Shown: positions 1 through 64,000 of the stretch, one piece after another
Layout: each line of letters opens with the position of its first letter
Numbering within the stretch: the first letter of the stretch is position 1
Source: Acidobacteriota bacterium
Lineage (GTDB): Bacteria; Acidobacteriota; Thermoanaerobaculia; Multivoradales; Multivoraceae
NCBI GenBank assembly: GCA_003388555.1
Contig: QQVD01000001.1
Location: 1-64,000, forward strand
Reading direction: 5' to 3'
DNA: 64,000 nucleotides
Notes under the pieces: generated by a model
Seen by the model: only the letters and a program-made list of their open reading frames with translations
Databases searched by the model: none
What the model was told of the DNA's origin: nothing
Made by a program: the position numbers and the translations under genes

Positions 1-240
1 TCCGTCGATCACAGCTGTAGGGAATCGCGACGTTGCTCGGCGACCGAGTCGCCGAGCAACTCAACGATGAGCATGCGCTACGCCAGGCGCGGAACGCCCT
101 ACCACACTTCCTCGGGCGAGCACGCTTCACCGGTCCCTTCCTCGTTTCTTCCGTCGATCACAGCTGTAGGGAATCGCGATGTTGCTCGGCGACCGAGTCG
201 CCGAGCAACTCAACGATGAGCATGCGCTACGCCAGGCGCG
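1..240. repeat. 91-bp direct repeat, two copies 149 bp apart, each with a perfect 13-bp palindrome
   Basis: Bases 1-91 and 150-240 are identical except for one substitution (C at 31, T at 180). Each copy contains the arm GTTGCTCGGCGAC, a 3-nt spacer and its exact reverse complement (32-60 and 181-209). The left copy begins at the window edge, so the array may extend further left. No reading frame here is convincing. The second copy abuts the 3' end of the selenocysteine tRNA gene. The element resembles a REP/BIME-type intergenic repeat, but I cannot assign it to a family. Confidence 0.85.
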
Positions 241-253
241 AAAGCGCCTGGCG
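230..253 (-). terminator. Perfect 10-bp hairpin overlapping the 3' end of the selC gene
   Basis: CGCCAGGCGC (230-239) and GCGCCTGGCG (244-253) are exact reverse complements around a 4-nt loop. In the tRNA transcript (minus strand) the stem takes in the encoded CCA, the discriminator base and the last acceptor base. It could act as a terminator or as a 3'-processing signal. There is no U-tract, so a canonical intrinsic terminator is not shown. Copy 1 of the upstream repeat has only the first arm. Confidence 0.45.
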
Positions 254-347
254 GAAGCGCATGGGAATCGAACCCACCCCTCCCCCGGAGTCCGGGCGAG
301 ACAACGGTTTTGAAGACCGCAGGAGGCACCAGCCCCCGAGCGCTTCC
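249..347 (-). tRNA. selC: tRNA-Sec (anticodon UCA)
   Basis: Read on the minus strand, the gene folds into a selenocysteine tRNA. It has a perfect 8-bp acceptor stem (347-340 with 260-253), a 6-bp D stem with a 4-nt loop, a 7-nt anticodon loop with TCA at 313-311, a long variable arm, a 5-bp T stem with a GGTTCGATTCC-type T arm, discriminator G and an encoded CCA. Length is 99 nt. The 8-bp acceptor, 6-bp D stem and large variable arm distinguish tRNA-Sec from opal suppressor tRNAs. It is charged with serine and converted to selenocysteine by SelA, then delivered by SelB. selA, selB, selD and any recognisable selenoprotein gene are outside this window. The nearest upstream gene on the same strand is moeA. 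Confidence 0.96.
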
Positions 348-441
348 GGCGGCCGCGATGCTAGCGCAGCGCCTCGGCGTGGCCGTGAAGGCGGGACATC
401 CCCGGGCCAACCACACTCGTCGACCGGCGGCTCTTTCCCTC

Positions 442-494
<53 letters not shown>

Positions 495-513
495 CTGCCT
501 CCGGCCCTCGGCT

Positions 514-1800
514 CTAGCGCGCCAGGGTGTCCGGCGGCCAGTCGATCAGCGGCAGGATCTCGCAGGAGTCGCCGGCTGCGCTCGGCCCGCTGCCGGCCGG
601 GACGCGCACCAGTGCGGTGCCGTGGGCGTAGGCGGCGACGTCGTGCGAGCCGAGCGGCAGCAGCGGCTCGACGACGATGTCTCCTTCGTCGAAGCGCACC
701 GTGGCCGGCAGGAAGCGATCGCGACCCTTGGCGCCCGGCAGCTCGCCGCCGAGGGTGCCGCGCAGGGTCTCGCGCCAGTGGTGGTCGCGGTGCCCCATCA
801 TGCAGCGCAGGGCAGGGCGCACGAACAGCCAGTAGGTGACCATCGCCGACGCCGGGTTGCCGGGCAGCGCGAACACCCAGCCCCCGGCGTGGCGCGCCGC
901 GACCATCGGCTTTCCGGGCTGGATCGCCACCGCGTCGAAGAGGATCTCGCACTGCTCTCCCGCGAGGATCTCCTCCACCAGGTCGAAGTCTCCCTTCGAG
1001 ACGCCGCCGCTGATCAGCAGCACCTGCGAGCGCAAGCCCCGTTCGATCTTGCGGCGCAGGTCGGCGGGATCGTCGCGGGCGATGCCGAGGCGCTCGGCGG
1101 CGATGCCGAGCTGCGCGGCGGCGGCGACGAAGAAGTCGCTGTGCGAATCGCGCAGCTGGCCCGGGCCGGGCTCGCGATCCGGGTCGACCACCTCGTTGCC
1201 GGTGGTCAGGAAGGCGACCGTGGGACGCGCGTGGACCTCGACCTCGGCGATCCCGTGGGTCGCCAGCAGGCCGAGTGTGGCGGGGGTGAGCAGCGAGCCG
1301 GCGCGCAGCACCGGGGCGCCGGCGCGGGCCACCTCGCCGCGTCGGCGGATGTGCAGCCCCGGCTCGGGCGAGGCCAGCAGGCGGATCCTGGAGCCCACGC
1401 TCTGGTCGGCCTCAGGATCGTCGCCCGGGTCGCCAGCGTCGCTGCCCACAGAGACACTCTCGGTCTCCTCGATGGGCACCACCCGGTCGGCCCCCTGCGG
1501 CACCGCGGCGCCGGTCATGATCCGCATCGCCGAGCCTGCCTCGAGCTGGCGGTCCGGGAGATCGCCGGCGGCGACGACACCGCGGACCGGGGCGCCGCTC
1601 TGCTGCCGGGCGGCGGCCACCGCACGGGCGTCGAGCGCAAAGCCGTCCATCGCCGAGACGTCGGCCGGCGGAACGTCGACCGTGGCGGCGACGTCGGCGG
1701 CCAGCACCCTGCCGACGGCGTCCCGGCGTGCGCAGCGCTCGGCGTCGAGGACCTCGAGACGACCGGCGATCGCGGCCCAGGCTTCAGGCGGCGAGAGCAT
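514..1800 (-). CDS. moeA: Molybdopterin molybdenumtransferase MoeA
   Basis: MoeA inserts molybdate into adenylylated molybdopterin, the last common step of molybdenum cofactor synthesis in the cytoplasm. The 428-aa protein has the family signatures in order: SAMDGFA near residue 50, IMTGAAVP near 95, FLTTGNE near 200, GGVSKGDFD near 270 and PGNPAS near 320, followed by the C-terminal MoeA domain IV. I chose the ATG at 1800 because family members begin with the ML..EA helix. The frame stays open to 1881, but that extension has no homology-like content. No obvious Shine-Dalgarno is seen. It stands apart from other moa/mob genes. The selC gene lies 166 bp downstream, which fits a Mo/Se enzyme such as formate dehydrogenase elsewhere (inference). 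Confidence 0.93.
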   Translation of the reverse strand: MLSPPEAWAAIAGRLEVLDAERCARRDAVGRVLAADVAATVDVPPADVSAMDGFALDARAVAAARQQSGAPVRGVVAAGDLPDRQLEAGSAMRIMTGAAVPQGADRVVPIEETESVSVGSDAGDPGDDPEADQSVGSRIRLLASPEPGLHIRRRGEVARAGAPVLRAGSLLTPATLGLLATHGIAEVEVHARPTVAFLTTGNEVVDPDREPGPGQLRDSHSDFFVAAAAQLGIAAERLGIARDDPADLRRKIERGLRSQVLLISGGVSKGDFDLVEEILAGEQCEILFDAVAIQPGKPMVAARHAGGWVFALPGNPASAMVTYWLFVRPALRCMMGHRDHHWRETLRGTLGGELPGAKGRDRFLPATVRFDEGDIVVEPLLPLGSHDVAAYAHGTALVRVPAGSGPSAAGDSCEILPLIDWPPDTLAR

Positions 1801-2021
1801 CGCGGCATGGTACCAGCGCTCCGCCGGCCCGACGCTCCAGCGCCAGCTGCCGGTCGACGGGCGGTGAGCGGGGTCGCGCATCGGCCGGCTAGACTTCTGG
1901 CCGGTACCCTTCGCCCGTCGCCGCGAGCCGTGCGGCCACGAACGGTTCGGCCGGCTCGCCCCTTCGCCGGTCCCCGGACGAGGCAGGCGGAGGCCGTCCC
2001 ACCACGCACGAGGTCCCGACG

Positions 2022-2822
2022 TTGGAGAAGCGCTACCAGTTCCGCGGCAGTCTCGGCGAGCAGCCGCTGGCCGAGATCCTGTTCAAGGCCCACCAGTACA
2101 GCGTCCCCGGGGTCATCGAGGCGCTCCGCGACGACGTGGTGAAGCGCCTCTACCTGCAGTCGGACGAGGTGATCTTCGCCTCCTCCTCCGACCTCGAGGA
2201 GTCGCTCGGTCACTTCCTGCTCAAGTCCAACCAGCTGTCGAAGGAGGACTTCCGCCGCACCATGCGGGATCGCCGCGACTCCGACCAGCGCTACGGCAAC
2301 CTGATCATCGACGAGGGGCTGCTTTCGCCTGCCGCGCTGCGCCGCGCCATCCAGCTGCAGACCGCCGAGGTGCTCTGGGAGCTCTTCTCCTGGACCGAGG
2401 GCGAGGTGACCTTCAGCATCGGCACCTTCGAGCCGCCGAGCCAGTCGCGCATCCACATCCCGGTGCGCCTGGCGATCAAGGAGGGGGTCAAGCGCGCCGG
2501 CGACGCCAAGCGCTATCTGGCCCGGGTCGGCACCAAGGACACCCGGCTCGAGGCCGACTACGAGATCGAGGACCTGATCGTCGCGTCGCTCGAGGACGAC
2601 GAGTTCGCGCTGCTGCGCATGGTCGATCCGCGCCACAGCCTGGTCGAGCTGTGCCGCTCGGGCCCGTTCGACGCTCCGACCAACGGGAAGTTGCTCTATG
2701 CTTTCAAGGTTCTGCAGCTGATCCGGCCGCTCGGTTCGCGCTCCGAGGAGCCGGAAGATCCACGAGCCCTGAGCGGCGGGTTCAAGATGCGCTACACGGC
2801 GCGGTTGAAGCCGGAAGCCTGA
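2022..2822 (+). CDS. PATAN/DUF4388 domain protein
   Basis: This 266-aa soluble protein has an N-terminal DUF4388 (PATAN) fold. It opens with 'FRGSLGEQPLAEILFKAHQ', followed by a segment resembling the 'G.I.....' ligand or partner site, then helical repeats. PATAN proteins are common in Acidobacteriota, Myxococcota and Cyanobacteria, where they link to two-component and gliding/pilus signalling. A molecular function cannot be assigned here. The start is TTG at 2022 with GAGG at about 2010-2013. The gene stands alone, divergent from moeA, with 221 bp between them. A short C-terminal basic tail follows the conserved part. Confidence 0.75.
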   Translation: MEKRYQFRGSLGEQPLAEILFKAHQYSVPGVIEALRDDVVKRLYLQSDEVIFASSSDLEESLGHFLLKSNQLSKEDFRRTMRDRRDSDQRYGNLIIDEGLLSPAALRRAIQLQTAEVLWELFSWTEGEVTFSIGTFEPPSQSRIHIPVRLAIKEGVKRAGDAKRYLARVGTKDTRLEADYEIEDLIVASLEDDEFALLRMVDPRHSLVELCRSGPFDAPTNGKLLYAFKVLQLIRPLGSRSEEPEDPRALSGGFKMRYTARLKPEA

Positions 2823-2830
2823 TCGGTCCA

Positions 2831-2856
2831 GCCTCAGCCAGCGGCCTCAGCCAGCG
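2831..2856. repeat. 13-bp tandem duplication
   Basis: GCCTCAGCCAGCG occurs twice head to tail, nine bases after the stop of the PATAN gene. The rest of the 241-bp intergenic stretch (2823-3063) shows no gene. Confidence 0.8.
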
Positions 2857-3063
2857 GTCTTGGGGGGAGCCCGGCCGAGCCGCCGGACCCCCGCGGCTGC
2901 TCCGGCCGCCGCGGCCAGGCTCGACATCCGGGCGTGCCGGCGCGCCGCCGCCGTCCCTCGACGAACTCGGCTGCCGGGGCCTTCTGCCGCAGGCGCCGGC
3001 GTCCGAATCCACTTCCCCACAGTCCATCCGAAGAACCATCCGAGAAAGCGAGAACGACCAGTC

Positions 3064-3441
3064 ATGCCTCTCTACGAGTTCCACTGTCGAGACTGTGGCC
3101 ACAGCGTCGAGCTGATCCTCAAGCTGGGCGCCCGGCCTCCCAAGTGCGAGGAGTGCGGCGGCCGGATGGCCAAGAAGGTGTCGGCGCCGGCCTTCCAGTT
3201 CAAGGGCAGCGGCTGGTACGTCACCGACTACGCCGGCAGGAAGAGCGAAGCCGGCGAGAGTGGCGCGGGCGAGTCCTCGTCGGACTCGGGCGATGCAGCG
3301 GAGGCCTCGAGCACCGAGGCGGCGAGCGCCAAGGGCTCGGGCTCCGAGTCGTCGACCAAGGAGAGCTCCAGCGAGCCGAAGAAGACCGCCGGTGGCAGGT
3401 CCGAGAAGGCGAGCAAAGCGAAGAAGGCGAAGAAGGGGTGA
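3064..3441 (+). CDS. FmdB-type zinc-ribbon protein with basic/Ser-rich tail
   Basis: The first 55 residues match the FmdB/CxxC_CxxC_SSSS regulatory family: MPLYEFHC, then CRDCG and CEECG pairs forming one zinc ribbon, then KKVSAPAFQFKGSGWY. Residues 60-125 are low-complexity Ser/Glu/Gly, ending in a Lys/Ala-rich stretch that could bind nucleic acid. FmdB was named from the formamidase region of Methylophilus, but its function is not established. Start ATG 3064 (125 aa) is fixed by the conserved N terminus. The longer open frame upstream is not supported. Confidence 0.88.
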   Translation: MPLYEFHCRDCGHSVELILKLGARPPKCEECGGRMAKKVSAPAFQFKGSGWYVTDYAGRKSEAGESGAGESSSDSGDAAEASSTEAASAKGSGSESSTKESSSEPKKTAGGRSEKASKAKKAKKG

Positions 3442-3514
3442 AGCCTCCGGCCGCCCGGCGATGCCGGCTTCCAGTGGCCGCCAGAGCCTGCAGAGCCGCT
3501 GCGGCCGTGGCGGC

Positions 3515-4893
<1,379 letters not shown>

Positions 4894-4897
<4 letters not shown>

Positions 4898-6600
4898 GTC
4901 GGGCTCGCCCCCGCGATCTGTGTCTCGCCCTGGCGCCCGAGCGCGCGCTGCGCCGTCGGCGCCACGGTAGGCAGTCGGATGCGCACCCGGGTCCCCTTCC
5001 CCGGCGCGCTGGAGACCGAGATACGGCCACCATGGTCCTCGACGATGCGGTAGACGATCGACATGCCGATCCCGGTGCCACGACCAGAGAACGACTTGAA
5101 GGGGTGGAAGAGCTGCAGCTGCTGTTCTTCGGTCATGCCCTGTCCGGTGTCGGCGAAGGTCACCACGTAGGTCTGCTCGTCCTCCAGCAACTCACCGCGG
5201 ATCGACAGCTCGCCGCCGTTGGGCATCGCCCGCACCGCGTTGCGGGAGAGGTTCCAGAAGATCTGCGAGATGCGATCGGGATCGCCCTCGACGTAGGCCG
5301 GCGGCTGGATCTCGGTGCGCACCACGTGGGCCTCGCTGAGGTCCTCGGAGTGGCGCAGCAGCTCGACGTCCTCGAGCAGCAGGGTCGCGATGTCGAAGCG
5401 TACCGTCTGTCGGTCGGTGGGGCGGGCGAACTGGAGGAAGTCCTTGATGATGCGATCGAGACGTCGCGATTCCTGCAGGGTGATCTCGAGCAGCTTCTTC
5501 TGCGAGCCCTCGAGCCCGCGGGCGCCCTGCAGCATCTGCACCGAGCCGGAGATCGCCGCCAGGGGGTTTCCGATCTCGTGCGCCAGGCCGGCGGCGAGCT
5601 CACCGACCGCGGCCATCCTGCCCTTGAGGTTGAGCTCGCGCTGCAGCAGATGCCAGCTGGTGAGATCCTGGAAGATCACCAGGCTGCCGCGTGCCACGTT
5701 GCCGTGGTCCGAGATGGCGCCGACCGAGAAGCCGATGTGCCGGATCTTGCCGCCCACCTCGAGCTCGACCTCCTCGCGCGGCCGGTCGTGGGCGAGGGAG
5801 AGGCGCAGCAGCTCCTGCCACTGCTCCTCGTCGGCGAGGCCGAGCTGCCAGATGCGCAGCCCGTGCACCGGTCGGTCGCCGAGCGAGAGGATCGAGCGGC
5901 CAGCGCGGTTGATGCTCACCACCCTTCCTTCGAGGTCGGTGGTGATCAGGCCGCTGGTCATCGACTCGATGACGTCGCGGTGGAAGACCTCGAGCTCGGC
6001 GAGGTCCTCGGTGGTCTCCACCAGCGCCTGCTCGGCGCGCGCCACGTCGCGCGCCAGGTACGAGGTGAGCAGGGCGACGCCGAGGCAGCCGATCAGGTGC
6101 ACCACCAGCGCGTAGGCCACCCTGCCGATCGAACCGTTGGGTCCGGCCTCGCCGAGGAAGCCGAGGTGCTGCAGGGTGATCATCGTGGCGTAGAGCAGCC
6201 AGGCGATCTCGGCCACCGTCAGACCGGCGCGTCGGCGCAGCAGCACCGAGGCGACGCTGATGACGATCAGGTACATCATCGAGAACGGGCTCGAGATGCC
6301 ACCGGAGCCGAGCACCAGCGCCGAGATCAGCACCAGATCGCCGATGAACTGCAGGTAGGCCTGGGCGATCAGCCACCGCCGGGTGGTCCACAGGATCAGC
6401 AGGTAGAGGAGACTCGAGGCGTAGCCGAAGCCGGCGACCAGCAGCAGCGAGCCGAAGCGGATCGAGGGAGCGTCGCCGTCGGTCAGCGTCAGCAGGTACG
6501 CCGGCAGCAGGACGCTGGTGAGGACGATCAGGCGGATGCAGGTCAGCCACAGGAGCTGATCCGCCAGCTTGCGGGTCGACGGGCGCGGAGCTTCGCTCAC
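4894..6600 (-). CDS. pilS: Membrane sensor histidine kinase, PilS type
   Basis: The 568-aa protein has about six N-terminal transmembrane helices (residues ~15-180), a PAS domain (~215-320), then a HisKA/HATPase kinase core. The phosphoacceptor His lies in GLAHEIGNPLAAI, the N box in NLSRNAV, and the G boxes in DTGQGM and GRGTGIGMS. This is the PilS layout, in which the kinase senses pilin level in the inner membrane and controls PilR. The start is GTG 6600. A 97-bp gap separates it from pilC upstream, while pilR overlaps downstream. Confidence 0.92.
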
Positions 6601-6697
6601 CGCGCCCGTCCGGGGCGCGGTCCGACCGGGCCGTGGCGGTGGCCCGGTCGGTACCCCGTCTGGTGATGGCGCACCGGGGGAAGCCTCCGCCGCGGGC

Positions 6698-7903
6698 TCA
6701 GTTGATCTGCTGGATGATCGAGTACATCGGCAGGTACATCGCCGCGACGATGGTGCCGATGACCACGCCCAGGAAGGCGATCATCAGGGGCTCGAGCAGC
6801 TTCATCAGGCCGTCGACCGCGGCGTCGACCTCGTCCTCGTAGAAGTCGGCGATCTTCGAGAGCATCTGGTCGAGGGCGCCGGTCTGCTCGCCGACGTTGA
6901 TCATCTGACAGACCATCGCGGGGAAGACCTTGGTCTCGAGCAGCGGCTCGGAGATCGTCTTGCCCTCTTCGACCGACTTGCGCACGCTCATGATCGCGTC
7001 CTCGACGATCGCGTTGCCGGAGGTCTTGGCGGTGATCTCGAGGCCGTCGAGGATCGGCACGCCGGAGGAGGTCAGGGTCGAAAGGGTGCGGCAGAAGCGG
7101 GAGATGGCGATCTTGCGCAGCAGCATGCCGAGCACCGGGAAGCGCAGGATGATGCCGTCGATGATGCGCCTACCGCGGTAGGTCTTGTGGAATCGCCGCA
7201 GGCCCCACCAGATCAGCCCGATGGCGATGAAGATGAAGATGGCGTAGCGGCCGACGAAGTTGCTGGCGTCGACCACCACCCGGGTCAGGTAGGGCAACTG
7301 GCCGCCGAGACCGGCGAACAGCTGGGCGAACACCGGGATGACCTTCCACAGGATGACGAAGACCACCGCCGAGGCGATCACCACCACCGCGACCGGATAG
7401 GTCATCGCGCTGCGCACCTGCTGGCGCAGCTTGACCGCCTTCTCGATGTAGGTCGCCAGGCGGCGCAGGATGACGTCGAGGATACCGCCGGCCTCGCCGG
7501 CGGCGATCATGTTGGTGTACAGGTCGTCGAACGCCTTCGGGTGCTTGCGCATCGCATCGGCGAGCGACGAGCCCTGCTCGACGTCGGAGCGGACCGCGTG
7601 GATGATCTCGCGGAAGGTGCGGTTCTCCTCCTGCTCGCCGAGGATCTCGAGACACTGCACCAGCGGCAGGCCGGCGTCGAGCATGACCGAGAACTGACGG
7701 GTGAAGACCGCGATGCGCTTCGAGTCGATGCCGGTCGGCAGCTTTGGGATCAGCGGGATCTCGCGACCCTTCTGGCGGATCGAGGTGACCTGGATCTGCT
7801 GCCGGCGCAGCGTCGCCGTCGCCGCTTCCTTGCTGTCGGCGAGCAGCACGCCCTCCTGGCGCATTCCGCTGCGGTTCTTTCCCTTCCACGTGAACGTCGG
7901 CAT
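6698..7903 (-). CDS. pilC: Type IV pilus inner-membrane platform protein PilC
   Basis: This 401-aa T2SSF-family protein has the short N-terminal extension (FTWKGKN) and two repeated GspF domains with the usual three membrane segments near residues 170-200, 210-235 and 370-395. PilC couples the PilB and PilT ATPases to pilus assembly and disassembly. The start ATG 7903 has GGAGG about 8 nt upstream and lies 6 bp after the pilT stop, so the two are co-transcribed. Confidence 0.95.
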   Translation of the reverse strand: MPTFTWKGKNRSGMRQEGVLLADSKEAATATLRRQQIQVTSIRQKGREIPLIPKLPTGIDSKRIAVFTRQFSVMLDAGLPLVQCLEILGEQEENRTFREIIHAVRSDVEQGSSLADAMRKHPKAFDDLYTNMIAAGEAGGILDVILRRLATYIEKAVKLRQQVRSAMTYPVAVVVIASAVVFVILWKVIPVFAQLFAGLGGQLPYLTRVVVDASNFVGRYAIFIFIAIGLIWWGLRRFHKTYRGRRIIDGIILRFPVLGMLLRKIAISRFCRTLSTLTSSGVPILDGLEITAKTSGNAIVEDAIMSVRKSVEEGKTISEPLLETKVFPAMVCQMINVGEQTGALDQMLSKIADFYEDEVDAAVDGLMKLLEPLMIAFLGVVIGTIVAAMYLPMYSIIQQIN

Positions 7904-7909
7904 CGGGGA

Positions 7910-9028
7910 CTACCTCCGGGCTTGGGCTTCCGAGGCGGGGCCGGCGAGGCCCACCGCGGACGGGCCCCGGGCGATGATGTCCTGCAGCTCGTCGGGCTGC
8001 GAGGAGCGACTGATCGCGGTCTGCAGAGTGATGAGACGGCGGAAGTACAGAGTCGCCAGCGACTGGTTGAAGGTCATCATCCCGTGCTTGGACTGGCCGG
8101 CCTGCATCATGCCGTAGATCTGGTGCACCTTGTCCTCGCGGATCAGGTTGCGGATCGCCGAGTTGGGGATCAGCACCTCCATCGCCAGGGTGCGGCCCTT
8201 GCCGGTGGCGCGGGGCAGCAGCGTCTGGCAGAGCACGCCCTCGAGCACGAAGGAGAGCTGGGTGCGGATCTGCGCCTGCTGGTGGGCAGGGAAGACGTCG
8301 ATGATGCGGTTGATCGTCTGCGCCGCCGAGTTTGTGTGCAGGGTGGCGAAGGTCAGATGGCCGGTCTCGGCGATGCGCAGGGCCGCCTCGACGGTCTCGT
8401 AGTCGCGCATCTCGCCGATCAGCACCACGTCGGGGTCCTGGCGCAGCACCGAGCGCAGCGAGTGGGTGAACGAGTGGGTGTCGGCGCGCAGCTCGCGCTG
8501 GTTCACCAGACAGTTCTTGTGATCGTGCAGGTACTCGATCGGGTCCTCGATCGTCACGATGTGCTCGTGCCGTTCCCGATTCACTTTGTCGATCATCGCC
8601 GCCAGGGTGGTCGATTTGCCGGAGCCGGTCGGTCCGGTGACCAGCACCAGGCCGCGCGGCTTCTCGCACACCTTCTCCACCTGCGGCGGCAGGCCGAGCT
8701 CGCGGAAGCCGAGGATCTTGTAGGGGATCTGGCGGAAGACGGCGGCCACCGCGCCGCGCTGATGGAAGACGTTGGCGCGGAAGCGGGCGACTCCTTTGAT
8801 GCCGAACGAGAAGTCGATCTCGAGGTCCTCCTCGAGCCGGTGCTTCTGGTTGTCGGTCATGATCGAGTACGCGACCTGCTTCGTCTCGGTGGGTGACAGC
8901 GGCGGCAGGTTGAGCGGCCTCAGCACACCGTCGACCCGCACCTGCGGCGGCGAGTGGATCGTGATGTGCAGGTCGGAGCCACCCTGCTCGACCATATTCT
9001 TGAGGAGCGCGTTGAGACTCGGAGGCAT
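7910..9028 (-). CDS. pilT: Type IV pilus retraction ATPase PilT
   Basis: PilT powers pilus retraction and twitching motility. The 372-aa sequence has Walker A GPTGSGKST, the Asp box IEDPIEY, Walker B DPDVVLIGEMRD, and the His box TGHLTFATLHTNSA. I chose ATG 9028 because it gives the family-standard N terminus (LNALLKNMVEQGGSDLHI). An open frame continues to 9118 without conservation. The extension ATPase PilB is not encoded in this window. Confidence 0.95.
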   Translation of the reverse strand: MPPSLNALLKNMVEQGGSDLHITIHSPPQVRVDGVLRPLNLPPLSPTETKQVAYSIMTDNQKHRLEEDLEIDFSFGIKGVARFRANVFHQRGAVAAVFRQIPYKILGFRELGLPPQVEKVCEKPRGLVLVTGPTGSGKSTTLAAMIDKVNRERHEHIVTIEDPIEYLHDHKNCLVNQRELRADTHSFTHSLRSVLRQDPDVVLIGEMRDYETVEAALRIAETGHLTFATLHTNSAAQTINRIIDVFPAHQQAQIRTQLSFVLEGVLCQTLLPRATGKGRTLAMEVLIPNSAIRNLIREDKVHQIYGMMQAGQSKHGMMTFNQSLATLYFRRLITLQTAISRSSQPDELQDIIARGPSAVGLAGPASEAQARR

Positions 9029-9251
9029 CGGGTTCCCGCCTTCGTGTCCGGCCCAGCGACCGGAGCAGTGACCGGAGCGACCTGCCGGGGCCGGGGCTTC
9101 GTCTGGATCGTGCCTCAAGTCTCGCAGAAACAGCGAGTTGAGGGCGAGGACGCGGTCCCTGGCGGAACGGCGGGTGACGCGGTGGTCGGAGAATTCCTAG
9201 GTTACACCAATAGCTATGTGTCTTCCAGAGCCCGTCGGCGAGGAGCGACGG

Positions 9252-9998
9252 TCACCGCGGGTCGGCCTCGTCACCGCTGCCTGCGGGGGCGTTCTCGCTG
9301 CCGACCGGCGCCGCGCCCGTCGGCTCTCCAGCCGCCGTCGTCCCGTCGCCCTCGCCCGAGCCCTCGAGCTGCTCCCAGCTGCGTAGCGGCGACATCCAGC
9401 CGACCCAGTCGAAGAGCTCCTGGATGCGGGCGCTCGAGAGGTCGCGGTCTCCCTCACGGTAGCGGGTGGTGAAGCGCACCAGCCGGTTCTCGCTCGGGTG
9501 CACGAGCAGCACGCGCACCTCCTCGACGCGTTCGCCGCCGCGTTCCGGGTCCTCGTACTGGCCGCGCACGTAGTACGCCTTGCCGGCGGCGGAAGGCACC
9601 TTGATCTCGCGCGCCCCGGAGTAGGCGCCTCCGGGCAGCGCCTCGAACAGCTCCTGCTGCCGGTTGACCTCGGCGACCAGATCGATGCCGAACTCGCTCA
9701 CCGGGTCGACCTCGACCCACATCCGGCGCTGCGGGTCCCCTGCCGGCGCACTGGCGCCACCTGCGTCCGACCCCTGGTCCACCGTACCCGAGGCCGGTGC
9801 CAGCTCGATGCGCTGCGCGTCCGAGCGGCTGAGCTCGAGGCCGCTCGGCACGTCCTCGAACGACAGATTGAGTGCTTCGCTCTCGACTCGGCGCGCGCTG
9901 ACTGCCTCGTCCTCGGGTGCGGCGCCGCCGCAGGCCGCGACGAGGGCGAGCGCCGCGGCTGGGAGCGACGCGGCGAGGTACGGGCGGAGTGGGCGCAT
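9252..9998 (-). CDS. Putative lipoprotein of unknown function upstream of pilT
   Basis: This 248-aa protein has a type II signal peptide: basic MRPLRPY, a hydrophobic stretch, then lipobox LVAAC. The mature part has a central region of mixed strands (~100-210, with AAGKAYYVRGQYEDPERGGE and RFTTRYREGDRDLS), then a Gly/Ala/Glu/Pro-rich tail. I do not recognise a family. ATG 9998 has GAAGGA about 9 nt upstream. It is the first leftward gene before pilT, 223 bp away, so co-transcription is possible but not shown. The intervening 9029-9251 shows no gene. Confidence 0.75.
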   Translation of the reverse strand: MRPLRPYLAASLPAAALALVAACGGAAPEDEAVSARRVESEALNLSFEDVPSGLELSRSDAQRIELAPASGTVDQGSDAGGASAPAGDPQRRMWVEVDPVSEFGIDLVAEVNRQQELFEALPGGAYSGAREIKVPSAAGKAYYVRGQYEDPERGGERVEEVRVLLVHPSENRLVRFTTRYREGDRDLSSARIQELFDWVGWMSPLRSWEQLEGSGEGDGTTAAGEPTGAAPVGSENAPAGSGDEADPR

Positions 9999-10052
9999 GC
10001 GATGGGTGTCCTTCGGTCGGAGGCAGAGAGGGCTCGCGCAGCGGATCCCAGT

Positions 10053-10070
10053 ATGGCACTGCTCGTGCTC
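10053..10070 (+). promoter_or_regulatory. Possible sigma-54 (-24/-12) promoter
   Basis: TGGCAC is followed by GTGCT with GG (10055-10056) and GC (10067-10068) exactly 12 nt apart, as in the consensus TGGCAC-N5-TTGCA. It points rightward, about 380 nt upstream of the AsnB-like gene, and lies beyond the start of the leftward lipoprotein. It is a single motif match with no known regulator site. Confidence 0.25.
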
Positions 10071-10166
10071 TCCGTTTCCCATCGCGTGCGGCCGGCGGTA
10101 CACTGCGCGGCGCGGCGGCTCACCTCCGGCGAGCCTCAGGACGCGGCCGACGGCCGGGCATGACTC

Positions 10167-10444
10167 CGGGGAATGGCTGCGGGGAATGCCTGCCGGGAAG
10201 CACCGCGGGGAATGCAGCGCGCACCGGTGGCGATTCGTGATCGCGGCCGAGGCCTCGCGCCCTCGTCAGCGGGACGGGCCCGGTGCCGGCGCGTGAGCCG
10301 CGGCACGAAGCCGCGCTCGCCTCGAGCCCTCGGGAGCCTGCACCCATGCGACGCCGGTCGGCCGAAGGACGAGCCGAGAGTCGCAGACGCGCCGCCGCAG
10401 AGCCGACCGTTCGCAGCCGACCGTTCGCAGCCGACAGGAGCGCA
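10167..10444. repeat. Short direct repeats in the divergent intergenic region
   Basis: The 452-bp region 9999-10450 between the lipoprotein and the AsnB-like gene has no convincing gene. It holds CGGGGAATG at 10167, 10180 and 10206 with a degenerate copy near 10194 (about 13-bp phasing). It also holds a 14-bp tandem repeat, CCGACCGTTCGCAG, at 10403-10416 and 10417-10430, with a partial third copy ending just before the ribosome binding site. These could be regulator sites or replication-slippage products. Confidence 0.7.
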
Positions 10445-10450
10445 GCACCG

Positions 10451-11776
10451 ATGCAAGAGGGATACGTCGCCCGAGTCCTCGACCTGATCGACCCGTCGTC
10501 CCAGCGGCTCTACGCCGGGATGACCGTGGACGAAGCCGTCGCCATCCTCGCCAGCGAGGATCCGTCGCGGGTGCGCGAGATCGAGGGCTCGTTCGCTCTC
10601 GCCGCCCGGGTCGACGAGCGGGTGATCCTGGCCCGCAGTCTCGACCGCACCCTGCGCTACTTCCTGGCCAAGGAGGAGAGCGGGCCGATGCTCATCGTCG
10701 CCGAGCGCATCGACGAGATCCAGCGCCAGCTCGAGGAGCTCGGCTACGCCGACCAGTTCCATCCCTCCTACACCCGCATGGCACCGGCCCACCACACGGT
10801 GACGCTGCGGCTCATCGGCTGTCCGGATCCGAATCCCCGCTACCAGCGCTTCTTCACCCCCGAGCGCGAGGTCCTCGGCACCGATCTCGACGCCATCGGT
10901 GAGCGCTACGTCGGCGCCCTGCGCGCCGAGGTGCACAAGTGGCTCGACACCGTCGGCGGCAGCGAGCCGCTCGGGGTCTGCTTCTCCGGCGGCATCGACT
11001 CCGGCGCGGTGCTCATCGCCGCCTACCGGGCGTTGCTCGAGCGCGGCCAGTCGCCGGCCCGGCTCAAGGCGTTCACCCTCTCGGTGGGCGACGGCGGCGC
11101 CGACGCGGCACAGGCGCGCGAGTTCCTGCGCCGCTGCGACCTCGAGATGCTCGGCGAGGAGATCCAGGTGGCGTCGGAGCGGCTCGCCCCGCTGCGCGCC
11201 GTCGAGGTGATCGAGGACTACAAGCCGCTCGACGTCGAGTGCGCGACGGTGCTCCTGGCGCTGCTCGAGGGCATCCGCGAGCGCTATCCGCAGTGGCGAC
11301 TGCTGCTCGACGGCGACGGCGGCGACGAGAACCTCAAGGACTATCCGATCGAGGACAACAGCGAGCTGACGATCCGCAGCGTGGTGAACAACCTGATGCT
11401 CTATCAGGAGGGCTGGGGGGTCGACTCGATCAAGCACTCGCTGACCTACTCTGGCGGTCTGTCGCGTGGCACGGTGCGCACGCTCGCGCCGGCGCGGCGC
11501 CTCGGCTTCGAGGGCTTCAGCCCGTTCACCCGTCCGGCGCTGGTCGAGGTGGCAGAGGGCATCGACTTCGCCGCCCTGACCCAGGGCTCGCACGACAAGC
11601 TGTATTCGCTCAAGGGCGAGGTGGTGCGGCGCGGCATGCGGTCGGTCTACGGCCTCGACTTCCCGGTGTTCGAGAAGCGCCGCTTCCAGCACGGGGCGAT
11701 GTCCGGCGGCGTACCGGGCGAGGTGTTCGACGTCGATCCGGAGCTCTACCGTCGGCACTTCCTCGCCAGGTTCTGA
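10451..11776 (+). CDS. AsnB-like ATP-dependent amide ligase lacking a functional glutaminase half
   Basis: This 441-aa protein belongs to the asparagine synthase family. Residues ~185-430 form the synthetase domain, with the ATP-pyrophosphatase loop FSGGIDSG and the later LDGDGGDENL (GxGxDE-type) motif. The N-terminal ~130 residues keep only the second half of a class II glutaminase fold (GSFALAARVDERVILARSLD). The catalytic Cys2 that would follow Met1 is absent, the start reading MQEGYV. Such enzymes, like beta-lactam synthetase, use ammonia or an internal amine rather than glutamine. Start ATG 10451 has AGGAG 10 nt upstream. It is the first gene of a compact unit with a radical SAM and a halogenase-like gene. 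Asparagine synthesis itself is unlikely. Confidence 0.8.
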   Translation: MQEGYVARVLDLIDPSSQRLYAGMTVDEAVAILASEDPSRVREIEGSFALAARVDERVILARSLDRTLRYFLAKEESGPMLIVAERIDEIQRQLEELGYADQFHPSYTRMAPAHHTVTLRLIGCPDPNPRYQRFFTPEREVLGTDLDAIGERYVGALRAEVHKWLDTVGGSEPLGVCFSGGIDSGAVLIAAYRALLERGQSPARLKAFTLSVGDGGADAAQAREFLRRCDLEMLGEEIQVASERLAPLRAVEVIEDYKPLDVECATVLLALLEGIRERYPQWRLLLDGDGGDENLKDYPIEDNSELTIRSVVNNLMLYQEGWGVDSIKHSLTYSGGLSRGTVRTLAPARRLGFEGFSPFTRPALVEVAEGIDFAALTQGSHDKLYSLKGEVVRRGMRSVYGLDFPVFEKRRFQHGAMSGGVPGEVFDVDPELYRRHFLARF

Positions 11777-11843
11777 GACCCCGACCGCCGGCGCGGTGGC
11801 ATAGCCCGGAGCCCGACTCGGACCGGTGAGAGGCGAAGCACAG

Positions 11844-12923
11844 ATGGAGCCGGCGGAGCAGCGCCCGACAGCGGATCAGGTGGCGGCGCCCCGGCCCGCG
11901 CCCGATCCGTTCGCTCCCGTGCGCTGGGTCGCCGAGCGCGAGCGGGCGATGCTGCCGGGCGGCGCCCGCGAGGTGCGCAGCGCGACGCTCTTCCTGGTCG
12001 GGTCCGAGTGCCCCTTCTCCTGCACCTTCTGCGACCTCGGACGGCACACCCTGGGCAGGGCGGCGACGCCAGCCGGCGCGATCCCTCGCCAGATCGTCGG
12101 CGCCCTCGCGGCGATCGAGGCCTCCGGTGGCGGGCCCATGAACGGCCTGCACACGGTGAAGCTCTACAACGCCAGCAACTGGTTCGAGGAGCGGGCGGTG
12201 CCGGGTCGCGACGATGCCGCGGTGCTGGGGGCGTTGGCGGAGATCCCGCGGGTCACCGTCGAGTGTCATCCACGACTCGCCGTGAGCGGGCGGTGCGAGG
12301 CGTTCGCCCGCGCCCGTCGCGACGGTGGTGGCGAGCTGGAGATCGCGCTCGGGCTCGAGACCAGTCGGCCGGAGGTCTTCGCCCGCCTCGGCAAGGGCTG
12401 CGACCTCGGCCACATGGAGCGAGCGCTCCTCTGGCTCGCCGAGCGCCGCGTCGTCGTCCGGCTGTTCGTGCTCGTCGGCCTGCCGTGGATCGACGCCGGC
12501 GAACAGGTCGCGGCGGCGGTCGAGAGCGTCGGCTGGGCGGCGGCGCGGGGTGCCGCCTCGGTGTCGCTGATCCCTTTGCGCCCGACACCGCAACTGCGCC
12601 GGGCCGCCCGGGCCGCCCGGGCCGACGACGGCCGTGGCGGTCGTGGCGTGGCGCCGGTGTCGCTGGCCCTGTTCGAGGACGCCGTCGGCGCCGCCTGCGA
12701 GGCGTACGACGAGCGCTGGGGTGGACCTCTGGTGGTGCGTGCCGATCTCTGGGATCTCGACGCGTTGCCCGCGTGCCGACGGTGCGGTGCCCGGCGCCGG
12801 GCCGCGATGAGGCGGCGCGAGCGCCGCTCGCGTGGGTGGAGCGACGAAGAGGCGGCGTGCTGCGATCGCTGCCGCAGAGCGCTGCCGGGTGAGGCGCCCG
12901 CCGCCGCGGAGACGCGGTCTTGA
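11844..12923 (+). CDS. Radical SAM enzyme with C-terminal zinc ribbon, function unknown
   Basis: This 359-aa protein has the radical SAM cluster motif CPFSCTFC (CxxxCxxC) near residue 55, then the barrel segments KLYNASNWF, a GLETSRPEVFARLGKG helix typical of Elp3/MiaB-like radical SAM enzymes, and LVGLPWID. The C terminus carries CRRCG and CDRC pairs likely to bind zinc. The layout recalls TIGR01210-type (RaSEA-like) proteins, but an archaeosine role in a bacterium is not implied. The start is ATG 11844 with AGAGGCG upstream. The stop overlaps the next gene (TTGA). There is a local GCCCGG tandem repeat near 12600. Confidence 0.82.
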   Translation: MEPAEQRPTADQVAAPRPAPDPFAPVRWVAERERAMLPGGAREVRSATLFLVGSECPFSCTFCDLGRHTLGRAATPAGAIPRQIVGALAAIEASGGGPMNGLHTVKLYNASNWFEERAVPGRDDAAVLGALAEIPRVTVECHPRLAVSGRCEAFARARRDGGGELEIALGLETSRPEVFARLGKGCDLGHMERALLWLAERRVVVRLFVLVGLPWIDAGEQVAAAVESVGWAAARGAASVSLIPLRPTPQLRRAARAARADDGRGGRGVAPVSLALFEDAVGAACEAYDERWGGPLVVRADLWDLDALPACRRCGARRRAAMRRRERRSRGWSDEEAACCDRCRRALPGEAPAAAETRS

Positions 12924-14773
12924 GCCGCGCCCGCGGTGGCGCCGCTGTCGGTCCGGCGCCGGAGCGCAGCCCAGCCAGGCGCTATGACGTCGCGGTCATC
13001 GGCTCCGGCTTCGCCGGCTCGCTGGTCGCCTGGGGCCTGCAGCGCCAGGGACTGCGCACGGTGCTGCTCGAGCGCGGCGCCCACCCGCGCACGGTGCTCG
13101 GCGAATCGACCACGCCGCTGGCCAACCTGGCGCTCGAACGTCTGGCCGTGCGGCTCGACAGCGAGGCGCTGTGGAACCTGGCCGCGTGGGGACGCTGGCG
13201 GCGCCACGCCCCAGAGCTGCGCTGCGGCCTCAAGCGCGGCTTCTCGTTCTACCGTCACCGGCCCGGCGAGCCGCTGCGCGGCGCCGCCGCGGGCGGGTCG
13301 CGGCTGCTGGTCGCGGCGTCGCCCGACGACGAGGTCGCCGACACCCAGTGGGACCGCGCCGCGGTCGACGCCTTCCTCGTCGATCAGGCGGCAGCGGCAG
13401 GCGTCTGCTACCTGGACCGCACCGAGATCGGTGAGCTGGAAGTGGAGCACGCCAGCCAGGGTGGTGGCTGGTGCCTCGAAGCGCGACGACGCCTCGACGG
13501 CGATGGGCGTTCGCGGCGCGGAGAGACGCTGCGGCTGCGCGCCGGCTTCCTGGTCGACGCCAGCGGTGGCGGCGGCTTCCTCGAGCGGCGTCTCCGGATT
13601 GCCCGCGAGGCGCCGAGCGCCACGCCGCGCACCCACCTGCTCGCCAGCCATTTCGGCGGTGTCGAGCCGCTCGCCGCGGTGGCGGAGACCGCGGACGGGA
13701 GCACGCCGCCGTTCGACGAGACCTGGAGCGCCGTGCACCAGCTGATCGACGAGGGGTGGATGTACCAGCTGCGCTTCGACGACGGCTGGACCAGCGCCGG
13801 CTTCGTGCTGACCGGCGCCGATCGGATCGCCGGGACCGCTTCGTCAGGGGTCGCGGGAGGCAGCGCCGGCGAGCGGTTCGCGGCCCTCCTCCGGCGCTAC
13901 CCCAGCCTCGCGGCACAGTTCTCCGACGCCGCCAGCAGCGGACAGTGGTTCGAGGGCGCCGATCTCGCGTTCCGGCTGCGCCGCGCCCACGGTGCCGGCT
14001 TCCTGCTGCTGCCGCAGGCGTTCGCCTTCTTCGATCCTCTCTACTCCACCGGCATCGCCTGGTCGCTGCTGGCGGTCGAGCGGGTGCTCGACCTGTTCGC
14101 CGAGGGTCCGCCGCCAGCGGCAGCGCTCGAGCGCTACGGCGCCTTGCTCGAACGGGAGGCGGACCACGTCGACCGGCTGATCGGGTCGGCCTACCGCGCG
14201 ATGGCCATCGACCGCGATCGGCTGGTCGGGCCGGGCGGGGTCGAGACCCTGGCGCTCACCTCCCGCGTCTACTTCGTGGCGGCGAGCTTCCAGGAGACGG
14301 TGCAGCGACTCTTCGCGGCCGACGACCTCGCCTCGTCGGGGGTCGCCGCGGCGCCGCCGCCGGCTCGGGCGGACGGGAGCTGGGCCTGGCGGGGTCTGCT
14401 CGGCGCCGACGACGCTCTCCTCGCCGAAGCCGCACGTCGTTGGTACGAGCTGCTCGGCGAGGTCGTGCAGGCGGCCCGCGGGCAGGCAGGTCACGGTGGT
14501 CATCCGCGACTGCGCCAGGTATTGGGCGAGATGCTGGCGGCGCGCGACGTCGCCGGGCTGAGCACGGATCCCGAGGCGCGCTCGGTCGGCGTCGACCTCG
14601 AGGCGCTGGTGGGCGCCAGCGACCGGCTCGGCTGCGACCCGGCGACGGTGCGCTCGCTGCTGCCGCGGCTGCGCAGCGCCGGGTTCCCGGGGGGTGCGCG
14701 GGCTGCCGCTGCCGCGGCGCCTGCGGCGCCCGGCGAGCCGGTATCCGGGTCGCCTTCCGGCACCCGCCCCTAG
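12920..14773 (+). CDS. Flavin-dependent halogenase-like oxidoreductase
   Basis: This 617-aa FAD protein opens with a Rossmann motif, VIGSGFAGSLVAWGL. It continues with LGESTTPLANL (the GEST/GESxxP halogenase signature), Lys105 in CGLKRGFSF, which falls where the halogenase catalytic lysine is expected, and FFDPLYSTGIAWS (the DPLFSTG signature). The WxWxIP motif of tryptophan halogenases is not conserved: the matching place, residues 280-285, reads W-M-Y-Q-L-R. It is therefore either a halogenase with divergent chemistry or a related oxygenase/oxidase. It carries a long C-terminal helical extension. The TTG start overlaps the radical SAM stop by 4 nt. Confidence 0.8.
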   Translation: MSRARGGAAVGPAPERSPARRYDVAVIGSGFAGSLVAWGLQRQGLRTVLLERGAHPRTVLGESTTPLANLALERLAVRLDSEALWNLAAWGRWRRHAPELRCGLKRGFSFYRHRPGEPLRGAAAGGSRLLVAASPDDEVADTQWDRAAVDAFLVDQAAAAGVCYLDRTEIGELEVEHASQGGGWCLEARRRLDGDGRSRRGETLRLRAGFLVDASGGGGFLERRLRIAREAPSATPRTHLLASHFGGVEPLAAVAETADGSTPPFDETWSAVHQLIDEGWMYQLRFDDGWTSAGFVLTGADRIAGTASSGVAGGSAGERFAALLRRYPSLAAQFSDAASSGQWFEGADLAFRLRRAHGAGFLLLPQAFAFFDPLYSTGIAWSLLAVERVLDLFAEGPPPAAALERYGALLEREADHVDRLIGSAYRAMAIDRDRLVGPGGVETLALTSRVYFVAASFQETVQRLFAADDLASSGVAAAPPPARADGSWAWRGLLGADDALLAEAARRWYELLGEVVQAARGQAGHGGHPRLRQVLGEMLAARDVAGLSTDPEARSVGVDLEALVGASDRLGCDPATVRSLLPRLRSAGFPGGARAAAAAAPAAPGEPVSGSPSGTRP

Positions 14774-14836
14774 ACTCCGTGAGGCGGTCGCGCCGCGGTC
14801 CTGCGCGGGTGGGCTGCGTGCTAAGTTGCCGGCCTC

Positions 14837-15538
14837 ATGACGCGGGGGCGCTTCATCACCTTCGAAGGGCTCGACGGCAGCGGCAAGTCGACTCATCTGC
14901 GCGAGTGCGCCTCGCGGCTTCGCGACAGCGGCCTCGACGTGGTGGCCACCAAGGAGCCGGGAGGCACCGAGCTCGGTGACGCCATCCGCGCTCTCTTCCT
15001 CGATCCGCGGCGCGTCGCCATCGAGGGCGGCGTCGAGCTGCTGCTCGTCTTCGCCAGCCGGCGTCAGCACCTGATCGAGGTCATCGATCCTGCACTCGAA
15101 CGCGGCGCCTGGGTGCTGTGCGACCGCTTCACCGATTCGACCCACGCCTACCAGGGCGCCGGCCGCGGCGTGCCGCGTGAGCGCATCGCGGCGATCGACG
15201 AAGCCGCGACCGGCACCAGGCGCCCCGACCGCACCCTGCTGTTCGACCTCCCGGCCGAGGTCGCGCGGGGTCGTGGCCAGTCGGAGAAGCGGCGCAGCGC
15301 CGAGAGCTTCGAACGCGGCATCGACCGGATCGACCGCGAGGACCTGGAGTTCTACCGTCGCGTGCGGCAGGGCTACCTCGAGCTGCTGTCCGACGAGCCG
15401 GAGCGCTTCGTGCGCATCGATTCGTCGGGCCCCGTGGAACAGACCCGCAGCGCGGTGCGCCAGGCGCTGGACCGCCTGCTCCTGGAGCAGGCGCCGGCGA
15501 CGACGACCGCCACAGACCGCTCGCAGGGAGCGCCGTGA
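14837..15538 (+). CDS. tmk: Thymidylate kinase
   Basis: Tmk phosphorylates dTMP to dTDP. The 233-aa sequence has the P-loop EGLDGSGKSTH, the DR(Y/F) motif in CDRFTDSTHAYQGAGRG, and a lid segment rich in arginine (RGRGQSEKRR). Length is slightly above the usual ~210 because of a C-terminal tail. The stop overlaps the holB start by 4 nt (GTGA), a very common tmk-holB pairing. Confidence 0.96.
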   Translation: MTRGRFITFEGLDGSGKSTHLRECASRLRDSGLDVVATKEPGGTELGDAIRALFLDPRRVAIEGGVELLLVFASRRQHLIEVIDPALERGAWVLCDRFTDSTHAYQGAGRGVPRERIAAIDEAATGTRRPDRTLLFDLPAEVARGRGQSEKRRSAESFERGIDRIDREDLEFYRRVRQGYLELLSDEPERFVRIDSSGPVEQTRSAVRQALDRLLLEQAPATTTATDRSQGAP

Positions 15539-16413
15539 GCCTCGAGACGGCGGTCGATCTGGCGCGGCGAGGACGCCTCTACCCAGGCGTGATCCTGCAC
15601 GGAGCCGATGCCGCCGGTCGGCTCGACGCGGCGCTGCGCATCGCCCGCACCCTGCTCTGCGAGCTGCCGGCAGCTGAGCGCCCCTGCGCGGCGAGCGAGG
15701 GCACGGCGCCCTGTCGGCACTGCCGGCGCATCGGGCCCGGAGGCGGCGAGACCTTCCACCCGGACTTCCGGGTCGTCGAACGCGACCTCAAGACCTCGAC
15801 TTCGGTCGAGGCGGTCAAAGAGGCTCTCAAGACCGTGCAGTGGAGCCCGTTCGAGGCGCGTGGACAGGTGCTGGTGCTGGCCAGCGCAGAGACCCTGACG
15901 CCGAGTGCCGCGAACGCGCTGCTGAAGAGCCTCGAAGAGCCGCCGACCAGCGCTCCGCGCCACTTCCTGCTGCTGACTCCGGCGGCCACGGACCTGCTCG
16001 AGACCCTGCGCAGCCGGTCGATGCCGCTCTACCTCGGTGCGGCGAGCCAGCACCTCGACGAGGCCGACCAGGAGGCGCTCGCCGCCGCCGCCGCGAGCTT
16101 CGCCGCGGCGATGGATGCCTGGCGCCAGGGCAACGCCGGCATCTTCCTGGGCGCGGCGGCGGCGGCGCTGCTCGAGGTGGACGACTTCTCCGACCCGCGG
16201 GCGCTCAGGCCGTGGTCGCGGGCCGCGCGCGTGGTGCGCGATCGGGCCCTGTCGGGCGACGAGCCGGCGCTGCGGCGGGCCCTGCTGCAGCTGGCTCACG
16301 ACCTGCTCGAGGCGCCGGAGGTGAGGATGCGTTCGATCGCGGCGCCGCGCATCGTCGAGGGATTGGTCTCGCGCGCCCTGGCCGGGTTCGCCGCGGCGCC
16401 CGCCGGCGACTGA
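15535..16413 (+). CDS. holB: DNA polymerase III delta-prime subunit
   Basis: HolB is a clamp-loader subunit. The 292-aa protein has the family's degenerate Walker A region (ILHGADAAGRLDAAL), a cysteine-rich zinc module (residues ~40-65), and the sensor segment TPSAANALLKSLEEPP. Like other delta-prime subunits it lacks a working P-loop lysine. The GTG start overlaps tmk. Confidence 0.9.
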   Translation: MSLETAVDLARRGRLYPGVILHGADAAGRLDAALRIARTLLCELPAAERPCAASEGTAPCRHCRRIGPGGGETFHPDFRVVERDLKTSTSVEAVKEALKTVQWSPFEARGQVLVLASAETLTPSAANALLKSLEEPPTSAPRHFLLLTPAATDLLETLRSRSMPLYLGAASQHLDEADQEALAAAAASFAAAMDAWRQGNAGIFLGAAAAALLEVDDFSDPRALRPWSRAARVVRDRALSGDEPALRRALLQLAHDLLEAPEVRMRSIAAPRIVEGLVSRALAGFAAAPAGD

Positions 16414-16718
16414 GGGCCCGTCGCCCGATCTCCTACCGGCGCACCGGACGGGACGAGGGACGGAGGAATCGGGCTGCTAGGATGCCGGCGCCAACGGGAG
16501 CCGCGGGAGTGCGGGCCGCCTCCTGGCTGGGGCTTCCTGGGCAGTGCGCTCGAACCGATCCGGTCCTCCGGTGCGTAGATCGGTGCGACGCGCCGCCGGC
16601 AGGCCTCGGGGGTCGCACGGGTGGCGACCGTCGATCTCGCCGGTCGGGCGCGGGTGCTGCGGACTGTTCGACGAACGGATCAGAGGCGAGCCTTCGGGAT
16701 CTCGCGCGGAGAAGAACC
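16414..16718. other. Intergenic region, 305 bp
   Basis: No gene is supported here. A -10-like hexamer TAGGAT at 16478-16483, followed by GCCGG, is the only promoter-like element, and no good -35 precedes it. The long reading frame that continues upstream from the next gene has no start signal or family content. Confidence 0.6.
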
Positions 16719-17819
16719 ATGAGACCGAAGTCGCCTTTCTTGGATCACGAGACAGAGTCCGGCCGTCCGGGCCTGAGATGGACCTGGCGGATCGCGGCGA
16801 GCCTGGCGCTGGCCGTGGTGGCCGTCGCCGCCGGCTGCGATCAGGGCGCCGGCGCGGCGCAGAGCGACGACCCGGAAACGGTCGCCACGGTGGGCGGTCG
16901 CGAGCTGAGGCGCGACACCCTGCTCGAGCGCTCGCAGAGCCAGCTCGAGGGCGTCGAGCTGGAGCGGGTGCAGTGCGTCGCCAGCTCGGAGAAGAAACGC
17001 CACGACGTGCTCGAAGCCAACCTCGAGGGACTGGTGCGCGAACAGCTCGTCGAGCTCGCCGCCGCCGCCGACGGTGTGCCCTCGGAGCAGTGGCTGCAGA
17101 CGGCGCGCGCCGCGAGCCGGGCGCAGGTGTCCGACGAGGAGGTCGGCGCCCTGATCGATGGCAATCCACGGCTGGCGCGCGCCAACCGCGATCAGATCGA
17201 GCCGCAGGTGCGCGACTACCTGGCCGAGGAGGCGCTGTACGAGGACCTCAAGCAGCGCTTCGCGGTCGACTACGGCCTCGAGCCCTACCGTGTCGAGGTG
17301 GAGGCGCTGGGACCGTCGAAGGGCGGCGGTGCCGCTGCCCCGGTGACCATCGTCGAGTTCTCGGACTTCCAGTGTCCGTACTGCAAGCGCGTGGTGCCGG
17401 CCCTGGACCAGGCGGTCGAGAAGTACGGTGACAAGGTCCGCCTGGTGTTCCGGCAGTTCCCGCTGAACAGCATCCATCCCGAGGCGCAGAAGGCTGCCGA
17501 GGCCTCGCTCTGCGCCGCCGACCAGGGGAAGTTCTGGCCGCTGCACGACGCCATGTTCCAGGACCAGTCCAAGCTCGCGGTGGCCGACCTCGAATCGACG
17601 GCCGAGCGCCTCGGGCTCGACACCACCGAGTTCGCGCGCTGCGTCGAGGAGGGCGACCATGCCGACGCGGTGCTCGCCGATCTGCGCGCCGGGGCGGCGA
17701 TCGGTGTCAGCGGCACGCCGGCCCTGTTCATCAACGGCCGACCGATGTCCGGTGCGGTCGGCTTCGAGGCGCTGGCGGAAGTGATCGACGACGAGCTCGA
17801 GCGCCGCGGCGCCGAGTAG
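16719..17819 (+). CDS. DsbA/thioredoxin-fold lipoprotein
   Basis: This 366-aa protein starts at ATG 16719 with GGAGAAG upstream. The signal peptide ends in lipobox VAAGC near residue 34. Residues ~45-185 are helical and resemble the SurA/PpiC-type N-terminal part that precedes some DsbA-like proteins. Residues ~200-365 form a DsbA_2/thioredoxin_4 domain, with active site CPYC in FSDFQCPYCKR and the cis-Pro loop GVSGTPALFINGR. It probably acts as a periplasmic disulfide oxidoreductase. It could serve c-type cytochrome or pilus protein folding (inference). Confidence 0.85.
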   Translation: MRPKSPFLDHETESGRPGLRWTWRIAASLALAVVAVAAGCDQGAGAAQSDDPETVATVGGRELRRDTLLERSQSQLEGVELERVQCVASSEKKRHDVLEANLEGLVREQLVELAAAADGVPSEQWLQTARAASRAQVSDEEVGALIDGNPRLARANRDQIEPQVRDYLAEEALYEDLKQRFAVDYGLEPYRVEVEALGPSKGGGAAAPVTIVEFSDFQCPYCKRVVPALDQAVEKYGDKVRLVFRQFPLNSIHPEAQKAAEASLCAADQGKFWPLHDAMFQDQSKLAVADLESTAERLGLDTTEFARCVEEGDHADAVLADLRAGAAIGVSGTPALFINGRPMSGAVGFEALAEVIDDELERRGAE

Positions 17820-17846
17820 GGGCCGGACGACGGCGTTCGGAGTCAG

Positions 17847-18662
17847 GTGGTGAGCAGCTCGAGACCCGATGACCGTTCGCGGCCGGCGGCAGCCACCGAG
17901 AACCCGGACGATCGCCGCGGTGGGCTGCGCGGGGACCTCGGTCGGTTTCCCCACGTGCCGCTGCAGTTCGAGCGCCTGCCCGCGGCGGAGATGGTGCGTC
18001 GCGCCGAGCAGTTCGAGCGTCTCCTGCGCTCGCGACGCAGCGTCCGCTTCTTCAGCGACGAGCCGGTCGATCGGCGGCTGATCGAGCTGGCGATCCGCAC
18101 CGCCGGCTCGGCCCCTTCCGGTGCTCACAGGCAGCCCTGGCACTTCGTGGCGGTGAGCGATCCGCAGACCAAGAGACGCATCCGCGTCGCCGCCGAGGAG
18201 GAGGAACGCGAGAGCTACCTCGGTGGCCGCATGCCCGAGGAATGGCTCGAGGCGCTGGCGCCGCTCGGGACCGACTGGCGCAAGCCGTTCCTCGAGACGG
18301 TGCCCTGGCTGGTCGTCGCCTTCGCCGAGCTGCACGGAGTCGAGGAGGACGGCTCGGTGCGCAAGAACTACTACGTCAAGGAGAGCGTCGGCATCGCCTG
18401 CGGGCTGTTCATCGCGGCTCTGCACAACATGGGGCTGGCGACGCTGACCCACACGCCTTCACCGATGGGCTTCCTGGCCGAGATCCTCGGACGGCCCAGG
18501 CACGAGAAGCCGTTCATCCTCTTTCCGATCGGCTACCCGGCGGCCGACGCGACGGTGCCAGATCTCGAGCGCAAGTCGCTCGCCGAGATCGCCACCTGGA
18601 ATCCGGTCGCCGACCGCGCCGACCGTGCCGACTGTGCCGACCGCGACGAGGGCGACGAGTGA
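17847..18662 (+). CDS. Nitroreductase-fold flavoprotein, iodotyrosine deiodinase-like
   Basis: This 271-aa FMN protein closely resembles vertebrate and bacterial iodotyrosine deiodinase. Shared stretches are RRSVRFFS, TAGSAPSGAHRQPWHFV, EEEERESY (the lid with the substrate-clamping Glu and Tyr), SVGIACGLFIAALHNMGL, LGRP.HEK and GYPAADATVPDLERK. The third zwitterion-binding residue, the lid lysine (K182 in human IYD), falls in an ALAPLG segment with no Lys, so the substrate may differ. The C terminus holds a 9-bp tandem repeat (18609-18644) encoding ADR/ADC units. I chose the GTG start at 17847; the Shine-Dalgarno is weak, and the helix before RRSVRFF argues against starting at the later ATG. 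Confidence 0.85.
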   Translation: MVSSSRPDDRSRPAAATENPDDRRGGLRGDLGRFPHVPLQFERLPAAEMVRRAEQFERLLRSRRSVRFFSDEPVDRRLIELAIRTAGSAPSGAHRQPWHFVAVSDPQTKRRIRVAAEEEERESYLGGRMPEEWLEALAPLGTDWRKPFLETVPWLVVAFAELHGVEEDGSVRKNYYVKESVGIACGLFIAALHNMGLATLTHTPSPMGFLAEILGRPRHEKPFILFPIGYPAADATVPDLERKSLAEIATWNPVADRADRADCADRDEGDE

Positions 18663-19849
18663 GCGTGCCGGAGGGCAGTCGTCGCGACGCGTCCGGCCGA
18701 TCCGACGGCTCGGCGCCGCAGCTGCACGCGCTGATCCTCGCTGGCGGACAGGGCACCCGCTTCTGGCCGCTGAGTCGTGGGGCGCGGCCCAAGCAGCTCC
18801 TGGCGATGGTCGGCGAGCGCTCGCTGCTCGTCGACACCGTGCAGCGTCTCGATCCGCTGGTGCCGCGCTCGCGCATCTGGGTCTGCACCACCGCCGACCT
18901 GGCGCCTCAGGTGCGCCGGGAGCTGCCCGACCTCGCCGACGGCGCGGTCGATCGGCTGCTGGTCGAGCCGAGCGGGCGCGACACCCTGCCGGCGATCGCC
19001 TGGGCGATGTGGCAGATGCGCCGACATGCGGAGTTGGTGGCGGTGCTGCCCTCCGACCACTGGATCCCACGCCAGGAGGCCTTTCGTCAGGCGCTCGCCG
19101 AGGCCGCCGATCTGGCGCGCGAGGAGCAGCAGATCGTCACCCTCGGAGTGCTGCCCGATCGCCCCGAGACCGGATTCGGCTACCTCGAGATCGACGGCAC
19201 CATCGGGGCTGCTGGCGGGCACCCAGCGGACCGGGGCGCGCAGGCCGGCGCCGCGAACGTCGGTCCGTCCGCGGAGCTGGAGCGGCTGCGGGTGAGGCGC
19301 TTCGTCGAGAAGCCGGATGCCGCGCGGGCACGGCAGTTCGCCAGCTCGGGCCGCCATCTGTGGAACGCGGGCATGTTCCTGCTCCCGACCGAGGTCTTCC
19401 TGGCCGAGCTCGAGGCGGCCCAGCCGGATCTGGCCGCTGCGTTGCCGGGGCTCGAAGAGGCCGCCGGGCGCGGCGCCGAGGCACAGCTGGCGGAACGCTA
19501 CGCGGCGCTGCCGCGCATCTCGATCGACTTCGGCCTGATGGAGAAGGTCGGGCTCATCGGCGCCGTCGCCCTCGACTGCGGCTGGAGCGATCTCGGGTCC
19601 TTCGAGGCCCTCGCCGAGCTGCTCGAGCCGGACCCCGAGGGCAATCGACGGCGCGGCGAGGTCTACGCTGTCGACTCGCGCGACAACCTGCTGCTCGCCG
19701 AGGAGGGTGTCGTCGTCGCCGTCGGCCTCGAGGGAATCGCGGTCGTGCGCACCGGTGACGTGGTGCTGGTGATGCCGCGCGAGCGGGCTCAGGAGGTCAA
19801 GCAGGCTGTCGAGATGCTGCGCTCCGCCGGCCGCGGGGATCTGCTGTGA
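18659..19849 (+). CDS. manC: Mannose-1-phosphate guanylyltransferase
   Basis: This enzyme makes GDP-mannose from GTP and mannose-1-phosphate for polysaccharides or glycans. The 396-aa protein has the nucleotidyltransferase signature LAGGQGTRFWPLSR, ETGFGYLEID and RFVEKPD, followed by a short left-handed beta-helix-like C terminus. The cupin isomerase domain of bifunctional ManC/AlgA enzymes is absent, so it is the monofunctional type. The GTG start at 18659 overlaps the previous stop by 4 nt. A GTG two codons later (18665) is an alternative. Confidence 0.9.
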   Translation: MSVPEGSRRDASGRSDGSAPQLHALILAGGQGTRFWPLSRGARPKQLLAMVGERSLLVDTVQRLDPLVPRSRIWVCTTADLAPQVRRELPDLADGAVDRLLVEPSGRDTLPAIAWAMWQMRRHAELVAVLPSDHWIPRQEAFRQALAEAADLAREEQQIVTLGVLPDRPETGFGYLEIDGTIGAAGGHPADRGAQAGAANVGPSAELERLRVRRFVEKPDAARARQFASSGRHLWNAGMFLLPTEVFLAELEAAQPDLAAALPGLEEAAGRGAEAQLAERYAALPRISIDFGLMEKVGLIGAVALDCGWSDLGSFEALAELLEPDPEGNRRRGEVYAVDSRDNLLLAEEGVVVAVGLEGIAVVRTGDVVLVMPRERAQEVKQAVEMLRSAGRGDLL

Positions 19850-20631
19850 TGCCGACCGCGCGCATCGCAGTGGCGCGCGGAGCGGAGGTCGAGCTGCAGC
19901 CGTTCACTGCCGGCTCGGCGCCGCGGCTGCTGCCCGAGCTGTTCGGCGACGACGGCGGCCCGTCGACGGAAGGGTTGCGGACCGACGTCGCGCCGGAGCG
20001 GCGGCTCGAGCTGGAGATCGGATTCGGCAAGGGCCGATTCCTGCTCCGCCGCGCCGCCGAGCAGCCGCAGACCTCGTTCCTCGGCATCGAGATCGTGAGC
20101 TACTACTTCCGGCTCGTCGCCCGGCGTGCCGCCCGCCGCGGTCTCGACAACCTGCGGGTGCTGCACGCCGAGGCGCTGTACGCCCTCGCGGCGCTGCTGC
20201 CGACCGGTTTCGCCGACGCGGTGCACGTCTACTTCCCCGACCCCTGGCCGAAGGCGAGACACCACAAGCGGCGCCTCTTCGACGCCGAGTCGATCGACTT
20301 GCTGGTGCGAGCGCTGAAGCCGGGGGGCGCCATCTTCTTCGCCAGCGACCACCTCCCCTACGCCGCGCTCGTCGAGCAGCTGCTGCGCAGCCATCCGCGC
20401 CTCGAGGTGGAGAGCCTCGAGGGCTGGCCAGAGGGACCTCGAACCCACTACGAGGGGAAGTTCGAGCAGCAGGGGCGTCCGATCTGTCGGCTGGTGGCGC
20501 GGCCGCTGGCCGGCACTCCGCCCGAGCGATCGCTGCACCCGGCAGGCCGCTGTGGGCTGCTCAGCGCCTGGAGCGAGGCGTTGGATCTCGACGAGGCCCT
20601 GGCGGCGGACGTCCCGGCCGCCGCGCCCTGA
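19849..20631 (+). CDS. trmB: tRNA (guanine-N7-)-methyltransferase
   Basis: TrmB forms m7G46 in tRNA. The 260-aa protein has the SAM-binding motif LEIGFGKGRFLL, the FLGIEIV strand, and the diagnostic HVYFPDPWPKARHHKRRL segment. The ATG at 19849 shares one base with the manC stop (TGATG). A GTG at 19846 is an alternative. An N-terminal ~45-residue extension precedes the methyltransferase core. Confidence 0.93.
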   Translation: MPTARIAVARGAEVELQPFTAGSAPRLLPELFGDDGGPSTEGLRTDVAPERRLELEIGFGKGRFLLRRAAEQPQTSFLGIEIVSYYFRLVARRAARRGLDNLRVLHAEALYALAALLPTGFADAVHVYFPDPWPKARHHKRRLFDAESIDLLVRALKPGGAIFFASDHLPYAALVEQLLRSHPRLEVESLEGWPEGPRTHYEGKFEQQGRPICRLVARPLAGTPPERSLHPAGRCGLLSAWSEALDLDEALAADVPAAAP

Positions 20632-20666
20632 GGTCGCGGCCCGCCAGCACCTGTTGCCCGCCGGGA

Positions 20667-21833
20667 TCAGGAGAGCTGCGACGCGACGTCGTCGCGGATC
20701 GCCGGATCGCAGTACACGCGATACTGGTCGATGCGGGTGAGATGGCGGATGAAGTTGCTGTACGTGGCCATCTCCTCGAGGCCGTCGCGGCACTGCACCA
20801 GCACGCGGGACCGCGCCAGACGATGGGGGTCCTTCGCCGAGTTGGACACCAGCAGCTGCGCCCCGTAGCGCTGCTGTAGAGGTGCCAGCCGTTCCTCGAA
20901 GCGGCGTTTCTCGTCCGCCTCGAGGTGCTCGCGGGTCTCGTGGGCGAGCACGAAGTGGCGTCGTGCCAGCACCGCCGCGGCATGCACGCTGGGACTGCGC
21001 CGCATCGCCGAGAGCACGCTGACGTCGTCCACCTCGAGGAAGGCCGTCGGGTCGGCGCGCCAGCGGGTGCCGGTCTCGCGTAGCCATTCGCCAAGGTGCA
21101 ACTCGAGCACTTTGCCGGTGACGTTGAAGTACACCTGGGTGAACATGTAGTAACGCGCCAGCACCAGGGCCTCGAGGGCGTGCACGCCGCCCTCGACCAC
21201 ACCGATACCCCAGCTGTTGGAACGCGGATCGAGAAGCGGCAGCACCGTGTCGAGCAGCCGATCGAGGTCGAACTGCCCGTAGCGCACGCCGCAGAAGAGG
21301 CTGTCGCGCAGCAGGTAGTCCATCTTGTCGACGTCGAGCTCGCCCGAGACGATCTGGGAGAGGATGCGATCGGGACCGTCCGCGGATCCGTCGAGGATCG
21401 CGAGCACCGGCGCGGGATCGTGCTGGTGGCGTTCGAAGATGCGCTGCATCTCCGGCAGGTCGAGGAGGCGCCTGGTCATCTCCTCGTGATCGATCGGCTC
21501 GTCGAAGAGGTCCTCGGCGGTGTGGCTGAAGGGGGCGTGTCCGATGTCGTGCAGCAGGGCGGCGATTCGCACGTTGCGGCGGGCCTTGCCGCCCGTTGGC
21601 GGCAGGGGGCTCTCCGCCTGCGTCGCCAGGGCGTCGTAGAGCCGTCCCGCCAGGTGCATGGTCCCCAGGGCGTGTGCGAAGCGGCTGTGCTCGGCTCCCG
21701 GGAAGACCAGATGGGACAGCCCGAGCTGCCGCACGAGGCGGAGGCGCTGCATCGGCCGGGACGAGATCAGGTCGCCCTCGAGATCGTCGGCCTTGATGAA
21801 GCCGTGGATCGGATCGCGCAGCGAGATGCTCAC
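20667..21833 (-). CDS. HD-domain phosphohydrolase (dGTPase/SAMHD1-like)
   Basis: This 388-aa protein starts with ISLRDPIHGFI, the hallmark of the YwfO/SAMHD1-like branch. The metal ligands lie in HSRFAHALG, LLHDIGHAPFSHT and DVDKMDYLLRD. Likely substrates are dNTPs or related nucleotides. The start is GTG 21833. It converges with trmB, 35 bp apart, with no strong terminator visible between them. Confidence 0.88.
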   Translation of the reverse strand: MSISLRDPIHGFIKADDLEGDLISSRPMQRLRLVRQLGLSHLVFPGAEHSRFAHALGTMHLAGRLYDALATQAESPLPPTGGKARRNVRIAALLHDIGHAPFSHTAEDLFDEPIDHEEMTRRLLDLPEMQRIFERHQHDPAPVLAILDGSADGPDRILSQIVSGELDVDKMDYLLRDSLFCGVRYGQFDLDRLLDTVLPLLDPRSNSWGIGVVEGGVHALEALVLARYYMFTQVYFNVTGKVLELHLGEWLRETGTRWRADPTAFLEVDDVSVLSAMRRSPSVHAAAVLARRHFVLAHETREHLEADEKRRFEERLAPLQQRYGAQLLVSNSAKDPHRLARSRVLVQCRDGLEEMATYSNFIRHLTRIDQYRVYCDPAIRDDVASQLS

Positions 21834-21893
21834 ACCAGTCTCCTGTCTCCGGCGCCGCAGCCGGTGGTGGCCGCCTCGCCTACACGGGTCGGA

Positions 21894-22619
21894 TCAGTTG
21901 CGCGCCGGGTGCTCGGAGTGGGCCCGGAAGGGACGCAGCAGGTCGAGGATCGCTCGTCGGCGCGAGAGGATCTCGACCAGAGCGCGGGCGCGTCGCGGCA
22001 GGTCCTCGAGCAGCAGCGCCTGCTTGATCCGCGGTGGCAGATCGAGGTGGGTGCACACGGTGTTGATGCGTGCCGCCGGCGGCGCGGACGCGTCGCCCAG
22101 CAGCCGCAGCATCTGCTCCAGCATCGGCTGCTCCGTCTCGGCCAGGCAGAGCCGCAGCAGATCGTCGAAGCGGGTCGCCTCTTCGCGGCTGAGCTCGGCA
22201 GTGCTCTCGGGGCGCCGCAGCGGTTGCACCTCGGCGGTGCGATAGGGGCGCCCTTCCACCTCGCCACGCACCTCGAAGCGGTAGGCCCCGAGAAGGGTGA
22301 TGTCGCTGCGCCCGTCGCCTCGCGGACGCACGTGGGCGAGCCGGGCAGCGGTGCCGATCGGCTCGTAGTCGCTCTCCGGACTCTCGGGGGCGACGTGGAT
22401 GACGCCGATCAGGCGTTGCGCCGGGCTCTTCTCCTGCAGGTCGGCGACCAGGGCCCGATAACGCGGCTCGAAGACGTGCAGGAGCAGCGGGCTACGGGGG
22501 AAGAGCACCGTGCCGGTGAGGGGAAAGAGCGCCAGCGGCTCGCTCACGCCTTCGACGCCCGTCTCTCGCGACGGCTCGCCCGAGCCGGGGGGACCGTCCT
22601 GATCGTTCGCGCCCTGCAC
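21894..22619 (-). CDS. Stand-alone LON substrate-binding domain protein
   Basis: This 241-aa protein matches only the N-terminal domain of Lon: LALFPLTGTVLFPRSPLLLHVFEPRYRALV, shown here in part, then LIGVIH and the helical tail. There is no AAA+ or peptidase domain, as in YcbW/LonN-type proteins of unknown function. The start is GTG 22619. A GTG at 22547, just before the conserved segment, is also possible. It lies upstream of the HD-domain gene in the same direction. Confidence 0.85.
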   Translation of the reverse strand: MQGANDQDGPPGSGEPSRETGVEGVSEPLALFPLTGTVLFPRSPLLLHVFEPRYRALVADLQEKSPAQRLIGVIHVAPESPESDYEPIGTAARLAHVRPRGDGRSDITLLGAYRFEVRGEVEGRPYRTAEVQPLRRPESTAELSREEATRFDDLLRLCLAETEQPMLEQMLRLLGDASAPPAARINTVCTHLDLPPRIKQALLLEDLPRRARALVEILSRRRAILDLLRPFRAHSEHPARN

Positions 22620-22757
22620 GGCCCCAACTCTAGTGGACCGGGACCGCTGACTCGATCACCTAGCCGAGGCGGTCCCTGAGCGGCGGCGGGGGTGATGCCG
22701 CGAAACCTGCCACGGCGCCGCTTCGCTGCGGCTACCAGAGGCGCCGCCGGTCCGGGC

Positions 22758-23102
22758 TCAGTCGTCGTCCTCGTCGTCGAGGTCTTCGTCGTCTTCGTCT
22801 TCGTCGTCGTCGAAGTCCAGATCGAGGTCGTCGCCGTCGTCGTCGTCCTCGTCGTCGTCATCGAGGTCGTCGCCGTCGCCGTCGTCTTCGTCCTCGGTTT
22901 CTTCGGCGGCGCTGCCCTTGGTGTCCTCGGTCTCCTCGTCGTCCGCTTCACGCGCCTTCGACTTGCTGGACTTCGGCGGCGGCGCCTTCTCTTCGCCGGC
23001 GATGGAGGTGCCGCAGTGGGGGCAGACGGCGTCCTTCTTGCCGAGGTCGTAGAACTTCGTCTCGCATTCCTCGCAGACGTGTTTGGCACCCAGTTCCGGC
23101 AT
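22758..23102 (-). CDS. FYDLN-acid (TIGR02300-like) zinc-ribbon protein with acidic tail
   Basis: This 114-aa protein begins MPELGAKHVCEECETKFYDL, matching the FYDLN_acid family, and has CEEC and CPHC pairs that could bind zinc. Residues ~50-114 are almost all Asp and Glu, encoded by GTC/GTCGTC-type repeats read on the other strand. The role is unknown. The start ATG 23102 is preceded by GAAGGGG and by a good promoter. Other in-frame upstream starts would run through that promoter and are rejected. Confidence 0.85.
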   Translation of the reverse strand: MPELGAKHVCEECETKFYDLGKKDAVCPHCGTSIAGEEKAPPPKSSKSKAREADDEETEDTKGSAAEETEDEDDGDGDDLDDDDEDDDDGDDLDLDFDDDEDEDDEDLDDEDDD

Positions 23103-23131
23103 CGACGAACCCCTTCGGTAAGAGCCAGCGA

Positions 23132-23161
23132 AAGGTAGCACCCGCTTCGAAAAGGTGTCAA
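23132..23161 (-). promoter_or_regulatory. Sigma-70-type promoter of the FYDLN-acid gene
   Basis: On the minus strand a perfect -35 TTGACA (23161-23156) is followed after 18 nt by TACCTT (23137-23132), which keeps the key T1, A2 and T6 of the -10 box. The start codon is about 30 nt downstream. Confidence 0.6.
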
Positions 23162-23657
23162 CGAATTCGCGGGTTCTCGGCCCTCCGCCGCGAGGCTGTC
23201 GCCGGGGTGGGCGCTGCGGGTCGCCGCGGGCCGCGGAACGCAGGCGACGCCAGCCCCGCTGTCCGGTGTCGACGCTGTCTGGCGCAGAGCCGGCGGTCGG
23301 GCGGCGGGGCCGCGACCAGACCGGCGATGAGGTCAGCGAGGGAATGCCCTCTCCCTCGACCGCAGTTGCGTGCACCGAGGCCGGACGCGGCATGCGACTG
23401 CGAGGTAGGCTGAGCCGATGCTGCTGATGCTCCGGGTCTTTCGGCCCGCATCGCCCTCATCCCCCTAAGCCTCCCCCCACGCGCTCGTCACCCTGAGGTG
23501 CGAGGAGCGGTCCGGGAGGCAGACGTCGTTCCTGCGCGACTGATCGACAGCGGTCCGCGGTGCCCGCGTCCTCCGGAGCGGTCGCCGGGGATCGGGGCGT
23601 TCGGGCCCAGGAGGTCTCGAAGCCGGTGCACTGATTTCTTCTGCGAGGAGTCCCGAC
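23162..23657. other. Intergenic region between divergent genes
   Basis: About 500 bp separate the FYDLN-acid promoter from lolA. No gene, tRNA or strong palindrome is supported. Open frames here are GC-rich shadows without ribosome binding sites or family content. The lolA promoter could not be located. Confidence 0.55.
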
Positions 23658-24527
23658 ATGATCGACCTGCAGCCCGAACCGAACGCGACGGCGTTCGGAT
23701 CCCGAACCGCGCCGGCTCGGCGCGGCGCCCCGGCGGATGGAGCCTCGCGAAGGACAGGCTCCGCCGACACCTCGTCGCTGGTGTCGCTGGTGTCGCTGGT
23801 CGTCTCATTGGCGGCGGCGCTGGCGCTCGCCGTGCCGATCTCATCGGGCGCGATGATGCCGGCTCCGGTGGCTGGCGAGGAGCTGGTCGACCCCCTGGCG
23901 CCGGAGCTCTCGCAGCGCGATCGTCTCGGCGCCCTGATCGCACAGGTGAAGGCCGCTCAGGCGGGGATCGAGACGATGACCGCCGACTTCGAGCGCCATC
24001 AGGAGAGTCAGCTGCTGCTGGAGCCCGAGACCTCGCGTGGCCGCTTCAGCTACCAGGCGCCCGACCGCGTGCGCTGGGAGTATCGGCAGCCCCATCCGAT
24101 CGACACCCTGATCGAGGGCGAGACGATGGTGACCTACTACGCCGACCTCGAGAAGGCGGAGCGCTACGAGATCGGCGAGTACTCAGAGCGTGTCTTCGAG
24201 TACCTGGGAGCGCGCGGCTCGCTCGAGACGCTGATGAAGTACTTCGAGCTCACCGCGGACTTCCCCGATTCCGAGGCCGAGGCGTACCACCTGACCCTGC
24301 TGCCGCGCTACAAGCGGGTGAGCAAGCGGCTCGACTCGATGGAGCTGTGGATCGACGGCCGCCGCTTCCTGCCCGTCCGGCTGCGCTACGTGCTGCCCAA
24401 TGGCGACGTCACCGAGTTCTCCTTCGAGGATCTCGAGACCAACACCGTGCTCCCTGAGGGAGCCTTCCAACTCGAGATCCCCGAGGGAACGGAGATCCGC
24501 ACCGTCGACCTGAAGGGCCGCAGCTGA
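23658..24527 (+). CDS. lolA: Outer-membrane lipoprotein carrier LolA-like protein
   Basis: LolA ferries lipoproteins across the periplasm. The 289-aa precursor has an unusually long, Ala/Arg-rich N terminus before the hydrophobic signal segment (~residues 40-65). That segment contains a 9-bp tandem repeat (23775-23801) encoding SLV three times. The mature part has the LolA pattern: MTADFERHQESQLLLEPETS, GRFSYQAPDRVRWEY, and a C-terminal FSFEDLETNTVLPEGAF. ATG 23658 has GAGGAG upstream. Confidence 0.82.
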   Translation: MIDLQPEPNATAFGSRTAPARRGAPADGASRRTGSADTSSLVSLVSLVVSLAAALALAVPISSGAMMPAPVAGEELVDPLAPELSQRDRLGALIAQVKAAQAGIETMTADFERHQESQLLLEPETSRGRFSYQAPDRVRWEYRQPHPIDTLIEGETMVTYYADLEKAERYEIGEYSERVFEYLGARGSLETLMKYFELTADFPDSEAEAYHLTLLPRYKRVSKRLDSMELWIDGRRFLPVRLRYVLPNGDVTEFSFEDLETNTVLPEGAFQLEIPEGTEIRTVDLKGRS

Positions 24528-24600
24528 GAGGGGTGGCGTCGGCGTGCCCGCGCCACGCGGCGGTCGACGTGCAGCCGCGAGCGGTGAGATGGAGGCGGCG

Positions 24601-25749
24601 ATGAGTGGCCTGCGCTTCTCGGTCTCCTCGACAGAGGGTACGGCGCGCCGAGGAGTGCTGGTCACGCCTCACGGCGAGGTGCAGACGCCCGCCTTCATGC
24701 CGGTCGGCACCCTCGGGGCGGTCAAGGGCCTGGGGCCCGAAGCGCTCGAGGAGTGTGGCGCGCAGGTCATGCTCGCCAACCTCTACCACCTGACGCTCAG
24801 ACCGGGGATCGAGCGCATCGCCGAGCTCGGGGGGATCCACGCCTGGACCGGTTGGCGAGGTCCGATCCTCACCGACAGCGGTGGCTTCCAGGTCTTCTCG
24901 CTCGGCGACCTGCGCCAGATCGACGAGCAGGGGGTGCGGTTCCGCAGCGTGCACGACGGCAGCCGGCTGCGCTTCACCCCCGAGTCGGTGGTGGCGTCGC
25001 AGGCCTTCTTGGGGGTCGACGTGGCGATGGTCCTGGACGAGTGTCCGCCATGGCCGATCGGCGAGGCCGAGGCGGAGTCGGCGCAGCAGCGGACCCATCG
25101 CTGGGCGGTGCGGTCGCTGGAGGAGCGGAGTCGCCACGACGACTGGCCGGGCGCCCTCTTCGCCATCGTCCAGGGCAGCTTCTACCCCGAGCTGCGGGCT
25201 CGCGCGGCGAGTGAGCTGGCGGCGTTGCCCTTCGACGGCTTCGCGATCGGCGGCGTCTCGGTGGGCGAGGAGAAGTCGCTGGGTCGCGCCGTCGTGTCGC
25301 AGATCGCTCCGGGCCTGCCGGCCGACCGTCCGCGCTACCTCATGGGGGTCGGAACGCCGGCCGACATCGCCTTCGCCGTGCGGCACGGTGTCGACCTCTT
25401 CGACTGCGTGCTGCCCTCGCGCAACGCGCGCCACGGCACTCTGTTCACCAGCGGCGGGACGCTGCGGATCAAGAACGCCCGCTTTGCCACCGACCCGAGA
25501 CCGGTCGATCCGGAGTGCTCGTGCGTGTGCTGCCGGCGGGTGAGCCGGGCGTTCCTGCACCACCTCTTCCGCAGCGGCGAGATCACCGCCAAGGTCCTGG
25601 CGACGGCCCACAACGTCCGCTTCTTTCTTGACTTTGTAGGGCAACTTCGCGAAGCTCTCGCGTCCGGCTGTCTTGCGGCCACGGTGGACGACTGGATCGC
25701 CCTCTACGACGACGAGAGCCCGACCTCCTCGTCGAGCGAAAGCTGTTGA
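24601..25749 (+). CDS. tgt: Queuine/preQ1 tRNA-guanine transglycosylase
   Basis: Tgt replaces G34 of GUN-anticodon tRNAs with preQ1. The 382-aa protein has the barrel signatures PVGTLGAVKG, LTDSGGFQVFSLG (nucleophile and base-recognition region), IVQGSFY, GGVSVGEEK and DCVLPSRNARHG (catalytic Asp). The zinc site is CSCVCC plus a later His. The start ATG 24601 is preceded by GGAGG with 5-nt spacing. It is followed by yajC, secD and secF, a very common order. Confidence 0.96.
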   Translation: MSGLRFSVSSTEGTARRGVLVTPHGEVQTPAFMPVGTLGAVKGLGPEALEECGAQVMLANLYHLTLRPGIERIAELGGIHAWTGWRGPILTDSGGFQVFSLGDLRQIDEQGVRFRSVHDGSRLRFTPESVVASQAFLGVDVAMVLDECPPWPIGEAEAESAQQRTHRWAVRSLEERSRHDDWPGALFAIVQGSFYPELRARAASELAALPFDGFAIGGVSVGEEKSLGRAVVSQIAPGLPADRPRYLMGVGTPADIAFAVRHGVDLFDCVLPSRNARHGTLFTSGGTLRIKNARFATDPRPVDPECSCVCCRRVSRAFLHHLFRSGEITAKVLATAHNVRFFLDFVGQLREALASGCLAATVDDWIALYDDESPTSSSSESC

Positions 25750-25908
25750 CGAGCTCGCCGCCGACTCCGCCGGTCACTGCGCATGAGGCCGCGCCGGACG
25801 GCTCCCTGACGCCCCGCGTCGCGGCCCGGGCAGCAGTTGCGCGCCGATCAGGCGGTGCGCCGGATCAGAGCTGCAGGTAACGAAGAGACCACGAAGCGAG
25901 GCCACGCG

Positions 25909-26241
25909 ATGCACGCACTGCGACTCACCGACGCCGCCGCCGGCGTTCTCGCGCAGGCGGCGGCGCCGCCGCCCGCCTGGGTGCAGTTCGCTCCCCTCGT
26001 CTTCATCCTGCTGATCTTCTACTTCATCGCCATCCGCCCGGCGCGCAAGAAGCAGCTCGAGCTGCAGAAGACGATCGAGGGGCTGCAGAAGGGCGACAAG
26101 GTGATCACCACCGGCGGGCTCTACGCCGAGGTGGTGAGCAGTGACAAGGTCAGCGTGGTGGTCAAGATCTCGGACGGAGTCAAGGTTCGCGTCGCCAAGT
26201 CGGCGATCGCCGGGCTCCAGAACCAGGAAAGTGGAGCGTAA
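25909..26241 (+). CDS. yajC: Preprotein translocase subunit YajC
   Basis: This 110-aa single-pass membrane protein has the transmembrane segment FAPLVFILLIFYFIAIRPAR followed by the conserved RPxRKKQ..., LQKGDKVITTGGLYAEV cytosolic part. YajC associates with SecDF. The start ATG 25909 lies four nucleotides before the secD start region, in a tight operon. The N terminus is slightly longer than usual. Confidence 0.94.
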   Translation: MHALRLTDAAAGVLAQAAAPPPAWVQFAPLVFILLIFYFIAIRPARKKQLELQKTIEGLQKGDKVITTGGLYAEVVSSDKVSVVVKISDGVKVRVAKSAIAGLQNQESGA

Positions 26242-26245
26242 GCCG

Positions 26246-27826
26246 ATGAACCAGAGTCTGCTCTGGCGCGGAGTCCTCATCCTCGCTGTACTCCTCGTCA
26301 TGGCCTACACCGCCTATCCGCCCCAGGAGACGATCAACCTCGGCCTGGATCTGCGGGGCGGCATCCATCTGGTGCTCCAGGTCGAGACCGAGGACGCGCT
26401 CAAGGCCGAGACCGACAAGGACATCGACCGACTGCTCCAGGAGCTCGAGTCCGAAGGAGTCCAGGGGGCGCGGGCCGAGGCCACCGACAGCGGCAGCTTC
26501 GTGCTGCGCGGAGTCGGCGACGACGACGAGCGGGCGCTCGACCGGGTGTCCGACGACTTCCTGCCCGGTTGGTCGCGCAGCCGCTCGGGCGACGAGGTGC
26601 GGTTCTCCCGTCGGCCCGAGGAGACCAACTCGATCGAGGATCAGGCGGTCCGCCAGGCGGTGCAGACCATCCGCAACCGCATCGACGCCTTCGGCGTGGC
26701 CGAGCCGGTGATCCAGCGTCAGGGCAACAAGGACCGCATCGTCGTGCAGCTGCCCGGGGTCGACGACCCGGAGCGGGTCAAGGAGCTGATCAAGAACACC
26801 GCCTTCCTCGAGTTCCGCCTCGTCGCCGAGCCGCCAGGAGTCCAGGGTGGAGGCGTCTCCCCGAGCCGTGAAGGTCTGCTGTCGAACTTCGGCGGCTCGC
26901 TCCCCACCTCGGTCGAGCTGTTCACCGAGGACGAACGCGACGACGACGGCCAGCTGCTGTCGCAGACCTTCTACGCCCTGGAGTCGCGCCGGGTGATCAC
27001 CGGGCGCGACCTCAAGGACGCCCGCCCCAGCCTCGGCCAGTTCAACGAGCCGGTGGTGAGCTTCTCGCTCACCGCCGACGGCGCCAAGACCTTCGGCGAC
27101 GTCACCGGTCAGAACATCGGCCGCTTCCTCGCCATCGTGCTCGACGGCAAGGTGCAGTCGGCGCCGCGGATCAACGGCCGCATCACCGACTCGGGAGTCA
27201 TCGAGGGCGGCTTCACCCAGCAGCAGGTGGAAGACCTTTCGACCGTGTTGCGCAGCGGTGCGCTGCCGGCGTCGATCAACTATCTCGAGGAGCGCACGGT
27301 CGGACCGTCACTGGGCCAGGAGTCGGTGGAACAGGGAGTCAGGGCGCTCGCCGTCGGCGGCATCCTCGTGGTGCTGGTGATGCTGGTCTTCTACCGCGGC
27401 TCGGGCATCAACGCGGTGATCGCGCTGGTGCTCAACATCGTGCTGGTCTTCGGTGCCCTGGCCGCGCTCGACGCGACGCTCACCCTGCCTGGCATCGCCG
27501 GCATCATCCTGACGGTGGGTATGGCGGTCGACGCCAACGTGCTCGTCTTCGAGCGCATCAAGGAGGAGCTGCGGGCCGGACGGGCGGTGAAGACCGCGGT
27601 GGCGGCCGGCTTCGGCAAGGCGCTCTCCTCGGTGCTCGACGCCAACATCACGACTCTGATCGCCGCGATGTTCCTGTTCAACTTCGGAACCGGACCGATC
27701 CGTGGCTTCGCCGTAACCCTCTCGGTCGGCATCCTCGCCTCGGTGTTCACCGCGATCTTCAACAGCCGCTGGCTGTTCGATCTCTTCCTCTCGCGCCCCG
27801 GACGGGTGGAGAAGCTGTCGATCTGA
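26246..27826 (+). CDS. secD: Protein translocase subunit SecD
   Basis: SecD uses the proton gradient to help complete protein export. The 526-aa protein has TM1 at residues 5-25, the LGLDLRGGIHLVLQV motif, a large periplasmic P1 domain, then five clustered helices with GIILTVGMAVDANVLVFERI, the RND-type proton-path segment. ATG 26246 lies 4 nt after the yajC stop. Confidence 0.96.
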   Translation: MNQSLLWRGVLILAVLLVMAYTAYPPQETINLGLDLRGGIHLVLQVETEDALKAETDKDIDRLLQELESEGVQGARAEATDSGSFVLRGVGDDDERALDRVSDDFLPGWSRSRSGDEVRFSRRPEETNSIEDQAVRQAVQTIRNRIDAFGVAEPVIQRQGNKDRIVVQLPGVDDPERVKELIKNTAFLEFRLVAEPPGVQGGGVSPSREGLLSNFGGSLPTSVELFTEDERDDDGQLLSQTFYALESRRVITGRDLKDARPSLGQFNEPVVSFSLTADGAKTFGDVTGQNIGRFLAIVLDGKVQSAPRINGRITDSGVIEGGFTQQQVEDLSTVLRSGALPASINYLEERTVGPSLGQESVEQGVRALAVGGILVVLVMLVFYRGSGINAVIALVLNIVLVFGALAALDATLTLPGIAGIILTVGMAVDANVLVFERIKEELRAGRAVKTAVAAGFGKALSSVLDANITTLIAAMFLFNFGTGPIRGFAVTLSVGILASVFTAIFNSRWLFDLFLSRPGRVEKLSI

Positions 27827-27931
27827 CCGCGCCCCGCGGGCTCGACCCCCGGAGCCGCCCAGCCCCACCTCACCGACTCGTCGATCCTTCTTGCAGGTGC
27901 CCCGCCGGCATCGGATGCGGAGTAGCAGGCC

Positions 27932-29110
27932 ATGGACATCTTTCGCGACTCGAACTTCAACTTCATGGGATGGGCCAAGGTGGGCCTGGTCATCTCGGTG
28001 ATCGCCTTCGTGGCCTCGATCGTGGCGTTGTTCGGTCTGGGCAAGCTCAACATCGGAATCGACTTCGCCGGCGGTACCGAGCTGGTCCTGCGCTTCGACG
28101 AGCTGCCGAGCCTCGAGGACGTCCGCTCGCTCGCCGCCGAGGTGAGCGGTGGCGAGCCCCTGGTGCAGCGTTTCGGGGCCGAGGAGGACCGTGAGATCCT
28201 GGTCAAGACGCCGCTCGTGGAGGGCAGCGAGGAAGGCCTGCGCGAGCGCCTCACCGCGCGCCTGGACGAGCGCTTCAACAGCGATCTGGCGGGGCGCTTC
28301 GACCTCAACCAGCGCGGCAGCGCGGCCCTGGCAAGCCTTCTCCTGGAGGCCGACCCCGACGGTCGCGGCGCGCTCGACGAGGAGATCTCCGACGAGGAGA
28401 GGCGGGTCGCGATGGCGGCCTACTACGAGCAGGTGGCCGAGGCGGTGGTCGCCGAGCGGCAGAGAGACGGCCTGCTGGAGAGCTGGAGCGAGCTCGACGC
28501 CGTCGAGGAGGTGACGCCGGCGGTGCGCCAGCTGCTCGAGAGTGAGACCGCTCTCGGCTCGTACGCGGTCTTGCGCACCGACAACGTCGGGCCCCAGATC
28601 GGCGCCGAGCTGCGGGCCAAGGGTCTCGCCGCGGTGTTCTTCTCGATGATCGGCATGCTGGTCTACATCTGGTTCCGGTTCGAGCTGCGCTTCGGCATCG
28701 GCGCTCTCGCCGCCACGGTGCACGACGTCGCCATCGCGCTCGGCGCCTACGCCCTGGCCGGGTACGAGTTCAACCTCACCACGGTCGCCGCCTTCCTCAC
28801 CGTCGTCGGCTACTCGGTGAACGACACCGTCGTCGTCTTCGACCGGGTGCGTGAGAACCTCCAGCAGTCGCGTGGCGGCGATCTGAAGGAGCTGATGAAC
28901 CGCAGCCTCAACCAGACGCTGTCGCGCACCATCCTGACCTCCGGCACCACCCTGTTGACGGTCACCGCGCTGTTCGTGCTCGGCGGCGAGGTGATCCGCG
29001 GCTTCTCCTACGTGCTGATGGTCGGCATCATCGTCGGCACCTACTCGTCGATCTTCGTCGCCGCGCCGATCGTGCTGATCTGGGACCGTTACTTCCCGCG
29101 CAAGGTCTGA
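27932..29110 (+). CDS. secF: Protein translocase subunit SecF
   Basis: This 392-aa partner of SecD has the N-terminal helix and GIDFAGGTELVLRF motif, then a longer than average periplasmic domain (residues ~55-215), and C-terminal helices with TVVGYSVNDTVVVFDRVREN. SecF is usually ~300-320 aa. The extra ~80 residues form an acidic, helical insert near residues 95-190. It lies 105 bp after secD. Confidence 0.95.
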   Translation: MDIFRDSNFNFMGWAKVGLVISVIAFVASIVALFGLGKLNIGIDFAGGTELVLRFDELPSLEDVRSLAAEVSGGEPLVQRFGAEEDREILVKTPLVEGSEEGLRERLTARLDERFNSDLAGRFDLNQRGSAALASLLLEADPDGRGALDEEISDEERRVAMAAYYEQVAEAVVAERQRDGLLESWSELDAVEEVTPAVRQLLESETALGSYAVLRTDNVGPQIGAELRAKGLAAVFFSMIGMLVYIWFRFELRFGIGALAATVHDVAIALGAYALAGYEFNLTTVAAFLTVVGYSVNDTVVVFDRVRENLQQSRGGDLKELMNRSLNQTLSRTILTSGTTLLTVTALFVLGGEVIRGFSYVLMVGIIVGTYSSIFVAAPIVLIWDRYFPRKV

Positions 29111-29270
29111 GGCCTCGCTCCGGGCCGGCGCCCCCGGCTGGTCTCGAGCTGGCGCTGGCGGCAGAGACGACGCCGAAGGCACCGCACTGCACGAGCGCCT
29201 CGCCGGACGGCGCTCGATCGCTTCTCGAAGCTCTGACCCAAAGCCGCGCACGGTGTTCGCGCCGACTCGG

Positions 29271-29299
29271 TTCCGCTCTCGCGGCGGGCCGAGTACAAT
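29271..29299 (+). promoter_or_regulatory. Possible promoter of rel
   Basis: TACAAT (29294-29299) matches the -10 consensus at five of six positions. The -35 at 17-nt spacing (TTCCGC, 29271-29276) is poor. The start codon follows about 22-52 nt later. Confidence 0.4.
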
Positions 29300-29320
29300 G
29301 CTCGTTTCCTCTTGCCTTGA

Positions 29321-31582
29321 TTGAGGTTACGAGCATCCGCGAGCGCCTCCGTGAACGCCAAGACGACCAGTCGAAGCGGCGAACCGCCCGCCCTTCCGCC
29401 AGACATCTCCACCCTCGATGAAGTGGTGCGTCGACTCGAGTACCACGGTCGCGAGGTCGACGGGCCGTGGCTGGGAGAGATCTACGGGTATGCCCGTGAG
29501 CAGCACGGGACGCAGACCAGGCGCTCGGGCGAGCCCTACATCACCCACCCGCTCGCGGTCGCCTACCTGCTGGCGGACCTCAAGTTCGACCAGACCTGCG
29601 TTGCGGTGGCACTGCTGCACGACGTGCTCGAGGACACCGGGGTGTCGAAACAGGGGCTGGCCGATCGCTTCGGCACCGAGATCGCCGAGCTCGTCGACGG
29701 GGTGTCGAAGATCGGCCGTCACGAGTACGTGCGCCGGGACGACGCCCAGGCCGAGACCTTCCGCAAGCTGATCCTGGCCTCGGCCCGCGACCTGCGCGTG
29801 ATCATGGTCAAGCTGGTCGATCGCTGGCACAACATGCTGACGCTCTCGGCGATGCGCAAGGAGTCGCAGCGACGGATCTCGCGCGAGACGCTGGAGATCT
29901 ACTCGCCGATCGCCCACCGCCTCGGCATCTCGCGGGTCAAGAGAGAGCTCGAGGATCTCGCGTTCTACCACCTCTACCCGCACCAGTTCGACGAGCTGCA
30001 GGCCAAGGTGAGCGAGAAGATCGAGGCCGGCAAGCAGGCTCGCGACGTCATCTCGGTGGAGCTCGGCAAGGCGCTCGAGGGAGCCGACCTCGACGGCGAG
30101 ATCTCCCACCGCATCAAGGGCTACTACTCGATCTACCAGAAGCTGCGTCGCCAGGGCGTCGACATCTCCGAGCTCTACGACTACCTGGCCTTCCGGATCA
30201 TCGTGCCCGAGGTGCGTGACTGCTACGCGGTGCTGGGTGCGGTGCATCAGAGCTGGAGGCCGATCCCGGGCAAGTTCAAGGACTACATCGCAGTCCCCAA
30301 GCCGAACCTCTACCAGTCTCTGCACACCACGGTGGTCGGCGAGCACGGCGAGCCGTTCGAGGTGCAGATCCGCACCCGCGAGATGGACGCGGTGGCGGAG
30401 GAGGGGATCGCCGCCCACTGGCGCTACAAGGAGGGACGGCTGGAGGCCACCTCGACCGACGCCGGGATCGTCTGGCTGCGCCAGCTGCTCGAGTGGCAGC
30501 AGGACGTCTCCGATCCTCGTGCCTTCCTGCAGACGCTGAAGATCGACCTCTATCCCGAGGAGGTGTACGTCTTCACCCCGAAGGGCGAGATCCTGTCGTT
30601 CCCGCGAGGCGCCACCCCTCTCGACTTCGCCTACCGGGTGCACACCGAGCTCGGCCACCACTGCTCGGGGGCACGGGTCAGCGGCCGCCTGGTGCCGCTG
30701 CGCACGCCGCTGCAGAGCGGCGACATCGTCGAGATCCTCACCAACCCGAATCGTCGCCCGTCCCGCGACTGGCTGAAGATCGTCGCCACCCCTCGCGCCA
30801 AGAGCAAGATCCGCCACTGGCTGAACACCCAGCAGAAGGAGCGCGCGATCGAGATCGGGCGCACCCTGATCGAGAAGGAGCTGCGGCGCTACAAGCAGAG
30901 CCTGCGGCGGGTGTCGGAGACTCCCGAGTTCGGCCAGCTGCTCGAGTCGGAGGGGCTCGATGGCGAGGACGAGCTGCTGGCGAGGGTCGGTTTCGGCAAG
31001 CTCGGCGTGCAGCACGTCGCTCAACGTCTTCTCACCGAGCAGCAGCTCGAGCGCGAAAGCCGGCCCAGCCGCATCCGCAAGGTCGTCGACCGGCTGCTGC
31101 CGGGCAACGACGACTCTGTGGTGGTGCGTGGCCAGGGCGACCTGCTGGCCTACCTCGCCAAGTGCTGCAGCCCGCTGCCGGGCGACGAGATCATCGGCTA
31201 CGTGACCCGGGGCCGGGGCGTCTCGGTGCACGCCGCCGAGTGCCCGAACGTGCGCAACCTCCTCTACCACCCGGAGCGCGAGATCGAGGTCGCGTGGGCG
31301 CGCAAGGACGAAGGCATGTACGAGATCGGCCTGATCATCGAGTGCGCGGACACCCCCGGCATGCTGGCGCGACTGACCGAGGCGATCTCGAAGAACGAAG
31401 GCAATATCCGCCAGTTCGAGGCGACCACTTCCGAGACCGGCCGGGCGGAGATCGCGATGCGGGTCGAGGTGCACAACCGCCGCCACCTGGAGCGGGTGCA
31501 GCGCAGCCTCGCGGGCCTGCGCGGCGTGCACGACGTCCGACGCCGGATGGAAGGTGGCGGTGAGAGGGAGCACGCCTCGTGA
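29321..31582 (+). CDS. rel: Bifunctional (p)ppGpp synthetase/hydrolase Rel
   Basis: Rel makes and degrades the stringent-response alarmone. The 753-aa protein has all long-RSH domains. The HD hydrolase keeps LLHDVLEDT, so it is probably active. The synthetase has FKDYIAVPKPNLYQSLHT (the RxKD-type motif of bifunctional enzymes, not the ExDD of RelA) and GIAAHWRYKEG. The TGS domain starts at VYVFTPKGEI. A cysteine-containing CCSPLPGDEI zinc-finger/RIS region and a C-terminal ACT domain follow. Start is TTG 29321, with GTG 29351 as an alternative; neither has a strong Shine-Dalgarno. Confidence 0.94.
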   Translation: MRLRASASASVNAKTTSRSGEPPALPPDISTLDEVVRRLEYHGREVDGPWLGEIYGYAREQHGTQTRRSGEPYITHPLAVAYLLADLKFDQTCVAVALLHDVLEDTGVSKQGLADRFGTEIAELVDGVSKIGRHEYVRRDDAQAETFRKLILASARDLRVIMVKLVDRWHNMLTLSAMRKESQRRISRETLEIYSPIAHRLGISRVKRELEDLAFYHLYPHQFDELQAKVSEKIEAGKQARDVISVELGKALEGADLDGEISHRIKGYYSIYQKLRRQGVDISELYDYLAFRIIVPEVRDCYAVLGAVHQSWRPIPGKFKDYIAVPKPNLYQSLHTTVVGEHGEPFEVQIRTREMDAVAEEGIAAHWRYKEGRLEATSTDAGIVWLRQLLEWQQDVSDPRAFLQTLKIDLYPEEVYVFTPKGEILSFPRGATPLDFAYRVHTELGHHCSGARVSGRLVPLRTPLQSGDIVEILTNPNRRPSRDWLKIVATPRAKSKIRHWLNTQQKERAIEIGRTLIEKELRRYKQSLRRVSETPEFGQLLESEGLDGEDELLARVGFGKLGVQHVAQRLLTEQQLERESRPSRIRKVVDRLLPGNDDSVVVRGQGDLLAYLAKCCSPLPGDEIIGYVTRGRGVSVHAAECPNVRNLLYHPEREIEVAWARKDEGMYEIGLIIECADTPGMLARLTEAISKNEGNIRQFEATTSETGRAEIAMRVEVHNRRHLERVQRSLAGLRGVHDVRRRMEGGGEREHAS

Positions 31583-31924
31583 GCGGGATCTGGGGCCCTT
31601 CGAGGCTCGGCAGCGGAGGCTCGCCATCCGGCTCCTCGGCAGCGGTGACGGAGGCGAGCGTCGCCGGTCGGATCGCGGCCTGGCGCCAGGCGGTGCCGGG
31701 TCGACTCCCAGCCGGCGTTGGAGGGTGGCTCGCAGACAGCTCCCGGCGGGTGCTGGGGTATCCGGCCGCCGCGCCCGCCCTCGTCGGCAGAACTCCTTTG
31801 CTATCAGTGACTACGAAATCATTCGTGTCTTGACATAAGCTCAGAGCGATTGCTAGCCTGACTCAGCTTCCAGCCCAAGCTCGGATTTCGCGTGTGACCA
31901 TGGACCGTCCAGGAGCATCTTGAC
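31583..31924. other. Intergenic region, 342 bp, upstream of the pil operon
   Basis: A small open frame (31579-31833) overlapping the rel stop has no ribosome binding site and no recognisable content, so I do not call it. The right-hand part is AT-richer than its surroundings and carries the pilM promoter. Confidence 0.6.
31830..31859 (+). promoter_or_regulatory. Sigma-70-type promoter of the pilMNOPQ operon
   Basis: A perfect TTGACA (31830-31835), an 18-nt spacer and TAGCCT (31854-31859) lie 65 nt before the pilM start. The local drop in GC content supports it. The same spacing is seen upstream of the FYDLN-acid gene. Confidence 0.6.
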
Positions 31925-32983
31925 GTGGGTTTGTTCTCTCGCTCGAAAGGCGTCGTCGGCCTCGACGTAGGCAGCTTCGCCGTCAAGCTGGTCGAGCTCA
32001 AGGAGCGCAAGGGCGGCGAGTACCAGCTGCAGCGCCTGGGGATCGAGCCGCTGTCGCCAGAGGCCATCGTCGACGGTTCGATCATGGACTCGTCGCTGGT
32101 CGTCGACGCGATCCAGAAGCTGGGTGAGGAGACGGCGGTCAAGAACGCCAACTTCGCCACCTCGCTCTCGGGTCACTCGGTGATCATCAAGAAGATCGAC
32201 CTGCCGGCGATGGCTCCGGAGGAGCTCGCGGAGTCGATCCAGTGGGAGGCGGAGCAGTACATCCCCTTCGACATCAACGACGTGAAGCTCGACTACGTCT
32301 TGCTCGACGAGCAGGCGCAGGCGGACCAGATGGAGGTGCTGCTGGTCGCCGTGAAGCGCGACAAGGTGAACGACTACGTGTCGGTGATCCAGCAGGCCGG
32401 TCGCGCCGCGGCGCTGGTCGACATCGACTCCTTCGCGGTGCAGAACTGCTACGAGGCGAACTACGACATCGACCCGATGAAGGTGCTGGCGCTGGTCAAC
32501 ATGGGCTCGTCGGTGACCAACATCAACATCCTGGCTCGCGGATCGACGGTCTTCTGGCGCGACATCTCCTTTGGTGGCAACCAGTTCACGGAGGCGTTGC
32601 AGCGTGAATTCAACCTCTCCTTCGAGCAGGCCGAGAGCCTCAAGCGCGGCGAGTCCGTCGATCGGTACTCCGCCGCCGACGCGCGCAGCGTGCTCGACAC
32701 GGTGTCCGGCGAGATGGCCGCGGAGATCCAGAAGACGTTCGACTTCTTCGGCGCCACCTCGTCGGAGGGTGCCGTCGACGAGTTGATCGTCTCCGGCGGT
32801 TGCGCCCTGACTCCCAACCTGGTCGACGCCTTGAAGGACCGCTTCGGGCTGCCGACCGAACTGATGAATCCGTTCCGTCGCATCCAGATCAAGGAATCGG
32901 ACTTCGACATCGCCTGGATCCAGTCGGTGGCTCCGATGCTGGCCGTCTCGGTCGGCCTGGCGATTCGCAGGATCGGCGACTAA
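31925..32983 (+). CDS. pilM: Type IV pilus assembly ATPase-fold protein PilM
   Basis: PilM is the actin-like cytoplasmic part of the pilus alignment complex and binds the PilN N terminus. The 352-aa protein has GLDVGSFAVKLVEL (phosphate-1 loop), QYIPFDINDVKLDY, LVNMGSSVTNINIL and VSGGCALTPNL. The GTG start at 31925 has AGGAG nine nucleotides upstream. First gene of pilMNOPQ. Confidence 0.96.
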   Translation: MGLFSRSKGVVGLDVGSFAVKLVELKERKGGEYQLQRLGIEPLSPEAIVDGSIMDSSLVVDAIQKLGEETAVKNANFATSLSGHSVIIKKIDLPAMAPEELAESIQWEAEQYIPFDINDVKLDYVLLDEQAQADQMEVLLVAVKRDKVNDYVSVIQQAGRAAALVDIDSFAVQNCYEANYDIDPMKVLALVNMGSSVTNINILARGSTVFWRDISFGGNQFTEALQREFNLSFEQAESLKRGESVDRYSAADARSVLDTVSGEMAAEIQKTFDFFGATSSEGAVDELIVSGGCALTPNLVDALKDRFGLPTELMNPFRRIQIKESDFDIAWIQSVAPMLAVSVGLAIRRIGD

Positions 32984-33002
32984 ACGACGCAGGGCCCCTC
33001 AG

Positions 33003-33623
33003 ATGATTCGCATCAATCTCGTCGCGGAAGGTCGCAAGCCGGTCGTCGCTCGCCAGCGCGAAGCCGGTGGCGGGCTCCTCGACTTCGCCGGCGAGAACAT
33101 CGCGGTCTACACGCTGGTCGCGGGCTTCCTGGTCTTCGCAGTGGTGTTCGGCGTCTGGTTCTGGCGCCTGAACGGCACCATCAACAGCAAGCAGGCCGAA
33201 ATCCGGGTCAAGGAGAAGCGCGTCGAGGAGCTGCGCGAGATCATCGATCGCGTCGAGGCCTTCGAGCGTCAGCAGGCGTTGCTCGAGCAGAAGATCGCTG
33301 TGATCACCGATCTCAAGAACAGCCAGCGCGGGCCGGTGGAGATCATGGACGAGGTCTCCAAGGCCCTGCCCGAGCTGCTCTGGCTCGATCGACTCGAACA
33401 GAGCGGTGACCTGATCAAGCTGACCGGCCGCGCCTTCAACCTGAGCGCCATCTCGACCTTCATCGAGAACCTCGACCAGGTTCCGGTGTTCCAGGAGCCG
33501 GTGCTGCGGGATTCGAACAAGTCGCGAGAGGACGTCTGGAACTTCCAGATCGAGTTCCAGAAGCTCACCTTGTCGCCCGAAGAGGCGGCCGGCGGCAGCG
33601 CCGGTGACGATCTGGCCAGCTAG
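33003..33623 (+). CDS. pilN: Type IV pilus inner-membrane protein PilN
   Basis: This 206-aa protein opens with MIRINLVAEGRKP, the PilM-binding signature, then a transmembrane helix (residues ~35-55), a coiled coil (~60-105) and a periplasmic ferredoxin-like fold. The linker between MIRINL and the membrane helix is longer than in Pseudomonas. It lies 19 bp after pilM. Confidence 0.93.
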   Translation: MIRINLVAEGRKPVVARQREAGGGLLDFAGENIAVYTLVAGFLVFAVVFGVWFWRLNGTINSKQAEIRVKEKRVEELREIIDRVEAFERQQALLEQKIAVITDLKNSQRGPVEIMDEVSKALPELLWLDRLEQSGDLIKLTGRAFNLSAISTFIENLDQVPVFQEPVLRDSNKSREDVWNFQIEFQKLTLSPEEAAGGSAGDDLAS

Positions 33624-33643
33624 CGGCGAGGCGGAGAACGTTC

Positions 33644-34261
33644 ATGGAAACAGGTCTAGAAGGACGGCCCTGGTACTTCGGTCTCGCGATCGGGGTGGCG
33701 CTCGGCGCAGTGGCCCTCTACGCCGGCTACTCGTTGCGGCTGAAAGACATGCAGGCGCGGATCGCGCGCCAGGACCAGGAGATCGTCGAGCTCGACGACC
33801 AGATCCGCCGCGGCGAGGCGGCCAAGGCGCAGCTGCCGCAGTTCGAAGAGCGAGTCGCCAACCTCGAGCTCGAGCTGCAGAAGCTGATCCAGATCCTCCC
33901 CAACCGGCGCAACGTGCACGACCTGCTGCGCCAGTTCCGTGCGCTCGCCGAGCGCGAGGACTTCAACCTCACCAAGGTCACGCCGGGCAACGAGGTTCCG
34001 CGCGACTACTTCAACGAGTGGCCGATCCAGCTGGCGCTCGAGGGCACGTACCACAACCTGGCCAGCTTCTTCGACCGCATGTCGCGCTTCCCGCGCATCA
34101 TGAACGTCGACGACCTGCGCATGAACTCGCTGCGCAGCCCGACTCCCAACCGCTCCCTCAGCGCCACCTTCACCGCCAAGACCTTCGTCTACATCGACGA
34201 TGAAGAAGGGGCGGCGGAGGAGGAAGGCGCTGCGGCGCCCGCCAGGGGAGGCCGGCGATGA
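33644..34261 (+). CDS. pilO: Type IV pilus inner-membrane protein PilO
   Basis: This 205-aa protein has one membrane helix (residues ~10-30), a coiled coil (~35-90, with ELELQKLIQILPNRR), and the PilO ferredoxin-like domain (EGTYHNLASFFDRMSRFPRI). It pairs with PilN and contacts PilP. The stop overlaps pilP by 4 nt (ATGA). A Glu/Ala-rich tail follows the fold. Confidence 0.94.
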   Translation: METGLEGRPWYFGLAIGVALGAVALYAGYSLRLKDMQARIARQDQEIVELDDQIRRGEAAKAQLPQFEERVANLELELQKLIQILPNRRNVHDLLRQFRALAEREDFNLTKVTPGNEVPRDYFNEWPIQLALEGTYHNLASFFDRMSRFPRIMNVDDLRMNSLRSPTPNRSLSATFTAKTFVYIDDEEGAAEEEGAAAPARGGRR

Positions 34262-34944
34262 ACCGGCACCGTGACGTCGCCTCGACGGGTGCGGAGCGTC
34301 GGCGCTACGACTCTGCGCTGGGCGGCCTGTTCGTGATCGTCCTGCTGGCTTCGCTGCTCGCTGCGCCCACGTTGGCGCAGCCCGCCGGCGACCCCCAGCC
34401 GGTGGCCCCTCCGGTCGGCGACGCCGAGGATGATGCCGAGACGGACGCCGCCGGCGAGGATCTCGACTCCCTGCTGGCGGACGACACCTCCGGCGTCGGG
34501 AGTCCGATCGGTGACGACCTCGGCGCCGACGAGGGCGATCTGTCGCTCATCGAGGATCTGCTGGCCGAGGGCGAGGATGCCCTGCAGACGTCTTACGTCT
34601 ACGACGGCGGCGGACGTCGCGATCCCTTCCGCTCCCTGCTCGTCGTGGCCGACCGGGCGGAGGGTCCCGCGGGACCGCGGCCGGAAGGCATTCCCGGTCT
34701 GCTGATCGACGAGGTCACGCTGACCGGTGTGTGGATCACCGGCGACGGGCCGGTGGCCCAGGTCCAGTCCGCCGATCAGGCGGTGTCCTACCTCCTGCGA
34801 GAGGGTGACCGCCTGTTCGACGGCGACGTGATCTCGATCACCCACTCCCGCGAGGACGGCGGTGAGATCCGTTTCCGGCAGATCGTCGACGATCCGACGG
34901 CGCCCAAGCCGTTCCGTGATGTTGTCAGGAAGCTCGAACCGTAG
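34258..34944 (+). CDS. pilP: Type IV pilus assembly protein PilP, apparently not a lipoprotein
   Basis: PilP links PilNO to the secretin. The 228-aa protein has a hydrophobic N-terminal segment (residues ~20-42) ending in LLAAPTLAQPAG, with no lipobox Cys. This contrasts with the Pseudomonas lipoprotein, so it is either a cleaved periplasmic protein or an anchored one. An acidic linker (~45-110) is followed by RRDPFRSLL and the PilP homology-region beta sandwich (VTLTGVW, AQVQSADQAVSYLLREGDRL). Confidence 0.88.
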   Translation: MNRHRDVASTGAERRRYDSALGGLFVIVLLASLLAAPTLAQPAGDPQPVAPPVGDAEDDAETDAAGEDLDSLLADDTSGVGSPIGDDLGADEGDLSLIEDLLAEGEDALQTSYVYDGGGRRDPFRSLLVVADRAEGPAGPRPEGIPGLLIDEVTLTGVWITGDGPVAQVQSADQAVSYLLREGDRLFDGDVISITHSREDGGEIRFRQIVDDPTAPKPFRDVVRKLEP

Positions 34945-34976
34945 CCGTCGCTGGCTACGGAGTTGGCGAGGGTCAT

Positions 34977-37784
34977 ATGCGAGAAGGTACTGAAACGATG
35001 CACCACCGACAGTTCCCCTGGAGGCCGAGGGTGGCCGGAGCGCTGGCTTCGAGCAGCGCGTCGACGAGCGTGCTCGTGGCGCTGACGCTCGTGCTGCTCG
35101 CCTCGATCGCCCTGGCGGCGCCGATCGTGCAGCCGGCCGGGCCCATCGAGCTCTCGTCGATGGAGATCCTCGAGACCGGGCAGGGCACCGAGCTGCGCGT
35201 CGAGGCCGACGGACCGCTGATCTGGACCCAGTACCGGGACGAGCAGGGCGACCTGGTCGTCGAGCTCCCCAACACCCGGGTCGCGCCGACTCTCGGCACG
35301 AGGTTGGCCGGACAGGGCTTGCTCCAAGGGGTCGAAGTCCTGTCGGAAGACAACGGCGACCGGCCCCTCACCCGACTCCTGATCCGCACCCGTGACGCAG
35401 CCGAGCACTCGCTGTTCGTCGACGACCGTCTGCTGACCCTGCAGTTCGTCGCCGTCGGCTCGGCCCAGCCGACCGCGGTGGCGGCCGAGACGCAGCCGCC
35501 GGCCGAGCAGGCTGAGCCGACGGTGCCGACCGTGCCGACCGAAGAGGCCCCATCGGCTGCGCCGGAGCAGACCGAGGTCGCCGTCCAGCCGCGAGGGACC
35601 TCCGCCGGCCGCGGAGAGGAGACGAGCGCCGCTCCGGTGAGCGCGCCGGCGACCACAGGCCTAGCCGCCACCCGACTGATCGGCGTGCAGGCTGTCGAGG
35701 GCCCCGACGGCATCGGGGTGCGCATCCTCGGCGACGGCGAGTTCAACTACTCCACGTTCGCGCTGGAGAGTCCTTCCCGGTTCGTCATCGACCTCGAGGG
35801 TGTGGTCAACACCGCACCGCGCCCGAGCGTGGCGGTCGACGGAGCCGCAGTCACCCAGGTGCGCGTGGCCCAGTTCGAGCCCTACCCGAACCCCGTCACC
35901 CGCGTGGTGCTCGACCTGACGCAGGACACGGCGCCGGTCATCCAGCGCGGCCCCGACGGCCTCACCCTCTCCTTCCCCTCGGCGGGAGCGAGCCCGAGCG
36001 ACGATCTCGTCGCCCAGCTCGAGCCGGCGGATGCCGTCGAGCCGGAGGCGGAGGCCGCGGTGCTGGTCGCCGAGACCGATGCTGCGCCGCCGCTCCAGGA
36101 TCCGGACGACGAGGCCGGCTTCGACGACAGCGAGTTCGACGACAGCGAGACCGAGCTGGCGCAGGTCGAGGGCCAGGAGGCGCCCGCGCTCGAGCCGCTC
36201 GACGATTCGGCGCCGATCGAGATCGTCCTGTCGCCGGATGCCGACGACACCGGGATGGAGGACGAGGGCGTCGCGGCGGAGGAGACCTTCGACGTCGCCG
36301 CCGATTCGCAGGAGCCGCCCGAGGCCCTGCAGGAGCCCCTCTTCATCGAAGACACCACCCGCCGTGAGCGACCGAACCTGCTGCCCGGTGGCGAGGACGT
36401 CACCCTCTACGAGGCGCAGGAGACCTCGCCGCTGGCGCAGGCCGACGAGCAGCGCTCGGGCTCGCAGTCGCCGAGCTTCGGCGTGCAGACCGTCGACAAC
36501 ACCCGGCGCTGGGTCGGCGAGCCGGTGACCATGAGTCTCAAGGACGCTTCGATCACCGAGGTGCTGCGCACCATCGCGCGGGTCAGCGACCTCAACCTGG
36601 TGATCCAGCCGGGAGTCGAGGGGACCGTCACCGTCGAGCTCGTGGCCGTGCCCTGGGATCAGGCTCTCGACCAGATCCTCAAGGTCAACGGTCTCGGCAT
36701 GCAGCTCGACGGCAACATCCTGCGGGTCGCCCAGACCGAGACCCTGCAGGCCGAGGCGGTCGCCGAGCAGACACTGAAGCAGGCGAGGGCACTCTCGGTG
36801 CCGCTCACCACGGTGCTCAAGCGGCTCAGCTACGCGCGCGCCACCGACGTCTCCCGCATCCTGACCCAGGCGCAACGCTCGGGTGGCCGCGGCGGCGGTG
36901 GCGCCCTCGGGCGACTCGGCATCATCACGCCGGGCGGCATCCTGTCGCAGCGCGGAACGGTGTCGGTCGACGCGCGGACCAACACGCTGATCATCCAGGA
37001 GCTGCCGGACTACCTCGACACGGTGATCCAGGTGATCGAGAACCTCGACACACCGGAGCGCCAGGTGATGATCGAGGCCCGCGTGGTCGAGGCGACGAGG
37101 AACTTCACGCGCTCCCTCGGCGTGCAGTGGGGGCTGCAGGGCGAGGCCAGCGCCCGCTACGGCAACACCACCGGGCTCGACTTCCCGAACAACATCGCGG
37201 CCGACGGCGGAGTCCAGCTGCTGCGCGGCGGCAACAACGGCAGCCTCAACCTCAGCCTCGGCAACGTGTTGAACTCGTTCCAGCTCGACGTGGCGCTACG
37301 CGCGGCCGAGACCGAGGGCCTGATCAACATCATCTCGGCGCCCAAGGTGGCGACGCTGAACAACGAGCGTGCCTCGGTGCAGAGCGGTCTGCAGATCCCG
37401 ATCCAGACGGTGGCCAACAACACTGTCTCGGTGCAGTTCATCAACGCGACGCTGCGCCTCTCGGTGCAGCCCCAGGTGACCGCCGAAGGCACGATCATCA
37501 TGGACATCGACATCCAGAAGCGCGAGCCGCTGCTCGCCTTCGCCGTCGTCGGCGCCACCAATGCGCCGATCTCGACGCGCGACGCGCAGACCAGGGTCAT
37601 CGTCCGCGACGGCGGCACCGCGGTGATCGGTGGCATCTACACGATCAGCAGCAACGAGGGCTCGGACCGGGTGCCCGGCCTGGCCAACGTCCCCATCCTC
37701 GGCCACCTGTTCAAGAACCGGGCGAAGGACACGACCAACGAAGAGCTGCTGATCTTCATCACTCCCCGAGTCATCCAGCTCTAG
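34977..37784 (+). CDS. pilQ: Type IV pilus secretin PilQ
   Basis: PilQ forms the outer-membrane pore for the pilus. The 935-aa protein has a signal peptide, an AMIN domain (~55-155), a second AMIN domain (~225-330), an unusually long acidic Asp/Glu/Ala/Pro linker (~335-505), an STN domain (VTMSLKDASITEVLRTIA), a secretin N1 domain interrupted by a Gly-rich loop (GGRGGGGALG), and the C-terminal secretin domain ending VPGLANVPILGHLF and LLIFITPRVIQL. Between the AMIN domains lies a 9-bp tandem repeat (35517-35543, TVPTVPTEE). ATG 34977 has GAGGG upstream; ATG 34998 is also possible. Confidence 0.95.
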   Translation: MREGTETMHHRQFPWRPRVAGALASSSASTSVLVALTLVLLASIALAAPIVQPAGPIELSSMEILETGQGTELRVEADGPLIWTQYRDEQGDLVVELPNTRVAPTLGTRLAGQGLLQGVEVLSEDNGDRPLTRLLIRTRDAAEHSLFVDDRLLTLQFVAVGSAQPTAVAAETQPPAEQAEPTVPTVPTEEAPSAAPEQTEVAVQPRGTSAGRGEETSAAPVSAPATTGLAATRLIGVQAVEGPDGIGVRILGDGEFNYSTFALESPSRFVIDLEGVVNTAPRPSVAVDGAAVTQVRVAQFEPYPNPVTRVVLDLTQDTAPVIQRGPDGLTLSFPSAGASPSDDLVAQLEPADAVEPEAEAAVLVAETDAAPPLQDPDDEAGFDDSEFDDSETELAQVEGQEAPALEPLDDSAPIEIVLSPDADDTGMEDEGVAAEETFDVAADSQEPPEALQEPLFIEDTTRRERPNLLPGGEDVTLYEAQETSPLAQADEQRSGSQSPSFGVQTVDNTRRWVGEPVTMSLKDASITEVLRTIARVSDLNLVIQPGVEGTVTVELVAVPWDQALDQILKVNGLGMQLDGNILRVAQTETLQAEAVAEQTLKQARALSVPLTTVLKRLSYARATDVSRILTQAQRSGGRGGGGALGRLGIITPGGILSQRGTVSVDARTNTLIIQELPDYLDTVIQVIENLDTPERQVMIEARVVEATRNFTRSLGVQWGLQGEASARYGNTTGLDFPNNIAADGGVQLLRGGNNGSLNLSLGNVLNSFQLDVALRAAETEGLINIISAPKVATLNNERASVQSGLQIPIQTVANNTVSVQFINATLRLSVQPQVTAEGTIIMDIDIQKREPLLAFAVVGATNAPISTRDAQTRVIVRDGGTAVIGGIYTISSNEGSDRVPGLANVPILGHLFKNRAKDTTNEELLIFITPRVIQL

Positions 37785-37808
37785 GGCTGTAGCGGAAGGA
37801 AACGACCG

Positions 37809-38372
37809 ATGTTGCGAAGAGTCACGTTCGCCGCACTGATCACGGTCCTCGGCCTCGGCCTTGGGGCGTGCGAGTCGCGCACCGACAAGACGGACGGGGG
37901 CGGCGTCCTGCTCTCTGTGTCTGATTTCGACGGCCTGCCGGTCCAGGTCGGAGTCAACAACGCGGTGGCCGCCGGTGGTCTGGTCCAGATCGAGGAGATC
38001 ACGATCCAGAACATCGCCAAGGACCCCTTCGGCTCCACGTCCCAGCTGATGAACGTCGAAATGGACTCCTACGAGGTCACCTTCACCCGCGCCGACGGCG
38101 GCTCACGCGTGCCGCCGTCGCTGGTGCGCGACATCTTCGGCGTGGCGCCGGTGAACGGGACCGAGACGTACGAGAACCTCCCGGTGATGTCGCTCGAGCA
38201 GCTCGACACCGAGCCTCTCTCCGACCTGCAGTTCATCAACGGCGGCTTCGACCGCGAGACCGGGGACCAGACCATCCTGCTGAACTTCCGCCTGCGCTTC
38301 TTCGGCCGCACCCTGAGCGGCGACGCGGTGCAGACGGAGCCGATCGGGTTCACGATCGAGTTCGTGCCCTGA
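37809..38372 (+). CDS. Small lipoprotein downstream of pilQ
   Basis: This 187-aa protein has a signal peptide with lipobox LGAC. The mature part is beta-rich without a family I recognise: NVEMDSYEVTFTRADGG and FRLRFFGRTLSGDAVQTEP suggest an immunoglobulin-like sandwich. It lies 24 bp after pilQ, so it is probably in the same operon. It could be a secretin pilotin or a pilus-associated surface protein (inference). Confidence 0.72.
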   Translation: MLRRVTFAALITVLGLGLGACESRTDKTDGGGVLLSVSDFDGLPVQVGVNNAVAAGGLVQIEEITIQNIAKDPFGSTSQLMNVEMDSYEVTFTRADGGSRVPPSLVRDIFGVAPVNGTETYENLPVMSLEQLDTEPLSDLQFINGGFDRETGDQTILLNFRLRFFGRTLSGDAVQTEPIGFTIEFVP

Positions 38373-38387
38373 GGAGTGAAGGTGATC

Positions 38388-40337
38388 ATGCTCCCACTCA
38401 AGACAGAACGCACCATTCTCGGGCGCTACCCGGCGCTGCTCGCATCACTTCTCTTCCTGGGATTGACGGCGGCCTGCTCGAGTGACTCGCCCACCGAGCC
38501 GCAGCAGAACCCCGGTGGCGGGGGCGGCGGCGGTGGCGGTGGAGCCACCGCCTGGAACATCACGGTCACCACGGATCGACCGTCGGTGCAGGTGAACAGC
38601 TCCGAGGCGGTCTCGATCAACATCCGCGTGCGGCGCGCCGACAACGGTCAGCCACCTCCGAACGGCGCCACAGTGCAGGTGACCACCACCCTCGGTGATC
38701 TCAACAGCCAGGGCAGCGGCATCCAGAGCGGAGTCGCTCAGCTCACCGGCGGGGACGCCACGGTCCTCCTGTTCGCGGGGCCGATCAACGGCAACGCGAT
38801 CGTGCGAGTTCAGCTGGAGAACTCCGTCGGGAGCAGCCAGGTCCAGATCGTCGGTTCGGCGACCTTCTTCCTCACCGCCGTCTCACCCACCGTCGGCGAC
38901 GGCGATGGCGGCGAAGTGGTGCGGATCACCGGCGGCGGCTTCTTCGAGCCGGTGCGGGTGCTGTTCGGCAACGCCGCGGGCGAGGTGCTCGAGGTGACCG
39001 GCAGCCTGATCCGCGTGCGCACGCCGTCGGTGAACCTGGCCCCCGGCCAGTCGCAGACGGTCAGCGTCCAGGTCACCGTGGGATTCAACACGCCCGAGGC
39101 TCAAACCGACAGTCTCGCCAACGTGTTCACCTTCGGCGAGGACCCGATCCAGCAGATGCAGATCTTCGGTGTCACACCCAACAGCGGGCCGAACGAGGGC
39201 GGCACTCCGGTCACCATCAGCGGCGTCGGATTCACCAGCCCGGTGCAGGTGCTGTTCGGATCCGGCAGCCTCGGCAGCTTCAGCGGAGTCGAGGCTCAGG
39301 TGCGCTCCGTGACCAGCTCGCAGATCGTCGTCGATTCCCCGGCAGCGACAGGATTCGGCGTCGACAACCGCGATCAGCAGGTCGCCGTCCTGGTGCGCCT
39401 CATCGACACCGGCGAGTCGGCTCTGTTCAACAGCGCCTTCCTCTACGGCAACGAGATCTTCATCACCGCGGTGGCGCCCAACATCGGCCCGGCGGGTGGC
39501 GGTCAGCTGGTGACCATCTTCGGCCAGGGCTTCGACGAGCCGGTGGCGGTCTCGTTCGCCGAGGTCGCGGCGACGCCGATCTCGGTCACCGGATCCGAGA
39601 TCATCGCCCGCACGGCGGCGGTGCAGTTCTCGGACTGCAACAACGACATCGCCGGCCCGGTGCGGGTGACCAACATCGAGACCGGGGCCGAGGCAGAGGG
39701 TGGCAACTACACCTACGAGATCACCGATCTGGCGCCCTTCGTCACCTCGGTGAACCCGCGCGGCGTGGCGCAGGCAGGCGGCGACCAGATCACGATCTTG
39801 GGCGGCAACTTCGGAACACCTCTGCAGGTCCTGGTCGACGGCGGCATCGCCACGGTGACGAGCGTCAGCGAGAGCCAGGTCGTCTTCCTGATGCCCTCGT
39901 TCCCGAACTCGGACCTCGAGCAGGTGGATTGCGACGACAACGGCGACGGCACGATCGGCGATCGCTACATCGAGAGCGTCGTGACGCGTCAGATCGGCAT
40001 CACCGTCTCGGGCAGCTGCTCGCTCGACGGCGACCTCGACGTCAGCTTCAACGTCACCCCGACCGACACCAGCTGCCGCAACGACGTCGGCGATCCGCCG
40101 GATCCGCCGCAGCCGCCGTCGGCCGCCTTCAACGCCACGGTGAACGGCCTGACGGTGGCCTTCGACAACACCTCCGTCAACGCCACCACCTACCAGTGGA
40201 ACTTCGGTGACGGCACCACCAGCAACGCCACGGATCCGATCAAGACCTACGGCGCCGCTGGCACCTACCTGGTGCGCCTGACCGCGATCGGCCCTGGCGG
40301 CAGCGACACGACGAGCCAGAACATCACGGTGCCGTAA
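38388..40337 (+). CDS. IPT/TIG-repeat lipoprotein with C-terminal PKD domain
   Basis: This 649-aa lipoprotein (lipobox LTAAC, then a run of ten glycines) has one N-terminal Ig-like domain (~55-165) and four IPT/TIG repeats, recognised by the openings FLTAVSPTVGDGDGGEVV, IFGVTPNSGPNEGGTPVT, ITAVAPNIGPAGGGQLVT and VTSVNPRGVAQAGGDQIT. It ends in a PKD domain (YQWNFGDGTTS). Such proteins are extracellular and often adhesive or sugar-binding. ATG 38388 has AAGG five nucleotides upstream; GTG 38382 and 38376 are alternatives. It follows the small lipoprotein by 15 bp. Confidence 0.85.
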   Translation: MLPLKTERTILGRYPALLASLLFLGLTAACSSDSPTEPQQNPGGGGGGGGGGATAWNITVTTDRPSVQVNSSEAVSINIRVRRADNGQPPPNGATVQVTTTLGDLNSQGSGIQSGVAQLTGGDATVLLFAGPINGNAIVRVQLENSVGSSQVQIVGSATFFLTAVSPTVGDGDGGEVVRITGGGFFEPVRVLFGNAAGEVLEVTGSLIRVRTPSVNLAPGQSQTVSVQVTVGFNTPEAQTDSLANVFTFGEDPIQQMQIFGVTPNSGPNEGGTPVTISGVGFTSPVQVLFGSGSLGSFSGVEAQVRSVTSSQIVVDSPAATGFGVDNRDQQVAVLVRLIDTGESALFNSAFLYGNEIFITAVAPNIGPAGGGQLVTIFGQGFDEPVAVSFAEVAATPISVTGSEIIARTAAVQFSDCNNDIAGPVRVTNIETGAEAEGGNYTYEITDLAPFVTSVNPRGVAQAGGDQITILGGNFGTPLQVLVDGGIATVTSVSESQVVFLMPSFPNSDLEQVDCDDNGDGTIGDRYIESVVTRQIGITVSGSCSLDGDLDVSFNVTPTDTSCRNDVGDPPDPPQPPSAAFNATVNGLTVAFDNTSVNATTYQWNFGDGTTSNATDPIKTYGAAGTYLVRLTAIGPGGSDTTSQNITVP

Positions 40338-40367
40338 GCGGCGCCGAAAGCGCCCGAGACATCGCGC

Positions 40368-40399
40368 CCACCGGTCGCGGCGAAAGCCACGACCGGTGG
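40368..40399 (+). terminator. Possible terminator hairpin after the IPT/TIG gene
   Basis: CCACCGGTCG and CGACCGGTGG form a perfect 10-bp stem with a 12-nt loop, 30 nt after the stop. No T-tract follows. The rest of the 301-bp gap to 40638 shows no gene. TAAGGT at 40594-40599 is a weak -10 candidate for the next gene. Confidence 0.35.
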
Positions 40400-40638
40400 C
40401 CCCGCGGTGTTCGGTCGATCGGTGCCCCTGCCGGTGGGCGCGAGGAACGCCGACGCGGCGCCCTGCGTCCGGTATCCGGGGGGAGCCGGCCGACGCTGGC
40501 GTGGCCGCGGCGTCTGCGGCCTTCCACAGGAAGGCTGCCGCGACGGCGCAGCAACGGCCTGCGCGTAGCTGCCACCGGCACCGCGTCCTACGCTAAGGTT
40601 TGGACGCAAGCGTCCGCCGCTCCGTAGAAACTCAGGCC

Positions 40639-41592
40639 ATGACCTCGATGAAGACCACCTCTGTCCACACGATCTCGCGCTCGGCACTGGGCGCCACCCT
40701 GGCGTTCGTCCTCCTGCTCGGCTGCGACTCGACCTCACCCGTGGCGCCGCCTGGAACCCTGCTCACGATCAGCGCCAATCCGGCACGGATCACCTCCGAC
40801 GGCACCTCGGAGATCCGCGTCGTGGCGCAGAAGCCGAACGGCACGCCGGTGAACCCAGGGACCGCGATCCGGATGAGCACCACCATCGGGCGCATCGAGC
40901 CGACCGTGCACGCCAACGAGCAGGGCGAGGCGATCGCCACACTGGTCGGTGCCGGCGAGTTCGGCGAGGCGACGGTCGTCGCCAGCGTCGGTGGAGACTC
41001 GATGGCGGAGGTCATCGTCCAGGTGGGCATCTCTGCCGCGTCGATCTCGCTGCAGACGACGCCTTCGAGCGTCTCGGAGGAGGGCGGGAACCTGCAGCTC
41101 GTCGCCCTGGTGCGCGACGATCAGGGCCGACCGCTGCCGGGTGCACAGGTCAACTTCTCTACCGACATCGGCACTCTCGACTCGGCTGGGCGCTTCCTCG
41201 AGACGGACGCGGGCGGCTCCGTATCCGACACCTTGAGAGTGCGCCAGTCCGACATCGACGTGGTGACCGGCGACACCTTCCGGGTGACCGCAGAGGTGGC
41301 GACGGGGGCTGGTGCGATCGTCGACGACGCCGTGACCATTTCGATCGGCCGCCGGCCCCGCGCTGCCTTCACCTTCGTGGTCTCCGGCAACACCGTGGTG
41401 TTCACCGACACCTCCACCGGCCGTCCGACGGCGTGGATCTGGGACTTCGACGACGGCGGCAGCACCACGGACAGCACCGAGCAGAATCCGGCCCAGGATT
41501 TCGCCATCGGCACCTACAACGTGCGCCTGACGGCGTCGAACTCGCAGGGAGAGAGCTCCGTCACCCGGGTCGTGACCGTCACCGGCCAGTAG
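40639..41592 (+). CDS. Ig-like (invasin-type) lipoprotein with C-terminal PKD domain
   Basis: This 317-aa lipoprotein has lipobox LLGC, then two Big_1/invasin-like domains (LLTISANPARITSDGTSEIRV and ISLQTTPSSVSEEGGNLQLV starts) and a final PKD domain (AWIWDFDDGGST ... GTYNVRLTASNSQG). Its plan, lipid anchor then Ig-like modules then terminal PKD, repeats that of the preceding gene. This suggests a related surface role. ATG 40639 was chosen; ATG 40648 is close by. Confidence 0.82.
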   Translation: MTSMKTTSVHTISRSALGATLAFVLLLGCDSTSPVAPPGTLLTISANPARITSDGTSEIRVVAQKPNGTPVNPGTAIRMSTTIGRIEPTVHANEQGEAIATLVGAGEFGEATVVASVGGDSMAEVIVQVGISAASISLQTTPSSVSEEGGNLQLVALVRDDQGRPLPGAQVNFSTDIGTLDSAGRFLETDAGGSVSDTLRVRQSDIDVVTGDTFRVTAEVATGAGAIVDDAVTISIGRRPRAAFTFVVSGNTVVFTDTSTGRPTAWIWDFDDGGSTTDSTEQNPAQDFAIGTYNVRLTASNSQGESSVTRVVTVTGQ

Positions 41593-41841
41593 ACCGGAGG
41601 TCTGGAGCGGCCATTCCGCGACCGGACGTCCCGGGTCGCAGTCATGCCATCGGCGGCCGCGGCGCGGCAGCGCAATCGCCACGGCTGCAGTAAGATGCCG
41701 GGGTTCCCCGACCGCCAGCGGACGGCGCGGACGTGGCGTCCGCCCGTCCCGATCGCTGCGCCCGATCCGACACCCGGCGATCTCCCGATCTCGCGGCAGT
41801 CCGTCGGGGACCACCGGATCCGAGTCGGGCGGAGGACGCGA

Positions 41842-43233
41842 ATGGCCTTGTCCAACAATCCGAGAGTCCGTCTCGCCGAATTGCGCGAGCGTTGGGACGC
41901 CGACCGACGCTCTCGGGTGTTCCTGCAGCTGGCCGAGGAGTACCGACGCCAGGGCCAGCCGGGGGACGCCATCGGCGTCCTCGAGGTCGGCCTGTCGCAC
42001 AACCCCTCGTCCGTCGCCGGTCAAGTGGCCCTGGGACGCTGCCTGGTAGAGCTCGCGCGCCACGAGGAGGCGCGCGACGTGCTCGAGAGCGTGCTGGCGC
42101 GCGATCCCACCCAGATGGTTGCCGACCGTCACCTCATCGACCTGCACCTCTCGCTGGGCGAGCTCGACAAGGCGGCCGAGAGGCTCTCGGTCTACGAGCA
42201 GCTGAATCCGCTCGACCCGGCGCTGCCGCAGCTCCTCGAACGGGTGGCAGAGCGCCGGGAGTCTCCTTCCGCCGACGACGCAGGAGAGACCCCGGCGCCG
42301 GCCGCCGACGTCGAGCTCGCGGCGGAGGACGCCGAGCCGGCCGATGCAGCGACGTCGGCTCCTGCGCCAGCTGCCGCCAGCGAAGAGCCTCCGAGGCACG
42401 GTGCAGCCACCGCGGCCCCGATCGCAGAGGCCCCGATCACGGCGGAAGCCGCCGCCGAGACAGCTGCGCGAGGAGCCGTCCCGCCCGAGGACGCCCGCCA
42501 TCCGCTCTCGGCGGAGCAGGAGCAGTCCAGTGAGACCGAACCCGACCGGCCCGGCGGGCCGCCGCCGAGGGAGTCGGAGCCGTCTGACGCGATGGACCGA
42601 GCAGGCTCGGCACGCGAGGCAGCCGTCGAGGATGTGGGGAGCGACGATGGCGTCGGTGCGGACGGTGGGTCCGGCCGTGCGGCCGTCTGGGGCGAGGTGT
42701 TCGCGCTGCCCACCGATCTCGCCGCCTCGAGCCTGCACTTCTCCCCCGGCGCCTTGCGCCGACTCTCGACCTCGCGGCGCCACGAGTCGCGCGAGCCAGA
42801 CCGGGCTGCAGCGCCGGCGGGCCGATCGCACGAGAGCGAGCCTTCCGCGCCGGAGCCGGAGCCAGAGGAGGCCGCGGCGCCGCGCGAGGCTCCTGCCGCT
42901 CCCTCGCCGGCTGCAGCTGCGGTCGTCGCCGAGCCTCAGGGAGCTCTCGACGGTCGTCGCGACGCCGATCCCGGAGCCGCGGCGCGGCAGACCGCCGCGA
43001 GGCTCGAGGGAGAGGAGGCCTCGGGCAGCGAACCGGGTGGGCGTGTGCCACCACGAGCGGCGAAGAGCCCGGGAGGATCTCCGGAGCGGCGCCTCGATGC
43101 AGCCCGCATCCTCGCCCTCTACGATCATCCCCGTCGACCCGGTCTGCAGATGACCCCCGGCCTCGAGCGTCGTCGCCAGCTGATCGGCAACTACCTGCGG
43201 GCGCTGCGCGAGCTGCGCGAGGAACCGAGTTGA
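41842..43233 (+). CDS. TPR protein with long Ala/Glu/Pro linker
   Basis: This 463-aa protein has three or so tetratricopeptide repeats at residues ~12-125 (RVFLQLAEEYRRQGQPGDAI, HEEARDVLESVLARDP, LGELDKAAERLSVYEQLNP). A low-complexity Ala/Glu/Pro-rich region (~140-405) follows, then a conserved-looking C-terminal peptide (LDAARILALYDHPRRPGL ... RRQLIGNYLRALREL). ATG 41842 has GGAGG six nucleotides upstream. Its stop overlaps the Roadblock gene by 4 nt. No signal peptide is seen, so it is probably a cytoplasmic scaffold. Confidence 0.78.
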   Translation: MALSNNPRVRLAELRERWDADRRSRVFLQLAEEYRRQGQPGDAIGVLEVGLSHNPSSVAGQVALGRCLVELARHEEARDVLESVLARDPTQMVADRHLIDLHLSLGELDKAAERLSVYEQLNPLDPALPQLLERVAERRESPSADDAGETPAPAADVELAAEDAEPADAATSAPAPAAASEEPPRHGAATAAPIAEAPITAEAAAETAARGAVPPEDARHPLSAEQEQSSETEPDRPGGPPPRESEPSDAMDRAGSAREAAVEDVGSDDGVGADGGSGRAAVWGEVFALPTDLAASSLHFSPGALRRLSTSRRHESREPDRAAAPAGRSHESEPSAPEPEPEEAAAPREAPAAPSPAAAAVVAEPQGALDGRRDADPGAAARQTAARLEGEEASGSEPGGRVPPRAAKSPGGSPERRLDAARILALYDHPRRPGLQMTPGLERRRQLIGNYLRALRELREEPS

Positions 43234-43598
43234 GCCTGAAGCGGGCGCTGGAGAGCGTCGCTCGCCGGCTGCACGACCCGTGGTTCCTGGCGCTCCTCGG
43301 TCCGGACGGCCTGGCCATCGAGGCGCTGCAGTTCCCCGCCTCCTCCGGCATGGAGCCCGAGGAGGTCTGCGTCGAGGCGGCCAGCCTGCTGCGCGCGCTC
43401 GCCCAGTCGCACGACGAGTTCGGTGACGGTGCAGGAGTGGCCGGGCTCTCGGTCTCGCTCGGGCGGGCGCGCTTCGAGCTCAGTCGGTTCGACGAGGACG
43501 TCTACCTGCTGGCGGTCAGTGGAGCCGGCAATCCACAGGCGCGGGTGCACTTCGAGCTGCGCCGGGGCACCTTGCAGCTGAGCAAGTTCTTCGACTGA
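43230..43598 (+). CDS. Roadblock/LC7-like protein
   Basis: This 122-aa protein fits the Roadblock/LC7 pattern: LALLGPDGLAIEAL strand-turn, an amphipathic helix with AASLLRALAQ, a VSLGRARFELSRFDEDVYLLAV hairpin, and a terminal strand. The family includes MglB, which regulates small GTPases in gliding and pilus polarity. No partner GTPase is in the window. The TTG start overlaps the TPR gene stop (TTGA), so the two products probably act together. Confidence 0.7.
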   Translation: MSLKRALESVARRLHDPWFLALLGPDGLAIEALQFPASSGMEPEEVCVEAASLLRALAQSHDEFGDGAGVAGLSVSLGRARFELSRFDEDVYLLAVSGAGNPQARVHFELRRGTLQLSKFFD

Positions 43599-43641
43599 GT
43601 CGTGAGCCGGCGAGCGGCGACCGGGCCGGACGCGTAAACGC

Positions 43642-44358
43642 GTGGCGATGGGGTCGAGGGTGCACTCTGGCCGGTTACAGTCCAGCAGCGTGATCTCCAC
43701 TCCAGCCGCGATTCCACCGAATCCGACAGGCCTCTATGCCATCGTCGACGACCCGCGCCACGCGTCCCCTGCGGCGCTGGTCGAGGCGGCGGTGGCGGCC
43801 GAACGCGCCGGGTCGACCTGGATCCAGCTTCGTCTCAAGCGCCTCTGCGATCGTGATCGCTACGAGGTGGCCAGTCGCTGCTGCGAACGACTCGCCAGCC
43901 GCGGGCGCAACCTGTGGATCGACGACTGCGTCGAGCTAGCCGCTCTCCTCCCCCTCCGCGGTGTGCATCTCGGGCAGCAAGATCTGCCGCCGCGCGCCGC
44001 CAGGTCGCTGCTCCCTGGCGACCGGCTCGTGGGCCGCTCGACACACGATCTCCGCCAGCTCGCTGCAGCGGACGCCGACCCTGAGGTCGATGTGGTGGCG
44101 ATCGGTCCGATCCTGCCGACCGGCTCGAAGCAGTCCCCGGATCCGGCGGTGGGTTGGGAGGTCTTGCGGGACTCTCGTCACCTCACCACCAAGCCTCTGA
44201 TCGCGATCGGCGGCCTCGGGCCGCGCAGCTACGCCGAGGCGCGAGGCCACGGCGCCGATCTCGTGGCGTCGATCGGCGCTCTGGGCGGTGGCGAGGAGTT
44301 CGAGCGGCGTTGCCTGGAGCTGGTGGAGATCGAGCGGCGAGCCTCCTGGCGAGGATGA
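43642..44358 (+). CDS. thiE: Thiamine-phosphate synthase
   Basis: ThiE joins the pyrimidine and thiazole halves of thiamine. The 238-aa protein has the TIM-barrel motifs TWIQLRLK, LWIDDCVELA, GVHLGQQDLP, VGRSTHDLRQL and VVAIGPILPTGSK, then AIGGLGPRSYAEA. The start is uncertain: GTG 43642, ATG 43648 or GTG 43690 would all keep the barrel intact. No TPP riboswitch is visible, as only 43 bp separate it from the upstream gene. Confidence 0.88.
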   Translation: MAMGSRVHSGRLQSSSVISTPAAIPPNPTGLYAIVDDPRHASPAALVEAAVAAERAGSTWIQLRLKRLCDRDRYEVASRCCERLASRGRNLWIDDCVELAALLPLRGVHLGQQDLPPRAARSLLPGDRLVGRSTHDLRQLAAADADPEVDVVAIGPILPTGSKQSPDPAVGWEVLRDSRHLTTKPLIAIGGLGPRSYAEARGHGADLVASIGALGGGEEFERRCLELVEIERRASWRG

Positions 44359-44426
44359 GCCTCGTCGGGGGCTGCCGCGGTACGAGAGGGAGGTACGATG
44401 TCCTTCACCTCGGGAGGAGAGCGCAC

Positions 44427-44534
44427 ATGAGTGGACTGGCGATAGCGACGATGATCACGATCTGTGGCGCGGTCTGGGGTGGTCTGGCGCTGCTGGTCCT
44501 CCGGGCCCTGCGGCGCTCACCGTCCGGCTCGTAG
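44427..44534 (+). CDS. MetS-like 35-aa membrane peptide (NSS transporter small subunit family)
   Basis: The peptide has a short polar start (MSGLA), one hydrophobic helix with the TICGAVWGGLALLVLRAL segment, and a basic RRSP tail. This matches the MetS/NSS small-subunit pattern, which accompanies methionine/alanine importer MetP. A strong GGAGGA lies 8 nt before the ATG, and a TACGAT -10-like box lies at 44394-44399. No transporter large subunit is adjacent. It is too short for standard gene calling. The assignment rests on pattern and the ribosome binding site. Confidence 0.65.
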   Translation: MSGLAIATMITICGAVWGGLALLVLRALRRSPSGS

Positions 44535-44862
44535 CCGGTGCCCGCAGCGACGCAGGCCGCGGTGGAGGTCCGCGGCCCCCTGTCCTCGAGCGGTCCGGAA
44601 GCGGTGAGCGCCCCCTGCGGCGCCCGCGCGGAGCGGCGCCGCATCATGGCGCCGACCCCGGGTACTCGGCGCGGCAGGCGTCGCTGCGGACTCGAAGCGA
44701 CGCCCGACGTCGACGCGAGCGCCGGCCTCGATCTCACCGACCGGCTTCTCGAGTACGGATCGACCGAGGCCCGTGCCGAGCCCGGCCGCGGCGATCTGCC
44801 GCCCGCCGGCCCCCTTGCGGTGACCCTGCTCCGGCGCCGCTGGCGAGATCGGGTGGCCTGAG
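44535..44862. other. Intergenic region, 328 bp
   Basis: Several GC-rich open frames cross this stretch on both strands, but none has a ribosome binding site or recognisable content. No structured RNA was recognised. Confidence 0.5.
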
Positions 44863-45375
44863 TTGCGGCTTTTTCTCGTAGGTTTCATGGGTGCAGGCAA
44901 GAGCACCGTCGGCCGCGCTCTGGCCCGCCGCCTGCAATGGCCGTTCGTCGATCTCGATCAGGAGATCGAGCGTAAGTACCGCGTCACAATCCCGCGGATT
45001 TTCAGTGAACACGGAGAGGCGGGCTTCCGCCAGCGCGAACATGAGGTCCTGGCGGGTCTGGCTTTCGTGGGGCGAGCAGTGATCTCGACCGGAGGCGGTA
45101 CCTTCACCTTCGAGCCGAGCCGGCGGCTGATCGCCCGCGCCGGGGTGAGCGTCTTTCTCGATCCCGACTTCGATCTGCTCTGGCAGCGCCTGGTTCGTTC
45201 GCCGAAGGAGCGGCCGCTGCTGGCCGATCGCACCGCGACCGAACGTCTTTGGAAGGCTCGTCGCGAGGTCTACCTGGAGGCGAATCTGCGGATCGACGTC
45301 GGCGCCGACGGGGACCCGGACGCGGTCGCGGCGGCGATCGTCCAGCGCCTCACGGAGGACCCTTGCGTTATCTGA
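44863..45375 (+). CDS. aroK: Shikimate kinase
   Basis: This enzyme catalyses the fifth step of the chorismate pathway. The 170-aa protein has P-loop GFMGAGKSTVG, the shikimate-binding FVDLDQEIE, FRQREHEVL and STGGG, and the lid ERPLLADR. The start is TTG 44863. Its stop lies inside the next gene, a 13-nt overlap. Confidence 0.94.
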   Translation: MRLFLVGFMGAGKSTVGRALARRLQWPFVDLDQEIERKYRVTIPRIFSEHGEAGFRQREHEVLAGLAFVGRAVISTGGGTFTFEPSRRLIARAGVSVFLDPDFDLLWQRLVRSPKERPLLADRTATERLWKARREVYLEANLRIDVGADGDPDAVAAAIVQRLTEDPCVI

Positions 45376-46142
45376 TTCTCTCCGACATGCACGGCAACTG
45401 GGAGGCGCTCCAGGCCGTGCTGCGCCGGGTGCGACGCAAGCAGTTCGGCGAGACCCTGGTGCTCGGAGACCTGGTCGGGTACGGCGCGGCCCCCAACCAG
45501 GTGATCGAGGCCATGTCGCGACTTCCCGGCAGGTTGCGCATCGTACGTGGCAACCACGACAAGGTCGCCGCCGGCCTCGAGCCCGGTCACGGCTTCAACG
45601 AGGTCGCCCTCAGGGCGGCGCAGTGGACCACCGAGCGCCTGACCCGAGCCAATCTGGAGTACCTCAAGGACCTCCCGGTCGGCCCGACTCTGGTGATCGA
45701 GTCGCAGGCAGGCGCCGGGGAGGCCCCCTATGGCCGCAGTGTCGCGATCTGCCACGGCTCGCCGGCCGACGAGGACTGCTACGTCTTCGCCGAGAGCGAG
45801 GCGCTGGCCGCGTTTCGCGCCGAGCCACGCGCCTGGGTGACCTTCTTCGGGCACACCCACCTGCCCAGTCTCTTCCTCCTCGAGGAGGGTCGAATCGCCG
45901 GCGCTCTGCTGCGCGGTAGCGGCGTGCTGCAGCTCGACCCCGACCGGCGCTACCTGATCAACCCCGGTTCGATCGGTCAGCCCCGCGACCGCGATCCCCG
46001 TGCCGCCTACATGATCTACGACTCCACCCGGCAGACGCTGCGCTGGTACCGGTGTCGCTATCCCCTGCAGAGAGCGCAGCGCAGGATCGTCGGTCAGGAT
46101 CTACCTGCTTCGTTGGCGGAGCGCTTGGCCCACGGGATCTGA
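45363..46142 (+). CDS. Calcineurin-like metallophosphoesterase
   Basis: This 259-aa protein has the dimetal phosphoesterase motifs SDMHGN, GDLVGYGAAP, RGNHD, CHGSP and FGHTH, with GSIGQPRD near the end. The layout is that of YfcE/DevT-type enzymes, which are often diadenosine or protein phosphatases. The TTG start at 45363 has GGAGG 5 nt upstream and overlaps the aroK stop. The substrate is not predictable. Confidence 0.88.
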   Translation: MRYLILSDMHGNWEALQAVLRRVRRKQFGETLVLGDLVGYGAAPNQVIEAMSRLPGRLRIVRGNHDKVAAGLEPGHGFNEVALRAAQWTTERLTRANLEYLKDLPVGPTLVIESQAGAGEAPYGRSVAICHGSPADEDCYVFAESEALAAFRAEPRAWVTFFGHTHLPSLFLLEEGRIAGALLRGSGVLQLDPDRRYLINPGSIGQPRDRDPRAAYMIYDSTRQTLRWYRCRYPLQRAQRRIVGQDLPASLAERLAHGI

Positions 46143-46167
46143 GAGGGCCCGAGCCTTGGGCGCCCTC
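46143..46167. terminator. Possible bidirectional terminator hairpin
   Basis: GAGGGC and GCCCTC, extended inward by CC/GG with one bulged base, sit between the convergent phosphoesterase and ccmI genes. No T-tract is present on either strand. Confidence 0.35.
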
Positions 46168-46194
46168 GGGTGACGGCAGGGGGCGGGATCCGGC

Positions 46195-47145
46195 TCAGAC
46201 GGGAGGCGGTCGCGACACCACCTGATCGAAGTCGAGGCCCTGCTCGGTCAGCGAGATGAGGTGCTCCAGACGCGGCTCGCTGCCGCCGACGGCGTCGACA
46301 CCTGCGCGCCAGGTCTCCAGGGCGCCGGCGCGATCCCCGGTCTGCAGCAGGATGAGACCCTGGACCAGCCGCGCCTGCGAGTAGGCCGGGTCGGCTGCGA
46401 CCGCCTGCCGCAGGTGGTCGAGCGCCATCGGCACCTGCCCCATCAGGAAGCGGACGAAGCCGGCGCCATAGTGTGCGACCGGGTCCTGAGGTTCCCGCTC
46501 CAGCAGCGCGCTCGCCTCCTGGAAGGCGTCGAAGTGCTGCTCGTGGGCCAGCAGCAGCTCGATCAGTTGCCGCCGTGCCCCGAGCTCGCCGGGCGCGGCG
46601 GCGATGCGAGCCCGCAGGTCCTCGACCTGGCCGGCGACGATCGGCGGCAGGGCGGGCTCACCGCGGAAGCCTTCGGGAGCCTCGGTCGCAGAGTCGGGTG
46701 CCGGAGCTGCCGGGGCTCCGGCTGCCCCCGGCTGCAGCGGCAGTCCGGTGTCGCGGAAGGCGAGGGCGATGAGAATCGCGACGAGGGCCACCATGCCGCC
46801 TCCGAGCAGCGTTCCTGCGAGCAGCGGGTGCCGTCCGACCAGGCCGGCAGGTGGGCGCGCCGAGGCCGGGGCGGTCTGCGTCGTACCGGCTGGAGCGGTG
46901 ACGGGTCCGCCGAGCGCTTCGAGCCGCCGCAGGGTGAGGGCGGCGCGTTCCTCGAGCACGCTGCGCTCCGACTCGGCGAGCCCTTCGTCACGCAGGGTCT
47001 CCACCAGCTCGTCGAGCTGCAGCTGGAGGTCGCGATGGCGCAGGTCGGAACGGCTGCGCGCGGCGCGTCCACGGGCGGCCCACAACGCCAGGACGACGCC
47101 GGCGACCAGCCCGACCAGCAGCACGACGATCGGCGCCTGGGACAT
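46195..47145 (-). CDS. ccmI: CcmI-like cytochrome c biogenesis TPR protein
   Basis: CcmI holds apocytochrome c for the CcmF/H ligase. The 316-aa protein has two membrane helices (residues ~5-22 and ~110-135) flanking a short coiled linker, then a periplasmic TPR domain (~170-300, ending LVQGLILLQTGDRAGALETW). The ATG at 47145 shares a base with the ccmH stop. GTG 47148 is also possible. Last gene of the leftward ccm operon. Confidence 0.85.
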   Translation of the reverse strand: MSQAPIVVLLVGLVAGVVLALWAARGRAARSRSDLRHRDLQLQLDELVETLRDEGLAESERSVLEERAALTLRRLEALGGPVTAPAGTTQTAPASARPPAGLVGRHPLLAGTLLGGGMVALVAILIALAFRDTGLPLQPGAAGAPAAPAPDSATEAPEGFRGEPALPPIVAGQVEDLRARIAAAPGELGARRQLIELLLAHEQHFDAFQEASALLEREPQDPVAHYGAGFVRFLMGQVPMALDHLRQAVAADPAYSQARLVQGLILLQTGDRAGALETWRAGVDAVGGSEPRLEHLISLTEQGLDFDQVVSRPPPV

Positions 47146-47762
47146 CACGGGACTCCTGCGCCGCCCCGCGTCGCCCGCCTACGGATCTCTTCGCGGTAGC
47201 GAGCCAGCTCGGCGTCCTCCGCTGCCTGGTGCGAGTCTTCGCCACTCTCGTCCCCGCGGCCGCGACTGCGACGACCCCGGCGGGTCTGCAGCAGCACCCA
47301 GAGCAGACCCGAGGCCACGGCGATCACCGGCACGATCCAGACCAACAGGTTGAACCCCTCGGGCTTGGGAACCAGACGCACGAATTCGCCGTAGGCGCCT
47401 TCGAAGTAGGCCACGATCTGGTCGTCGGTGTAGCCGGCGGCGAGCAGCTCCCGGATCTCCTCGCGCATCGCCAGGGCGCTCGGCGACGGTGAGGCTGCCA
47501 CGGAGAGACCCTGGCATACCGGGCAGCGCAGGCGATCGGAGAGCTCGTAGGTCGCCTCGTCGAGCTCCTCGCCGCTCAGCGCGGCCCCTTCGGGCTCGCC
47601 CAGGCCTCGTTCCACCGTCGGCTCGGCGGGGGCGGGAACGGGCTGCGCCGCGGCGACCACCGCGGCGGACAGCCCGAGCAGCCCGAGCAGGAGAGCCGTG
47701 GACAGCGTCGAGCGCGCGGACGGCTGCTCGTGCTCCATCGGCGACCGTTCAGAGCAGGCCAT
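47145..47762 (-). CDS. ccmH: Cytochrome c maturation thiol reductase CcmH
   Basis: CcmH reduces the haem-binding cysteines of apocytochrome c. The 205-aa protein has a signal sequence, the active site LRCPVCQG, the GYTDDQIVAYF..YG helix bundle, and a C-terminal membrane helix (LVWIVPVIAVASGLLWVLL). It starts inside the ccmG end if ATG 47762 is used (14-nt overlap). ATG 47738 would avoid the overlap. Neither has a clear Shine-Dalgarno. Confidence 0.93.
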   Translation of the reverse strand: MACSERSPMEHEQPSARSTLSTALLLGLLGLSAAVVAAAQPVPAPAEPTVERGLGEPEGAALSGEELDEATYELSDRLRCPVCQGLSVAASPSPSALAMREEIRELLAAGYTDDQIVAYFEGAYGEFVRLVPKPEGFNLLVWIVPVIAVASGLLWVLLQTRRGRRSRGRGDESGEDSHQAAEDAELARYREEIRRRATRGGAGVP

Positions 47763-48267
47763 CGAGGGTCCGTTTCAGGTGCCCACCGCTCACCGCACCG
47801 ATCACCTTGTCGACGATGACCCCGTCTGGACCGATGAAGAAGGTCTCCGGCGGGCCGTAGACGCCGTAGGCGATGGCCGTCTTGCCTCCGGGATCGAGCA
47901 GCGACGGCCCCCAGCTCCCGTGTCGCTGCTGGAAGCTCGCGATCGCCGCTGTGTCGTCCTGGTAGACGACGCCGAGGAACTGTACCGAGTCGGCGTAGTG
48001 CCGGGAGGCGCCGAGCAGCGCCGGATGCTCCTGGATGCAGGGGGCGCACCAGGTCGACCAGAAGTTCACCACCACCGGTTTGCCGCGCAGGGCCTCGAGC
48101 TCCCAGACCTCGCCGTCGAGCGACTGCAGACGGAAGGACGGCGCCGGCTTGCCGACCAGCGGCGAGCTCATCTCGTGCGGGTCGAAGCGGAAGCCTGCCG
48201 CCAGGAAGGCGACCAGCGGCAGGACCACGGCGAGGCCTATGATCAGCACCCGGGCGTTGATGCGCAC
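47749..48267 (-). CDS. ccmG: Thiol:disulfide interchange protein CcmG/DsbE
   Basis: This 172-aa membrane-anchored thioredoxin has an N-terminal helix, the catalytic WCAPC in NFWSTWCAPCIQEHP, and GPPETFFIGPDG with the cis-proline. It reduces CcmH or the apocytochrome. The GTG start at 48267 has AGGAG about 9 nt upstream, 47 bp after the ccmF stop. Confidence 0.93.
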   Translation of the reverse strand: MRINARVLIIGLAVVLPLVAFLAAGFRFDPHEMSSPLVGKPAPSFRLQSLDGEVWELEALRGKPVVVNFWSTWCAPCIQEHPALLGASRHYADSVQFLGVVYQDDTAAIASFQQRHGSWGPSLLDPGGKTAIAYGVYGPPETFFIGPDGVIVDKVIGAVSGGHLKRTLDGLL

Positions 48268-48314
48268 TGCTTGGTCTCCTGGTCCCCGGTCGTCCCGTGT
48301 TGCACGACTGTCGG

Positions 48315-50306
48315 TCAGGCTTCCGCCGGCTCGGCCACCGGGTCGCGGTGGCGCCTTGCCAGCGGCAGCGGCGCCGGCAGAACGCAGAGCGTCGTGCCGA
48401 CGACCATCACGACGACTCCGACCCAGATCCAGACCACCGCCGGCGTGACGATCGCGCGCAGGCCGATCGTGTCACCGCCCTGGCGTACGTTCATCAGCGT
48501 CAGGTAGAGGTCGTGCGTGGCGCTAGTCAGCACCGAGGGAGTGCCGAGTGGCTCGCGCTGGGTGGGATAGAAGTTCAGCGACGGGTCGAGGGTGCCGAGC
48601 AGCTCGCCGTCACGCCGCACCTCGATGGTGGCCAGCTGGCGGGCGAGGTGAGGCTCCTGAATCACCTGCACGTCCTGGTACGCCAGCGAGTAGTCCGCCA
48701 CCTGCAGCGATTCGCCCCGTCGCAGAGTGCCCTCGGCCTCGGTCTGGAACTGCGAAGAGATGGCGACCGCTGCGAAGGTCATGACGACGCCGAAGTGCAC
48801 GACGTAGGCGCCGAGGCGCTGCGGCGCCACCAGCGAGCTGCGTACCGCCGCCGTCGGCAGCGACTCGCCCCTGCTGGCCCGCGCCCTGGCCGGCCGCAGC
48901 GCCTGATCGGCGGTCACCCAGAGTGTGTAGCCGACCAGGAAGCCGACGAACACCGTCATCGGCTGCCAGGAGAAGACGAGTCCGAAGAGCACCGCCGCCA
49001 CCAGTCCGGAGGGCAGTGGCCGTAGCAGCACCTTGCGCGCCAGCCGGGGGTCGGACGTTCCCCAGGGAAGGGCAGGCCCGATGCCCATGAGGAGCAGCAG
49101 GGCGAGGAAGAGTGGCACCGACATGCGGTTGAAGTAGGGCTCGCCGACGCTCACCTTGACCCCCCGCACGGCCTCGGCCGCGATCGGGAAGAGCGTGCCG
49201 ACCAGCACCGTGAACATGATGCTGACCAGGATCAGGTTGTTGAGCAGGAACGAGCCCTCGCGCGAGGCGAGACCGGAAGTTCGTCCGGAGCTGCTCAGGG
49301 TGTCGATGCGCAGGGCCAGGAGCACCACGACTGCGACCATGCAGAGGGCGAGGAAGACCAGGAAAAGAGGGCCGATCGGGCTCTGGGTGAACGAGTGCAC
49401 CGAGTTGACCACCCCGGATCGGGTCAGGAAGGTACCGAGGATGGTGAGCAGGAAGGTGACCAGGATCAGGATCACCGTCCAGGCCTTCAGCGTTCCCTTG
49501 CGCTGTTGCACGATCGCCGAGTGAAGCGCCGCGATCGCCGTCAGCCAGGGCAGGAAGGAGGCGTTCTCCACCGGATCCCAGGCCCAGTAGCCACCCCAGC
49601 CGAGCACTTCGTAAGACCACCAGCCGCCCAGCATCAGGCCGAGGGTCAGGAAGGCGGTCGGGACCAGCAGCCAGCGGCGCAGAGGTCGCAGCCAGGTGGC
49701 GCCGAGCTGTCCCCGCAGCAGCGCCGCCATCGCCATGGCGAAGGGGATCGTCATGCCGACGTAGCCGAGGTACAGGGTCGGCGGATGCCAGATCATCAGC
49801 CAGTGGTTCTGCAGCAGAGGGTTCGGTCCGGGACCCTCGGCGGGAACCGGGGGCGGCGTCGGGGCGAACGGGTTCGCCGGGCCGGCGATCAGGTAGGAGA
49901 AGAAGATGCCGACGGCGAGCACGACCCCGAGGGTGTAGCCGAGGTACTCGTCGTGACCGCGTCGCTGCAACACCGTGATGGCGATCGTGTAGAGGCCGAG
50001 GACCAGCCCCCAGAAGAGGATCGATCCCTCGAGGGACGACCACAGCGAGACGATGGTGATCACCGTCGGGGTGGCGGTGGAGCCCACCTGCGCAACGTAG
50101 CTGACCGAGAAGTCCCGCTGCAGGAGGGCCACCTCCATCACCAGGTTGGCGGCCAGCATGGCGATGCCGAAGCCGATCGCCAGACGCCGCGTCCAGCGCA
50201 GTGCGGTGGCGGACTCGCGGGCGCCGGCGGCGAAACCGAGTGGGGCACCGACGCAGCAGCAGAGCAGTGCGACGAGGACGAGGGCTTGGCCGAGGGTCGA
50301 GTACAC
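48315..50306 (-). CDS. ccmF: Haem lyase subunit CcmF
   Basis: CcmF attaches haem to apocytochrome c. The 663-aa protein has about 15 membrane helices, the WWD-type haem-handling loop GWGGYWAWDPVENASFLPWL, and conserved histidines in NHWLMIWHPPTLYLGYVG. The length is usual for the family. The start is GTG 50306 with AAGG upstream. The 129-bp gap to ccmE is the longest in the operon and shows no gene. Confidence 0.96.
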   Translation of the reverse strand: MYSTLGQALVLVALLCCCVGAPLGFAAGARESATALRWTRRLAIGFGIAMLAANLVMEVALLQRDFSVSYVAQVGSTATPTVITIVSLWSSLEGSILFWGLVLGLYTIAITVLQRRGHDEYLGYTLGVVLAVGIFFSYLIAGPANPFAPTPPPVPAEGPGPNPLLQNHWLMIWHPPTLYLGYVGMTIPFAMAMAALLRGQLGATWLRPLRRWLLVPTAFLTLGLMLGGWWSYEVLGWGGYWAWDPVENASFLPWLTAIAALHSAIVQQRKGTLKAWTVILILVTFLLTILGTFLTRSGVVNSVHSFTQSPIGPLFLVFLALCMVAVVVLLALRIDTLSSSGRTSGLASREGSFLLNNLILVSIMFTVLVGTLFPIAAEAVRGVKVSVGEPYFNRMSVPLFLALLLLMGIGPALPWGTSDPRLARKVLLRPLPSGLVAAVLFGLVFSWQPMTVFVGFLVGYTLWVTADQALRPARARASRGESLPTAAVRSSLVAPQRLGAYVVHFGVVMTFAAVAISSQFQTEAEGTLRRGESLQVADYSLAYQDVQVIQEPHLARQLATIEVRRDGELLGTLDPSLNFYPTQREPLGTPSVLTSATHDLYLTLMNVRQGGDTIGLRAIVTPAVVWIWVGVVVMVVGTTLCVLPAPLPLARRHRDPVAEPAEA

Positions 50307-50435
50307 GATGACCTTGGTTACCTTGCGGATGGAGCTCGCGGGCCGGGGCGAAGGTCGGCCGCCGGAGCCGTGGCGGGACGGGAGCGGGAGTCGGGGACCA
50401 GCGACGGAATCTGTCGGGCGCTACCGGAGGTGGTC

Positions 50436-50960
50436 TCAGGTATCCGTGCGTTCGAACTGCATGGTCTTGACCAGGTCCTCAATGGTGCGGTCGTCGACCT
50501 CGTCCGGCGCCTTGTACTCGTTGTCGTGCTTGACCATGAGCCTCTCGGTCTCGAACACCCCGGTGGGGGAGAGGCTACCTTCGAGCACCACGCCGATGCC
50601 TTCGCGGAACATGGCCGGCGGCACCGCCGTGGTGCGCACCGGTACCGTCGACTTGCCGTCGGTGACCTGGAAGTCGATGGTCAGCCCGTCCGCGTGGTAG
50701 ACGACGCTACCCGCCTCGACCAGGCCGCCGAGTCGCACGTTCGCGCCGGCGGCCCTATCCGCAGCTTCGCGCAGCTCCGTCGGGCTCCAGTAGTAGATGA
50801 GGTTCTCGCCGATGTCCCCGAACGCCAGGTAGGAGAAGGCAGCGACGGCGCCGAGAAGGGCCAGGGCGAGGATCCAACGCCGTCGGGGCGAGGCTCCCGT
50901 GCCCGCGTCGGCTGCCGCGTCTTCCCTCGCGTCGGGTCGGGGCTGAGTGGAGTTGGACAT
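50436..50960 (-). CDS. ccmE: Cytochrome c maturation haem chaperone CcmE
   Basis: CcmE carries haem covalently from CcmC to CcmF. The 174-aa protein has one N-terminal membrane helix, an OB-fold, and the haem-binding LMVKHDNEY motif (KHD..Y) with the essential His. It lies 83 bp from ccmD. Confidence 0.94.
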   Translation of the reverse strand: MSNSTQPRPDAREDAAADAGTGASPRRRWILALALLGAVAAFSYLAFGDIGENLIYYWSPTELREAADRAAGANVRLGGLVEAGSVVYHADGLTIDFQVTDGKSTVPVRTTAVPPAMFREGIGVVLEGSLSPTGVFETERLMVKHDNEYKAPDEVDDRTIEDLVKTMQFERTDT

Positions 50961-51043
50961 GCCGGACGTTCTCCCGATGTACGTCGCCGCGGTGTGGCGG
51001 CGCTGCTTTGAGCTCGGGAGGCCGTGCTGGATGCCGCGGCGGC

Positions 51044-51211
51044 TCAGGTGGCGTCACCTTCCCCGGCGGACGGGTCCCGAGACGGATCGTGTCTGGTGCG
51101 GCGCAATCGCAGTAAGAGAGTGCCGGCGTAAGCCGAGAGGACCACGGCGCTCAGCGCGTAGGTCGCGATCACGTAGCTCCAACCACCGACTATAACTCCC
51201 TGCGGCGCCAC
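51044..51211 (-). CDS. ccmD: Haem exporter small subunit CcmD
   Basis: This 55-aa open frame between ccmC and ccmE has GTG 51211 with GGGAGGA upstream. It encodes the CcmD pattern: a GGWSYVIATYAL start, one membrane helix, and a basic LRLRRTR stretch followed by a polar tail. CcmD helps release holo-CcmE from CcmABC. It is too short for standard gene calling but is supported by position and sequence. Confidence 0.9.
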   Translation of the reverse strand: MAPQGVIVGGWSYVIATYALSAVVLSAYAGTLLLRLRRTRHDPSRDPSAGEGDAT

Positions 51212-51234
51212 GCTTCTTCCTCCCGGGGATACGT

Positions 51235-51936
51235 TCAGAGCGCCGTGCTGGATGCCAGCCGCGGCGGCGGCGCCACCTCTTCACCCGCGAGCCGGCGCAT
51301 CTCGAGCCGGCTGCGCAGCGCGATCAGGTAGATGGCCAGGAAGAGCACGCCGAAGGCGTTGATCCTGTAGGGCAGCACCATCATCGCGTCGACCGTCTCG
51401 GGTGAGCTCTGCACCTGGTGCAGCGAGCGCCACCAGCGGACGCAGAAGTAGATGAGCGGCACGTCGACGAAGGCGACGATCGTGGTCACCGCGGTCCACG
51501 TCGCCCGCCGCCCCTCGTCCTCGACGAAGGAGCGCAGCGCCAACACCGTGGCGAACAGGATCAGACCGATCAGCGAGGTGGTCAGCCGCACGTCCCACGT
51601 CCACCACACGCCCCAAGTCGGGCGCGCCCAGAGCATGCCGGTCGGCAGCAGCAGCAGGGTGAGCACGACACCGACCTCCACCGCGGCGGTGGTGGCGGCG
51701 TCCCAGCGCCGCCTGCCGGTCCACAACGAGGCGATGGCGAAGCAGAACGCGAACAGCAGGACCAGTAGTGCGTTTTGTGCCACGGGCACGTGGATCGAGA
51801 AGATGCGCGAGACGTCACCCATGTGCCGCTCCGGCGGCGCCCAGCTCAGTGCCAGGGTCGATCCGACGAGCAGCATGAGCAGTCCCGAGAAGCCGAAGAT
51901 CCCTGGCCAGAGTCGTTTCAGGGCTCGCTTGAGCAC
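51235..51936 (-). CDS. ccmC: Haem exporter protein CcmC
   Basis: CcmC loads haem onto CcmE. The 233-aa protein has six membrane helices, the WWD loop PTWGVWWTWDVRLTTSL, and flanking conserved histidines (SIHVPVAQN, SLHQVQSS). GTG 51936 has GGAGGG nine nucleotides upstream and lies just after the ccmB stop. The much longer open frame upstream is the ccmB region in another frame. Confidence 0.95.
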   Translation of the reverse strand: MLKRALKRLWPGIFGFSGLLMLLVGSTLALSWAPPERHMGDVSRIFSIHVPVAQNALLVLLFAFCFAIASLWTGRRRWDAATTAAVEVGVVLTLLLLPTGMLWARPTWGVWWTWDVRLTTSLIGLILFATVLALRSFVEDEGRRATWTAVTTIVAFVDVPLIYFCVRWWRSLHQVQSSPETVDAMMVLPYRINAFGVLFLAIYLIALRSRLEMRRLAGEEVAPPPRLASSTAL

Positions 51937-51938
51937 GG

Positions 51939-52643
51939 TCAGGTTCCCTCCTCGAGTACGTACTCGAAGAGGATGCCACAAAGCAGCCAGTACACTCCAA
52001 CGAAGACCAGCAGGATGGTCACCCAGGAGCCCATCTGCTCCATCGGATCGCCGCGCAGGACCAGGCCGAACGCCTTGACCAGCGACAGCAGCACCGGCAC
52101 CTCGAGCGGGTAGAGCAGCAGCGGCAGCAGCACGTCCTGGCTGCGCAGCCTCGAAGTCATGCCGGCGTAGAGCACTCCCGGCGCCGCCAGGCCGAGCGCC
52201 GCGAGCAGCCAGAGCCCGATCAGCTGGGCCAGTCCGCCGAGAGCCACCTCGCCGATGTACAGGATCATCGCGACTGGCGCCAGCACCGGGCCGAGCAGCA
52301 GCAGGGTCAAGGCCACGGAGATCGCCTTGGCGTAGAAGATCGCGGCCCCGGAGGCGGGCAGCAGCCGCAGTCCTTCGAGGGCGCCGTCGGCGTGCTCGAG
52401 CCGGAAGCTCTCCTGCAGGCCGAGGGTGGTGCTGAGCAGCAGCGCTATCACCAGGAAGCCGCCGGACGCCTCGACCAGCGCCCGCGAGTCCGGTCCGACC
52501 GCCAGCGAGAAGAGCAGCAGCACCAGGACACCGAACAGCACCACCGCGACGATCCGCGAGCGGTTGCGCCACTCGAGTCGCAGGTCCTTGGCGGCCAGCG
52601 CCAGGACCTGGGCGAGGATGCCGCCCGCCGTCCGGAGGGTCAC
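51939..52643 (-). CDS. ccmB: Haem exporter membrane protein CcmB
   Basis: This 234-aa ABC permease has six membrane helices and the family's KDLRLEWRNR start, LALGLAAPGVLYA and LLPLLLYPLEVPVLL. The GTG start at 52643 overlaps the ccmA stop by 4 nt. It forms the CcmAB(CD) complex. Confidence 0.93.
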   Translation of the reverse strand: MTLRTAGGILAQVLALAAKDLRLEWRNRSRIVAVVLFGVLVLLLFSLAVGPDSRALVEASGGFLVIALLLSTTLGLQESFRLEHADGALEGLRLLPASGAAIFYAKAISVALTLLLLGPVLAPVAMILYIGEVALGGLAQLIGLWLLAALGLAAPGVLYAGMTSRLRSQDVLLPLLLYPLEVPVLLSLVKAFGLVLRGDPMEQMGSWVTILLVFVGVYWLLCGILFEYVLEEGT

Positions 52644-53401
52644 CGCCCCTCCGCCGCGCGGAGCGCCGGCAGCTGGCCGAGCTCGGGCATCGCCGCCGCG
52701 GGGCCCGACCAGGCGACCTGGCCGCTCTGCAAGACCACCGCTCGCGTGGCCAGCTGGCGTGCGGCGGCGAGCGCGTGCGAGGCGAACACCACCGTACGAC
52801 CGGCGCGTCCGAAGACGCCGATCCACTCCGAGATCAACTGCTGGCCGGGAGGATCGAGAGCCGCGAACGGCTCGTCGAGCAGCACGATGCGCGACGGCTC
52901 GATCGCGGCGCGTAGCAGGGAGAGGCGTTTGCGCATGCCCTGGGAGAAGTCGCGCACCGGCACCCCGGCGACGTGTCCGAGGCCGACCGAGTCGAGCAGC
53001 TCGGCGATCCGCTGCCGACCCACGGGCGGCTCGCCCTGCGCCTCCAGCAGCCGGGTCCAAAGCGCCACCGTCTCGAAGGCGTCGAGTCCGCCGTAGAGGA
53101 ACGACTGGTGGGAGATCAGCGACACCTGCCGGCGCACTCGGGTGCGCTGGGTCACCGGGTGATGCCCCGCCACCTCGATGCGGCCGCACGACGGGTGACA
53201 GAGAGCCGCCAGGATACGCAGCAGGGTGGTCTTGCCGGAGCCGTTGGCGCCGACGATCACCGTCGTCTCGCCCGTCCGGACGCGCAGATCGACGTGGGCG
53301 AGGGCCCAACGCCGGCCGAAACGTCGACCGACTCCCTCGCACCAGATCGCGTCGGTTGGCTCGCGCGCCTCGGCGCGGGCGCTTGCAGCGGCGGCTGGCA
53401 T
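52640..53401 (-). CDS. ccmA: Haem exporter ATP-binding protein CcmA
   Basis: This 253-aa ABC ATPase has Walker A GANGSGKTTLL, the ABC signature FSQGMRKRL and Walker B RIVLLDEPFAAL. ATP use by CcmAB frees holo-CcmE. It is the first gene of the operon, divergent from the sigma factor gene 222 bp away. No clear promoter was found in that gap. Confidence 0.94.
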   Translation of the reverse strand: MPAAAASARAEAREPTDAIWCEGVGRRFGRRWALAHVDLRVRTGETTVIVGANGSGKTTLLRILAALCHPSCGRIEVAGHHPVTQRTRVRRQVSLISHQSFLYGGLDAFETVALWTRLLEAQGEPPVGRQRIAELLDSVGLGHVAGVPVRDFSQGMRKRLSLLRAAIEPSRIVLLDEPFAALDPPGQQLISEWIGVFGRAGRTVVFASHALAAARQLATRAVVLQSGQVAWSGPAAAMPELGQLPALRAAEGR

Positions 53402-53623
53402 GGCGCGGCGAAACTATCGCAAGGCGTCGTCGCGGCACCGGCAGCGCAGCCGGCGCACGGGAGGCCGGCGGCTGCCTCGCGGCGGCGCCGCGGCGGGGGC
53501 GCCGTTGGACGAGGGGACGCCCGCGCCGGCGGCGAAGAGGATATCTTGGTGTGCTCGCCGAGCCCCTGACCCGGGGTGCTGCAACTCGCACCCAGCCTTC
53601 ACCGTAGACCAACCCTAGAGAGA

Positions 53624-54199
53624 ATGGCCCAGAGAACAGATGAAGAGCTGGTGCAGGCCATTCTGGATGGAGACGAGGAGTCCTTCCGCGATCTCGTCCT
53701 CAGGTACCAGAACCGTGTCGTCAACTACCTCAATCGCATGTTGCGCGACCTCGACGAGGCCCAGGAGCTGGCCCAGGAGGTCTTCGTACGTGTCTATCGG
53801 GCGCTCGATCGATTCGACCCCTCGTACCGCTTCTCGACCTGGTTGTTCCGGGTGGCTCAGAACGCCGCCATCGACCGCATCCGCAAGCGACGGTTGGTCA
53901 TGGTGTCGCTCAACCGGCCCGAGACCGGGAGCTCCGAGGGTGGCGAGTGGGAGTTCCCGAGCGACTGCCCGACGCCCTACGGTGAGCTGCGCAACCTCGA
54001 ACGTGGTGGCGCCATCCGCAGGGCGGTCGCCGAGCTCAAAGGGGAGTACCGCGAACTGATCGAGCTGCGCCACTTCGGGGAGCTCTCCTACGAGGAGATC
54101 GCCGAGCTCAAGGAGATGCCACTGGGAACCGTCAAGAACAAGCTGTTCCGTGGTCGCCAGATGCTCAAGGGCAAGCTCGCCGACTACCTGACCGACTGA
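53624..54199 (+). CDS. ECF RNA polymerase sigma factor
   Basis: This 191-aa protein has sigma region 2 (YLNRMLRDLDEAQELAQEVFVRVYRAL, here in part, and FSTWLFRVAQNAAID) and region 4 (EIAELKEMPLGTVKNKLFRGR helix-turn-helix). It is RpoE/SigW-like. ATG 53624 is chosen over upstream frame starts because region 2 begins there. The next gene encodes a probable membrane anti-sigma. Its target promoters are unknown. Confidence 0.93.
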   Translation: MAQRTDEELVQAILDGDEESFRDLVLRYQNRVVNYLNRMLRDLDEAQELAQEVFVRVYRALDRFDPSYRFSTWLFRVAQNAAIDRIRKRRLVMVSLNRPETGSSEGGEWEFPSDCPTPYGELRNLERGGAIRRAVAELKGEYRELIELRHFGELSYEEIAELKEMPLGTVKNKLFRGRQMLKGKLADYLTD

Positions 54200-54367
54200 A
54201 TGCGAAGGGGCGCATCCCGAAGTCCGTTGCGGACGAAGAACACGGGCAGGTCCACAGAGACTGTCGAATCGGCACCCACGAAAACACCGCACCCGCCAGG
54301 AACCCCTCCCGCCACGTCGACTCCTGCCCCGCCATCCGCCCGATCACCCACATCCCACGAGCCCGCT

Positions 54368-54967
54368 ATGAAACGACCCGACGACACCCGTGCCACCCGC
54401 GGCGACGAGACATTGGACGACCCCGGTCTCCTGGCTCTGGACCAACGCGTCGACGCTGCCTGGGAAAGCGACGACGAGGACGGAGTCTGGCTGGAGCGCC
54501 TGGCGGTCGAGGAGGGACTGGCCGAGGAGGCTCTCGGGCTGCGCCGGCTGCAGTGCGGGATCGCCTCGCTGCGGGTTTCGGTTCCCGCCTCGTTCGCCGA
54601 TCAGGTCATGGCCCGCGTCGCTGACGAACGTCCGGCGTGGAGGCGACACGGTCAGTCCTCGCCTCTCGCCTGGCTGGCCGCCGCGGCGGTGCTCGTCGGC
54701 GCACTCGCCGTCACCGCGATGCTCGCTGCCGGCGCCGACGTCGGTTCGGGGCCGCTGGCCACCGTAGCCGATCTGCTGACCGCTTCGGTCGCAGCGGGAG
54801 CTGGACTGCTGGGAGCCAGCTGGCGCGGAGTGGGTACGATCGCCGCCTCATGGCTGCAGACCTCCCCGGAGACTTTCGCGCTGGCGGCGCTGCTGCTCGT
54901 CGCGGCGCCCGCCTGGTTCGTGCTGCGGGCGGCGCGCGCGCGGAGCGCTGCGTCACGTCGTCGCTGA
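54368..54967 (+). CDS. Putative membrane anti-sigma factor
   Basis: This 199-aa protein has an acidic cytoplasmic N-terminal half (~1-95, rich in Asp/Glu/Leu helices), then two membrane helices (SPLAWLAAAAVLVGALAVTAM in part, and FALAALLLVAAPAWFVL) and a basic end. Position right after an ECF sigma and topology suggest an anti-sigma factor. No HxxxCxxC zinc motif is present, so it is not a classic ZAS protein. The 168-bp region between it and the sigma gene shows no other gene. Confidence 0.6.
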   Translation: MKRPDDTRATRGDETLDDPGLLALDQRVDAAWESDDEDGVWLERLAVEEGLAEEALGLRRLQCGIASLRVSVPASFADQVMARVADERPAWRRHGQSSPLAWLAAAAVLVGALAVTAMLAAGADVGSGPLATVADLLTASVAAGAGLLGASWRGVGTIAASWLQTSPETFALAALLLVAAPAWFVLRAARARSAASRRR

Positions 54968-55935
54968 GCTTCGGCGCCGCCGCTCTGCTGCTGTTCTCCG
55001 CACTGCTGGCGATTCCCGGTAGGACGGCGGCGGCGACTTCCGGCGCCACCGCCTCGGACGGTGCCACCGCCGTCGACGGCGGTGTCACCTCGGGCGAGAC
55101 TTCGGGTGACGCGGTGCATCTGCGCCGGGGCAGCGTCGCCAGCCGCCAGATCGTCGCTCTCGGTCGGCCGCTCTGGATCGAGGGCGAGGCGCTCGCCAAC
55201 GCCGCCGTGCTGCAGGGCGATGCGCGCATCGATGGAGTGGTGCGAGGCGACGTGATCGCGCTCGGTGGCGACGTCGTGCTGTCGGCGCGAGCGCAGGTCG
55301 ACGGCGACGTCTACGCGGTCGGCGGCACCATCGAGGCAGCGGACGGGTCGGTGATCGGCGGCCGCACCGCCGCCTACCCGGACGCGCCCTCGACCGCACT
55401 GGTGCTCATGGAGGGTCCGGCGCTGGGCCTGGCACCGGGGTCGCGGCCGGTGTTGGCGGCCAAGGCCGCGGTGCTCTGCGCCTGGCTCGTGCTCGCTCTC
55501 CTGGCAGCCGCCCTCGGCTGCGAGCGTCCGCTCAGGCGGACCGGCGAGCGCCTACGGGATCGTCCGCTGCGCTCGTTCTTCGTCGGCCTGCTGGCGGTCG
55601 CCAGCACCCTGGTCGGGCTGGTCCTGTTCAGTGCCTTCGCGCCGGCGACCGTGGGACTGCCGATCGCGGTCGTCGGCATCGCCGGACTGACCCTGGCCAA
55701 GGTCTGGGGCACCGTGGCGGTGTTCGAGGCGGTCGGCAGCGCGGCGTCGCGGCGAATGGGAGCGGGCATGGCGCTGCCACTGCGCCTGGTTCTCGGCGCC
55801 TGCCTGCTGGGTTGGATCAAGTTCGTGCCCTGGCTCGGCACGGTCGCCTGGTCGATGCTGACCCTGGTGGCGATCGGCGCCACTCTGGCGGAGCACCTGC
55901 TCTCCGGCGGCGAGCCGGCGGATGCTGGCGCCTGA
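54850..55935 (+). CDS. Bactofilin-like beta-helix domain membrane protein
   Basis: This 361-aa frame has a hydrophobic signal-like segment after residue ~35. It continues with a polymer-forming (bactofilin-type) repeat region, shown by VVRGDVIALGGDVVLSARA and VDGDVYAVGGTIEAADGSVI, then four membrane helices (~195-345). ATG 54850 is the only in-frame ATG near the right place, but it overlaps the previous gene by 118 nt in a different frame. A later non-canonical start close to 54950 is possible. Such proteins often follow ECF sigma/anti-sigma pairs. Confidence 0.7.
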   Translation: MAADLPGDFRAGGAAARRGARLVRAAGGARAERCVTSSLSFGAAALLLFSALLAIPGRTAAATSGATASDGATAVDGGVTSGETSGDAVHLRRGSVASRQIVALGRPLWIEGEALANAAVLQGDARIDGVVRGDVIALGGDVVLSARAQVDGDVYAVGGTIEAADGSVIGGRTAAYPDAPSTALVLMEGPALGLAPGSRPVLAAKAAVLCAWLVLALLAAALGCERPLRRTGERLRDRPLRSFFVGLLAVASTLVGLVLFSAFAPATVGLPIAVVGIAGLTLAKVWGTVAVFEAVGSAASRRMGAGMALPLRLVLGACLLGWIKFVPWLGTVAWSMLTLVAIGATLAEHLLSGGEPADAGA

Positions 55936-56276
55936 CGGCGGACACGACCCTCCGGGCTCCGACGTCGTGATTTCGCCGCGCGGCGACAGCGCCAGGGAGC
56001 GGCGCCGGAGCTGGTGCTCGTCCGGGAGGTGATCTTGCCGCTTGCCTGCTCGCGGACAGTCTCGTAGCCTGCGGGAGGACCGAGGCCGGGAGAGCGAACA
56101 GATCGGGCGAGGATCGGCCGGCCGCGAGGTGCGTGGCGGTCGGGGGCCGATGATCGCTGGACTCCTCAGCCGGTCCGAGTCGCCGGACCCGTAGCTCCAG
56201 CCTCCAGTTCGACGGCTCGATGCCCGCCCGTCGGAGACTCCGCCGCCGAGAACCCAGCGCCGCTCCCGAGGTCGCC
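55936..56276. other. Intergenic region, 341 bp, with promoter candidate
   Basis: No gene is supported. A promoter-like pair lies at 56042-56070. The rest is GC-rich, with short partial palindromes. Confidence 0.55.
56042..56070 (+). promoter_or_regulatory. Possible promoter of the zinc-ribbon TPR gene
   Basis: TTGCCT (56042-56047), a 17-nt spacer and TAGCCT (56065-56070). The -10 hexamer is identical to that of the pilM promoter. Confidence 0.45.
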
Positions 56277-58112
56277 ATGCTCTGTCAGGTCTGCAGCGCC
56301 GCCAACTCGGACGAGGCCGACTACTGTCGCAAGTGTCAGCACAAGCTGCTGGTGCTGTCGGGGCCGGTGGCAGCCGGTGAGGCGCTCGAAGACGACTCCG
56401 ACGAGGGCTTCTCGATCGAGGAGCACCTGCTGGAGCGCATCTCGGTGCTCGAGGAGGTGCTGCGTCGCACCGGGGAGACGGTGCGCACGGTGCTGGGAGC
56501 GCTGCAGAAGCAGGAGGAGAGCATCCTGGTCAACCATGCCGGGCTGCAGTCCCTGCGCGACCTCCTCGAGGAGGGGAGCGCCCTGAGCGCCCGGGACTGG
56601 ACCGATCGCTGGGACGACCGCATCGAGGCGCAGCTGCTGGCGCTCGAGCGTCGAGATCGCTTCGTGGCCATGCGCGATCGCATCCTCGCCCTCTACGGTG
56701 GCGCCAAGCGACCGCTCTTCGAGCGCCTGATTCGCGAGGCCGAGCAGGCCTTCTTCAACAATGAGATCGCCCACGGCCGGAGGGCGCTCGAACAGGCGTT
56801 CCGACTCGACCGCGCCAACTACGAGCTGGCGCTCTTCCTCGGCGAGTCGTACTTCCACGACGGAGCTCTCGAGCAGGCGAGGGCCCGCTTCGAGCGGCTG
56901 CTCGAGGTCAAGCCCGACCATCACGAGGGACTGGTCTACACCGGGGTGATCGCGCAACAGGCCGGCGACGACGCGCGGGCTTCGGCTCTGCTGCAGCGTG
57001 CGGTACAGCTGTTCCCCGACAGCTTCCTCCCCCACTTCGCCCTCGCTGCGACCCACGCCGGCAACGGCGACCTGGCGCGCGCGGTGGCGCTGCTCGAGCG
57101 GGCCGTCGAGCTCGATCCGCTGCCGCAGGCCTACTACCTCCTCGGGCGCTGCTGCTACGAGATGGGGCGGTTGCAACCCGCGATCGAAGCACTCAAGGAA
57201 GCCGTGCGCCTCGATCCGACGCTGGAAGAGAGCTACCACCTCCTTGGCCTGTGCTACCTCGACCGGCAGTGGAACCGCAAGGCGCTCGAGGCCTTCCGTC
57301 GCGCCCAGAGCCTCAACCCCCGCCGTCTGCGCTACGAGGACCTGGTGGCGTATCTCTCGGGGCGGGGAGCGCCCTTCCCGGAGATCGGCAGCGCCGCACG
57401 GGCGCTGGTCGACGAGGCAGAGAGCGCCCTCGCCGCCGGGCGCGGGCAGCAGGCTCTGCGGTCCTACCGACGCGCGCTCGACGAGCAGGGCGACCATCCG
57501 GTGCTGCTGATGTCGTACGCACTGGTCTGCCTGCAGCTCGGCCGCTCGCACGAGATCCGCTCGGTCACTCAGCGGGTGCTCGACGACGAGAACGCCAGCG
57601 AGATGCTGCGCACCACCGCTTCGGCGACCCTGATCGCCGCGCTGCGCCGCGAGGGCAACTACCGCGAGGGCAACAACGTCGGTCACCGGCTGCTGCGCGA
57701 GGGCTCCTCGGACTTCTCGCGCTCGGTCGCCTACTACGAGATGGCCTACAACCTGGCCGAGATGGAGGAGAGCCTCGACGAGGCGCTCGAGATGGCGCGC
57801 CGCTCACTCGACCATGCTCCGGAGGAGCTGCGGCAGTTCCCGCTCGCGGCGCTCGGCTGGGTGCACTACAAGCGCCGCGAGTTCGACCAGGCGATCGACT
57901 GCCTGTCGCGCTCGACCGAGCTGGGCCCCAACGAGACCACGATGACGCACCTGGGGATGGCGCTGCTCGCTTCGGGCGAGGAGGAGCGCGCACGCCGGGT
58001 GCTCGCCGAGGCGCGTGCGTTGGCGCCGGGCAGCGGAGCGCTGGAGGAGCGGGTCATCGAGCTGATGAAGGACTCGGCGCAGATCGTCCGGCGCGCCGCG
58101 CGCAAGGGGTAA
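56277..58112 (+). CDS. Zinc-ribbon TPR protein
   Basis: This 611-aa protein starts with a zinc ribbon (MLCQVCSAANSDEADYCRKC, four cysteines). A helical/coiled part (~45-150) follows, then about a dozen TPR repeats (~170-600, for example FLGESYFHDGALEQARARFE and YYLLGRCCYEMGRLQPAIEAL). No signal peptide. ATG 56277 with GAGG upstream puts the ribbon at the N terminus; an upstream in-frame start at 56220 would only add basic residues. Function unknown, probably a scaffold. Confidence 0.85.
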   Translation: MLCQVCSAANSDEADYCRKCQHKLLVLSGPVAAGEALEDDSDEGFSIEEHLLERISVLEEVLRRTGETVRTVLGALQKQEESILVNHAGLQSLRDLLEEGSALSARDWTDRWDDRIEAQLLALERRDRFVAMRDRILALYGGAKRPLFERLIREAEQAFFNNEIAHGRRALEQAFRLDRANYELALFLGESYFHDGALEQARARFERLLEVKPDHHEGLVYTGVIAQQAGDDARASALLQRAVQLFPDSFLPHFALAATHAGNGDLARAVALLERAVELDPLPQAYYLLGRCCYEMGRLQPAIEALKEAVRLDPTLEESYHLLGLCYLDRQWNRKALEAFRRAQSLNPRRLRYEDLVAYLSGRGAPFPEIGSAARALVDEAESALAAGRGQQALRSYRRALDEQGDHPVLLMSYALVCLQLGRSHEIRSVTQRVLDDENASEMLRTTASATLIAALRREGNYREGNNVGHRLLREGSSDFSRSVAYYEMAYNLAEMEESLDEALEMARRSLDHAPEELRQFPLAALGWVHYKRREFDQAIDCLSRSTELGPNETTMTHLGMALLASGEEERARRVLAEARALAPGSGALEERVIELMKDSAQIVRRAARKG

Positions 58113-58232
58113 GCTCGCCCCTCGACCGGGCGCCCCCCGCCCCACGGAACTCCCACGGAACTCCCCGAGGAGCCGAGGCCGACGGCCCGGCGCTCGCAGG
58201 TGCCTCCCCATCTCGTCCGAGGACTCCCCGTC

Positions 58233-59951
58233 ATGCGTTGGAGCGACTTCTACCTCTTCACCACCCGCGAGGACCCCGCCGACGCCGAGGTGGTCAGTCA
58301 CCGGCTGATGGTGCGCAGCGGGATGCTGCGCAAGCTGGCCGCGGGCATCTACACCTACCAGCCTCTGGGCTGGCGCTCGATGCGCAAGCTGATGGAGATC
58401 GTGCGCCGCGAGCTCGAGGTGGCGGGGTGCGTGGAGCTCTCGATGCCGGCGGTGCAGCCGGCGGAGCTGTGGCAGGAGAGCGGCCGCTGGCAGAAGTACG
58501 GCAAGGAGCTGCTGCGCTTCGAGGATCGTCACCAGCGGGGCTTCTGCTTCGGCCCGACGCACGAGGAGGTCATCACCGATCTGGTGCGACGCGACGTGAG
58601 CAGCTACCGCCAGCTGCCGCTGAGCCTGTTCCAGATCCAGACCAAGTTCCGTGACGAGATCCGGCCCCGCTTCGGCCTGATGCGCGGGCGCGAGTTCCTG
58701 ATGAAGGACGCCTACTCGTTCCACGCCGACGGCGACAGTCTCGACGAGGCCTACCGCGCCCTGCACGACGCCTACGTGCGGATCTTCGAGGCCTGTGAGC
58801 TCGACTACATCGTCGTCGAGGCCGACTCCGGCACCATCGGCGGCTCGTCGTCCCACGAGTTCATGGTGCTCGCGGACACCGGCGAGGACGCTGTCCTCTT
58901 CTGCAAGGGCTCGGGCTACGCCGCCAACGTCGAGAAGGCGACCACCCGTCTGGCGCCGCCGCCGCCGCTGCCAGCGCTGGAAGAGCCCGAGGCGGTCGAC
59001 ACCCCCGACGCCGGATCGATCGGGGCGGTGACCAAGCTGCTGGGAGTGGAGCCGGCGCAGACCGTCAAGACCCTCGTCTACGAGAGCGACAAGGGGTTCT
59101 TCGCGGTGGCTATCCGTGGCGACCGCACGATCAACGAGATCAAGCTGAAGAACGTCACCGACTCGCTGTGGATCCAGCTCGCCGAGGCGCCCGAGGTCGA
59201 ACGTCTGACCGGCGCCGCGCTCGGCTACGCAGGGCCGTGCGGCCTGCCGGACGAGGTTCAGCTGCTGGTCGACGAGAGTGCCGCGGCGCTCCAGTCCTTC
59301 GTCTGCGGCGCCAACCGCACCGAGGTGCACCTGCGCGGGGTGCAGTGGCAGCGGGACGTCGGCAGATCGCGCACCGTCGACGTGCTGCTGGCCGAGCCCG
59401 GCGACCCGTGTCCGCGCTCCGGCCAGGCACTCGAGGGGTGCCGCGGCATCGAGGTGGGGCACATCTTCAAGCTCGGCACCGTCTACTCGTCGGCGATGGG
59501 CTGCACCTTCGCCGACGAGAACGGCCAGGAGCAGCCGATGGAGATGGGCTGCTACGGGCTCGGCATCGGACGCACCGTGGCCGCGGCGATCGAGCAGAAC
59601 CACGACGACGACGGCATCTCGTGGCCGCTGCCGCTGGCCCCCTTCACCGTGCTGCTGGCGGCGCTGAACCCGAAGGACGAGGCCGTCGTGCGCACCGCGG
59701 AAGAGCTCTACGAGCAGCTGCGACGAGCCGGTCACGACGTGCTCTACGACGACCGCGACGAGCGTCCGGGAGTGAAGTTCAAGGATGCCGACCTGATCGG
59801 CATCCCGGTGCGGGTCGTGGTCGGAGCACGCTCGCTGGAAGCCGGCGGGGTGGAGTTCTCGTTGCGCAGCGACCGCGAGAAGCGGATCGTGGCGGTCGAC
59901 GAGCTGCTCGCCGAGGTCGGCGCGGTGGTCGGCGGGTCTTCGCGGGTGTAG
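58233..59951 (+). CDS. proS: Prolyl-tRNA synthetase (bacterial type)
   Basis: This 572-aa class II synthetase has motif 1 near VVSHRLMVRSGMLRKLAAGIY (in part), motif 2 in TKFRDEIRPRFGLMRGREF and motif 3 in GLGIGRT. The YbaK-type editing insert lies at ~225-390 (GVEPAQTVKTLVY), confirming the long bacterial ProS. The C-terminal anticodon-binding domain ends near residue 565. ATG 58233 matches the family N terminus (MRWSDFYLFTTREDP). Confidence 0.96.
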   Translation: MRWSDFYLFTTREDPADAEVVSHRLMVRSGMLRKLAAGIYTYQPLGWRSMRKLMEIVRRELEVAGCVELSMPAVQPAELWQESGRWQKYGKELLRFEDRHQRGFCFGPTHEEVITDLVRRDVSSYRQLPLSLFQIQTKFRDEIRPRFGLMRGREFLMKDAYSFHADGDSLDEAYRALHDAYVRIFEACELDYIVVEADSGTIGGSSSHEFMVLADTGEDAVLFCKGSGYAANVEKATTRLAPPPPLPALEEPEAVDTPDAGSIGAVTKLLGVEPAQTVKTLVYESDKGFFAVAIRGDRTINEIKLKNVTDSLWIQLAEAPEVERLTGAALGYAGPCGLPDEVQLLVDESAAALQSFVCGANRTEVHLRGVQWQRDVGRSRTVDVLLAEPGDPCPRSGQALEGCRGIEVGHIFKLGTVYSSAMGCTFADENGQEQPMEMGCYGLGIGRTVAAAIEQNHDDDGISWPLPLAPFTVLLAALNPKDEAVVRTAEELYEQLRRAGHDVLYDDRDERPGVKFKDADLIGIPVRVVVGARSLEAGGVEFSLRSDREKRIVAVDELLAEVGAVVGGSSRV

Positions 59952-59977
59952 CGCCCGCTTCGGGGACGTCGGTCCGG

Positions 59978-61141
59978 TCAGCGATCCCGCGGCGGGGAGG
60001 CGGTTTCGCGGCGCGAGAAGGGGTTCTCGCCCGGGTCCCACTTGGGCAGTGCCGACCAGCCGCGTTCGGTGATCAGGGGGTAGCCGTCGCCGCTGCCGAG
60101 GTACCAGCGCACCGCCGGCACGGGATCCAGGCCGCCGAGCCGGAACTCGCCCTCACGCGGGCTCATGACGAAGAGCGCCACCGACAGCGCCTCGGCGTCG
60201 AGCGCCCGCTCCGAGACCGCCGCGACGCCGAGCTTGCCGTCGACCAGCAGGCCGCTGCGCTGGTCGACGTAAGGCGCCTTCGGCTCACCGTCGACGATCA
60301 GCGTCTGCACCTGGCGCGAGGCGAGGGAGAGCGTCTGGTCGCGCAGCACGACGTACTGCGTGGCGATGCGCTCGTCGTGTCCGGGGTGCAGCGCCACCAC
60401 CCAGCCCCCCGGCGGGCGTTCACCGGCCTCGATCGCCTCGCGCGGCCCGGCGCCGAAGGCGCGGGTGACCGCACCGAGCTGCACGTAGCCGTTGGTGATC
60501 CCGGCGCTTTGCAGCACCTCGGTGGCGCCATCGACCGCGAGGCCACGCTCGAAGCCCCAGAGGTCGATCCGCGAGCCGGCGTCCAGCAGGCCGGTCGAGC
60601 TCTGCGGATCGAGCGCCAGTCGCTCGCAGTAGGCGGTCTCGAGCAGCGACTGCAGGAAGCGGGGCTCGGGAGCGCCGCCGGTCGCCCGGCGCAGTCCCCA
60701 GGCGGCATAGAGCTGGCCGCCGAGTGGACCGTGCGCCTGCTGCGACCAGACGCAGAACGCCAGCGCCCGCTCCAGCGCCGAGTAGATGCGGGGAGCGAGC
60801 TCGACCCGGCCGCCGGCGGCGTTGAGCTCGCCGACGCCACCCGGCGCGTCGCCGTCGGGGTCGACCAGCCGCTCGATCTCGAGCGCCTCGCGCAGGGCGG
60901 CGGCGAGCGCTTCGGCGCTGGCCTGGCCGGCGGGGGCGTCGATCTCGATGCGCAGGTTCTCGCCGAAGACGCGCGCCTCGGCGACCGGTCTCGGGCTGGT
61001 CGGCTGCGCCGCCGCGGGGGCGGCCGTCAGCGGTCCAGGCGCCGGCAGCGCGAGGCCGGCGAGCGCCGCGGTGAGCAGCGCGGCGGGCGACTTCGCCAGA
61101 CCGCCGCGGCGGGTTCCTCCGCCTGCGGGCGCGCGGCTCAC
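59978..61141 (-). CDS. Divergent ApbE-family FAD:protein FMN transferase homologue
   Basis: This 387-aa protein has an export signal (LLTAALAGLALPAPG) and the ApbE fold. Key motifs have drifted. The DLGGIAKGYAVD box reads DLWGFERGLAVD, NLGGD reads QLGAV, and the HHIIDPRTG box reads APYVDQRSG, while the terminal DAEALSVALFVM helix is intact. ApbE normally attaches FMN to Rnf/Nqr and related proteins in the periplasm. Loss of the Lys, Asp and His positions suggests altered or lost activity. The GTG start at 61141 overlaps the tyrS stop by 4 nt. Confidence 0.8.
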   Translation of the reverse strand: MSRAPAGGGTRRGGLAKSPAALLTAALAGLALPAPGPLTAAPAAAQPTSPRPVAEARVFGENLRIEIDAPAGQASAEALAAALREALEIERLVDPDGDAPGGVGELNAAGGRVELAPRIYSALERALAFCVWSQQAHGPLGGQLYAAWGLRRATGGAPEPRFLQSLLETAYCERLALDPQSSTGLLDAGSRIDLWGFERGLAVDGATEVLQSAGITNGYVQLGAVTRAFGAGPREAIEAGERPPGGWVVALHPGHDERIATQYVVLRDQTLSLASRQVQTLIVDGEPKAPYVDQRSGLLVDGKLGVAAVSERALDAEALSVALFVMSPREGEFRLGGLDPVPAVRWYLGSGDGYPLITERGWSALPKWDPGENPFSRRETASPPRDR

Positions 61142-62442
61142 GACGCTTCGGCGACCACCCGCAGTGCCAGGAACCGCCGCTTGCCGACCTTGAGCTGGTA
61201 GGCCGCCTCGCGAGGCTCGAGGCGCCAGAACGGATCGCCCTGCTTCTCTCCGTCGATCGACACGGCCCCCTGCTCGATCAGCCTTCGCGCCTGTGAGCGC
61301 GACGGGGCCAGCTGGTGGTCTGCGAGAGCAGTGAGCAGGTCGAGCGGACCGGCCGAACGCGCCTGGTCGATCTCGTCGGGCCTGCCGCCGCGAGCGAAGA
61401 TGGTGTCGAACTCCCGCTCGGCCTCGAGCCCGGCCTCCTCGCCGTGGTAGCCGGCGACGATGGTGCGGGCCAGACGCTGCTTCAGTGCCTTCGGATGTTC
61501 GCTGCCCGCCTCGAGCCCTCGCCGCAGGACCTCGATGTCCGGCTCGGGAACATCGGTGAGCAGGAGGTACCAGTCCCACAGCAGGCTGTCGGGGATCGAC
61601 ATCGTCCGGCCGTACATCTCGCGCGGCGAGTCCTCGATGCCGATCGAGTTGCCGAGGCTCTTGGACATCTTCTCGCTGCCGTCGGTGCCGACCAGCAGCG
61701 GCACTGTGAGCACGCACTGCGGCTCCATCCCGCGTTCCCGCATCAGGTCGCGACCGACCAGCAGGTTGAAGATCTGATCGTGGCCGCCGAGCTCGATGTC
61801 GGCTTCGAGCGCCACCGAGTCGTACCCCTGGGCCAACGGGTAGAGCAGCTCGTGCAGGCTGATCGACTGGTGGCTCTCCCAACGGGTCCTGAAGTCCTCG
61901 CGCTCCATCATGCGCGCCAGGGTGTACGAGCCGGCCAGACGCACCATGCCCTCGCTGCCGAGCTCGTGCAGCCAGGTGCTGTTGAAGGCGATCTCGGTGC
62001 GGTCGCGATCGAGGATGCGGAAGACCTGGCGCTGGTAGGTCTCGGCGTTCTGCTGCACCTCCTCTCGCGTGAGCTGCGGCCGGGTCGCCTTCTTGCCGGT
62101 CGGATCGCCGATCATCCCGGTGAAGTCGCCGATCAGGAAGATCACCCGGTGACCGAGCTGCTGGAAGTGGCGCATCTTGCGCAGCAGCACGCTGTGCCCG
62201 AGGTGCAGGTCCGGAGCGGTGGGGTCGAAGCCGGTCTTGACGACGAGCGGCACGCCCCGCTCGCGCGAACGCCGCAGCTTGTCGCGCAGCTGCTCCTCCT
62301 CGACCAGATCGACGGAGCCGCGCGCCAGCAGCTCCATCTGCTCGTCGACCGGAGCGAACCGTGCGGCGCCCCCTTGGGCCTTCCCGTCAGACCCGTCGTC
62401 AGAGTCGTCGGGTGCGTCGACCCGCTCTCCAGCCTCGCTCAT
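61138..62442 (-). CDS. tyrS: Tyrosyl-tRNA synthetase
   Basis: This 434-aa class I synthetase has HLGHSVLLRK (HIGH), GDFTGMIGDPTGK, the tyrosine-site HDQIFNLLVGRDL, GSEKMSKSLGN (KMSKS), and a C-terminal S4 domain (PSRSQARRLIEQGAVSI). It resembles the TyrZ-type long form. I chose ATG 62442; a frame start at 62472 adds ten residues. It begins a leftward pair with the apbE homologue. Confidence 0.95.
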   Translation of the reverse strand: MSEAGERVDAPDDSDDGSDGKAQGGAARFAPVDEQMELLARGSVDLVEEEQLRDKLRRSRERGVPLVVKTGFDPTAPDLHLGHSVLLRKMRHFQQLGHRVIFLIGDFTGMIGDPTGKKATRPQLTREEVQQNAETYQRQVFRILDRDRTEIAFNSTWLHELGSEGMVRLAGSYTLARMMEREDFRTRWESHQSISLHELLYPLAQGYDSVALEADIELGGHDQIFNLLVGRDLMRERGMEPQCVLTVPLLVGTDGSEKMSKSLGNSIGIEDSPREMYGRTMSIPDSLLWDWYLLLTDVPEPDIEVLRRGLEAGSEHPKALKQRLARTIVAGYHGEEAGLEAEREFDTIFARGGRPDEIDQARSAGPLDLLTALADHQLAPSRSQARRLIEQGAVSIDGEKQGDPFWRLEPREAAYQLKVGKRRFLALRVVAEAS

Positions 62443-62524
62443 CAGGCGCGGGAGCTTAGCAAGCGTCGCCACGCTGGACTCCGGGGAGCTGGCGGCAGCG
62501 ATTCGTCGTCGCTGCGGGCCCGGG

Positions 62525-63388
62525 TCAGTAGAGGTCGCCGCGCGCGATCACCGCCGCAGGTCCCTCCTGCCACAACGCGCCCTTCCCTGTGACTCCGCCC
62601 GGGCCTGCGGGCTGCTCGCCGCGGCCGATGCGCAGCACCTCGCCACTGCGCACGCGCACTGCGCACGGCAACCTTGCGACGCCCAGCTGCGCGGCGACCA
62701 GCGCCGCCGCGACCGCGCCCGAGCCGCAGGCGAGGGTCTCGCCCTCGACGCCGCGTTCCCAGGTGCGCAGCTCGAGCAGGTCGTCCAGGGGCCTGACGAA
62801 ATCGACGTTGGCGCCGGCGTCGCCGAGAGCGGGGTGGTGGCGCAGGGCGGGGGCGTGGGCAGCGATATCGAGTCGGTCGAGTCGGATCGAGTCCTCGCCG
62901 AGCAACAGCACGAGATGAGGCACGCCGACTGTCAGCCACCAGCCGTGCACCGGCAGCCCGGTTTCGAGTCGCGCCGGGGTCTCGTCGAGGTCGAGCCGCC
63001 GCGCCGGCTCGGCGGGGTCCGGCACGTCGACGCGCACCCGATCCTCGGCCAGTCGGTGCGCTGCGAGCACGCCGACGTCGGTCTCGAGGTCGAGCCGGTC
63101 TCGTGCCCAGCCGAGCTCGAAGCCGAGCAGGGCGGCGCAGCGGCTGCCGTTGCCGCACAGGTCGGCGCGGCCGCCATCGGCGTTGAAGTAGGCCATGCGC
63201 AGCCGCGCCCGGCCGCCGCCGGTGGCGGCGCGGCTGAGAACGATCAGGCCGTCGGCGCCCAGCGATGTGCCGCGGCGGCACCAGGATCGGATGCTCTCGG
63301 CGTCGGGCATCGCCGCCGGCTCGGTGAGCACGATGAAGTCGTTGCCGGCGCCCGACATCTTCCAGAACGGCTGGCGGGGTTGGCGCAT
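62525..63388 (-). CDS. dapF: Diaminopimelate epimerase
   Basis: DapF converts LL- to meso-diaminopimelate for lysine and peptidoglycan. The 287-aa protein has MSGAGNDFIVL, the first catalytic Cys in ADLCGNGSRCAAL and the second in ETLACGSGAVAAAL, and GANVDFV. It is near the usual length. It lies 83 bp upstream of tyrS, on the same strand. Confidence 0.95.
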   Translation of the reverse strand: MRQPRQPFWKMSGAGNDFIVLTEPAAMPDAESIRSWCRRGTSLGADGLIVLSRAATGGGRARLRMAYFNADGGRADLCGNGSRCAALLGFELGWARDRLDLETDVGVLAAHRLAEDRVRVDVPDPAEPARRLDLDETPARLETGLPVHGWWLTVGVPHLVLLLGEDSIRLDRLDIAAHAPALRHHPALGDAGANVDFVRPLDDLLELRTWERGVEGETLACGSGAVAAALVAAQLGVARLPCAVRVRSGEVLRIGRGEQPAGPGGVTGKGALWQEGPAAVIARGDLY

Positions 63389-63492
63389 CGCGGGCCCAGG
63401 TTAGCCCAGACGCCCAGTTCGGCGGACCGGGTCGGCACCGGCCGAGATTCGCCGCGAGCGCCGCGGCAGGTCGGCACGGCGGGTGCGACGGA

Positions 63493-64000
63493 TCAGCGCA
63501 GCGTGACCTCGACCGGCGGCGAGGGCTCGCCCTGGTTGCCCGCGCCGTCGACGGCGCTGACCCGGTAGAGGAAGGTCAGGCCGCCCGCCAGACCCGTGTC
63601 GAGGTACTCGAGCTCGCCGATCGGGTCCTGGTTGAGACGGCGGAAGGTGTCGGAGCCCGGCTCGCGGCGGAAGACGACGTAGCCGACGACGTCCTGGTCG
63701 GGGCTCGGATCGATCAGCAGCCGCACCCTCTGGTCCTCTGCGAGAGCGGTGAGGCCGACCGGCGGCGCCGGCGCGAAGACGTCCTGGTAGTCGATCTCGG
63801 CCTCCACCGCGGCCTCGCTCTCGATCAGGGGCTCGAGCGAGGCGACGCTGCGCACGGTGTAGAAGTAGCGGCTGCCGAAGACCGCCTGCGAGTCGAGGAA
63901 CTCGTTGACGCCAGGCTCGACGCGGTGGAACGCCTCGGCGTAGGCGCGCTCCTCGGCGCGTTTGCGGTACAGGTGGTAGCCGTGCGCAGGCGAGTCCTCC
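63493..64000 (-). CDS. Fibronectin type III-like protein, C-terminal part (runs off the window)
   Basis: The frame is open from the stop at 63493 to the window edge, about 169 codons. It holds at least one full FN3-like domain (PVGLTALAEDQRVRLLID ... GLTFLYRVSAVDGAGNQGE) and part of another (GYHLYRKR ... SRYFYTVRSVA). The internal Met at 63855 is not the start. The N terminus, and so any signal peptide, is outside. Acidobacterial proteins of this kind are often lipoproteins. Confidence 0.75.
   Translation of the reverse strand, partial: EDSPAHGYHLYRKRAEERAYAEAFHRVEPGVNEFLDSQAVFGSRYFYTVRSVASLEPLIESEAAVEAEIDYQDVFAPAPPVGLTALAEDQRVRLLIDPSPDQDVVGYVVFRREPGSDTFRRLNQDPIGELEYLDTGLAGGLTFLYRVSAVDGAGNQGEPSPPVEVTLR

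Follow-up and report, generated by a model that had tools for sequence, protein, structure and literature searches.

At positions 10451–14773 of the window, the 64,000-nucleotide stretch of acidobacterial DNA analyzed here, an ATP-dependent ligase, a radical SAM enzyme and a halogenase-like flavoprotein are encoded one after the other, which raises the question of whether the three form a functional unit and, if so, what they might make. An earlier note, drawn from the letters of this DNA, had placed the trio on the forward strand in this interval and had named the three enzyme families; the three ORFs are indeed open and tightly packed there, and the family assignments were borne out by profile searches. 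The first gene (10451..11776, +; ATG start) encodes a 441-aa AsnB-like ATP-dependent ligase in which the glutaminase nucleophile is missing. It is followed, after a 67-nt gap, by the gene for a 359-aa radical SAM enzyme of the RaSEA/QueL group (11844..12923, +; ATG start, with an alternative GTG start at 11826), which overlaps by 4 nt (TTGA) the gene for a 617-aa protein resembling flavin-dependent halogenases, from the PltM/CtcP branch (12920..14773, +; TTG start); gap and overlap are as the note had given them. None of the three proteins meets the curated cut-off of any named family.

Judging from the translations, the genes to the left of the trio, on the opposite strand, are a two-component pair and pilT- and pilC-like genes of the type IV pilus, and those to the right are tmk, a DNA polymerase III delta′-like gene and genes for a DsbA-like protein and a nitroreductase. 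A promoter and terminator scan was uninformative. The genome (6.8 Mb in 74 contigs) contains a single copy of the radical SAM gene and, elsewhere, four ordinary AsnB homologues above the cut-off, in agreement with the note's view that the trio has no housekeeping role.

Conservation of the trio across phyla

In the taxonomic order to which the window belongs, the radical SAM gene was found in 48 of 72 genomes. The same three-gene order was present in 18 of the 20 genomes of this taxonomic order that were fetched with flanks, with gaps usually between −4 and +70 nt, and beyond the window's own family most flanking genes are different while the order of the trio persists. That order is also kept in most of the loci fetched elsewhere in Acidobacteriota, many of them with −4 overlaps. 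When one genome was scanned for each species, at least 551 ligase loci were recovered, the best 80 of which came from Acidobacteriota, Gemmatimonadota, Planctomycetota, Verrucomicrobiota and one complete Rhodothermota genome. A few contigs with other labels were also among these 80. Within the best 80, the trio lay together on long contigs in 19/20 Acidobacteriota, 14/14 Gemmatimonadota, 10/20 Planctomycetota and 0/11 Verrucomicrobiota; in Verrucomicrobiota and in many Planctomycetota the genes are dispersed in the genome yet co-occur.

The three genes are thus recurrent neighbors in relatives, in the same order across families and phyla and mostly as a single operon in Acidobacteriota, Gemmatimonadota, Planctomycetota and Rhodothermota, and chance adjacency can be rejected on the grounds of this conservation and co-occurrence. 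The suggestion of the earlier note that the trio is an inserted or lineage-specific pathway does not survive: ligase loci, at least 551 in number, span at least five phyla, and dispersed but co-occurring copies exist in Verrucomicrobiota and Planctomycetota. This distribution points instead to an old pathway, patchily kept and partly exchanged. Viral spread was also rejected, as none of 214 pattern matches in viral contigs encoded a relative of the trio, and a plasmid search returned no match. Beside the trio, no fourth pathway gene was conserved across phyla; the recurrent neighbors tmk, holB, pil genes and the genes for the DsbA-like protein and the nitroreductase reflect lineage synteny, and the remaining recurrent neighbors belong to generic families.

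Co-occurrence was assessed over 396 Acidobacteriota genomes. The ligase was present in 38 of them, and strong radical SAM matches were found in exactly these 38 and in none of the 358 ligase-less genomes, two of which gave weak matches (82–87 bits). The halogenase was present in 36 of the 38 ligase genomes and in two ligase-less ones, where it adjoins giant ORFs resembling polyketide synthases (a putative assignment). Fisher tests of co-occurrence gave 6e-54 by genome and 5e-26 by genus, statistics that ignore phylogenetic kinship. Beyond Acidobacteriota, 18 ligase genomes, selected mainly for a lack of partner genes next to the ligase, all contained the radical SAM gene, and 16 of the 18 a full-strength halogenase, often on other contigs. 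The ligase and radical SAM enzyme occur without the halogenase in genomes G167 and G238, and in G030 no halogenase gene lies beside the pair.

The pairwise distances calculated for each of the three proteins over 44 loci and the window were correlated with one another (r = 0.88–0.93). A quick ligase tree was mostly structured by phylum and set the window's taxonomic order apart from the other Acidobacteriota orders; the exceptions to this structure may be transfers or mislabeled bins. Co-occurrence, correlated distances and tree are what would be expected of one old, partly exchanged and often lost pathway. Taken together with the gene order, they support the earlier claim of a single unit of natural-product or modification-type enzymes, and the conclusion that the three genes form one functional unit is well supported.

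A ligase without the glutaminase cysteine

The ligase is conserved much more than its two partners, with 61–72% identity across the window's taxonomic order and 53–60% in other Acidobacteriota orders, down to 44% in one distant member. It matched Pfam Asn_synthase (3e-12) and scored 42 bits against TIGR01536, below the curated cut-off of 267; the same family was weakly matched by all 62 ligases examined (best, 6.8e-16). The PP-loop, which in this superfamily binds the pyrophosphate of ATP, is represented by SGGIDS (residues 179–184; 10985..11002, +), in which S179, G180, G181, D183 and S184 do not vary among 62 members.

The predicted structure (pLDDT 88.5) fits the fold of a synthetase with a dead Ntn domain. 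Its match to β-lactam synthetase (1m1z; Z 25.8, 3.8 Å over 362 residues) was tied with that to human ASNS (Z 25.1), and 1q19 scored Z 22.3. The structural match begins only at residue 31–41 of the AsnB and β-lactam synthetase structures, indicating that the N-terminal cysteine of the glutaminase is absent, and when its profile was compared with those of three AsnBs from this genome the ligase aligned only from AsnB residue 94; the catalytic cysteine was missing in both alignments. The earlier description of the enzyme as glutaminase-less is therefore right as regards the catalytic Cys and the start of the Ntn domain, but an Ntn-like remnant persists over about residues 1–140.

The motif DGDGGDE (residues 287–293; 11309..11329, +) aligns with SGEGSDE of AsnB, which holds the general base Glu348. 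At this position, that of Tyr348 in β-lactam synthetase, the ligase has Asp289, which is invariant in alignment A7 and is Glu in one distant relative; the catalytic Tyr of the β-lactam and carbapenam synthetases is thus replaced. As far as can be judged from the alignment, the invariant Asp favors an intermolecular reaction like that of AsnB, in which ammonia or an amine would be the partner, over ring closure of the β-lactam type. In summary, the ligase shares with AsnB and β-lactam synthetase the two-domain fold and the PP-loop, but differs from them in lacking Cys1 along with the beginning of the Ntn domain, in having Asp for Glu348/Tyr348 and in scoring far under the AsnB cut-off.

A radical SAM enzyme related to RaSEA and QueL

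The CxxxCxxC motif of the second protein (C56, C60 and C63; 12009..12032, +), which provides the ligands of the [4Fe-4S]-SAM cluster, was invariant in 53/53 members. A C-terminal CxxC...CxxC (C311, C314, C340 and C343; 12774..12872, +), at least 90% conserved and lost in some members, is likely a zinc ribbon or a second cluster. All 53 members matched TIGR01210 (RaSEA; best, 7e-32), the next family being matched by 20 members at 1.5e-6. The window's own protein scored 23.5 bits, below the curated cut-off of 212, which was reached in none of 396 Acidobacteriota genomes but was attained by the Methanocaldococcus jannaschii, Haloferax volcanii and Methanosarcina acetivorans controls. Among PDB profiles the best match was the queuine lyase 6p78 (E 6e-4; next, 0.2), and the motifs N-x-S-x-FF, E-x-H, G-x-E-T and LNK are common to this family and QueL. 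The fold of 6p78 (Z 16.9) was tied with those of biotin synthase BioB (16.7) and HydE (16.4), with NifB also matched; fold comparison does not separate QueL from these enzymes, so that a reading in terms of C–N cleavage is drawn from the sequence profile only.

The reactions of RaSEA and QueL both break a C–N bond next to the deazaguanine substituent, and by profile these two C–N-cleaving enzymes, acting on 7-deazaguanine derivatives, are the nearest characterized relatives of the trio's radical SAM enzyme. QueL regenerates preQ1 from queuine (PMC11570991) and RaSEA turns preQ0-Lys, the lysine adduct made by ArcS, into archaeosine (PMC11298593). QueL, known from Clostridioides, serves queuosine salvage, whereas here a ligase and a halogenase accompany the enzyme, and K106, invariant in the trio's family, is not so in QueL. 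The ArcS–RaSEA pair of Euryarchaeota is similar in that a RaSEA-type enzyme is paired with an amine-attaching one; it differs in that the trio is found in bacterial hosts, has an AsnB-like ATP-dependent ligase as the partner and a halogenase as a third enzyme, scores far under the TIGR01210 cut-off and, in the window's taxonomic order, occurs without full-length QueC.

These relationships bring up the possibility that the trio itself acts on queuine, preQ1 or 7-carboxy-7-deazaguanine, whether free or in tRNA or DNA; the radical SAM enzyme would then be a lyase like QueL or RaSEA, and the 7-carboxylate would be amidated by the ligase. The substrates of the nearest relatives speak for it, and so does the combination, in the window's taxonomic order, of TGT with the absence of full-length QueC, as in salvagers of queuosine precursors, for which a QueL-like lyase would be useful. 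Yet full-length QueC was found in none of the 14 trio genomes tested from that order, nor in genome G449, and the trio is also found in genomes having QueC, the trio-less relatives G011 and G015 of the same order likewise have TGT, and a halogenase has no known role in the 7-deazaguanine pathway; on balance we consider this explanation quite improbable. De novo preQ0 as the source of substrate was rejected because QueC is missing in the tested trio genomes; in the window's taxonomic order the substrate would accordingly not be freshly made preQ0, though it might be a salvaged precursor. PTPS-family proteins (the QueD family) were present in all 32 genomes tested and therefore do not discriminate.

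A flavoprotein of the PltM/CtcP branch

Compared with PDB entries, the flavoprotein profile singled out PltM (7e-83) and the tetracycline 7-halogenase CtcP (3e-79), far above all else. K105 (codon at 13232..13234, +) aligns with the catalytic Lys87 of PltM and was invariant in 35 members; the K87A variant of PltM is inactive (PMC6424973). With PltM and CtcP the protein shares similarity over the whole length, GxGxxG, HPRFxxGES, the catalytic Lys and DPLFSxG. Unlike them, it has other partner enzymes, adjoins no polyketide genes and has a changed WxWxIP motif, which reads GWMYQLRF in the window and GWIWVLRF in the majority of alignment A6 (other orders). The profile scores and the invariant Lys suggest, as a first guess, that the enzyme would halogenate an electron-rich, probably phenolic ring; hydroxylation is the second guess. 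This second guess, an otherwise identical pathway with a flavin hydroxylase or oxidase and a halogen-free product, would account for the inexact WxWxIP and for the scores of the family against monooxygenases and reductases, but sits less well with a PltM-type Lys conserved in all 35 members and with profiles that pick out PltM and CtcP. We regard it as a less probable, though credible, variant.

The flavoprotein is also weakly similar to the maturases QhpG, GoxB and LodB (NCBIfam), and 2 of the 62 ligases weakly matched a macrolactam cyclase. As flavin and radical SAM enzymes and cyclases of the AsnB-like kind are all known from RiPP pathways, the trio could conceivably modify a peptide or protein encoded elsewhere, in the manner of QhpD/QhpG or of the AsnB-like lasso cyclases. 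By contrast, the radical SAM enzyme is of the RaSEA type, its sole match to a peptide-modifying (SPASM) family being at 9e-4, the trio has no protease or transporter as a neighbor conserved from phylum to phylum, and the 2-kb surroundings of about 115 trio loci contained no conserved small ORF (22–120 aa), in line with the absence of a precursor-peptide gene noted earlier for this locus. Modification of a peptide or protein is thus unlikely in our estimation. Recurrent small-ORF matches near the trio were traced to flanking genes, tmk among them, read on the antisense strand.

A proposed pathway

The joint presence of the three genes in hundreds of bacteria from soil and water, spread over no fewer than five phyla, points strongly to one small-molecule product, possibly halogenated. 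We tentatively propose, as a realistic possibility that we hold with somewhat less than even confidence, that the three enzymes form one dedicated biosynthetic pathway of ligation, radical C–N cleavage and ring halogenation (or hydroxylation); the order of the steps, the substrate, the C–N cleavage and the halogenation are all inferred. In the first step the ligase would adenylate a carboxylic acid with ATP and join it to an amine, which would be free ammonia or an amino acid since the enzyme is unable to draw ammonia from glutamine. The RaSEA/QueL-like enzyme would then generate a 5′-deoxyadenosyl radical and cleave a C–N bond in the conjugate. As a special case, an amino acid might serve as the nitrogen donor, its carbon part being removed by the radical enzyme, as happens to lysine with ArcS and RaSEA. 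Finally, the PltM-type flavoenzyme would chlorinate or brominate, or less likely hydroxylate, the substrate or product on an aromatic ring, which is probably phenolic. Genomes with the ligase and radical SAM enzyme but no halogenase indicate that this third step may be dispensable or replaceable.

In Verrucomicrobiota the genes are unlinked yet co-occur, which suggests that the product probably serves the cell itself, unlike an ordinary clustered antibiotic. A more speculative extension, which we find doubtful, is that Acidobacteriota, Gemmatimonadota, Planctomycetota, Verrucomicrobiota and Rhodothermota share a widespread, undescribed metabolite or cofactor of the core type, made by the trio through a new form of amidation, in which ATP-dependent amino acid ligation and radical C–N cleavage replace glutamine, and then halogenated for the cell's own use.

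In support of an amino acid as nitrogen donor, two other RaSEA-like radical SAM genes of Acidobacteriota, in the trio-less genomes G076 and G246, adjoin ATP-grasp ligase-like genes, suggesting that RaSEA-like enzymes have been paired more than once with ATP-dependent ligases, here of another fold. The further RaSEA-like candidates L261 and L262 showed no such parallel with an ATP-grasp ligase.

Relation to described systems

No description of the trio as a combined system was found in the literature searched, which was largely open-access, so that this absence is weak evidence; the earlier note likewise knew of none, and none of the three proteins falls into a family to which some unrelated role has been assigned. 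The proteins are new branches of known superfamilies, and their combination appears to be undescribed. The one paper found to name all three enzyme types concerns a different pathway, that of ammosamide, in which Amm3 carries out flavin-dependent halogenation and Amm20 is proposed to perform AsnB-like amidation of an aromatic acid (PMC12715798). The likeness lies in the flavin halogenase and the AsnB-like enzyme; unlike the trio, the ammosamide pathway uses a peptide scaffold, PEARLs and many more genes, and its radical SAM-resembling Amm10 is without the typical cysteine-rich motif.

Near-perfect co-occurrence in at least five phyla with no described product marks a clear gap in what is known of bacterial metabolism. 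Should radical C–N cleavage by the RaSEA-like enzyme prove to be the completing step of an amidation, archaeosine chemistry would be extended to bacteria with a new ligase partner, and if the flavoenzyme halogenates, many common soil and freshwater bacteria would make an unknown organohalogen. Alignments A7–A9 define the families sufficiently for direct testing, and culturable hosts include Roseithermus sacchariphilus and Limnoglobus roseus.

Ligase and radical SAM genes outside the complete trio

At three loci (L082, L095 and L044), the ligase and radical SAM genes are paired with no halogenase gene adjoining them, and no halogenase of the trio's family was found in genomes G167 and G238. The third, halogenase step is therefore dispensable or replaced in the organisms carrying these pairs. 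Alignment A5 also matched two other RaSEA-like radical SAM genes (related to the archaeosine radical SAM enzyme) at loci lacking the trio, L257 (6377-8927) and L258 (7588-10881). Both adjoin ATP-grasp ligase-like genes, the two ORFs overlapping by 20 nt in L257, and possibly represent a second class of ligase and radical C-N lyase pathway. Close halogenase homologues occur in the absence of the trio at L259 (genome G400) and L260 (genome G440), where they adjoin giant ORFs resembling polyketide synthases.

Neighbouring genes and probable salvage of queuosine precursors

UnbV_ASPIC/FG-GAP proteins are encoded next to the trio in many Gemmatimonadota loci, often convergently with it, and also in Limnoglobus (examples of this neighbourhood: L110, 15424-16461; L119, 5468-7210; L157, 16062-18068). 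An NQR2/RnfD-like (UnbU-type) gene accompanies them in five Gemmatimonadota loci. Because such genes are common, their link to the trio may reflect chance or synteny.

The window carries tgt, encoding tRNA-guanine transglycosylase (24643-25707), whereas full-length QueC was found neither in its genome nor in those genomes of its order that carry the trio and were tested. With tgt but no full-length QueC, such bacteria probably depend entirely on salvage for their queuosine precursors.

Locus L105 (JAHZIX010000039.1) is labeled Deltaproteobacteria, yet its ligase clusters with those of Acidobacteriota; this label is probably wrong, and those of L146 and L160 (Akkermansia muciniphila) may be wrong too.
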